Position numbers and translations under genes: made by a program
Shown: piece by piece, positions 1 through 40,942 of the stretch
How positions within the stretch are numbered: position 1 is the first letter of the stretch
How the letters are laid out: every line of letters begins with the position of its first letter
DNA from: Acidilobaceae archaeon
GTDB taxonomy: Archaea > Thermoproteota > Thermoprotei_A > Sulfolobales > Acidilobaceae
DNA: 40,942 nt
Reading direction: 5' to 3'
NCBI GenBank assembly: GCA_028276165.1
Contig: JAPYWV010000003.1
Span: 1-40,942, forward strand
The notes under the pieces: generated by a model
Told to the model about the DNA's origin: nothing
The model's database searches: none
What the model saw: only the letters and a program-made list of their open reading frames with translations

Positions 1-381
1 CGATTTTGTAACCTTGTACCATTAGAGCCAAGCCCCAGCACCACCACCAGATACTTCCAAGCTTAAATACACAAGTATATACTTGATTCTGTGTTTTAAG
101 CCTTAAGCATGATGAGGTCTAATACCGGGGGTTACCTAGAGCTCCTAGCATAGGGTTGTAGTCTCGACTACTGGAGCTCCCAACCCTTCAAATTCTAAGA
201 TTTCAGTCTAGGGGCTACGTTACCTCCTATTGGCTCTGAGCTCTTAGATCATGGGGTTTCATGGGGGTGTTGTTGAGCGGGAGGTTACTCTAGGGAGTGG
301 GGCCCCCTATTAGGGGTTGTAAGCCTGGGGTTTGTGTCCCCCGGGTGTTTCATGTTTTAAGGTTTACCTTCCCACCAGTAT

Positions 382-1599
382 ATGGGGGCTTGGTTGTTTA
401 GGTTTATCCATGTTTCTGATACTCATCTTGGTGCTAGGCCTTACGGTCTTATCGAGAGGGAGAAGGATTTCTATGAGGCTTTCAGGTGGGTTGTTGATAG
501 GGCTTTGGAGCTCCGCGTTGATGCTGTGCTTCACGCTGGCGATATGTTTCACAGTTCTACCCCCAGGCCTGTGACCTACATCCATGCTATTAGGGAGTTG
601 AGGAGGCTTACTGGGGCTGGTGTTAGGTTCATAGTTGCTCCTGGTAACCACGAGTTGCCCAAGGCCGAGGCTCTCGGCTCCCCTATCAGGGTCTTGGAGG
701 ATCTGGGTTTAGCCTATGCCCCCAGGGATCCTGGTAGGCCTCATGCGGTCGAGTTCGAAGGTCTATCGGTTATAGTGTTCTCGGAGTGGGCCTCAGAGCA
801 TCTCAGCAGGGTCGACCCGGCATCCCTAACCAGGTCTAAGGTCAGGGTGGGGCTCGCCCACGTAACCCTCTGCGACGCCCTAGCGGAGGCTGAGGGCGTC
901 CCCTTGGAGAGGTGTGGTGGGCCTCGTAGGATGCTATCCTCCATGGTGAGAGGCGGCTACAGCTACCTAGCGTTAGGTGACATACACACGCCCTGGGAGC
1001 ACAGGGTTCCAGGAGCTCCCCCCATGGTCTACCCTGGTTCAACGGAGTACCTTGACGTAGACGAGTACAGGAGGAATAGTAGTAGGTACGTGTACCTCGT
1101 CGAGCTAGACGAGGGGGGCCTCGTTAGAGCTGAGAGGTTGAAGATAGAGACTGTGAGGCCTTGGATCGTAGTCGAGGGGGGTTACCAGGAGGTTTCAAGG
1201 ATCATTGAATCCGTTAGGAGGCCTCCCGGCAGTAAGGAGCCGATAGTCTACGTGAAGGTTAAAGGCACGCTAGACCAGGCTAGGAGGAGATCGCTCAAGG
1301 CAAGGCTCGACGCTCTCAGAGGAGATGGTGTGATATTGCACTATGATCTTGTGGTAGAGGAGAGGGGGGAGCCTAGGCGTGTATACACACCTCAAACCCT
1401 AAGCTTGGAGTCCATGTTGGAGAAGCTACTTGAAAGGTGTGGTGAGGGTATTAGGAGGGATCTGGTACACTTGCTAACAATGTTGTTAAACAACCCTGGG
1501 GATAGAGCTGTAGTTAGTAGCTTTGCCAGAGCCCTAGAGGAGAGGGGGGATCTGGTGGAGTGCATCAATAGAGCTTTTGGAGAGGGGTTTCCGAGATGA
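382..1599 (+). CDS. mre11: DNA double-strand break repair nuclease Mre11
   Basis: Calcineurin-like phosphoesterase motifs HVSDTHLG, GDMFHSS, APGNHE; directly followed by rad50 with an ATGA overlap; TTTTAA box about 25 nt before the start. Confidence 0.95.
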   Translation: MGAWLFRFIHVSDTHLGARPYGLIEREKDFYEAFRWVVDRALELRVDAVLHAGDMFHSSTPRPVTYIHAIRELRRLTGAGVRFIVAPGNHELPKAEALGSPIRVLEDLGLAYAPRDPGRPHAVEFEGLSVIVFSEWASEHLSRVDPASLTRSKVRVGLAHVTLCDALAEAEGVPLERCGGPRRMLSSMVRGGYSYLALGDIHTPWEHRVPGAPPMVYPGSTEYLDVDEYRRNSSRYVYLVELDEGGLVRAERLKIETVRPWIVVEGGYQEVSRIIESVRRPPGSKEPIVYVKVKGTLDQARRRSLKARLDALRGDGVILHYDLVVEERGEPRRVYTPQTLSLESMLEKLLERCGEGIRRDLVHLLTMLLNNPGDRAVVSSFARALEERGDLVECINRAFGEGFPR

Positions 1600-3908
1600 T
1601 AATTAGGGAGGTTGAGTTAAAGAACATACTATCGCATGAGAGTACTAGGGTTGAGTTCACACCTGGAATCAACGTCATAGTCGGGCCTAACGGTTCTGGT
1701 AAGAGCTCCATCATAGACTCGATACTACTATCCATGCTTGGAGCCTGCACTACATCAAGGGAGGTTGTGAGATCTGATCTAGGCGAGATCCTAAGGGTTG
1801 GAGCTCAAAGCGGCTACATAAGGGTTAAGTTCGAGATTGGTGGTTCAACGTATGTCGTGGAAAGGGTTATATCAAGGGATCTAGGTAGGACTACCTCCAC
1901 ATTGAAGCTAGAGAAGCTCGACGGCTCAACTCGTAAAACGCTAGCCTCAGGCAGGGAGCAGTTTTGCATGTGGATCCAATCACTCCTAGGCATAAGCGAC
2001 CCCCTCGTGCTAACATCAACACTTGTAGCTAGGCAGGGTTACCTAGCCGAGTTCATTGAGATGGAGCCTTCTAGGAGGAAGGAGAGGGTGTTAGACCTCG
2101 TGGGTTTAAGTAGGCTTGAGGAGGCTAGGGATGCTCTAGCTGATGAGGTTAAGAGGGTTACAGCTGAGGTGGCAGTCCTCGAGTCTAAGCAGAGGGATTA
2201 CAGGGAGAAGGAGAAGCGTGTTAAAAGCCTAGAGCAGGAGGTAGCTAGGATTGAGAAGAGCCTTGAGGATGCTAGGGGGCTTAGATCGAGGATCCAGAGT
2301 GAGCTAGAGAGGGTTAAGGAGGAGCTTGGAAGGCTGGAGGAGGCTCTAACGATAATAGCTAAGCTCAAGCCGTTGGAGGAGCTACGCAAGCAGATAGAGG
2401 ATGAGGAGTCTAGGGTTAGGGAGCTCGAGTCAAGACTATCAAGACTTGGAGATGTGGACGTCAAGGGGGTGGAGAAGCTCCTAGAGATGTGGGGTAGCGT
2501 GAGAACCCTAAACTCAAGGCTTAAATCAGACTCTGAGAGGCTTAGAAACCTGGAGTCAACCATAGCAAGGGTTGTAGAGGATCTTAGGAGGCTTGGGTTA
2601 AACCCTGAAGGTGACATCGTAGAATTCATATCTAGAGCTCTCCACGAGGTGGAAGAGGAGGAGTCAAGGCATAGAGAGCTCCTAGGATCGCTTGACGGTG
2701 AGCTGAGGACTCTAAACAACATTGTTAACGTGTCAGTTGAAAGCGATAGGTGTCCCCTGTGCGGGTCGCAGATTGGGAGGGATAGGCTTGAGCACATACT
2801 CATGGAGCATAGGGGTCGCCTAGAGGAGCTCAAGAGGAGGAGGGCTGAGGTTAGCTTGAAGCTCAGCCAGCTATCTAAACGGAAAGCTGTCCTCGAAGAT
2901 CTTAGGAGGAGGGCTGAGGTGGCATACATGGAGCTCCCACAGGTGAGGGAGAGGGTTCTAGAGGCTGAGAGTGAGATTAGAAGATTCCTAGAACTGTGCT
3001 CCAGCATAACCAGGACTAGTGTTAAAAAGGTTGAAGAATGCCCGGTAGAGGATCTTAGGATGCTCGTCGACGAGGTTAAATCGGTGAACGTAGCTCTAGC
3101 AGAGTCTAGGAGGAGGCTTGAAGAGCTTAAAGCTAGGTTCGATGAGGGTGAGTACAAGCTTTACAAGAGCTCCCTAGAGAAGCTCGGTGTAAGCGTGGAG
3201 GACGTGGAGTCCAGGTACCAGGAGGCTAGGAGGCTTCGTGGCAAGCTTGAGTTGGAGCTCTCGAAGGCTAATGAGAGCGTGCACAGGCTTGAGGGTGAGC
3301 TTAAGGCTAGGGTTGAGGAGCTCTCAAGGCTTAGGGTTGAGGTTGAGGGTTTAAGGGGGGAGCTCTCAAGGCTACAGGCTAAGAAGTCCACGCTAGCCGC
3401 CTTAGAGCTCCTAAGGGGTAGGGTTCTAGGTAAGAATGGCGTCCTAGCCAGGGTTCTAACGAGCACGCTTAGGGAGGCTCTCGAGGCTAACGTTAACAGT
3501 ATACTCGAAGCACTTGGTAGAGAGTTTAGGGTTAGGGTTACGGAGGGCTTCGACATAGAGGTTTCTAGTGGCGGTGCAACCCTCTCAACGAGATCCCTTA
3601 GCGGGGGTGAGAGGACACTATTATCAATAGCGTTCAGGCTAGCCCTAGCATCCATACTAGTCAAGAAACAGCTATCGATACTGGTGCTCGACGAGCCGAC
3701 AGAGTACCTGGATGAGAATAATAGGAGGCAGGTCTTCGACGTCATAGCTAGGGTTGCTGGTAGCGTGGATCAAGTGATAGTGGTGACACACGACGTAGAG
3801 GTTGAGGAGATAGCTGATAGGATAATCAGGGTCTACAAGGTTGGTGATAGGAGTGTAGTTGAGGTTGAGGAGGTGGCTAGAGCTCCAACCGCTCAAGCCT
3901 CCTCCTAA
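1596..3908 (+). CDS. rad50: DNA double-strand break repair ATPase Rad50
   Basis: Walker A GPNGSGKSS, coiled coil, zinc hook CPLCG, signature LSGGERTLLSIAFRLA, Walker B LSILVLDEPTEYLD. Confidence 0.96.
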   Translation: MIIREVELKNILSHESTRVEFTPGINVIVGPNGSGKSSIIDSILLSMLGACTTSREVVRSDLGEILRVGAQSGYIRVKFEIGGSTYVVERVISRDLGRTTSTLKLEKLDGSTRKTLASGREQFCMWIQSLLGISDPLVLTSTLVARQGYLAEFIEMEPSRRKERVLDLVGLSRLEEARDALADEVKRVTAEVAVLESKQRDYREKEKRVKSLEQEVARIEKSLEDARGLRSRIQSELERVKEELGRLEEALTIIAKLKPLEELRKQIEDEESRVRELESRLSRLGDVDVKGVEKLLEMWGSVRTLNSRLKSDSERLRNLESTIARVVEDLRRLGLNPEGDIVEFISRALHEVEEEESRHRELLGSLDGELRTLNNIVNVSVESDRCPLCGSQIGRDRLEHILMEHRGRLEELKRRRAEVSLKLSQLSKRKAVLEDLRRRAEVAYMELPQVRERVLEAESEIRRFLELCSSITRTSVKKVEECPVEDLRMLVDEVKSVNVALAESRRRLEELKARFDEGEYKLYKSSLEKLGVSVEDVESRYQEARRLRGKLELELSKANESVHRLEGELKARVEELSRLRVEVEGLRGELSRLQAKKSTLAALELLRGRVLGKNGVLARVLTSTLREALEANVNSILEALGREFRVRVTEGFDIEVSSGGATLSTRSLSGGERTLLSIAFRLALASILVKKQLSILVLDEPTEYLDENNRRQVFDVIARVAGSVDQVIVVTHDVEVEEIADRIIRVYKVGDRSVVEVEEVARAPTAQASS

Positions 3909-5256
3909 CATATGCCTCGAAAATATCCGGCATAGTCTTCCTGACTATCTCGGCCACCTCAGTATCGCTCAGAGGCCTCCTCCTACCATTACTGAAAGCC
4001 TCTAAAACCATGTTGTATGCCTTGGAAACCCTCTCATCATCCTTCTCCACGAGCCCCTCAGGTACTCCGTGCTGTCTAAGCCAGAATACTATCGATGACC
4101 TCCCGGAGTAGGGTGTGATCTCGATGGTGTAGGGTACTCCTAGCACCTCCTCCGGGTCGAAGGGTAGGTAGACCTCGGGGTTCTTTAGGAGACCGTCAAT
4201 GTGTATACCAGCCTTCGTCTTAAAAGCGTTAGCTCCCACAAGTGGCTGGAACTCTGGGACCCTGAACCCGGCCTTCTCCAACACCCTAACAGCCTTCCAC
4301 ACAGCCTTTAGGTTAACCCTCTCCCCCTTTATGGAGGCGTAGTGTAGTAGCATAACCTCCAGCGGGCAGTTTCCAGCCCTCTCACCCACGCCTAATAGCG
4401 TGCAGTTTGACTCGAAAGCACCGCTCATCCAGGCCGAGAGGTGGTTTGTTACAACTAAACCCATATCATTGTGACCATGGAACCCTATGTTCTCAGGCTT
4501 GAAACCCAAGCTTCTAACGAGAGCTACAAGCCTTGGAATGCTCCTAGGTAGAGGAGCCTCCCTGAAGGGCACACCTAGCCCTAGTGTATCGGAGAGCCTA
4601 ACCTTAGCCTCGAAACCCTCCCTCTCAGCAAGCCTAAGGTACCTCTCAAGGAACAGGGCTACGAAGCCTGGATCAGCTCTAGTAACATCCTCAAGAGCAC
4701 ACTTAACAGTTAAACCCCTCCTATAAGCCTCACCGATCACCCCAAGGTACCTCTCAAGAGCCTCACTCCTGCTAAGACCAAGCTTGTAGTATATATGGTA
4801 ATCGGATATCGAGGTTAGCACAACAGTCTCCTCAAGACGGGCCTCTGATACGAGGCTTAGATCACTCCTGGAGGCCCTAATCCAGCCAACAACCCTAGGG
4901 TATTCGTAGCCTAGCTCTAGAAGCCTCCTAGCAACAACCCTATCCTTATCAGTGTACAGGAAGACCTCAGTACTAACAATAGCCCTGCCACCATTATTAA
5001 GCTCTACCAGGACCTCGTACAACTGGAGGGACTCCTCGACAGTGAAGTAACCGAAACCCTGCTGGCCGTCACGGAGAGTTGTGTCGGTCAAATAGATACC
5101 GTTAAGCTCCACACCATCGAAAACAAGCCTAGGCAGACTATTTAAAAGACATCCCTCCAACACCGAGATTCCAGTAAGAATACTTAGACAGGTATTTAAG
5201 CGTTTCCACCGACATCTGTCGAAAATAATAGTTTTTAGGCAAGAGCCCCCTATCAC
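3877..5256 (-). CDS. HMGL-family acyltransferase resembling Re-citrate synthase (isopropylmalate/homocitrate synthase superfamily)
   Basis: TDTTLRDGQQ, EVFLYTDKDR, YPRVVGWIRA, LTSISDYHIYYKL, EDVTRAD, GFHGHNDMGLV, GVGERAGNCPLE. These resemble remembered Clostridium-type Re-citrate synthase segments. The ORF N-terminus is probably over-extended; the real start is likely near VELNGIYLTDTTLRDGQQ. Confidence 0.75.
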   Translation of the reverse strand: MIGGSCLKTIIFDRCRWKRLNTCLSILTGISVLEGCLLNSLPRLVFDGVELNGIYLTDTTLRDGQQGFGYFTVEESLQLYEVLVELNNGGRAIVSTEVFLYTDKDRVVARRLLELGYEYPRVVGWIRASRSDLSLVSEARLEETVVLTSISDYHIYYKLGLSRSEALERYLGVIGEAYRRGLTVKCALEDVTRADPGFVALFLERYLRLAEREGFEAKVRLSDTLGLGVPFREAPLPRSIPRLVALVRSLGFKPENIGFHGHNDMGLVVTNHLSAWMSGAFESNCTLLGVGERAGNCPLEVMLLHYASIKGERVNLKAVWKAVRVLEKAGFRVPEFQPLVGANAFKTKAGIHIDGLLKNPEVYLPFDPEEVLGVPYTIEITPYSGRSSIVFWLRQHGVPEGLVEKDDERVSKAYNMVLEAFSNGRRRPLSDTEVAEIVRKTMPDIFEAYVRRRLERLEL

Positions 5257-5278
5257 GTTAAGTTCTAGGAGGGGTGTT

Positions 5279-6151
5279 TCACGCCACCACCAGTACAGAT
5301 CCTATTAGGGTTAACAGGGAGGATGTTAGAGTACTCAACTTGAACACCTCCCCCGTGCGCCTCGATAGTAGGCTGGCTGTCACGGTGGCCGCCACAGGCC
5401 TGGTGTTCTGTAACGGTGTTACCATGCTCACACCAACACCCATTAGTGCAACGTACCTGGCAGCCTGCCCTAGAGCTGCTAGTAGACCAGCTAACGCGAT
5501 GTAGGTTAGCTGTCCTCTCCCTAGAGCTCCAACCCCGATCCCACCACTCCTAAGTGCTAGGAGGACCTCTACGAGTAACCCCGAGCTGTAAGCTATGAGG
5601 ACACCCGCTATCGGATTCCCACTCTCAAGGTTACCAAGCCTCCCCAGGGTTATAGCGATAGCCATTGAGAGCCCTGCTAGGAGCCCGAAGAACACGCCGG
5701 TCAAATCAAGCCTCCCCAAACCCCCACCTTGGACCAGGAGCACTACAGCGAGGAGGAGTAGGAGGGATCCAGCTATCCTCGGGAGACCTATAGGCTCTCC
5801 GAGAGCCAACCCTATAAGGAGATTGTAGATAACACTAGTGGACACCAGAACACTGGTAGCCCCAGCTCCAATCCTACCAATAGCACGGTACATAGAAGCC
5901 CTCCCCACAGGGAAGTTGACAACACCGGCCAACACATAGAAGGTGAAAGCCTTCAAACCAACAAGCTCGAAACCACCAAGAGCGAAGGCCAAGATGAGTA
6001 TAACAGGGTAACCAGCAATAAGGGAGACCAAGACCCCACTACCAGCATCCCTTAAACCGGAGACCCTCACGGTAACATCGTGTAAGCCGAAGAGCAACCC
6101 AGTTGACACTGCAGCTGGAATGGCCAGGTAGGCGGTGTCCACGCGAAGCAC
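5279..6151 (-). CDS. EamA/DMT-superfamily transporter-like membrane protein
   Basis: About ten hydrophobic segments in two halves; small-residue-rich helices typical of DMT permeases. Confidence 0.75.
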   Translation of the reverse strand: MLRVDTAYLAIPAAVSTGLLFGLHDVTVRVSGLRDAGSGVLVSLIAGYPVILILAFALGGFELVGLKAFTFYVLAGVVNFPVGRASMYRAIGRIGAGATSVLVSTSVIYNLLIGLALGEPIGLPRIAGSLLLLLAVVLLVQGGGLGRLDLTGVFFGLLAGLSMAIAITLGRLGNLESGNPIAGVLIAYSSGLLVEVLLALRSGGIGVGALGRGQLTYIALAGLLAALGQAARYVALMGVGVSMVTPLQNTRPVAATVTASLLSRRTGEVFKLSTLTSSLLTLIGSVLVVA

Positions 6152-6310
6152 CCTTATAGCATAATGTCTTAAATCTTAAAAGCTGGTGTTAGCGCAGTTA
6201 AACCTCATACAAGGACATCTGCGGGGGAGCTCAGGCTTCTACTCTAGGAACGTGGTGATGTACGTCGGAACCACGTTTTAAGCTCAAATTAGGATTGGAA
6301 ATCTAGGGTA

Positions 6311-6633
6311 GCAGGAATTGTTTTAAAGAAATACAGGCTCGTCAAAGACCCCCAATGTAGGAATGTAGGTGAAGCTGTGGAGGTAGCGTTTCCCAGCTGG
6401 CATTTAACCCAGCATTCTAGTAGAACGGTGATGGTTTTAGAGAAGGATGTTAAGGAGTTCGGCTAGACTATAACTTACATGCTCCGATTGAAGAGGTTTA
6501 AGGTGGTATAGCCTGTTGTATCTCGATGCACTCGAACTCAGCTGGGTATCTTAGGAGAAGGGGTTATGAATTCAGGGTGAAATGTGAGGTAGGTATGGAG
6601 GTGTTGAGGCTAGTTAAACAGAGCTCACAATAC
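6311..6633 (+). pseudogene. Decayed coding relic, possibly OsmC-like
   Basis: Frame at 6311-6463 reads AGIVLKKYRLVKDPQCRNVGEAVEVAFPSWHLTQHSSRTVMVLEKDVKEFG then stop. A shifted frame from 6466 continues DYNLHAPIEEV*GGIACCISMHSNSAGYLRRRGYEFRVKCEVGMEVLRLVKQSSQY*. One frameshift plus one in-frame TAA would explain both. Confidence 0.4.
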
Positions 6634-6795
6634 TAAGATCAGTATAATCCAATCACCTCAGCGTCTTTCCCCTCTTCCCTTGATCTAGGAGTACTCCGAA
6701 TGTCTGAAAGTTTGTTTTCCGAGAGTGTGTCTCCTAGAGTGTTTGAGGTTTTAGTAAGCACGTTGCCTGTTATATACACTATTTTATAATTTCTC

Positions 6796-6809
6796 ACCTA
6801 CTAATAGGT
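6796..6809. promoter_or_regulatory. Palindrome ACCTA-CTAA-TAGGT between TATA-like box and porG start
   Basis: TTTTATAATTT at about 6782-6792, 5-bp-arm palindrome at 6796-6809, ORF start 6816. Confidence 0.35.
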
Positions 6810-6815
6810 ATTTGG

Positions 6816-7367
6816 GTGTTTGGTTGTTTGTTGCGGGAGCTCCTCATACTTAGTAGGGGTGGTCAGGGGGGTGTTACTGCTTCTAGGATTCTAGCTAGTG
6901 CTGTTGCCCTTGAGGGTAGGTGGGCTCAGGCTATTCCTGAGTTTGGTGCTGAGAGGAGGGGTGCTATTGTTAGATCATACCTACGCATCTCCGATAGGCG
7001 TATTCTCAGGCATTCTAGTGTTAGGAGGCCTGAGGGTGTTGTGGTGTTTAGTAGTAGGATTCTAGAGCTTATAGATGTTGATAAGGTGATTCCCGTTGAT
7101 TCAACTGTCCTCGTTAACTCCCCTGTTAAGCCTAAGCTGGAGGGTAGGGTTGTGTACAGTGTTGATGCTACTGGTATCGCTCTTAAGCTTGGCCTCGTCA
7201 TAGCTGGGTGGCCTGTTGTTAACACTGCTATGGCCTCGGCTACGGCCAAGGTCTTCGGTATAGCCTCCCTCGATAGCATTGTTAGAGCTCTAGGCGAGTA
7301 CTTCAGGGGCAAGCTTCTCGATGTCAACGTTGAGGCTGCCAGGATAGCCTGGGGTGAGGTGGCCTAG
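6816..7367 (+). CDS. porG: 2-oxoacid (pyruvate):ferredoxin oxidoreductase gamma subunit
   Basis: [39 protein letters not shown]; first of four subunit genes. Confidence 0.93.
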
Positions 7368-7369
7368 GG

Positions 7370-7684
7370 GTGGGCTCGGTCTACGAGCCTGTGGATCTTG
7401 AGAGGGAGGCTCTAGAGGATCTCAAGGCGTTCGTTGACAAGCTCCTCTCGAAACCAGCCCCGGGCTCCGCAGGCCCTACCGGGACTTGGAGGCTCTACAA
7501 GCCTGTCATTGATAGTGTTAAGTGTATAAGGTGTGGTATATGCTGGCTATACTGCCCCGATGACGTTATAAACTGGGCTCCCAGGGAGCTCCCAGTGGTG
7601 GACTACATATACTGTAAGGGTTGTGGCATATGCTCTAACGTGTGCCCCGTTAAAGCCATAGACATGGTCTTGGAGGGTGAGTAG
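7370..7684 (+). CDS. porD: 2-oxoacid:ferredoxin oxidoreductase delta subunit (2x[4Fe-4S] ferredoxin)
   Basis: [12 protein letters not shown] and [12 protein letters not shown] motifs; GTG start. Confidence 0.94.
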
Positions 7685-8871
7685 TGTTGAGGGTCAAGGT
7701 TTTAATGGGGAATACTGCTGTAGCAGAAGCCGTTAGGATGGCCGGGGTTGAGGTTATCTCAGCATACCCCATAACACCTCAGACTATAATCGTTGAGAGG
7801 ATAGCTGAAATGGTTGAAAGGGGGGAGCTTAAGGCTAGGTATGTTAGGGTTGAGAGTGAGCACTCAGCCCTAGCGGTGGTCTACGGTGCTAGCGCTAGCG
7901 GGGCCAGGGTTTTCACAGCGACATCAAGCCACGGCCTCCTCTACATGTACGAGATGCTATGGTGGGTTGCTAATAGCAGGCTCCCCGTGGTGATGGCGGT
8001 TGTTACAAGGGCCATAGGGCCCCCGTGGAACATACATAGTGATCACCAGGACGCTCTAACAGTTAGGGATGCAGGGTGGATCATAGGGTTCGCTTCCAGC
8101 GTTGAAGAAGCTTTCGACATGACCCTACAAGCCTATAGGGTGGGGGAGGATAGGAGGGTTCTACTACCGGTAATGGTGGCCCTCGACGGCTTCACGTTAA
8201 GCCATACATGTGAGCCCGTTAGGCTACCAGAGGAGTCTGAGGTTAGAGGGTGGCTACCACCACGCGAACCCCTACCATTCAAGCTAGAGCCTGGGAGCTA
8301 CTTCGCTGTAGGCAACCTAGGCCCCGACGAGGTTACAATGGAGCTTAGATGGTACATCTGGAGGGCTATGGAGAGGGCTAAGCATGTCATAAGGGAGGTT
8401 TCAGCTGATTACGCTAGGAGGTTTGATAGGAGTGTTCACGGCCTCATAGAGGGGTTTAGGGTTGAGGATGCGAAATACCTGGTAGTCCTAGCTGGTGCTT
8501 GGAGCGGTGATGCCATGGAGGCTGTCGACATGCTAAGGGATGAGGGTTACCCCGTTGGCCTGGTAAGGCTGAGGTATGTAAGGCCCTTCCCCGTGGAGGA
8601 GTTGAGGGAGCTAGCTTCAAGTGTTAGAGCTGTACTCGTCGTCGATAGAGCTGTATCGATGGGCCACATGGGGGTTATAGCGGGTGACCTAGTATCAGCG
8701 GTAAGAGGCAAGGTTACGGTTAAGAACGTGATAGCGGGCCTCGGTGGTGTCGATGTAAGCCCCGACGACTTCAAGACCATGATAAAGGGGTTTATCGAGG
8801 AGTACGAGAGCGGAGCTCTGGATAGCTGGTTCTACACTGAATGGTACATGCCCTGGGTGAGGAGGGGATGA
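7684..8871 (+). CDS. porA: 2-oxoacid:ferredoxin oxidoreductase alpha subunit
   Basis: GNTAVAEAVRMAGVEVISAYPITPQTIIVE, VESEHSALAVVYGAS; GTG start overlaps the porD stop. Confidence 0.95.
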   Translation: MLRVKVLMGNTAVAEAVRMAGVEVISAYPITPQTIIVERIAEMVERGELKARYVRVESEHSALAVVYGASASGARVFTATSSHGLLYMYEMLWWVANSRLPVVMAVVTRAIGPPWNIHSDHQDALTVRDAGWIIGFASSVEEAFDMTLQAYRVGEDRRVLLPVMVALDGFTLSHTCEPVRLPEESEVRGWLPPREPLPFKLEPGSYFAVGNLGPDEVTMELRWYIWRAMERAKHVIREVSADYARRFDRSVHGLIEGFRVEDAKYLVVLAGAWSGDAMEAVDMLRDEGYPVGLVRLRYVRPFPVEELRELASSVRAVLVVDRAVSMGHMGVIAGDLVSAVRGKVTVKNVIAGLGGVDVSPDDFKTMIKGFIEEYESGALDSWFYTEWYMPWVRRG

Positions 8872-9788
8872 GCGTACCCTGGCTCGCCTCTAGGAGGACT
8901 AGGGGAGTGCTACCAGGTAACCCTGCATGCTCCGGATGCCCCCACAACATAGGTTTAAAGGTTCTAGGTAGGGTTCTGGGGGATAAAGCTGTACTAGTAG
9001 TCCCAGCAGGGTGTACGAGCATCATAGCAGGTTACTGGCCTAGAGGGGGGCTCGAGTTCCCCCTACTCCATGTTCCATTCGCCTCCGCGCCAGCAGTGGC
9101 ATCAGGTGTTAGAGCAGCATTAGACCTCGGGGGGAGGGGTGACGCTATAGTAGTGGTATGGTCTGGTGATGGAGGTGCAGCTGACATAGGATTCGCTACC
9201 CTAAGCGGTGCAGCCACGAGAAACGAGGATATACTGGTTATAGTGAGCGATAACGAGGCCTACATGAACACAGGGGTTCAGGCTAGCGGGACGACGATGT
9301 GGAAAGCCCTAACAACAACAAGCCCCATAATAGGGAAGACGGAGGAGAGGAAGGATATAGCGTTGATAATGCTAATGCACAAGGTGCCGTACGTCGCAAC
9401 AGCATCGATAGGATACCCATCAGACTTAGCGGAGAAGATAAGGAGAGCGAGCGAGGTGAAGGGATTCAAGCTAATACACCTACACTCACCATGCCCACCT
9501 GGGTGGAGGTTCGATTCAGACAAAACAGTGCTAGTAGCTAAGCTAGCGGTTGAAACAGGAGCATGGATACTATGGGAGTACGATAGGGGGAACTTCAGGA
9601 TAAGCCCGCCAAGCACACCCTACAGGGATAAGAGTAGGAGGAAACCACTAACAGAGTACATAAAACTACAAGGGAGGCTAGCACACCTAACAGAAGAGGA
9701 TGTAAGAGAGATAGAGAGGAGGATAGACGAGAACTGGAACCTGATACTAGAACTAGAGAAATACTACACAAGCCATGTAAAAGCTTAA
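8868..9788 (+). CDS. porB: 2-oxoacid:ferredoxin oxidoreductase beta subunit (TPP-binding)
   Basis: GNPACSGCPHNIGLK, VVWSGDGGAADIGFATLSGAATRNEDILVIVSDNEAYMNTGVQ. ATGA overlap with porA at 8868; the ORF-track start 8841 is likely too early. Confidence 0.95.
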   Translation: MSVPWLASRRTRGVLPGNPACSGCPHNIGLKVLGRVLGDKAVLVVPAGCTSIIAGYWPRGGLEFPLLHVPFASAPAVASGVRAALDLGGRGDAIVVVWSGDGGAADIGFATLSGAATRNEDILVIVSDNEAYMNTGVQASGTTMWKALTTTSPIIGKTEERKDIALIMLMHKVPYVATASIGYPSDLAEKIRRASEVKGFKLIHLHSPCPPGWRFDSDKTVLVAKLAVETGAWILWEYDRGNFRISPPSTPYRDKSRRKPLTEYIKLQGRLAHLTEEDVREIERRIDENWNLILELEKYYTSHVKA

Positions 9789-9818
9789 AAACACAGGCAA
9801 ACAGTATAGGGAGAGGAA

Positions 9819-9896
9819 GCCGCGGTAGTATAGCCTGGACGAGTATGCGGGCCTGTCAAGCCCGTGACCCGGGTTCAAATCCCGGCCGCGGCGCCA
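9819..9896 (+). tRNA. tRNA-Asp (anticodon GTC), CCA encoded, no intron
   Basis: Acceptor GCCGCGG/CCGCGGC, anticodon stem CGGGC/GCCCG with loop CTGTCAA, T arm CCGGG-TTCAAAT-CCCGG, discriminator G then CCA. Confidence 0.96.
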
Positions 9897-10176
9897 CCCG
9901 ATAACCTCCATCCATCATAACCCACACTTAGTTTAGACTACTCACACTCAACAAAGCCTATACAAGTTCCACGCGTCAACCATAGGGTAAACGTTTAAGG
10001 ATGCAGACGAGGGGTTACTTAAAACCCCCTAGTTAAGTGGGAGGTTCGCCAGCCTAGAAGGTAGCCGAGGATCCTCTTAATTGGAGGGGTCCAGTAAGGT
10101 TTATGAAGTACATCTAATTAGACACGAGCATCTACGGTTCTTTTAAGTCTAACAATAGGGTTTTGGTGTTCTCAGC

Positions 10177-10602
10177 CTACCCTCCCACGGAGTAGCGTCT
10201 GAGCATAAGCACGTCTATGTACTCCCTAATGGTTTCATCGACAACCTCCACCCTCTTCCTCTCATCCCTTGAGAAGAGTAGCCTACCTTCACTAAAGACG
10301 GAGTACTTAAATGGTAGAGGAGCTTCGTTTAGTACGTGAACATCTACTGGTATCCCGAGGGTTAAGCTTAGCTTTACCGCTAGGTCCACCTCATACTCAT
10401 GGGCTCTACTAGGGTCCTCCACCCAGATGGCGATATCCACGTCTCTGAACTTATCCCTTTTAACGAACCCGCCATAGATGTATGCGAAGGAGACCCCTTC
10501 TACTCTCTCCAATAACTCTCTCAACCTACATACAATGGCCTCCCTCTCGCTCTCACCAACCCTAAAATACCTAAGCTCGGCATCAGCAGACGTGCTAACC
10601 AC
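10177..10602 (-). CDS. MNT-type nucleotidyltransferase (putative antitoxin of a HEPN/MNT pair)
   Basis: FAYIYGGFVKRDKFRDVDIAIWVED nucleotidyltransferase motif; overlaps the HepT-like ORF. Confidence 0.85.
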   Translation of the reverse strand: MVSTSADAELRYFRVGESEREAIVCRLRELLERVEGVSFAYIYGGFVKRDKFRDVDIAIWVEDPSRAHEYEVDLAVKLSLTLGIPVDVHVLNEAPLPFKYSVFSEGRLLFSRDERKRVEVVDETIREYIDVLMLRRYSVGG

Positions 10603-10960
10603 CCTCTAGGAGCAACCTCACATACCTAATATAGCTTTCGAAATCGCTTAAACCTTCTCTAACACTCTCATAGACTCTCGCATCAGATACAGCCCAGTAA
10701 CGATGTACAAGGAGATTTCTAAGCCGAGCAGCTAAGGCTAACCTATGGGCTAGGTCGCCTGGGATAATACCTTTAACGGCCATCCTATGAAAGCATTGCG
10801 CGTAGCCCTCAACGCTCTCATTATACAAGCTTAGAAGAATCCTCACACAAATGCTTACAGATGCTTCAACCAACTGTATGACCAGGTATCTAATGGAGAT
10901 CCTCTCGCAGATTGAAAGATCATCGAAGCCCTTTAACACTAGGCCACTTAACAATTGCAA
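10595..10960 (-). CDS. HepT-like HEPN-domain protein (DUF86-type, putative toxin)
   Basis: RNLLVHRYW matches RX4HXY; helical protein directly upstream of MNT with a short overlap. Confidence 0.85.
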   Translation of the reverse strand: MQLLSGLVLKGFDDLSICERISIRYLVIQLVEASVSICVRILLSLYNESVEGYAQCFHRMAVKGIIPGDLAHRLALAARLRNLLVHRYWAVSDARVYESVREGLSDFESYIRYVRLLLEGG

Positions 10961-11195
10961 AGCATCATTGATATCCCTAATCCTATCCTACTCTCTATCA
11001 TCTCACGGTCGGAGAGACTCAGCCTTCTTCCGCTACATGAGTGTTCCCCGTTAGCCGCACGTGCGTAATTCAAGTGTCCTTCAACCCACATTACAATGGT
11101 GAAGATGGTATTTAAAAAGTTTAATCTCCACCTGGGGGGTAGGATGTGGTATGCCTCTTCAAATTGAATCACGAGCTTAGCTCTCATAAGCGTTG

Positions 11196-12050
11196 CTACT
11201 GACGGTTTACTCGTTTATATGTGCTTAATAGCTCTCTTATGGTTTTCCCTGTTGCTATTATTGGTGCGTTCTTCGGTATCTTGAACATTGCCGCTAATAC
11301 GTTGCACTTTGCTCTTAGTAGGTGTAGCGTCTCTTTAGTCTCCTTGTCTTCTAGGTGTGCTTCTAGGTTTGCTATACCCTTTGCTATTATGAACCCCTCG
11401 TTTAGGTACAATACTGGTGGTTTGTTGCCAGGTGTTTTGACCACCTCTATCTCCGTTGTACTCTCCAGCTCCTCCCATGTCACGTCTATCTCGTAACTCT
11501 CACTTCTAACAGCTAGTTTAACCTTATAGCCGTTCGCTCTAAGAGCCTCCGCTAGTACCATGTCAACAGCCGCTTCCCCGGCATTATCAACTGCAATGTA
11601 GACGATCTCATCCCTTGGTATCTCTGGTATCTCCTCTACCCAAGGCCTATCCCATAAGGCCTTCTCTAGATCCACAGGCTCATAGCCTAAGACACTTGTA
11701 TCGATTATGTTCGCTGCAGCGGCTAGCCTTAACGCTTCATCTAATCTCCAGCCTACCGCCCTAAGGTAATCCTCGACCCTCCTTGCAATCCTCCAGCCTA
11801 GGGTCCAGAGCTCCCTCTTATAACCCGCATATGGATCTTTAGACCTAGCAATCCTCCTAACCAGGTTGAACGACCTTGTGAAAGCCTCAGTTCTACTCTG
11901 CTCCTCTAGGAGCTCCGAGAGCTCCCTCAGGAGGCGGGGGGCCTCGCTATCCAGGTTGAGTCTGTATAAGTCACTAAGCCTTGAGCTTACAAGACAGATT
12001 CTACACAGCTTCTCGTCAATCCACAATGTTGTTAACCACCTCCACGACAC
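11196..12050 (-). CDS. DUF89-family metal-dependent phosphatase
   Basis: CRICL, DPYAGYKRE, VDNAGEAAVDMVLAE, AKGIANLEAHLE, LLRAKCNVLA. Confidence 0.75.
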   Translation of the reverse strand: MSWRWLTTLWIDEKLCRICLVSSRLSDLYRLNLDSEAPRLLRELSELLEEQSRTEAFTRSFNLVRRIARSKDPYAGYKRELWTLGWRIARRVEDYLRAVGWRLDEALRLAAAANIIDTSVLGYEPVDLEKALWDRPWVEEIPEIPRDEIVYIAVDNAGEAAVDMVLAEALRANGYKVKLAVRSESYEIDVTWEELESTTEIEVVKTPGNKPPVLYLNEGFIIAKGIANLEAHLEDKETKETLHLLRAKCNVLAAMFKIPKNAPIIATGKTIRELLSTYKRVNRQ

Positions 12051-13050
12051 GTCTTAGATCATCTATGCTCACATCCCCTAGCACACCAACCCTAATCATC
12101 CTATCCTCGTAGACCCCCATGCCCTTAGCTATTATGTAACCGTGCTTGCGAAGCTCTCTAACGATTAGATCTGGGTTTGGAGCCCAGAATGCTGTAACAG
12201 TATAACTCCTATAAGGTTCCCTGGCTACGGGTTCGAGCCTTAGGCTACTGTATAGGGTTTGAGCTCTCAGCCTGTGAACTTCATGGTATCCTTCTACCCC
12301 AAGCTTTAGTATCATATCCAGGGATACGTCGAGCCCGTATAACACGTTTATAGGTGGAGTGTAGGGTGGGTTTAAGGTTGTGGATCCCTTGATCAGCCTC
12401 CTTAAGTCCATGGATGGTGGCACCTTGGCCTTAACTCTGGGTTCTACGCTAACATATAGTATTGAAGCTCCGGGTGGTGCTAAGAACGCCTTGTGTGACG
12501 CCGTTGCTATGACATCAACCCTACCTCTAATGGGCTCAGCTGGCATCCCAGATACGCTATCAACAATCAATATGGCCCCTAGGCTCTCTGCAACCCCCTG
12601 GAGCTTCTCAACACGCCTATTAGCTACACCCATGCTAGTCTCGTTGTGAACCACAGCTACGACCTTAACGTCGCCAATCCTCCTAGCGTAATCCTCTACA
12701 ATATCGGGCTCTACATGGTCTAAGTTTAGCTTGTACACAACCCCGCCTCTGGATTCAATGCTTTCCGCCAACCTCTCCCCGAAGACACCGTTAACCACTA
12801 CTAGAACCCTATCACCGGGGTCTACGTAGTTGTACACAGCTATATCAACAGCTAGGGTGCCCGTACCAGGTGCTATAACGGGGGTTGAGTTGTGGTCGTA
12901 CACCATTCTAAGCTTCTCCACCACCCTCTCAAGCACTTCTCTAAACTCAACACTCCTATGGAAGAGTGGTTGCCTGGCTACAGCCTCTAGAACCTCTCTA
13001 GGTAGCTGGACTGGCCCTGGGGTTAGGAGCTTCAACCCCAAGCACCTCAA
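12016..13050 (-). CDS. Class V aminotransferase (serine/alanine-glyoxylate or phosphoserine aminotransferase-like)
   Basis: LTPGPVQLPREVLEA, APGTGTLAVDIAV, HNETSMGV, VDSVSGMPAEPI, ATASHKAFLAPPG (PLP lysine region). Confidence 0.9.
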   Translation of the reverse strand: MRCLGLKLLTPGPVQLPREVLEAVARQPLFHRSVEFREVLERVVEKLRMVYDHNSTPVIAPGTGTLAVDIAVYNYVDPGDRVLVVVNGVFGERLAESIESRGGVVYKLNLDHVEPDIVEDYARRIGDVKVVAVVHNETSMGVANRRVEKLQGVAESLGAILIVDSVSGMPAEPIRGRVDVIATASHKAFLAPPGASILYVSVEPRVKAKVPPSMDLRRLIKGSTTLNPPYTPPINVLYGLDVSLDMILKLGVEGYHEVHRLRAQTLYSSLRLEPVAREPYRSYTVTAFWAPNPDLIVRELRKHGYIIAKGMGVYEDRMIRVGVLGDVSIDDLRRVVEVVNNIVD

Positions 13051-13963
13051 GTATACCCGCTAAAAGCTCCTCCCCAACCCTCTCCATGGCCTCGATGGTT
13101 TCAGCCCCTATATGGGGGGTTACTATGACCTTAGGGTGTTCTACGAGCTTCCTCAGGGTAGGTGACCTAGGTGGCTCCTCATCCAGCACATCCAAGGCTA
13201 CAGCCCCGAGCCTGTCAACGTGCTTGAGTAACGCTTCGTAATCCACAACAGGCCCCCTACTAGTGTTAACCAGGATAGCATCATCCTTCAGTAGCCTCAG
13301 CCTATCCTCATTCATCATCCTATAGGTTGAAGGTGTTAGTGGGACATGTAATGTCACGATATCGCTTTCCACGAGGAGCTCTTCGAGGCCTACAAGCTCG
13401 CCACCAACACTCTCAACAGCCTCCCTCACATCCCTAACATCGTAGGCTAGAACCCTGGCCCCCATTGCGGTAGCAAACCTAGCAACCCTACTCCCAATCC
13501 TACCAAACCCTATGACACCAAGCTTCTTACCGTAAAGCTCCCTACCCTTGTAAAAACCCTTACTCCAAACACCCCTCTTAACACTATCAATGTGGAGGTG
13601 TAGGCTCCTCAAAGCAACTATGATCAAGCCTATTGTTAGCTCAGCAACACTCTGAGATGAAGCAGTGGGGGCGTTAACAACAGCGATACCCCTGCTAACA
13701 GCGTAATCAACATCAACATTGTCAAGGCCAACACCATACCTAGCTAGAACCCTAAGCCTCAAACCCCTATCTATAACCTCCCTATCAACAACAACACCCC
13801 CCCTAAACACTAGGACATCGAAGCCCTTGATAATGTCTAGGAGCACACCACGAGGGATACCAGGACGGTACTCTACCTCTAAACCAGCCTCCCTCAAACC
13901 CTCAAGAAACCTACCTGAAACCCTATCAACAACAAGAACCCTATACCCGACAAAAGCAGACAC
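12998..13963 (-). CDS. serA: D-3-phosphoglycerate dehydrogenase-like D-2-hydroxyacid dehydrogenase
   Basis: ARYGVGLDNVDVDYA, GKKLGVIGFGRIGSRVA, LVNTSRGPVVDYEAL, VTPHIGAETIEAMERVGEE. Confidence 0.88.
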   Translation of the reverse strand: MSAFVGYRVLVVDRVSGRFLEGLREAGLEVEYRPGIPRGVLLDIIKGFDVLVFRGGVVVDREVIDRGLRLRVLARYGVGLDNVDVDYAVSRGIAVVNAPTASSQSVAELTIGLIIVALRSLHLHIDSVKRGVWSKGFYKGRELYGKKLGVIGFGRIGSRVARFATAMGARVLAYDVRDVREAVESVGGELVGLEELLVESDIVTLHVPLTPSTYRMMNEDRLRLLKDDAILVNTSRGPVVDYEALLKHVDRLGAVALDVLDEEPPRSPTLRKLVEHPKVIVTPHIGAETIEAMERVGEELLAGILEVLGVEAPNPRASPAT

Positions 13964-14097
13964 CAGAGTATAGGAAAGCGGAAGCCCTTAAAAGCTATTA
14001 AGCCTAAAAACCCGATACAATCTACGCCTGTACACAGCTATGTCTACAAGCACGCTTATTAGCTCTGTCTACGCAACGTAAGTTTGGAGATCATCTT

Positions 14098-14322
14098 ATG
14101 AGTGTCGTCATTAGCGTGAGGGTTAAGAGGGAGATTAAGGAGCTCCTGGAAAGTGAGGGTATAAACATAGCAGAGGAGGTTAGAAGGTTCTTAGAGGAGC
14201 TAGCATACAAGGTTAGGATTAGAAAGTATGTTGAGAAATGGGATAGAATGTTAGAGGGTGTAAAGCCTAGCCCGAAAGGTTTCTCTGTATCATCCGTGAG
14301 GGAGGATCGTGAGAGTCATTGA
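14098..14322 (+). CDS. vapB: VapB-type antitoxin
   Basis: Small CopG/AbrB-like ORF (SVVISVRVKREIKELLESEGINIAEEVRRFLEELA) overlapping a PIN-domain gene. Confidence 0.85.
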   Translation: MSVVISVRVKREIKELLESEGINIAEEVRRFLEELAYKVRIRKYVEKWDRMLEGVKPSPKGFSVSSVREDRESH

Positions 14323-14704
14323 TTCCTCTGCGTTAGTGAAATACTTTGCACGGGAAGAGGGTTGGGAGAGGGTGAGAGAGCTCATACTAGAGGGGGTTGT
14401 AACATTAGATTTGGCGATTAAGGAGGTTGCGAACGCTCTCTGGAGGAAGGTTAGAAGGGGGGATATGAGTGCAGATGTAGCTTTAGAGATAATACGGGAT
14501 CTTTCAGAGTCTAAGGCTGTGAGGGTTATGGGCCAGGACGAGTACATTGAGGATGCTTTTAAGATAGCTTTAGAGTACGGAATAACAGTCTACGATTCCC
14601 TCTTCATTGCTCTTGCAGAGAGGCTCGGAGTAGAGCTTATAACATGTGATGGGGTTCAGGGTGGGAAGGCTGTGGCTCGTGGTATTAATGTTGTTTTGTG
14701 TTGA
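14309..14704 (+). CDS. vapC: VapC-type PIN-domain ribonuclease toxin
   Basis: VIDSSALVKYFAREEGWE, LALEYGITVYDSLFIALAERLGVELITCD. Confidence 0.92.
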   Translation: MRVIDSSALVKYFAREEGWERVRELILEGVVTLDLAIKEVANALWRKVRRGDMSADVALEIIRDLSESKAVRVMGQDEYIEDAFKIALEYGITVYDSLFIALAERLGVELITCDGVQGGKAVARGINVVLC

Positions 14705-14728
14705 TTAGCGTTGCATGACTCTATGCTT

Positions 14729-15922
14729 CTATGGTTTGCTAATGTTTACTCTAACTTTGCCTACTTCTATTCTCTCTATCTTCTCGTTGCACGTTGTGTA
14801 TAGTACTATTGATCTCGTCCTGTAGTCTATCCTCTCTATTACCGCTGGTCTTACTTGGTTGTTGCAGTGTACTGCTGCTAGCAGGTTTTTCTCCCAGTCT
14901 AGTGGTATTAGTATTCCGTCTAAGCTAGGTGGTGTCACCCCCTTGTAGACGGCTACTAGTACTCCCTCCTGTTGCTCAGCGTAGACGAGTTTAGGGTTTA
15001 TGCTCCTCACCATGTTGTACTCTAGGGTGTTCCCCTTGAATATAGGGGCTCCCTCTACCTCCACCTCGTCAACCTTCACTTTAACCTGCCTAGCCCCCAG
15101 TAGCCTTAGGGTTATCAACCTCTCCCTGTGGACTCTCCTCTCCTCAACGGTTTTCCCTCTCCCCTCTACGAGCTTCGGTAACCTCACCACCTTAGCCTTA
15201 ACGTCTTCAAGGTACCTCATAGCATCATCACCAAGACCTATGGCTACTATAACATCGGCTCCAACCTCCTCAGCAAGCCTAACCTTAACCCTAACACCCT
15301 CCCCCGACGCCCAGCCATCGGTGTCAACGACTAGAGGGCCCTCGGCCATCCTAGCTAGCCTTGAGGCACATGATATGTACCTCTCGGTCGAATCACTTGG
15401 GGTGAAGGAGCCTACGAAGCAAGGCTTTATGTCCGTGAAGGATCCCGAGTAGCCTGGCACGACGGGAGGGCTGGTCTTAGCTAGAGCCTCGAACCCGGGG
15501 CAGAAGACCTCATTCTGTCCTACATCGGTTGTCAAATAGTAGGCTGTAGACCCCCTCAAGGCAATCCTATTAGAGATCCACGCTGCAAGAGTACTCTTAC
15601 CGGAATCCGTAGGCCCTACCAGGAGGATCCTCTCGTAGGCTGAGAGCTCCCCGGCTATGGAGTCAAAGACATTGTAGACATTAGCATCCAGGGGCTTAAG
15701 CTTAGACGGATCACTGGCGTTAAAAGAACCGGAGACCTTAACACTAACACTCCTACCAAGAGGTACCACAATGGTAGAGCCGACCCCAACGGGGAAACCG
15801 AGAACCTCAACAACACCCTCAACAACCCTAATACTCAAAGGCCCCGAGGCTAGGTAGAAGCTCAAAGCAGAACTCCCACCACCCATAGGACACAGTATAA
15901 CCCTTAAAACCTCTAAGATCAC
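14729..15922 (-). CDS. Clp1/Grc3-family polynucleotide 5'-hydroxyl kinase
   Basis: P-loop GPTDSGKSTLAAWISN, YLTTDVGQNEVFCPG, VVDTDGW; Clp1-like architecture. Confidence 0.85.
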   Translation of the reverse strand: MILEVLRVILCPMGGGSSALSFYLASGPLSIRVVEGVVEVLGFPVGVGSTIVVPLGRSVSVKVSGSFNASDPSKLKPLDANVYNVFDSIAGELSAYERILLVGPTDSGKSTLAAWISNRIALRGSTAYYLTTDVGQNEVFCPGFEALAKTSPPVVPGYSGSFTDIKPCFVGSFTPSDSTERYISCASRLARMAEGPLVVDTDGWASGEGVRVKVRLAEEVGADVIVAIGLGDDAMRYLEDVKAKVVRLPKLVEGRGKTVEERRVHRERLITLRLLGARQVKVKVDEVEVEGAPIFKGNTLEYNMVRSINPKLVYAEQQEGVLVAVYKGVTPPSLDGILIPLDWEKNLLAAVHCNNQVRPAVIERIDYRTRSIVLYTTCNEKIERIEVGKVRVNISKP

Positions 15923-15931
15923 ACAATAGCT

Positions 15932-16453
15932 CTAAGTAACCGTTGGTAGAGACTGCAATGGGTGGGTGTGCCGAGTATAAGCGCTATAGAGTAGTAGGGG
16001 AAGCTCTCTAGCGTGCTTGTTGTACGAGAGGGGGCTCAGCCTGGGAGGCCCCAGATCCAGGAGCTCCACCCCCGTGGCCTCAGACGCCATTTTCAATGCC
16101 AGCCTGTACGCTTTGACGTTGACGTAGAAGGCTATGACCCCGTACTCCAGCGCCAGCCACCTCAGATCCCGAGCCACGGCCCCCGCCAGGAGCTCCAGTT
16201 TAACAGGATCCCTACCGTAGCCCCTATTCCATCTCGGGTTGCGATCACACCACCTTAAACCCCTCTCCTCACCCCACAAGACCACCCCCGGCTTGCAACT
16301 GTCCACAGCCGCCAGGTCTAGGATCCCGGACTCCACCAGCGGCCTCACATGCTTCAAGACGATACGCCAGTTGGAGCACAAACTGTAGTCCCCGAGCCTG
16401 ACGCAACCGTTGCACGGTAATATGAGGAGCATTCTTCTAGTCATCGTGTACAC
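15932..16453 (-). CDS. Uncharacterised protein with conserved-looking cysteines
   Basis: ORF co-directional with the Clp1-like gene, 9-nt gap; PCNGC, SLCS, DSCKP, RWCDR. No confident family. Confidence 0.6.
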   Translation of the reverse strand: MYTMTRRMLLILPCNGCVRLGDYSLCSNWRIVLKHVRPLVESGILDLAAVDSCKPGVVLWGEERGLRWCDRNPRWNRGYGRDPVKLELLAGAVARDLRWLALEYGVIAFYVNVKAYRLALKMASEATGVELLDLGPPRLSPLSYNKHARELPLLLYSAYTRHTHPLQSLPTVT

Positions 16454-16493
16454 CCATGGCTTTTACGTGGTTTGTTTTGAGAGTTTTTAGGTT

Positions 16494-19259
16494 TTGGTGT
16501 TCATTAACCCTTTTGAGGTGCTTGGGTTGCGTGTTGATCCTAGTGAGTACGAGGTTCCATTCTTTAAGGAGATGGGTTTTGTGAGGGTTAGGGGTGAGAG
16601 TTGCGGTGAGTACTACTGGACTCTTGACCCTGATCGTTTCAGGGAGCCTCAGGACGTTCCATGTGTTGACTACTGGTTTGACTCTATACCCTCTAGGGGT
16701 GGTCTTAGTGTTTCCGATGCTAGGCGTGTTTTCATAGACTTTTTCGTTAGGAGGGGTCACACGTACGTCCCCCCAAGGCCTGTTGTTGCACGTTGGAGGG
16801 AGGATTTGTACCTTACGATTGCTAGTATTGTTGTGTTCCAACCCCATGTTACAAGCGGCCTAGTCCCTCCCCCCGCTAACCCTCTTGTTATAAGCCAGCC
16901 TAGTATTAGGCTTGAGGATATTGATAATGTTGGTTTAACGCTTGGAAGGCATCTTACGAGCTTCGAGATGGCAGCACATCACGCCTTCAACTACCCTGAT
17001 AAGCACATCTACTGGAAGGATGAGACCGTTAGGTACGCCTACGAGTTCTTCACAAAGGAGCTCGGGATACCAGGGGACCTCATAGTGTTCAAGGAATCAT
17101 GGTGGGAGGGTGGTGGTAACGCCGGGCCGTGTTTCGAGGTAGCCGTGGGGGGCCTTGAGCTTGCAACACTAGTCTTCATGGTATACAAGGTTGTTGACGG
17201 TCGCTACGAGGAGATCCCGATTAAGATAGTTGATACAGGTTATGGTGTTGAGAGGATCTCCTGGTTCACCCAGAAGACCCCAACAGCGTTCCACGCAATC
17301 TACGGTAACCTCGTCGAGAAGTTCAGGGACATCATTGGCGTCGATAGGCCCGATGAGCTCCTGCTAAAGGCGGCGTTCAAGGCTGCTGGTAAGCTTGAGC
17401 CCAAGGATCCAGCTTCCATAGAGAGCTTCTACTCTAGGGTTTCAAGTATAGCTGGCGTCGATGTAGAGTATGCTAGGAGAACTCTGGTCAACGAAGCTAG
17501 GCTCTACAGCCTCCTAGACCACACTAAGACCCTAGCCTTAATGCTAGGCGACGGGATTGTACCCAGTAACGCTGGGGAAGGCTACCTAGCGAGGCTCGTT
17601 GCTAGAAGGGCTTTAAGGCAGTTGAGACTCCTAGGCTCTAACGCTAGGCTCTCAGACTTAGTAGACCTACAGATATCATTCTGGGGTGGAGACTTCCCAC
17701 AGCTTGTCGAGAATAGAAGCTACATACTTGAAGCTGTTGAGCTGGAGGAGTCTAGGTTTAAGGAGTCCATTGAGAGGGGGTTGAGGGTCCTAGAGAGGGA
17801 GGTTAGGAGGAAGGGTAGCGTGTCTGTAGGCGACCTCATCAAATACTATGATAGCATGGGCGTCCCACCCGAGATTGTAGCTGAGGTTGCCTCGAAGATG
17901 GGGATCAGGGTCGAGGTGCCCCACAACTTCTACTCAATGGTAGCCGCTATGCATAGAGCTCCACCAACAATAAAGCCTGGCTACGCTGGTATTGAGGTTG
18001 AAGAGAGTGTAGCTAGGTGGGCTTCAAACCTAGGGGCTACGAGGAAGCTTTACTACGAGAACCCGTACTTGAAGGAGTTCGAGTCAACAATCGCGGGGGT
18101 TATGGGTAACTATGTTGTCCTCGACTCGACAGCATTCTACCCCATCGGGGGAGGGCAGGTCTACGATGTAGGGTTACTTATAGCAGGTGATAGGGTTTAC
18201 AGGGTTAAAAGGGTGTTCCTGGTAGGCGACGTTGTTGTCCACGAGGTCGAAGATGCTAGTGGGCTGGGCGAGGGTATCAAGGTCAGGGGGGTTATTGATT
18301 GGAGGAGGAGGTATAAGATCATGAGGCATCATACCGCAACGCACGTGATACTAGCTGCTGCGAGGAGAGTCCTAGGCCCCCACGTGTGGCAGGCTGGAGC
18401 GGAGAAGACTGAGGAGAAGGGGAGGCTTGATATAACACATCATAAGCCTTTAACAGAAGAGGAGGTTAGGAGGATAGAGGAGCTAGCTAACATGGTTGTC
18501 GATGAGAGGAGGCCTGTCAAAGTCTACTACATGGACAGGGGTGAGGCCGAGTCCAAGCTAGGCTTCACAATATACCAAGGTGGGGCTCCGCTAGTGAGAA
18601 CACTCAGGATTGTGGAGATCGAAGGGTGGGATGTCGAGGCTTGCGGCGGAACGCACCTAGCTAACACGGGTGAGATCGGGGGCATTAAGATAGTTAACGT
18701 TGAGAGAATACAGGATGGTGTTATCAGGCTTGAGTACATTGCTGGAACAAGGGTCGTGGATAGGGTTGAAGAGCTTGAGATGAAGCTTGGTAGCATAGCA
18801 TCCATAGTGGGAGCTGGTAGAGGGCAGGAGGTTGAAAGGGTTAAAGCTCTAGCATCAAGCCTAGAAGGGCTTGAGGTTACCCTAAAAGCGTATAGGAGCT
18901 TGTGGCTTAAGGCTTTGAGGGAGGAGCTTGCTAGGACAAGCCCGGTCAAGGGGGTTAGAATCCTTGTTGTTGAAAGCCCTGAGAGGGATAGGAGCTTCAT
19001 ACAGGAGGCTCTCAGGAGGCTTACCGAGGAGTTCGCAGACTCCCTCGTAGCTGTAGTGTACAGTGTCGGCGATCAAACCGGTGTTGAGATTGCTTGCGGG
19101 AGCTCAGCTACAAGGATAGTCAACGTGGGGAGCCTGGCTAGGAGTATTGCTGAAAAGCTTAACGGGAGAGGTGGCGGCTCTGAAAGCTATGGTAGCCTCA
19201 CGGTTAAGGGTAGAGTGGATGTAGAGAGGGTTAAGGAGGTTTTAGAGGAGCTCCTCTAG
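16494..19259 (+). CDS. alaS: Alanyl-tRNA synthetase (archaeal type)
   Basis: Full-length; MRHHTATHVILAAARRVLG, CGGTHLANTGEIGGIKI, WKDETVRYAYEFFTKELGI, editing and C-terminal domains. Confidence 0.97.
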   Translation: MVFINPFEVLGLRVDPSEYEVPFFKEMGFVRVRGESCGEYYWTLDPDRFREPQDVPCVDYWFDSIPSRGGLSVSDARRVFIDFFVRRGHTYVPPRPVVARWREDLYLTIASIVVFQPHVTSGLVPPPANPLVISQPSIRLEDIDNVGLTLGRHLTSFEMAAHHAFNYPDKHIYWKDETVRYAYEFFTKELGIPGDLIVFKESWWEGGGNAGPCFEVAVGGLELATLVFMVYKVVDGRYEEIPIKIVDTGYGVERISWFTQKTPTAFHAIYGNLVEKFRDIIGVDRPDELLLKAAFKAAGKLEPKDPASIESFYSRVSSIAGVDVEYARRTLVNEARLYSLLDHTKTLALMLGDGIVPSNAGEGYLARLVARRALRQLRLLGSNARLSDLVDLQISFWGGDFPQLVENRSYILEAVELEESRFKESIERGLRVLEREVRRKGSVSVGDLIKYYDSMGVPPEIVAEVASKMGIRVEVPHNFYSMVAAMHRAPPTIKPGYAGIEVEESVARWASNLGATRKLYYENPYLKEFESTIAGVMGNYVVLDSTAFYPIGGGQVYDVGLLIAGDRVYRVKRVFLVGDVVVHEVEDASGLGEGIKVRGVIDWRRRYKIMRHHTATHVILAAARRVLGPHVWQAGAEKTEEKGRLDITHHKPLTEEEVRRIEELANMVVDERRPVKVYYMDRGEAESKLGFTIYQGGAPLVRTLRIVEIEGWDVEACGGTHLANTGEIGGIKIVNVERIQDGVIRLEYIAGTRVVDRVEELEMKLGSIASIVGAGRGQEVERVKALASSLEGLEVTLKAYRSLWLKALREELARTSPVKGVRILVVESPERDRSFIQEALRRLTEEFADSLVAVVYSVGDQTGVEIACGSSATRIVNVGSLARSIAEKLNGRGGGSESYGSLTVKGRVDVERVKEVLEELL

Positions 19260-19266
19260 GGGGGAA

Positions 19267-20061
19267 GTGAATGGCGTGAGCTACCTGGAATCCATCAACG
19301 TGCTAGTCGTGGATCTCGACGGGGTAGTATGGATCGGAGGGAAGGCTATAGGGGCTAACGTTAGAGCGCTGAGGAGACTCCAGGAGCACATGAGGATATA
19401 CTATGTAACAAACAACTCGACCAAGAGCAGGCCTGAGTACGCTTCAAAGCTTAGAAGCCTAGGCCTGGAGGCATGGGAGTCCAATGTTATAACGAGTGGT
19501 AGAGCTGCAACACTATGGCTTAAAAGGTTTACCAAGGCTAGGAACGTCTACCTCATAGGAGAGGAGGGCCTTAGGTGGGAGCTGGAGGTGGAAGGCTACC
19601 ATATGGTGGATAGAGGCTTGGAGGCGGAAGCAGTAGTAGTAGGCCTAGACAGGAGGCTCACATACCATAAGCTAGCGGAGGCACTAAAAGCACTGCTAAG
19701 AGGAGCATACTTCATAGCAACAAACCCAGACCACATACTACCAGAAGAGGAAACTCCAATACCGGGAGCAGGAGCAATAATAGCAGCCCTAGAGACAGCA
19801 TCGAAGAGAAAACCAGATGTGATAGCGGGGAAGCCAAACCCATGGATACTAGTATCAACACTAGGGGACATAGACTATAGTAGGGTAGCAGTAGTGGGGG
19901 ATAGAGTAGACACAGACATAGAACTAGCGCTCAGGATAGGAGCAAAACCAATCCTAACACTAACAGGGGTAACGAGAAACCTAGACGAGGAAACCCTGAG
20001 AAGGCTAAGGGAGGCTAATGCAATAGTAGTCAAAGACCTGGGAGAGCTCTTAGCTAGATAA
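19267..20061 (+). CDS. HAD-superfamily (NagD-like) phosphatase
   Basis: VLVVDLDGVVWIGGKAI, YYVTNNSTKSRPEYASKL, GKPNPWI, VAVVGDRVDTDIELALRIGAKPILTLTGVT. Confidence 0.9.
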   Translation: MNGVSYLESINVLVVDLDGVVWIGGKAIGANVRALRRLQEHMRIYYVTNNSTKSRPEYASKLRSLGLEAWESNVITSGRAATLWLKRFTKARNVYLIGEEGLRWELEVEGYHMVDRGLEAEAVVVGLDRRLTYHKLAEALKALLRGAYFIATNPDHILPEEETPIPGAGAIIAALETASKRKPDVIAGKPNPWILVSTLGDIDYSRVAVVGDRVDTDIELALRIGAKPILTLTGVTRNLDEETLRRLREANAIVVKDLGELLAR

Positions 20062-20201
20062 CTACCCCCTCCCACTCCACGCGTTACACTCCTCGAACCC
20101 CAGAGGATTTCACGTGTTTCCTACTCCACGTGCTGTATCCGAGCTTAGGAGGCCCGGCCCCCAGGTATTTGACGTGTAGATTGAAGGGATGGGTATACAG
20201 C

Positions 20202-20882
20202 TTATTTCCCTGATCGAGGCATGAACTTTGCTAGTAGTTGTGCTAGTGGGGGTAATACACGTGTTTGAACAAAGACTCTACCAGGCCCTGTTACCTCTAT
20301 AACTAGGCCTTCGCCTCCGAAGGCTAGTGTTTTAAGTCCGCCTAACCTTCTAACATCCCATTTAACAGTGCTATCCATTGCTACAAAGTGCATGTTATCT
20401 ATTGTAACCTTCTCGCCTAAACCTAGTTCTAGAAGTTCCAAGCCTCCATAGGCGTTTACGAAGACCAAGCCCCTACCCTCGGCTTTAAGCCATACAAGCT
20501 CGCCTTCAGCAATCAAGCCCTTCAAACCCCTCCATCCCACTGTTAGCTTCACATCCCCCACGTGAGCTAGGTATGATGTATCCTGTATGTACAGGGATCC
20601 GTTTAACTCAACAACACCAATATCACCTGGGGTACCTGGTGCAATCCACACCTCTGCCCCCCTCCCTTTAGCTCTAAACGTGTTCAAGAAGAGGCTTTCA
20701 CCACCAAAAAGCCTCCTAGCTATGGCGCTCCCAATGCCACCAGTTCCAGTTGATACCTCAACTTCACCCCTATGCAACATATAGGATCCAGGCTCAACAG
20801 TAATAGACTCCCCCGGCTCAAGCCACACCTTGAGGATAGAGTACGCAGGCCTACCTTCAATGACATACCTCAACCTAAACAC
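20202..20882 (-). CDS. AIM24-family protein
   Basis: EPGESITVEPGSYMLHRGEVEVSTGTGG, GESLFLNTFRAKGRGAEVWIAPGTPGDI, VFVNAYGGLEL. Confidence 0.85.
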   Translation of the reverse strand: MFRLRYVIEGRPAYSILKVWLEPGESITVEPGSYMLHRGEVEVSTGTGGIGSAIARRLFGGESLFLNTFRAKGRGAEVWIAPGTPGDIGVVELNGSLYIQDTSYLAHVGDVKLTVGWRGLKGLIAEGELVWLKAEGRGLVFVNAYGGLELLELGLGEKVTIDNMHFVAMDSTVKWDVRRLGGLKTLAFGGEGLVIEVTGPGRVFVQTRVLPPLAQLLAKFMPRSGK

Positions 20883-20919
20883 CGAGATACGTTCGACCCG
20901 TAACCTTTAAATACTATTA

Positions 20920-21567
20920 CTAGGCAGTAACCCCTAGTGCTCTATCTCCGGCATCTCCCAAGCCGGGTACTATAAAGTACCTGTTGTTGAGCTCTGGATC
21001 CACAGCTAACGTATACACTGCTACGTCCTGGTGGTTCTCCACTATATATCTTAGGCCTTGGGTGGACGCTATCACTGATGCTACTATGATCTTCGACGAG
21101 CCCATCCGCTTAGCCTTACTGATAGCCAGTCCCACAGTGGTCCCCGTTGCTAGCATGGGGTCGACGACTATAGCGGGTCCGCTCCACTCGCCTGGTAGTC
21201 TCTCGTAGTACATGTCGACTTCAACCCCTCTACTGGTTTCCCTCCTCTTAGCCGCTATCAATGCTATCGGTGCATCTGGGTAGACTTGCTGGAAGCCTTC
21301 TAGCATGTGTAGCGATGCACCAAGTATGCCTATGAGTAGTGGTTTCCTCTCCAACTCTAACTCCACCGTTTCAACCCCTAGGGGTGTCCTTACTGTAGCG
21401 GGCTTCCATGAGAGCTCTCTGGAGGACTCGATAGCTAGCAGTACACCTGCAAGTGTCATAGCTCTCCTGAACTCCCCTACACTGGTCCTCTCATCCCTTA
21501 GTACCCTGAGAATCCACCTGGCTATGGGTAGGCGTTCGGCTACCACGTGGATGTTTTGAGCGAGCAA
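20920..21567 (-). CDS. upp: Uracil phosphoribosyltransferase
   Basis: VVDPMLATGTTVGLAISKAK PRPP motif; archaeal C-terminus VPGLGDAGDRALGV. Confidence 0.95.
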   Translation of the reverse strand: MLAQNIHVVAERLPIARWILRVLRDERTSVGEFRRAMTLAGVLLAIESSRELSWKPATVRTPLGVETVELELERKPLLIGILGASLHMLEGFQQVYPDAPIALIAAKRRETSRGVEVDMYYERLPGEWSGPAIVVDPMLATGTTVGLAISKAKRMGSSKIIVASVIASTQGLRYIVENHQDVAVYTLAVDPELNNRYFIVPGLGDAGDRALGVTA

Positions 21568-21631
21568 CCGAAGCCTTCCATCATGGTAGTTTTAGGGGTT
21601 TATAAGCATTTAGGTTCTAGGGGGTGTACGT

Positions 21632-22975
21632 GTGCTTGGTACAGATTTGATTGGGAAGGCTTTGGAGGTTTTGAAGGCTAGGCCTTTATGTGATAGGTGT
21701 CTTGGCAGGCTTTTTGCCGGTCTCGGCTACGGCTGGTCTAACCTGGAGAGGGGTGCTGCTCTTAAGAAGGTTATCGTGATGAGTTACCATGAGAGGATTA
21801 GGGAGGGGGATGAGGGGGCTCTTAGGGAGTTTGGGGAGGTTGCCGGTAATATTGGTGCCCACGCTTCCAGCCTCTACAGGCTCTTGTTTGATAACGAGCT
21901 GGAGGTTAGAGAGTGTAGTCTATGTGGTGGTAGGCTTGATGGTTTCATAGAGGAGGTTGCTGTGAGGGGTTCCAAGCTCCTATCGCTCTACAACATTTCA
22001 AGGTTTGTTGTTGGGGTTAGGGTGCCTAGGGGTTTGCTTGAGCTCGAGGAGTCTATAGCTCTACAGCATGGTTTGAGATACTGGGAGTCTATTAGGAGTG
22101 AGATTAGGAGGGAGGTTGGTAAGGCTATCCAGTCCAGGTTCGGGCTTAAGGTCGACTTCGAGGATCCCGAGGCTATGCTAGTCGTAAGCTACCCGGATCT
22201 CTCGTTAGAGGTCGTCATCTCCAGCCTCTACATTAGGGGTAGGTATTGGAAGGTTGGTAGGATGATCAGCCAGGCTTACTGGCCCACGGTTGGGGGTGCT
22301 AGGTACTACTCCATAGAGCAGGCCCTCTATGGAATCCTAGAGGTTCTCGGTGGTGAAAGTGTCGTCCTACATGCTTCAGGTCGAGAGGATGTAGATGCTA
22401 GGATGCTGGGGAGCGGGAGGCCTGTCATAGTGGAGGTGAAGGCCCCCAGGGTTAGGAGGCCTGATCTCGGCCTACTCGAAAGGGTTGTTAGAGAGAGTTC
22501 CGGAGGCCTTGTTATGGTTAAGCTTGAAGGCCTAGCTAGGAGGAGGGATGTTAAAGCCTATAAGGAGGAGGTAGCTGTTAGAAGTAAGGTTTACAGGGCC
22601 CTTGTAGCAGTCGATGGCGGTGTAAGCCCAGAGGATCTAAGGATGCTGGAGCTCCTAAACGGTGTAACAGTTCTACAGAGGACGCCGAAGAGAGTTCTAC
22701 ATAGGAGAAGGGATATGGTTAGGTCTAGGAAGCTCTACGAGGTGAAGTGCAGGCTCATAGCGGGGCCGCTCGTAGAATGCCTTATAAGGGCTTCGGGGGG
22801 GCTTTACGTTAAAGAACTCGTAAACGGGGATGATGGTAGGACTAAGCCTAGCTTCACAGAGGTGCTAGGTAGGAGGGCTGAGTGCCTCGAACTGGACGTG
22901 TTGTACGTTGAAGAGCACCCAGCTCTACAGCCTCCTACGCAGCAAAGCCAGGAGTCTAGGCCTCAGCAGGGCTAG
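21632..22975 (+). CDS. pus10: tRNA pseudouridine synthase Pus10
   Basis: CDRCLGRLFAGLGYGWSNLERG, CSLCGG zinc motif, ASGREDVDARMLGSGRPVIVEVK catalytic region. Confidence 0.94.
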   Translation: MLGTDLIGKALEVLKARPLCDRCLGRLFAGLGYGWSNLERGAALKKVIVMSYHERIREGDEGALREFGEVAGNIGAHASSLYRLLFDNELEVRECSLCGGRLDGFIEEVAVRGSKLLSLYNISRFVVGVRVPRGLLELEESIALQHGLRYWESIRSEIRREVGKAIQSRFGLKVDFEDPEAMLVVSYPDLSLEVVISSLYIRGRYWKVGRMISQAYWPTVGGARYYSIEQALYGILEVLGGESVVLHASGREDVDARMLGSGRPVIVEVKAPRVRRPDLGLLERVVRESSGGLVMVKLEGLARRRDVKAYKEEVAVRSKVYRALVAVDGGVSPEDLRMLELLNGVTVLQRTPKRVLHRRRDMVRSRKLYEVKCRLIAGPLVECLIRASGGLYVKELVNGDDGRTKPSFTEVLGRRAECLELDVLYVEEHPALQPPTQQSQESRPQQG

Positions 22976-23062
22976 TAGTGCTACGAGTACAGCTGCTATA
23001 GCTAAACCTATCGACGCTATCCCCGGTAGGTCGCATAGTATGAGCTCCAAGGGCCCCCTCAC
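22925..23062 (-). CDS. Candidate 45-aa single-TM microprotein
   Basis: Not in the supplied ORF track. GTG start overlaps the gcvT stop (GTGA); reads MRGPLELILCDLPGIASIGLAIAAVLVALLALLRPRLLALLRRRL*. One hydrophobic helix followed by an Arg-rich tail. Confidence 0.4.
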   Translation of the reverse strand: MRGPLELILCDLPGIASIGLAIAAVLVALLALLRPRLLALLRRRL

Positions 23063-24180
23063 CTTCTTATCAGGGGGAAGTCTGATATCCTAGCTTCGTA
23101 CCTCACACCTCTAACCTCGATCTCAACACTCTCCCCTATCAAGGCGTGCCCCGAGCTTATGTAAGCCTGGCCAACCCCCCTCCCTAGCACAGGGCTGTAA
23201 GTCCCACTTGTAACCCACCCTACCTCTAGATCTTCTATGTAGATCTTGTAGCCATGTCTAGGTATTACTCTTGCAGCCTCCTTCCTCATTATAATCCCAA
23301 CCCTAACCCACCTAGCACCCTCCCTCCTACAAGCTCTTAAAGCCTCCTCTCCAATGTAACCCCTCTTGCTCCAGTCTATGGCCCCCATACCGTACCTTAG
23401 GCTGTAGGCGCAGGGGAACCTTTCAGGATCCTCGCCGTACTCGAAACCGCCTAGAGCAAACCCCATCTCTATCCTAAGCGTATCCCTTGCAGCTATCCCA
23501 GCAGGTTTAGCCCCCGCTCTTATAGACTCCTTCAGGATTACGGCTGCGGCCTTAGGCTCGGCTATCACCTCAAACCCATCCTCCCCAGTCCACCCACTCC
23601 TACTAACGATGAAGGTTTTAACCCCGGCTACAACCTCCCCAACCCTAAACTCGAGTGGTTTAAGTGATGAAGCCCACGGGGCTCCAAGCTTCTCCATAAC
23701 ATCAACAGCCCTAGGACCCTGTATAGCTAGCATCGCATAATCGTCCCTTAGATCGACTATATCAACCTTAAACCCCCTGCTTGCAGCTAGACCCCTCATG
23801 TAATCCCTCATGTGATCTGCTACAGCAGCATTAGGTACAACAAGCCATCTCTCACCATCAACGTTATACGGCATCTCGTCATCCTTAACCCTAGCATACT
23901 CGTTAAGAGCGAGAGTAGGGCCACTCATAAACCCAACCTTCGTCCTCGAAACCCTCTTAGTGTAGATAAGCTCAAGCAACTCCAAGACATCAGGGCCGCT
24001 TAGGAGGAGCCTACCCATATGGCTTATATCGAATACACCAACAGAACCCCTAACAGCCATATGCTCCTCAATAGTACTAGTGTAGACCATAGGGACTTCC
24101 CAGCCGGCGAACTCCCCGAAAGAGGCGCCTAGGTCAACGTGGACATCGTGAAGTGGGGTAACCCTCACCACCGCCACCAA
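23059..24180 (-). CDS. gcvT: Glycine cleavage system T protein (aminomethyltransferase)
   Basis: FAGWEVPMVYTSTIEEHMAVRGSVGVFDISHMGR, LAIQGPRAVDVM, SRSGWTGEDGFEV, RIEMGFALGG. Confidence 0.93.
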   Translation of the reverse strand: MVAVVRVTPLHDVHVDLGASFGEFAGWEVPMVYTSTIEEHMAVRGSVGVFDISHMGRLLLSGPDVLELLELIYTKRVSRTKVGFMSGPTLALNEYARVKDDEMPYNVDGERWLVVPNAAVADHMRDYMRGLAASRGFKVDIVDLRDDYAMLAIQGPRAVDVMEKLGAPWASSLKPLEFRVGEVVAGVKTFIVSRSGWTGEDGFEVIAEPKAAAVILKESIRAGAKPAGIAARDTLRIEMGFALGGFEYGEDPERFPCAYSLRYGMGAIDWSKRGYIGEEALRACRREGARWVRVGIIMRKEAARVIPRHGYKIYIEDLEVGWVTSGTYSPVLGRGVGQAYISSGHALIGESVEIEVRGVRYEARISDFPLIRR

Positions 24181-24243
24181 TAAAGCTTTGTAAGAGCTCC
24201 CCTTAAAGAATATTAACTTCCTACTACCCTACATATTGTACTT

Positions 24244-24440
24244 GGTGGGATAGCGGGGGAGGACTATGCATTGTTCTTGTCGGGAAGACTGGTTGGGGGT
24301 GTCCATGAGGCCTGTGCATTGTTTTTGCCAGGAAGACTGGCTTTCTAGGCATTGTTCTTGTCAGGATAGCGAGGGGAGGACTATGGATTGTTTTTGTGAA
24401 GGGTAGGACTATGGATTCTTCTTGTCAGGATAGCCGGAGG
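24244..24440. repeat. Degenerate short repeats upstream of the 24446 ORF
   Basis: Five variants of GCATTGTTCTTGTCAGGAWAG with ATT cores at about 24270, 24318, 24351, 24387, 24415 (spacing 48/33/36/28), plus a partial GGGATAGCGGGGGAGGACTATG unit. Confidence 0.75.
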
Positions 24441-24445
24441 CAGTT

Positions 24446-24937
24446 ATGGGGGTAGGGTTCGAGGTTAAAGGGTATAGGAGGGTTCATGTATACACGGATC
24501 CACAGGATTTACTTGATGTAGCTAGGTTTATAGCTGGGGCTTTACTCCTCTCACATGGTATCAGACGTGACACAGTTGCAGTGGTTAAACTGGGGGACTC
24601 GTGGCTGGTAGCGCCGGGGGATAAGGTTAGACATTTGAGGCCTGATGAGGAGACCCTTGAGGGCTGGATTAAGGCTGTCCTAAGGGGGGCTAGGCTGGGT
24701 GTTGCTATGGTTAAGTCCGAGCCCTCCTACGATGGTTACAGGGTGTGTCTTAGCCTGGAGGGCTCACCTCTCATAGAGATGCTTAGGATGCCCAAGAGGG
24801 ATACCTACGTGCTGGACTACTCCAGCATGGAGGAGTGCGATGTAAGGTATAGGAGGCCTGGTAGGCTGAGGGAGTACATGTTAGCACCCTTGGTTAACAT
24901 GATAATCGATAACATCGAGTGGAGCTCCCCGGGGTAA
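24446..24937 (+). CDS. Short protein with possible resemblance to TrmY/DUF358 SPOUT methyltransferases
   Basis: DLLDVARFIAGALLLSHGIRRDTVAVV and RHLRPDEETLEGWIKAVL resemble remembered TrmY segments; the C-terminus MLAPLVNMIIDNIEW loosely parallels the TrmY tail. No obvious knot GDHxGF segment. Confidence 0.5.
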   Translation: MGVGFEVKGYRRVHVYTDPQDLLDVARFIAGALLLSHGIRRDTVAVVKLGDSWLVAPGDKVRHLRPDEETLEGWIKAVLRGARLGVAMVKSEPSYDGYRVCLSLEGSPLIEMLRMPKRDTYVLDYSSMEECDVRYRRPGRLREYMLAPLVNMIIDNIEWSSPG

Positions 24938-24952
24938 AACCAGCCCTTTTAG

Positions 24953-24980
24953 CCCCCCAACAGCCACCTATGATGGGGGG
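24953..24980 (+). other. Stem-loop CCCCCCA-N14-TGGGGGG before the riboflavin reductase start
   Basis: 7-bp perfect arms at 24953-24959 and 24974-24980; GTG start at 24987. Confidence 0.4.
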
Positions 24981-24986
24981 TTTGGG

Positions 24987-25664
24987 GTGTTGAGACCCTA
25001 CACTATCATATTCTCCACGGAGACGGTTGATGGTAGGATTGCTAGTAGGACTGGGTTCTCCAAGCTTAGCTGCCACGAGGACCTAGTGTTACTCCACAAG
25101 CTTAGAGCCTGGAGTGATGCTGTCATGGTCGGGGCTAACACTGTACTAGTAGACAATCCAAGCCTGACATTGAGGCTAGCAACTGGTAGGAGCCCCTACA
25201 GGGTTGTCGTTGACGCCAGCCTCAGGGTACCCCCCACTGCGAGGGTGTTCACGACACCGGGTAGAGGTGTACTGGTAACCCTTGAAAGGTGGGGTGAGGA
25301 TAGGCTGAGAGAGTACCTCGATAGAGGGGTCGTAGTCGTTAGGGCTGGCTCCGAGAAACTAGACCTTGTCAAGGCGATGCAGGAGCTCTACAAGCTAGGT
25401 GTGAGAAGGCTCCTAGTGGAGGGAGGTGGGATGCTAAACTGTAGCCTACTAGCGGAGGGGCTCGTAGACGAGGTTAGAGTAACAATAGCACCATACATAT
25501 TCGGCTCAGGGACATCACTAGCAACATGCGAGGCATTCGACGGGGAGAGGAGTAGAGTAGAGCTAGCTCTAGAAAGCTACCACGAAGTATGCCCGGGCTG
25601 GATCCACATAGCATACAGGGTCCTAAAACCAAGACAACCCATACCCATACAAGCCCCATCCTAG
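24987..25664 (+). CDS. RibD C-terminal-like reductase (2,5-diamino-6-ribosylamino-4(3H)-pyrimidinone 5'-phosphate reductase)
   Basis: STETVDGRIA, WSDAVMVGANTVLVDNPSLTLR, YRVVVDASLRVP, LLVEGGGMLNCSLLAEGLVDEVRVTIAPYIFG. Confidence 0.9.
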   Translation: MLRPYTIIFSTETVDGRIASRTGFSKLSCHEDLVLLHKLRAWSDAVMVGANTVLVDNPSLTLRLATGRSPYRVVVDASLRVPPTARVFTTPGRGVLVTLERWGEDRLREYLDRGVVVVRAGSEKLDLVKAMQELYKLGVRRLLVEGGGMLNCSLLAEGLVDEVRVTIAPYIFGSGTSLATCEAFDGERSRVELALESYHEVCPGWIHIAYRVLKPRQPIPIQAPS

Positions 25665-25802
25665 CACTAGCACACCTTGAAGCAACCACCATTAAACCTT
25701 AAGCTTATCCTCTGAGGGAGCACCACCCATAATCCCTCTATAAGCGTGTTCCCGAAGGCTAAGGGCTACACGAGCTCCACGACGGCTCTAAGGCATCCCT
25801 TC

Positions 25803-26573
25803 TCACGCTAGGATACGATAAGCTATTGCTACGGCGATGACCACTATGAGTAGGACTACGATGAGGTACTGTAGACTAGTCGTTATGCGGAATAGCCTTC
25901 CAGCCACAATTGAGCTTATAGCATCACAGTAGACATAAGCTCTAACAGCGTAAACAGTGGCAGACACTATTACAGCGGTAAAGAGTGCTAGTACGAGGCT
26001 GAGGTTGAAGTTGCCGGAGATAGTGTGGAGGAGGAGCGTGAGTGCGAGGACTAGTGGAGGCGCTATTAACGCGTAATAGTATGTAAAAAGAAGCCTTCCA
26101 AGCAGATCGGCCTCTCCTCTATCCATGGAACTCCACCAAACCCTACAATACTCCACCCTCTCCTCCCAATCCTTCATCCAAGGTAGCTTAGGGATTCTAG
26201 GCTGTGGCTCAGTACCGGAGAGCCTCGTAAGTAAACCAAGGGGTATTAAGGCTATGAATACTAGGCCGAGAGCTCCGAGAGCTAGAGCTAGGTAGGGGTG
26301 AGTCTCATACACATGACGTCCAAGGCGGCCTGTTAAACCCCAGTATGCCATTAAACTAAAGAGTGCTATCCCTAGAACAGCGAAGAGAATCTCACCTAGC
26401 CTAAAAAGCGGGATCAAAAACCTGGGAAAACCTATCCTCCCTAAAAACCTAGCCATAACCCCCTCGTTTAAGAGAGCATTGCGTAATCGAGTAACTCCAA
26501 CGAGAACCCCTGCAACCCCAAAGAATAATCCTAAAACGTTTACCACTAGTATAGCCGTGTCTGTAAAGTCCAC
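25803..26573 (-). CDS. Multi-TM integral membrane protein of unknown function
   Basis: Six or more predicted hydrophobic segments; no recognised family motif. Confidence 0.65.
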   Translation of the reverse strand: MDFTDTAILVVNVLGLFFGVAGVLVGVTRLRNALLNEGVMARFLGRIGFPRFLIPLFRLGEILFAVLGIALFSLMAYWGLTGRLGRHVYETHPYLALALGALGLVFIALIPLGLLTRLSGTEPQPRIPKLPWMKDWEERVEYCRVWWSSMDRGEADLLGRLLFTYYYALIAPPLVLALTLLLHTISGNFNLSLVLALFTAVIVSATVYAVRAYVYCDAISSIVAGRLFRITTSLQYLIVVLLIVVIAVAIAYRILA

Positions 26574-26758
26574 GCTTTCACCAATGCTATACTGGATAGC
26601 CTAGCCTAAATAAGTTATATGTCCATGTTATTGAACTCACCATTAGGTTATGCTAAGCACCCTCTACAATAGAGTCCTCGCGTGCAAAACTCAGTCATAT
26701 TTGAAGAGTCTTAGCTGGTGGTGCTCTTAAAAGGTTTAGGGGACAATATCTTTGATGG

Positions 26759-27442
26759 ATGGGAGCTGGGGATAGGGGAGTCGTAGGTCTCTCTGCGACT
26801 CCACGATCTTGCGGGTCTCCGGGGTTGATAGTCTTGTCCCGTAAGGGGGATGAGGATGTCGTCGAAGTCGAGGTTGAACTCGGGGAGTTCGTCGAGCTTA
26901 GAAAGGAGGGTGATCGTTATGTGGTTGTTTTTGAGCATGCGAGGGTAGAGGTCCCCGAGGATTTGATTAGATATGTAGCCCTCTACTATGCTGCACCTCT
27001 ACGTGGGTTCTTCCTAGTAGGTGATCCTGGAGATGAGGAGTTGAAGCTTTTCGAGAAGGATGGGGTTAAATACATATCAATACCATCACTTGAAGAGGGT
27101 AACCCCCTGGTCTTAAAGTATGAGTCCGAAGAGTACGATGAGGAGTTTGCTAGAAACTTCAATAAGTCATATAAGGCGGTATGGGTTAAATACGATCCAT
27201 ACAAAGGCTGGGAGGCGGTACTCTCCTACGGGAGCTCCGAGGATGAGGCCTTTGAATCGCTACTGGAGAGAGTGGTAGATGATATGGTAGAGTGGGTTAA
27301 TAGAGAGAAGAGGATAGACTTCGTATTCGAGATAGCCAGTGCAGACCCCCGGGAAGCATTTAGGATAGCTGATGAGTATAGGCGTAAAGGTTCATCTAAA
27401 CCTGGGAAGCAGGTGAGGAAGCGTAGGAGAGTACATCGCTAG
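26759..27442 (+). CDS. Uncharacterised acidic protein with a basic C-terminal tail
   Basis: Long ORF with protein-like composition; acidic body and PGKQVRKRRRVHR tail; the start may be further downstream. Confidence 0.55.
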   Translation: MGAGDRGVVGLSATPRSCGSPGLIVLSRKGDEDVVEVEVELGEFVELRKEGDRYVVVFEHARVEVPEDLIRYVALYYAAPLRGFFLVGDPGDEELKLFEKDGVKYISIPSLEEGNPLVLKYESEEYDEEFARNFNKSYKAVWVKYDPYKGWEAVLSYGSSEDEAFESLLERVVDDMVEWVNREKRIDFVFEIASADPREAFRIADEYRRKGSSKPGKQVRKRRRVHR

Positions 27443-27592
27443 AGGAATTATACCCCACTAAAAAGAGTGAAAGACTTTTAAGATGGAGAGCGACCCGTAG
27501 AAATTAGTGTTAAAAACTCTGGTATTAAGGGTTACTTTGGTCGAGAGATCTTATGGAGTTCAGTTCTAGGCGTGCTATCACGTCATGGTAGG

Positions 27593-27623
27593 GGGTTACT
27601 TTGAGCTCTAGCTCTAGTAACCC
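27593..27623. other. Hairpin between convergent genes (candidate bidirectional terminator)
   Basis: GGGTTACT-TT-GAGC-TCTA-GCTC-T-AGTAACCC followed by TTTTCTC. Confidence 0.5.
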
Positions 27624-27644
27624 TTTTCTCTACCTCCCTACGGG

Positions 27645-28502
27645 TTAAGGCGGTTTAACGCCATATGTTTTCGTTATGTTGTCTACGTTGATTCTGTACA
27701 CTTTCTCCTCTATATCCTTTGATTTTGTAGCTATTCTTGCTATGTTGTTCGCCATATCCCATGGTGTTGTGACCGCTCCCGGTCTTTTCGGATCGTCTAG
27801 GTAGTCGCTTTCCAGCGTGTATGTTGGTTCTAGGTTCTCTAGTACGTGTTCTAGTAGTCTCGGTATCCCCGGTATTGTTGCTTGGTAGCCTCTTCTCGCT
27901 GCTTCCACCGCTACCCTTGGCTCTGCATGGTGGAATACCAGTTTTCCTCTTTTAGCGTTAAGCCTTCTCGTTATAACGTCCACTAGTTCTACTGTCGCCT
28001 CCCCTGCTTGCTCTAGGTGCATGTGCACTACTATGTCTTTGTCTCTCGCTATTTCTACCGCCTTCTCTAGTATCATGTTTGCTACCAACACCCTCTCACT
28101 CGTGGTCTTATAGTGTTGCCTCCCAACCTCCCCTATTCCGTCTATCACACCTCTATCAACTAGCTTCGAGAGCTCCTCTAAGACCTTAAACCCCAGTTCT
28201 AGGACCTCCAGTGGTTTCAACCCGTTCTTGTCTATCAGCTTGTCCACCTCAGCTGGGTGGAAGCCCGCTAGACAGTACACGATAAGCCCCTCCTCTCTAG
28301 CCCTCCTACACTCCCCTGCATGTATGAGGGCTGCCTTAACGTAAGCTTCTACACTGGAACCCTCCACACCGTAGGCTGACGGTGGTAGCGATACAAGGGC
28401 TATAAACCAGCCCCCAACACTCCTAAACCTCCTAGCGACCTCCCCAGCACCAAGCCCCCTGACTGGGTTGATGTGCGCATGTGAGTCGGCCACGGGGATC
28501 AA
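27645..28502 (-). CDS. TatD-related metal-dependent hydrolase
   Basis: PVADSHAHINPVRG, DGIGEVGRQHYKT, DIVVHMHLEQAGEATVELV, TLESDYLDDPKRPGAVTTPW. Confidence 0.85.
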   Translation of the reverse strand: MIPVADSHAHINPVRGLGAGEVARRFRSVGGWFIALVSLPPSAYGVEGSSVEAYVKAALIHAGECRRAREEGLIVYCLAGFHPAEVDKLIDKNGLKPLEVLELGFKVLEELSKLVDRGVIDGIGEVGRQHYKTTSERVLVANMILEKAVEIARDKDIVVHMHLEQAGEATVELVDVITRRLNAKRGKLVFHHAEPRVAVEAARRGYQATIPGIPRLLEHVLENLEPTYTLESDYLDDPKRPGAVTTPWDMANNIARIATKSKDIEEKVYRINVDNITKTYGVKPP

Positions 28503-28517
28503 GGGATTGCACCCTCC

Positions 28518-29969
28518 CTAGCCTCCAGCCCCCATAGCACTCTTAATCCTCTTCTCCAACGCCTCCCTTATAACCCTTGGGTCTACAGCCTTCCTCCCAA
28601 TCTTCTTTATAACCCTTCCTACAAGGTAGTTTAGAGCCTGGGTTTTACCCTGTAGGTAGTCTCTGACAGCTTTAACCTCCTCCCTTAGAACCTCCTCTAC
28701 GGCCACATCTATATCGCTCGCTCTCTCAGGTAGGATTGTTTCAAGCCTAGCCTGTGGGTTTGACGCTAGAGCTGGTATTACGAGGCCTTTGATCGTATCG
28801 TACGTATAGACCCCTGATATGGTTAGCTTAACCAGCTCTAACACCGTCTCCGGTGGAGGCCAGTTTGATGGATCATAGGGGTCCTTGCCCTGCTCTCTAA
28901 GCTCCCCCTTGTAGTCTACAGCTAGTATCCTAGCTGTCAACTGCGGGTCGCCACCCAAGCTTACAGTCTTCCTGAAGAGCTCTAGCGATGGCCTCGTTGT
29001 TAGAAGGCTCCAAGCATGTTCTGGAGGCACGTTGAGCTTCAGGAGCTCCCCTAGCAACGCCCGTAGATCAGCCTTCGCAGCCATCCCCATAGCTTTCTCC
29101 AACATCTCCCCCGTTATAGCTATTGGTGGTAGATCGGGGTCTGGGAAGTAGAGGTACTCCTCCTCATACTCCTTATGCCTTAGGGGCCTCGTAACCCCCC
29201 TCATTGCATCCCAATGCCTCGTCTCCCTCTCTATGAGGCCCCCAGCCTCCCTGATCTTAGTCTGTCTTAGGATCTCGTAGTTTAAAGCCTTCTCTACATC
29301 CAGTGTGCTACCAATGTTCTTAACCTCAACCCTCTCCCCACCATTAACACTTATGTTAGCATCGACCCTGAAGACCCCCTCAAGCCTTGGGTTTGTAACC
29401 CCGAGGTACTCTAGCATGAGGAGTAGGTGCTCTACTAGGAGCCTTGCATCCCTAGGCGTTCTTATGTCGGGTTCTGTTACAATCTCTAGTAGTGGGACGC
29501 CACTCCTATTGTAGTCTACGAGTGCGTAGGGGCTCCCCGTTATGCCCCCCTCCTCGTAGACAGTCCTTCCGGGATCCTCTTCTATGTTAATCCTCCTTAT
29601 CCTACAGGTCTTCCACTCCCAGGTTGAGGGGTCTAGGAAGCTTATAACCCCGTTCCTACATATGGGTACACCGCCTGCCCTCTCGAACATGCTAATCTGG
29701 TAGTTCTTGGGGAGGTCTGGGTAGAAGTAGTGCTTTCTAGTGAAGACTATAAACTTCGGTATCTCGCATTTCAAAGCTAGAGCTGTGGCTAGAGCGAGCT
29801 CCACACTCCTCCTACTAACAACGGGTAGAGCTCCTGGTAGCCCTAGGCATACGGGGCATACATTGGTATTAACATCTAACCCCCTGTAGTTAGCCTTACA
29901 GTTGCAGAATAGCTTTGAGCCGGCCTCGCTCATCTGAACATGTATCTCAAGCCCAATGGTCACCTTCAA
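28518..29969 (-). CDS. gatB: Asp/Glu-tRNA amidotransferase subunit B
   Basis: [58 protein letters not shown]. Confidence 0.97.
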
Positions 29970-31420
29970 TCCACGACAACCCCCGCTAGCCCCGTTAGCT
30001 CTTCGACGAGGAGCCCAAGGGATACAAGCTCCTCCTCTCCCAGCGGTTTACCCATCCACTGGATCCCTATGGGTAGCCCATTGTGGAACTCTATAGGTTG
30101 GACTAGGGCTGGAACCCCTGCTAGGTTGGCTATAACAGTGTACACGTCCATAGCGTAGAGCTTCAGAGGGTCGTCTAGCCTCTCCCCAAGCCTTGGTGGT
30201 AGTATTGGCGACGCCTGGGATGCTATTATGCAGTTCCTCGTTATCCTTAGAACCTCGTCTCTTAAAACCCTCCTGATCTTGGTAGCAGCCACGTAGTACT
30301 CATCCCTATAGCCTTCGCTTAGAGCGTAAACCCCCATTAGTATCCTCTTCTTAACCTCCCTACCAAAACCCTTCATCCTAGCTAGCTCCACATCCTCCTC
30401 CCAGGAGCTCCCACCACCCTTCATGGGGTAGAATACACCATCATATCTAGCCAGGTTACTTGACGCCTCGGCGAAGGCTATGGTGTAGTATGCTGGGAGA
30501 GCCTTGGAGGCGATGGGGAGCTCCTCCTCCCTCAACTCGACCCCCTCTGATTCAAGCCTCTTAAGGATCCTCCAGTAGGCCCTCTCTATAACCTCATCAG
30601 CTCCCTCCGCCAGCTCCTTAACAATACATATTGTAACCCTCCTTGGGTCGGCTTTGCTAGCTGTAAACGTTCTAGGCTTATCAACCCTTAAGCTAGTGGC
30701 ATCCAGGGGGTCCCAGCCTCCTATAACGTCTAGGAGTAGGGCTACATCCCTTACGCTCCTAGCCATAGGTGATATTTGCTCTAGGCTATTACCATAGGGT
30801 ATGAGGCCGTACCTGCTGACAAGACCATATGTCGGTTTAAAACCTACTGTTGCGGTGTAAGCTGCGGGGAGCCTAGCGGAACCACCTGTATCACTACCCA
30901 GGGATAGATCTGAACCGCCATAGGCTAGGGATGCAGCACTACCACCACTACTACCGCCAGGAACCCTCTCGGGATCCCAGGGGTTCCTTGTGGGGCCGAA
31001 GGCGCTGAGCTCCGTCGTGGAGCCCATCGCGAACTCGTCTAGGTTAGTCTTACCAATGATTATGGCGTCCTCGCCTAGGAGCCTCTCCACAACAGTTGCA
31101 TTGAAGGGTGGAATGTAGGGGTCTAGCATCCTAGAACCAGCTGTTGTTGGTAGGAAGCTAGTGCAGATGTTATCCTTGACGGAGACTAGTAGGCCTGCAA
31201 GCTTACCAACCCTCTCCCCGGCTCGAATACCTCTAGCTACCCTCTCTGCCTCTTCAACAACGAGATCCGGGGATTCAAGGGATATGTAGGCGTTAACAAC
31301 CCCCTCCCACCTGCTAATGGCTTCAAGGACTTTGTACGCGTGTTCAACAGGATCCTCAACCCCCTCCCTGAAATCCCTAGCTAGCTCCCATGCCTGCTTA
31401 AGCCTCCTCAACCCTCCCAC
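29966..31420 (-). CDS. gatA: Asp/Glu-tRNA amidotransferase subunit A
   Basis: Amidase signature [44 protein letters not shown]. Confidence 0.97.
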
Positions 31421-31712
31421 CCCTCCAGGGTACCTTCACGTAGCCATCCTTAGTATGTACAGGTAGATCTGCTATGCTAATAGTTCTAGGCTCCCCGGGA
31501 TCCCTCAAGGGCCCCCACTCGTCCCAGACATAGTATAGAGGCTCTACGTTCAAACTCTTGGAGATATCACTAACGCTCCTCAGGAACTCAGCTGTCCTCT
31601 CCAAGTCCCTGCACAGGCTCTCAGCCTCCTCACCGGACAACCTTATCTTAGCTAGTGAGGCGAGCTTCCGTAGGAGCTCGTAATAGTTGCACCTCGTCAT
31701 CCCAAACCCCAA
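31398..31712 (-). CDS. gatC: Asp/Glu-tRNA amidotransferase subunit C
   Basis: Small [40 protein letters not shown]; start of the gatCAB cluster. Confidence 0.93.
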
Positions 31713-31860
31713 GGTTCACGTACTAGTAGGAGCTATTATAGCTATAGTCTTCCAACCACGTCACCTCTCAACCCCACATCCATGCCAGGGTGTAAGAGTT
31801 TGATAAACGGTGGCTTGAGTGCATAATACTCCCCTTCTTCCACACCACTAGGGGGTTGGA

Positions 31861-32754
31861 GTGTCAGAGTTGAAGTATGGCTTAGACAGGTGCAGTGCAA
31901 CTACCTTGATAGCTCAAGGGCTCTACCTGGAGCCGGTTATACACCCTAAGCCGGGAGCCGTAACATGCCTTAGACCTCATGGCGATAAGAGTGTTGTAGA
32001 CTTCATAGTTAATGCTTCGCTAGCTGAGATTGCATTACACGAGGCGTGCACCTGGAGGCTTAGGGGTTTAGAGTCCCCCATTGCTAGGGGTTTCGAGGTT
32101 TACAGGCTTCTAGCTTTAAGGGCTGGCTTGAGGACTAACATTGCGCTTGGATCTCTAGTTCTAGCTCTACCCATAGCCTCAGCCCTCTCATCCAAGGCCG
32201 GGGCCCCTGTGGTGGATGTTGTTAGAGAAGCGCATTCAATAGTGGTTAGCGAGACTAGCTCAAGGGATGCAGTGGAGTACTACAAGTTGCTAGAGCTCCT
32301 CAGACCATCACATCTAGGGAGGTACGAGGGCCCAGTACCGGGCATTGGATCAGGCTACCCCACATCCTTCACGGAGGTTCTAAGAGCGGCGTCCTGGGAT
32401 CTAGTTCATAGGGAGCTCCTAGAAGGTTACCCTGTAACACTTGAAGCATTTAAAACGATGTTAGAGAGTAAAGGTTCCATGCACGAGTCCTTTCTCCACA
32501 CTCTACTAGAGCTCCTAGCACGCTACGGTGATACGCTTATAGCGAGTAAGTTCGGGTTCTCCGCCTATAGGAGAGCTAGGATGGAAGCCTTAGAGGCTCT
32601 TAGGATAGCAATGGTGGATAACGTGTACGAGGCTGTAGAGTGGCTCGATAGACTCTGGAGACCACGCGGCTGGAACCCCGGGGCCGTCCTAGATGTAATG
32701 GCGGTAGCCTTAGGCTTACTCTTCTACCATAAAATAGTTGAGGAAAGGAGTTGA
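31861..32754 (+). CDS. CitG/MdcB-like (triphosphoribosyl-dephospho-CoA synthase family) protein
   Basis: VIHPKPGAVTCLRPHGDKSVVDFIVNASLA, ALRAGLRTNIALGSLVLALPI; the archaeal family's true function is unknown. Confidence 0.75.
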   Translation: MSELKYGLDRCSATTLIAQGLYLEPVIHPKPGAVTCLRPHGDKSVVDFIVNASLAEIALHEACTWRLRGLESPIARGFEVYRLLALRAGLRTNIALGSLVLALPIASALSSKAGAPVVDVVREAHSIVVSETSSRDAVEYYKLLELLRPSHLGRYEGPVPGIGSGYPTSFTEVLRAASWDLVHRELLEGYPVTLEAFKTMLESKGSMHESFLHTLLELLARYGDTLIASKFGFSAYRRARMEALEALRIAMVDNVYEAVEWLDRLWRPRGWNPGAVLDVMAVALGLLFYHKIVEERS

Positions 32755-32779
32755 GAGGGTTGGGGGTTGAGGATCCTTT

Positions 32780-34030
32780 TTACCTCCTACACCTAACCTC
32801 CATGGGCTGGTATTTGAGGCCTACAGGGCCCACGTACTTCTCGGTTGGCCTTATAAGCCTGTTATCGAGCACCTGCTCTATGTAGTGTGAAGTCCACCCT
32901 ACAACCCTGCCCATCGCGAATATTGGGGTGTACATGGGTATGTCTATTCCAAGCTGGTAGTATAGGATCGCGGTGTACAAGTCTATGTTTGATGGGAGCC
33001 TCTTAGACTCCCACATGACCTTCTCGGCGTTCTTCAGGACCTTTAACCACATATCTCCATCCTTAAGCTGTTTTATGTAGTAGGCTGCAACATCAGTTCT
33101 AGGATCTTTGATCTTGTAAACCCTATGCCCAAACCCCATAATCCTCTCCTTCCTAGCAAGCTTCTCCTTGATATACTCTACAATGTACTCCTCCAGGGGT
33201 ACACCCTTCTCCACAGCCTTCCTCCAAGCATCAAGGAACATCTTCATAGCCTCCTCGTTAGCACCACCGTGTAATGGGCCTTTCAAAGCAGCTATACCCG
33301 CTGCTATAGCACTATACATATCGCTTAAGGTGCTAGCTACAACTCTTACAGTGAAGGCTGAAGCGTTGAAACCATGGTCCATGTATAGTACGAGGCTTGA
33401 CTCGAAAGCTCTAGCTTCGAGAGCCGAAGGCTCCCTCATGGTTATCATCCTAAGGAGATCCCAGGCGTGATCAGCTCCACTCTCAGGCCTCACAAAGGTT
33501 CCATAATACGCTAGGTTATATGCTGCAGCGAATATAACTGGAAGCTGAGCTATAAGCCTTATCTGGTGCTCGTAGAGCGAGTCCTTATCTAAGCTCCACT
33601 CTGGAGCGTAGAGCTGGCCTAGTAGTAGGGCTCCATAAGCGCCATAGTACATGGGGTGAGTCTTAGGTAACATCTTAAGAGCGTCGTAAACCTTCTCTGG
33701 AACCCTACCCCTCCAGTAATCAACCCTCTTCTTAAACTCCTTGTACTCATCCTCACAGGGTAGAACACCACGTGATATGAGGTATGCTGCTTCGTAGAAG
33801 TTAGCATTCATCCCTAGATCCTCTATAGTGTAACCCCTGTAGAGGGTCTGCTCCCCCCTGGGGTCAACACCACTTATAGCGGTGGTATCAGGTATAACCT
33901 GCTCCAACCCCTTGGGGACGACTATGAAGGTACCAAGACCTGGTATCTCCTCAAGCTTACACTCAACACGTTTAAGTAGCTCGCCACTCATACCAGACCC
34001 CCTAGGCCAGGGTAGTTTGTAGTTATTCAA
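32780..34030 (-). CDS. gltA: Citrate synthase (Si-type, GltA family)
   Basis: LYRGYTIEDL, LYMDHGFNASAFTVRVVASTLSDMYSAIAAGIAALKGPLHGGANEEAM, MGFGHRVYKIKDPR. Confidence 0.96.
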   Translation of the reverse strand: MNNYKLPWPRGSGMSGELLKRVECKLEEIPGLGTFIVVPKGLEQVIPDTTAISGVDPRGEQTLYRGYTIEDLGMNANFYEAAYLISRGVLPCEDEYKEFKKRVDYWRGRVPEKVYDALKMLPKTHPMYYGAYGALLLGQLYAPEWSLDKDSLYEHQIRLIAQLPVIFAAAYNLAYYGTFVRPESGADHAWDLLRMITMREPSALEARAFESSLVLYMDHGFNASAFTVRVVASTLSDMYSAIAAGIAALKGPLHGGANEEAMKMFLDAWRKAVEKGVPLEEYIVEYIKEKLARKERIMGFGHRVYKIKDPRTDVAAYYIKQLKDGDMWLKVLKNAEKVMWESKRLPSNIDLYTAILYYQLGIDIPMYTPIFAMGRVVGWTSHYIEQVLDNRLIRPTEKYVGPVGLKYQPMEVRCRR

Positions 34031-34081
34031 ACCTAATAAACATTATTCTTATATTAAGATATATACTTTTCGATGTACGAA

Positions 34082-35221
34082 CTATACTGTTAGGATCCTG
34101 AGAGGGTCGAGTTTGAGATCCTCGATGAGACCCGAGTATCCTAGGATTCCTGTTACTAGTAGCCTTGATGCATCCTCATCGCTTAAACCTCTTGATCTTA
34201 GGTAGAATCTCTGCTCCTCCAGGATATGTGAGACTCCTGCTGCGTGATTCGCTTTAGCCACATCTCCTGAGTGTATCTCTAGTACTGGTACAGCATACCC
34301 TTTAGCCTCCTCCCCCATTATCACTACTTGGATCTCGATCTCCGAGGAGGCCCATCTAGCCCTATCATCCACTATGGCTGAGCCTCTTAGCGCAAGGTAA
34401 CCCTTATCTAGCACTGCCCCTCTGGCATTTACTGTCACCTCGCTCTCAGGCCCCTTGTTAACGGAGTTTAATATGACATCGGATCTAGCACGCTCTCTGG
34501 CAACAGCACTAGCTAGGGTTGAGAGTTTAGCCCTCTCCCCCTCGACCACATAGTCGACCTGAACCCTACTCATAGCACCCCCAAGGCTTAACACTCTCGA
34601 TCTAACGGTACTCTCATCGGCTGACACTATGTGGGTTAAGCTGTAAACAGCATGGTTCCTCGAGTGTAGGGATACAATGTCCAGGTCTACGTCAGCCTCC
34701 CTCCCCACTGTAGCCTCGACTACAAAGGTCTTAAGCCCCCTACTTGGCCCAGCGTAATCCACGAGGAGTATCCTACCTTTAGCCCTTTCACCAACCCTGA
34801 GTATTAGATGGTGTCCTGTGTAAGCGTTACCCCCAAGGCTTAATACTATGAGCTTCCCGAAGTGCGCTCCCTCGCCAACGTCTACCAGTAGCCCGGTATT
34901 CCACCTATAAGCGTGGTAGGCGTGCATCCTACTATGAACTCCTACCAGGCTCATAGGCTTAAGATCCCCATCGTAATCCCCTCTAAGTACCCTCACCTCA
35001 ACCCCCTTAGGCTCTCCTAGAATCCTAGCCTCAACGCCTAGTACCGCGTTATAGCTTAGATGTTCTAAAACCTCCGGTACTCTGTCCTCCTCCGTTGAAC
35101 TCTCGAGATTCAATCTCTCCTCGAAAACCCTCCAGTCTGTGTAGTATTTAACTGTAGGTGTGTCAGCTATATGCTGGAATGGTAGCTCTTTGGCGAGCCT
35201 CTGGTACGCCTCTCTGCTCAT
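34082..35221 (-). CDS. sufD: SufD-like FeS cluster assembly protein
   Basis: SufB/D C-terminus VPVLEIHSGDVAKANHAAGVSHILEEQRFYLRSRGLSDEDASRLLVTGILG; adjacent to sufB. Confidence 0.92.
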   Translation of the reverse strand: MSREAYQRLAKELPFQHIADTPTVKYYTDWRVFEERLNLESSTEEDRVPEVLEHLSYNAVLGVEARILGEPKGVEVRVLRGDYDGDLKPMSLVGVHSRMHAYHAYRWNTGLLVDVGEGAHFGKLIVLSLGGNAYTGHHLILRVGERAKGRILLVDYAGPSRGLKTFVVEATVGREADVDLDIVSLHSRNHAVYSLTHIVSADESTVRSRVLSLGGAMSRVQVDYVVEGERAKLSTLASAVARERARSDVILNSVNKGPESEVTVNARGAVLDKGYLALRGSAIVDDRARWASSEIEIQVVIMGEEAKGYAVPVLEIHSGDVAKANHAAGVSHILEEQRFYLRSRGLSDEDASRLLVTGILGYSGLIEDLKLDPLRILTV

Positions 35222-35238
35222 CCCGATCTTCCACCCTG

Positions 35239-36681
35239 TTAGCCGTAGCCTCCTATCTTCTTGAACTCCAGCTGTATGACTTTGGATAGCACGTTAACGT
35301 ACTCGAACGGTAGGTCGACCATTATCTCGTCTAGGAAGCCTAGTACTATTAGGCTCTTAGCCTCATCCTCCTCCAGACCCCTACTTTGTAGGTAGAATAG
35401 CTGGGCTTCGCTTAGCCTCCCAGTCCTAGCCTCATGGCTTACGGTTGCTGTTGGCTCGTCAACCTGGTTATGGGGGTATGTGAAGGCCTGGCTCTTGCTA
35501 TCAAAGATCATAGCCTCGCACTCCACGTTTGAAGTTGCATACTTAGCCCCCTTGACAACCCTTATTATGCCCCTGTAGGTGTTAACCCCTCCGTCGGCGC
35601 TAATAGACTTGTTTATAATCTTGCTCTTCGTCATCCTCCCAACGTGTATAGCCTTACTCCCGGTATCCTTCAAGACCGGGCCTTTAGCCAACTGTATTAC
35701 AGTATTCCTAGTACTACTATAGTCCCCCTTGAGTATGGTGCTTGGGTACACGTACGTCATCTTACTCCCAATACTACCCTCAACCCAGTCAACCCTAGCG
35801 TAATCCTCAGCTATACCCCTCTTGTTGTTGAAGTTTATAACATCCCTACTCCAGTTCTGTAACGTAACGATCTTCACGAAAGCGTTCCTGTGAGCGTAAG
35901 CTTCAACCATACCATCGTGGAAGCTATACCTACTAAGCCTTGGAGCACTACACCCCTCAATCCATGTAATCTCAGCACCCTCACCAGCTACTATCAGCGA
36001 GTGCTCGAACTGACCCTCAGCAGATCTGCCTATTAGGAAGAAGGACTCTATAGGCTCCCTTATCTTAACACCTGGAGGCACGTATACGAAGACACCCCCA
36101 CTCCATAGTGCACCGTGGAGAGCTGCAAACTTATGCTCTGTGAACGGGAACACTCTGAGGAAGTACTCTTTAACGAGATCCGGGTACCTGGATACGGCTA
36201 CCTCCATGGGTAATACTATGACACCCTTCTCCTCAAGATGCTTTTTAACCTTAGCGTATATCGTTTCACTCTCGAAGACAGTTGTAAGACCTGCTAGGAG
36301 CTTCTTCTCTATATCGGGTAGACCAAGCTTGTCGTAATACTCTCTAATCTCGGGTGGGAGGTCGTCCCAGTCTCTAACCATCTCTACATCGGGCTTAACG
36401 TAGAATACTAGCTCCTCCAAGTCTATAGCCTCAATCCCCCTAACCCATTTAGGCATTGGGAGCTTGTAGAAGAACTCAAGACTCCTAAGCCTTAACCTCG
36501 TCATCCACTCAGGCTCCTTCTTAATCCTACTTATCTCCTCTATCATATCCCTCGTTATCTTACCCCTGAGCTCCACCTGTGCCTTAAAAGGCCTCTCGTA
36601 GCCTAGGAGCTCCACCGCGGCCTCAGTACTCTTAAATATCTCCTCTCTAAGCTCAACAGGCTTCCCCATGGCATACACCAC
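35239..36681 (-). CDS. sufB: FeS cluster assembly scaffold SufB
   Basis: AALHGALWSGGVFVYVPPGVKIREPIESFF, ITWIEGCSAPRLSRYSFHDGMVEAYAH, TVIQLAKGPVLKDTGSKAIHVG, AQLFYLQSRGLEEDEAKSLIVLGFL. Confidence 0.97.
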   Translation of the reverse strand: MVYAMGKPVELREEIFKSTEAAVELLGYERPFKAQVELRGKITRDMIEEISRIKKEPEWMTRLRLRSLEFFYKLPMPKWVRGIEAIDLEELVFYVKPDVEMVRDWDDLPPEIREYYDKLGLPDIEKKLLAGLTTVFESETIYAKVKKHLEEKGVIVLPMEVAVSRYPDLVKEYFLRVFPFTEHKFAALHGALWSGGVFVYVPPGVKIREPIESFFLIGRSAEGQFEHSLIVAGEGAEITWIEGCSAPRLSRYSFHDGMVEAYAHRNAFVKIVTLQNWSRDVINFNNKRGIAEDYARVDWVEGSIGSKMTYVYPSTILKGDYSSTRNTVIQLAKGPVLKDTGSKAIHVGRMTKSKIINKSISADGGVNTYRGIIRVVKGAKYATSNVECEAMIFDSKSQAFTYPHNQVDEPTATVSHEARTGRLSEAQLFYLQSRGLEEDEAKSLIVLGFLDEIMVDLPFEYVNVLSKVIQLEFKKIGGYG

Positions 36682-36713
36682 CTTTAACAGTGTTAAAGTA
36701 GGTTAATAAGCTT
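36682..36713 (-). promoter_or_regulatory. sufB promoter/palindrome module
   Basis: Minus strand AAGCTTATTAACCTACTTTAACACTGTTAAAG, abutting the sufB GTG start; arms CTTTAAC/GTTAAAG; TATA-like element in TTATTAA. Confidence 0.75.
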
Positions 36714-37500
36714 AGGTATTGAGTGTCTGCGATTGCAATCCACCATACTTCCTCCTTATACCATCGTATCCTAGCTCTTCAACCTCGAATGCTAGCTCAG
36801 GCCCTCCTCTGGCTACAACCTCTCCTCCAATAAGTACTGTTACCACATCTGGTTTAACGAAGTGTAGCATCCTAGCATAGTGTGTTATCAACACCACTGC
36901 TTTCCCACCAATCCTCATGCTATCCACGTATGAGGCGACCTTCCTAATACCGTCTATGTCTAAGCCTGAATCAGGCTCATCTAGGATGACGACCTTAGGG
37001 TCTAACACTACGGCTTGAAGCAGCTCCCCCCTCTTCCTCTCCCCACCACTAAAGCCTACGTTAACCTCTCTCTGGAGGAGCTCTAAGGGTAACCCTATAT
37101 CGGAGGCTACCTTCTGCATTGTCTTGACAACACGTGGATCGGATATGCGTGTTAGCTCGCTAGCACCCCTCTTCTTATTCATAGAAGCTATTATCAGTGT
37201 GCTAAGCCTAACACCCGGCACTACTGGGGGATCCTGCATGCTAAGGAATATCCCTTTCAAAGCCCTCTCGTGTGTTTCAAGACCCAGTATGCTCTCCCCA
37301 TCTAGCCTTATATCACCCTCTAGGACCTCGTAGCCCTCTCTACCTAGTATTGCGTATGCTAGGGAGGACTTCCCACTACCGTTAGGCCCCATGACAACGT
37401 GTATGGTCCCATAGTCTACCTTTAAATTCACCCTCCTAAGAACCACCTTATCCCTAACCCTCACCGTTAGATTCAAAACCTCTAGGCCCAATACCCACAC
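36712..37500 (-). CDS. sufC: SufC ABC-type ATPase
   Basis: MGPNGSGKSSLAYAILGREGYEVLEGDI, VGFSGGERKRGELLQAVVLDPKVVILDEPDSGLDIDGI. Confidence 0.97.
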   Translation of the reverse strand: MWVLGLEVLNLTVRVRDKVVLRRVNLKVDYGTIHVVMGPNGSGKSSLAYAILGREGYEVLEGDIRLDGESILGLETHERALKGIFLSMQDPPVVPGVRLSTLIIASMNKKRGASELTRISDPRVVKTMQKVASDIGLPLELLQREVNVGFSGGERKRGELLQAVVLDPKVVILDEPDSGLDIDGIRKVASYVDSMRIGGKAVVLITHYARMLHFVKPDVVTVLIGGEVVARGGPELAFEVEELGYDGIRRKYGGLQSQTLNT

Positions 37501-37503
37501 CTA

Positions 37504-37536
37504 CTTTAACGCGTGTTAAAGAAGGTTATTAAGCTT
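37504..37536 (-). promoter_or_regulatory. sufC promoter/palindrome module
   Basis: Minus strand AAGCTTAATAACCTTCTTTAACACGCGTTAAAG, 3 nt before the sufC GTG start; 29 of 33 aligned positions match the sufB copy. Confidence 0.75.
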
Positions 37537-38338
37537 TTAGCTTAAACCCGAGGCTCTCCATGTAGCTTGTGTACAGCATGTCCTTGAATATGGTCTCCTG
37601 CTCCCTTCTAACCCTATCCAGTATCCTGTAACCCTCAGACTCCACAATGCTGGATACAAGCCTGACCCCCTCCCTGTTAGCCAGCACCAGGGGGTTACCT
37701 GGAAGGCCAACCCTACCTATGCCAGCCTTAGCTATAAGCCATGAGAGAATAGAGGTCTCATCAGCCCTCCTCCTCAACTCCTCCTCTCCAACCAGGCCCC
37801 CGCTAGCCCAGTAGAGGTCCCTGACGTAGTTAACCGAGATAACCTTAGCTAGCTTAAGCTCAACCTCCTCGTACAAGCTCCTCCCATTAACCCTAACGAC
37901 TCTCACAACCTCAGCAACATCCAGGCCTGTGAAGGGAGCTCTAAGAGATGCTTCAACAAGCTCCTTGAAAGCAGCGTAGGCTAGGTCGCCGTGCAGGAGT
38001 GCTATGGAGGATGCATAGGAGCTTGAGAGTAGTGTTTCAACGAAAGCCCTCAAGGGATCCCCTATGCTAGGCTTATACGAACCTCTAATCATAGCCTCAA
38101 CCTCCTCCCCCGAGACGGGATCTGCCGCTACAACACTATAGCCAATCTTAACCCATGGAACACTGAGGATTAGCTCGCCAAGATCTGAGACCCTCGATAC
38201 ATCAACAACATCAATGCTATCAGCTAACCCTCTCTCAAGCAGATACCTTATGAGGGAGTAGCTGGAATAACATGAAGCATGAGCGTACACCTTAAGCCTC
38301 TCCCCTCCAGACACTCGCAGACACCCTCCTCGTCTCAC
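37529..38338 (-). CDS. Thioredoxin/DsbA-fold-like protein upstream of sufC
   Basis: LKVYAHASCYSSYSLIRYLLE Trx-like beta-alpha start, VPWVKIGYSVVAADPVSGEEVEAMI, helical insert. The N-terminal start is uncertain. Confidence 0.55.
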   Translation of the reverse strand: MRRGGCLRVSGGERLKVYAHASCYSSYSLIRYLLERGLADSIDVVDVSRVSDLGELILSVPWVKIGYSVVAADPVSGEEVEAMIRGSYKPSIGDPLRAFVETLLSSSYASSIALLHGDLAYAAFKELVEASLRAPFTGLDVAEVVRVVRVNGRSLYEEVELKLAKVISVNYVRDLYWASGGLVGEEELRRRADETSILSWLIAKAGIGRVGLPGNPLVLANREGVRLVSSIVESEGYRILDRVRREQETIFKDMLYTSYMESLGFKLKA

Positions 38339-38392
38339 GTTCTCCCGAATGGTTAAATCACAGTATATTTAAGCTCCCAGGTCGAACCCCCC

Positions 38393-40186
38393 GTGTGGTG
38401 CTGGGCTGTGAGCTTACAGCCGTCAAGGATGGTAGACGTTCTTGAAAGGATAGTTAGGGCACCCGTATATAGCATCCTAGGCTTAGTCAATGGGGGTAAG
38501 CTCCTCCTATACTCCAACGAGGAGGGGGTTGCAAGCCTGGTTCTACTAGATCCAAGCACGGGGGGTAAGATGAGGATCACTAGGGAGCCTATACTGTGGG
38601 TTGCAAAACCCCCCATCAAAGCCCATAGAGTCGTGTACACCAAGGATGTATCGGGTGGTAGGGAGCTTCAACAGCTATTCCACTATGACGTGAGTAGTAT
38701 GCGCGAGGAGCCTCTCGCACCAATGGAGCCCGTGAGGGTGTTCGGGGTCGCGGATGACGGTGTTAACGTGGCGTTCACGGGAGTCACTAAGGAGGATCTA
38801 GCAGTCTACATTTCAAGGAGGGGGTCTGTGGAGAAGGTCTACAGGCTACCCGGCCTCGCCATAGTGTCGGATGTCTCAGGGGATCTCATCGTCGGTTTCG
38901 GTATCCTAGCCGGGAATCCCCTGTCCATGGAGGTTTTCATCCTCGATGTTTCTAGAGGGGAGTTTAGAGTTTACACTCCTAGGAGTGGTAGCGTCAACAA
39001 GAACCCGGTCATAGTAGGGGATAACATTGTATTTGAGAGCAACGCCTTCAGCCTTAAGAGGAATGAGCTTCTAAGACTAGACTTGAATACATTCGAGATT
39101 AGCAAGCTTGAATTCAAGTTCAAAGACTACGAGGAGTACGCTCCAGTAGAGCATCCCCTATACAAGCTCCAAGATGGTAGGTGGGTTGTTGTCGGGAAGA
39201 GGGAGGGGAGGGCTAGGCTCTTCCTCGATGGTAGGCTAACGTACGTAGCCGATGGTGTTATAAACGGTGCTGTATACAATGAAGGTAGAGTCTACCTAAG
39301 CTACACAAGCCTAAGGATGCCGTCGAGGCTCGTTGAGCTTAACCTGGAGCAGGGTACCGAGAGCGTCATCTTAGAGTCTAGGCTTCCGGGTGACATTGAG
39401 GAGTCTTTCGCCAACCTAGGCTTCACGTATGTTAGCTCATTTGATGGAGTTCAAATCCCCGTATTCTACGTTGAAAGTAGGCTGGCGGGCAGACCCGGGC
39501 CGACTGTAATCTATGTTCACGGGGGTCCTTGGGATGAAGTTGACAGTTCGTGGGATGCTCTTATAGCGTCTCTTGTGGCAACGGGGTTCAACGTCGTAGC
39601 CCCCAACTTTAGAGGATCCACGGGGTATGGTGAGGGCTTTAGGCAACTTGATATAGGCGATCCTGGTGGCGGAGATCTAGAGGATGTCGCGGTAGCGTCA
39701 AGATGGGCTTGGGAGAGCGGGTTGGCGGACAGACTCTTCATAATGGGCTATAGTTATGGTGGCTACATGACACTATGGGCTATGGCTAGCAAGCCTGATC
39801 TCTACGAGTGTGGTGTAGCCGGAGCTAGTGTAGCCGACTGGGAGGAGATGTACGAGCTTAGTGACGCTGTATTCAGGTTCTTCATAGAAACACTCTTCGC
39901 CGGCAATAGGGAGTTACTCAGAGAGAGATCGCCCATACACAAGGTTGATAGTATTAGGAAGCCTGTATGCATAATACACCCCCAGAATGATACGAGAACA
40001 CCTCTAAAACCAGTGCTAAGACTCCTAAACCTCATGCTGGAGAAGGGTAAGGTGTTCGAAGCCCACATAATACCCGACATGGGCCACGTGGTGAACACGG
40101 TCGAGGATGCAATGAGGATACTACTACCTGGCATAATGTTCCTACATAGGTGCCTTAGGAAACCCTACGAAACCTCATCGCGCTGA
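38393..40186 (+). CDS. S9-family prolyl oligopeptidase / acylaminoacyl peptidase
   Basis: Beta-propeller N-terminus; VIYVHGGPWDE, MGYSYGGYMTLWAMA (GxSxGG), PQNDTRTPLKPVLRLL, DMGHVVN. Confidence 0.93.
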   Translation: MWCWAVSLQPSRMVDVLERIVRAPVYSILGLVNGGKLLLYSNEEGVASLVLLDPSTGGKMRITREPILWVAKPPIKAHRVVYTKDVSGGRELQQLFHYDVSSMREEPLAPMEPVRVFGVADDGVNVAFTGVTKEDLAVYISRRGSVEKVYRLPGLAIVSDVSGDLIVGFGILAGNPLSMEVFILDVSRGEFRVYTPRSGSVNKNPVIVGDNIVFESNAFSLKRNELLRLDLNTFEISKLEFKFKDYEEYAPVEHPLYKLQDGRWVVVGKREGRARLFLDGRLTYVADGVINGAVYNEGRVYLSYTSLRMPSRLVELNLEQGTESVILESRLPGDIEESFANLGFTYVSSFDGVQIPVFYVESRLAGRPGPTVIYVHGGPWDEVDSSWDALIASLVATGFNVVAPNFRGSTGYGEGFRQLDIGDPGGGDLEDVAVASRWAWESGLADRLFIMGYSYGGYMTLWAMASKPDLYECGVAGASVADWEEMYELSDAVFRFFIETLFAGNRELLRERSPIHKVDSIRKPVCIIHPQNDTRTPLKPVLRLLNLMLEKGKVFEAHIIPDMGHVVNTVEDAMRILLPGIMFLHRCLRKPYETSSR

Positions 40187-40299
40187 CAGAAGCATCTCTA
40201 GAGCTTAGAACACTATTCAGCTGGGTCCCTCTCCTTCTAGGAAACCTAACGTTGAACTTTAAAGCTCAGGAGCTACGTTAGCTAGGATAGGGTTGCGTC

Positions 40300-40386
40300 G
40301 TGATAGTTATGGATTACATAGTGTACGCGGTAACCTTCTATTGGAGCACTGTATACCTCATAGCGTCTAGGAGGTTGAGTATATGA
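40300..40386 (+). CDS. Candidate 28-aa hydrophobic peptide upstream of the HDAC-family gene
   Basis: Reads MIVMDYIVYAVTFYWSTVYLIASRRLSI*; ATGA overlap with the downstream start; not in the ORF track. Confidence 0.25.
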   Translation: MIVMDYIVYAVTFYWSTVYLIASRRLSI

Positions 40387-40942
40387 AGCCAACGGGCATG
40401 AAGATAGTATACGATGATATCCACAGGTTGCACTCGGACCCCTCGGGTAGGCATCCTGAGAGCCCTTGGAGGCTAGAGGTAGCACTATCATCCCTTAAGG
40501 AGTCTAGTGCTTGGAGTGCTGTAGAGGTTGTACCTACACCTGAAGCCGACCCTAAGCTGTTGGAGTTAGTGCACTCAAGCAACTACATTAGATTCATCGA
40601 TGAGGAGTCGAGGAGGGGGTTCCACTACCTAGACCCGGATACATACGTGACTGAGTACACGTACACTGTAGCATCTAGGTTTGCAACTGCAGCTTACAAC
40701 GCGGCCCTTAAATCCCTTGAGAGTGGGGAGCCGTGGCTTATAATGCCTAGACCTGGAGGTCATCACGCTGGCCGGGATGGGTGGGCTATGGGGGCTCCTA
40801 CACTGGGCTTCTGCATATTCAACTACGCTGCCATGGCAGCTAAGGCTCTAGAGGATCGGGGCTTGAGAGCTCTCATCGTAGACTTCGATGCACACCACGG
40901 CAACGGAACACAGGATATATTCTGGGACGACCCTCGTGTCGT
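40383..40942 (+). CDS. Histone deacetylase / acetoin utilization-family deacetylase, truncated by the window end
   Basis: Open to the window edge; RHPESPWRLE, RPGGHHAGRDGWAMGAPTLGFCIFNYAA, LIVDFDAHHGNGTQDIFW; AGGAGG before the start. Confidence 0.93.
   Translation, partial: MKPTGMKIVYDDIHRLHSDPSGRHPESPWRLEVALSSLKESSAWSAVEVVPTPEADPKLLELVHSSNYIRFIDEESRRGFHYLDPDTYVTEYTYTVASRFATAAYNAALKSLESGEPWLIMPRPGGHHAGRDGWAMGAPTLGFCIFNYAAMAAKALEDRGLRALIVDFDAHHGNGTQDIFWDDPRV

Follow-up and report, generated by a model that had tools for sequence, protein, structure and literature searches.

A DUF89-family protein as putative non-homologous phosphoserine phosphatase of an archaeal serine operon

Which enzyme forms serine in the studied archaeal genomes, where SerA-type and transaminase genes are found but no SerB can be recognised? 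Reconstructions of amino-acid pathways repeatedly lack a phosphoserine phosphatase: GapMind finds the SerB step missing in several bacteria (PMC7311316), and in Desulfovibrio vulgaris the gap was left unfilled (PMC5764234). The question is raised anew by a locus of an Acidilobaceae archaeon, within a window of 40,942 nucleotides (the whole stretch of DNA analysed), which is contig G000:C7 of a 1.71 Mb genome that is 87% complete. A sequence-only reading had noticed three overlapping same-strand ORFs, had named them PGDH-like, class V aminotransferase and DUF89, and had suggested that the DUF89 protein might be the missing phosphatase or, alternatively, a damage-control enzyme acting on a side product. 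The three ORFs are present there, all on the minus strand, and Pfam and NCBIfam family searches agree with the naming. The features are as follows.

13963->12998 (12998..13963), minus strand: PGDH-like gene, short form, 321 aa; proposed first step
13050->12016 (12016..13050), minus strand: class-V aminotransferase gene, putative phosphoserine transaminase, 344 aa; proposed second step
12050->11196 (11196..12050), minus strand: DUF89 / ARMT1-like gene, putative phosphoserine phosphatase, 284 aa as longest ORF; proposed third step
11583..11588, minus strand: codons of the DN motif, Asp155-Asn156, which corresponds to the DN of DUF89 phosphatases from plants and yeast
11484..11507, minus strand: codons of the subfamily signature R182-x3-Y186-E187-x-D189, where canonical DUF89s have K-x3-F-Q-N-D
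13985..13996, minus strand: TATA-like AGCTTTTAAGGG, a possible archaeal operon promoter lying some 28 nt ahead of the PGDH start, a sequence reading of low weight

The longest ORFs probably overstate the true gene overlaps. Relatives of the DUF89 protein start, in the alignment, at 'MW-ID..C', which probably makes the TTG at 12026 the real start, some 11 nt within the aminotransferase gene; the start region of the aminotransferase itself holds three in-frame TTG codons. Overlapping genes suggest coupled translation of an operon, and the conserved linkage described below rules out that the overlap is a mere artefact of long ORFs. On the flanks of the operon lie genes of another kind. Directly downstream of the DUF89 gene is a HepT/MntA type VII toxin-antitoxin pair (10177-10960, minus strand), which scores above both NCBIfam cut-offs, and upstream, divergent from the operon, is a PIN-domain (VapC-like) gene (14309-14704, plus strand) with a small ORF as possible antitoxin.

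How would the three products work together? PGDH would convert 3-phosphoglycerate to 3-phosphohydroxypyruvate, the class-V aminotransferase would convert the latter to O-phospho-L-serine, and the DUF89 protein, a predicted metal-dependent enzyme unrelated to SerB, would release serine from phosphoserine. The first protein matches 2-Hacid_dh_C (PF02826, 9.7e-53) and 2-Hacid_dh (PF00389, 1.2e-26) above the curated Pfam cut-offs, its best NCBIfam score is with the PGDH model TIGR01327 (291.7 bits, versus 213 bits for glyoxylate reductase), and its nearest structures are archaeal PGDHs, 1wwk of Pyrococcus horikoshii (3e-75) and 2ekl (7e-72). The TIGR01327 score lies below the cut-off of 454 bits and covers model positions 1-302 of 525, but the full-length cut-off is not to be expected, because this short form lacks the regulatory part at the C-terminus. 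The aminotransferase matches Aminotran_5 (PF00266, 2.3e-17) above the curated Pfam cut-off and falls far under that of the SerC model TIGR01364 (27.8 versus 443.6 bits). It is a class-V type other than classical SerC, with 2dr1, a 'hypothetical serine aminotransferase' (2e-40), as its nearest structure, so that any role as phosphoserine transaminase would be one of function and not of family.

The third protein, whose gene is the only DUF89 gene detected in the window's genome, matches ARMT1-like_dom (PF01937, formerly DUF89) with 3.6e-23 and 82.7 bits against a cut-off of 25, over profile positions 5-307 of 311. Its AlphaFold2 model (pLDDT 91.7) has 2g8l and 2ffj as best fold matches, and all 15 Foldseek matches at E<=0.001 are DUF89 structures; SerB is absent from these significant matches. 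PF01937 is its sole Pfam family and the NCBIfam models that it hits are those of DUF89, so that it falls outside the HAD-type SerB families TIGR00338 and TIGR01491. The protein could be a phosphoserine phosphatase only as a member of a different family. Nor does it reach the NCBIfam equivalogs for damage-control phosphatases, with 58.9 versus 440 bits for NF040824 and 39.4 versus 500 bits for NF041594. Asp155, Asn156 and Asp189 are invariant in 22 of 22 operon-type sequences and align with the corresponding residues of 1xfi and 3pt1. From their position and conservation, Arg182, Tyr186 and Glu187, which stand ahead of Asp189, are candidates for recognition of the amino-acid part of the substrate. 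We infer the substrate, the metal chemistry and a role of R182, Y186 and E187 in holding that part of the substrate.

Is the arrangement peculiar to this genome? The DUF89 protein was searched against 147 genomes of the window's order, and the gene neighbourhoods of the matches were inspected. Within the order, the gene order PGDH-aminotransferase-DUF89 is found in families f1, f2, f3 and f8, with DUF89 identity down to 35-37%, and the alternative order DUF89-PGDH-aminotransferase in f7 and f10 as well as in one further genus each of f1 and f3. A phylum-wide search adds f22, a Thermoproteaceae-type family with Pyrobaculum and Thermoproteus, in which all 16 loci are linked as PGDH-aminotransferase-DUF89, and one locus of that order in f21. 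The named relatives of the window's DUF89 gene are in Desulfurococcaceae, Ignisphaera and Thermoproteaceae, and a scan of named genomes adds linked loci of Pyrobaculum oguniense TE7, Pyrobaculum sp. WP30 and Thermoproteus sp. AZ2, of Ignisphaera, Caldisphaera and Fervidicoccus bins, and of the korarchaeon Methanodesulfokora washburnensis, which again has PGDH-aminotransferase-DUF89. The linkage, in one order or the other, thus extends over many heat-loving archaea, in at least eight family-level groups of Thermoproteota and in a korarchaeon. The same three genes are adjacent in dozens of genomes and in two orders, so that the linkage is not due to chance, and the existence of two orders means that a single frozen block of inherited genes is insufficient as explanation. 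The conservation of DUF89 with serA across relatives, which the sequence-only reading had proposed as a check, therefore holds across families.

Linkage is not universal among the relatives. In G007, G018, G028 and G039 a DUF89 of the same type is unlinked and the PGDH-aminotransferase pair lies elsewhere, and the neighbourhoods of unlinked copies in f7 and in Vulcanisaeta-type genomes hold no serine gene. In f7, the unlinked copies at L096, L101 and L103 share non-serine neighbours across several genomes, with the PGDH-aminotransferase pair again elsewhere. Three genomes have two copies, one operonic and one alone, on different branches of the tree: G005 (L113 and L102), G021 (L114 and L099) and G133 (L132 and L097).

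What distinguishes the DUF89s that keep company with serine genes? All of the first 27 operon-linked DUF89s examined have the motif R-x3-Y-E-x-D, where canonical DUF89s have K-x3-F-Q-N-D; the former motif is also present in f22 and in every linked protein of the named set that covers the region, and it is absent from the canonical DUF89s inspected. A maximum-likelihood tree built from 108 DUF89s splits off the canonical members by a 100/100 branch; a single row with the motif stands among them, the euryarchaeal L202, which has a long branch and is flagged as unsurely placed. Linkage to PGDH and aminotransferase genes follows the same division, with 41 of 78 rows bearing the motif (YExD) linked versus none of the 30 others; that such linkage is a general trait of DUF89s was considered and is rejected by the latter count. 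Judged by motif and tree, the operon-linked DUF89s are one distinct subfamily marked by R-x3-Y-E-x-D. A subfamily profile gives a clean gap in scores within the order (at least 192 versus at most 163 bits). Outside the order, DUF89s of G464 and G390 that score near 182 bits are canonical, so that membership there cannot be read from the profile score alone. Two f6 genomes encode far-diverged DUF89s (L123 and L127) with the YExD motif and with 'DNLPEL' replacing 'DNAGEA'; these genomes have a SerB of the Glu20/Arg56 type, a distinction that is taken up below.

The distribution of the subfamily follows that of the aminotransferase. The aminotransferase, with a presence threshold of at least 166 bits, is found in 44 of the 147 genomes, and the YExD DUF89 in 43; they occur together in 38 genomes, versus 12.9 expected by a count that ignores shared ancestry and is descriptive. 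The opposite holds for SerK, the ADP-dependent serine kinase, whose gene, in Staphylothermus and Desulfurococcus, is reported to adjoin those of PGDH and an aminotransferase (PMC5120207). SerK is found in 30 of the 147 genomes, three split matches counted, and at the Staphylothermus-type loci L252 and L255 it adjoins PGDH and an aminotransferase. SerK and the YExD DUF89 occur together in a single genome (G124), versus 8.8 expected, ancestry again being ignored. Some genomes (G015, G026, G053 and G125) have the PGDH-aminotransferase pair without a subfamily DUF89.

Might a conventional phosphatase nevertheless take the last step? The SerB cut-off of TIGR00338 is reached by none of the 147 genomes. 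The cut-off of TIGR01491, a 'PSPase-like' HAD model, is exceeded in 64 of them, including the window's own, whose HAD lies outside the window (G000:C130:1867-2433, locus L226:1411-2127), scores 193.7 bits and is remotely similar to the phosphoserine phosphatase of M. jannaschii. In SerB, Glu20 and Arg56 bind phosphoserine (PMC6321591). The HAD of the window's genome has Lys and Asp in their place, and both residues are replaced in all TIGR01491 HADs inspected from subfamily-carrying genomes, mostly by Lys/Arg and Asp/Glu, that is, by opposite charge. The same is true of 14 f22 genomes and of several Vulcanisaeta-type ones. The only HADs found to keep both residues are those of f6 and of genus g10 of f2; none of these genomes is one of the 43 with the subfamily. 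The TIGR01491 HAD is moreover equally present in genomes without the operon, and the label 'PSP-like' is probably misleading in this order.

The search of the window's genome for SerB, also proposed by the sequence-only reading, accordingly yielded no clear SerB: a true SerB is rejected as a candidate, as the PSP-like HAD lacks both recognition residues. A HAD-IIA phosphatase like the phosphoglycolate phosphatase TK1734 is encoded in the window (19267-20061, plus strand); it scores below the cut-off of that model and is not a SerB. Another solution is known in iPSP, a histidine-phosphatase-type phosphoserine phosphatase (PF00300) from Hydrogenobacter. An enzyme of this type is likewise rejected for the window's genome, where PF00300 has no match, as it has none in the sister genome G122. 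Four operon-bearing genomes that are 97-99% complete (G024, G044, G052 and G019) have neither a TIGR01491-type HAD nor a PF00300 histidine phosphatase; their HADs are P-type ATPases and generic members of other HAD groups, and generic HADs are found in every genome examined. The f11 genomes (L263 and L264) have the PGDH-aminotransferase pair, no YExD DUF89 and no PSP-like HAD, and they encode full-length PF00300 proteins, so that they may use an iPSP-type solution. Several lineages solve the last serine step differently.

How should these observations be weighed? We consider it probable that the DUF89 protein is the non-homologous phosphoserine phosphatase of the serine operon. The basis is the linkage in two orders, the single subfamily, the co-occurrence with the aminotransferase, the near-exclusion of SerK and the finding that none of the carriers inspected has a substrate-competent SerB. 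Counting against it are the PSP-like HAD in a window genome that is 87% complete, the generic HADs in the four otherwise clean genomes, the genomes with two copies, the unlinked copies with unrelated neighbours, the PGDH-aminotransferase pairs without a YExD DUF89, and the other substrates of characterised DUF89s. The strongest rival holds that the widespread TIGR01491 HAD is the phosphoserine phosphatase and that the DUF89 protein is a damage-control enzyme, removing a harmful side product formed by PGDH or by the aminotransferase. The above-cut-off score and remote M. jannaschii similarity of the window genome's HAD would fit this, as would the damage-control roles of known DUF89 enzymes (PMC8669784). 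It is unlikely however, as the recognition residues of the HAD are replaced, the HAD is undetected in eight operon-bearing genomes (G005, G019, G024, G044, G048, G052, G057 and G074), and it occurs in genomes without the aminotransferase (G016, G111 and G138, for example). We know of no by-product of the serine pathway that requires a dedicated phosphatase. Of the two roles that had been suggested for the DUF89 protein, the conserved linkage and the lack of a clear SerB thus favour the phosphoserine phosphatase, as a putative assignment.

Might the DUF89 protein act at a branch point instead, dephosphorylating phosphohydroxypyruvate or tuning a phosphoserine pool that also feeds cysteine synthesis, with serine formed mainly elsewhere? 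O-phosphoserine is a precursor of cysteine too in some archaea (PMC5120207), and some genomes have two copies of the subfamily. The near-exclusion of SerK nevertheless points to the main step, several near-complete genomes have no recognisable alternative for it, and we regard a branch-point role as very improbable. A slightly fainter prospect yet is that the operon has nothing to do with serine synthesis and encodes a glyoxylate/hydroxypyruvate reductase and a serine- or alanine-glyoxylate aminotransferase, the DUF89 protein having a related substrate, for instance phosphoglycolate or phosphoglycerate. The aminotransferase does score far below the SerC cut-off in a family that includes alanine-glyoxylate and serine-pyruvate aminotransferases, and a separate glycine cleavage T gene lies in the window (23059-24180). 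The dehydrogenase however scores best with PGDH models and structures, the corresponding PGDH-aminotransferase pair is associated with SerK in relatives (PMC5120207), and a HAD-IIA protein of the phosphoglycolate-phosphatase type is already encoded nearby.

If the DUF89 protein is the phosphoserine phosphatase, what follows? Within a known pathway, one enzyme would then be replaced by a non-homologous one from a phosphatase family that is itself known. More broadly, and with somewhat less assurance, we think it likely that the YExD DUF89s evolved independently as another class of phosphoserine phosphatase beside SerB and iPSP, completing serine synthesis in Pyrobaculum, Thermoproteus, Ignisphaera-type and other Thermoproteota as well as in a korarchaeon, and that part of a 'damage-control' family would thus consist of biosynthetic enzymes. 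A large archaeal branch of DUF89 would gain a biosynthetic substrate, R-x3-Y-E-x-D would serve as a signature for annotation, and the 'PSP-like' HAD family in archaeal genomes would probably be mislabelled. No published claim of a DUF89 role in serine synthesis was found in the literature searched, which leaves most subscription journals outside its coverage, and priority is not established.

Comparison with known systems places the protein within its superfamily and apart from the known members. With the archaeal proteins PH1575 (2g8l) and AF1104 (2ffj) it has the Pfam family and the fold in common (Foldseek E 2e-12 and 3e-10), and with the PH1575, AF1104 and NF040824 DUF89s the N-terminal C-x2-C, the DNAGE motif and the K-G-x-x-N motif; it differs from PH1575 and AF1104 in its 18-22% identity over the fold alignment, in having R-x3-Y-E-x-D for the canonical letters, and in its location in a serine operon. 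The eukaryotic DUF89s (yeast YMR027W, human ARMT1, plant At2g17340, PANK4) are of the same superfamily and have, by alignment, the same DN...D catalytic residues, although the identity of the window's protein to them is 9-18% over the fold alignment. Eukaryotic DUF89s are described as metal-dependent phosphatases, and the characterised DUF89s act on sugar phosphates, such as fructose-1-phosphate, and on 4'-phosphopantetheine derivatives (PMC8669784). The resemblance to SerK is one of place: both are encoded beside PGDH and aminotransferase genes, and SerK acts at the phosphoserine/serine node, as the DUF89 protein would, but SerK, a ParB-like kinase, makes phosphoserine instead of removing its phosphate (PMC5120207). 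With the HAD phosphoserine phosphatase SerB (MJ1594, 1f5s), the DUF89 protein would have in common an identical reaction and place in the pathway, the families being unrelated. iPSP is, as the DUF89 protein would be, a non-homologous replacement of SerB, drawn from a family different from DUF89.
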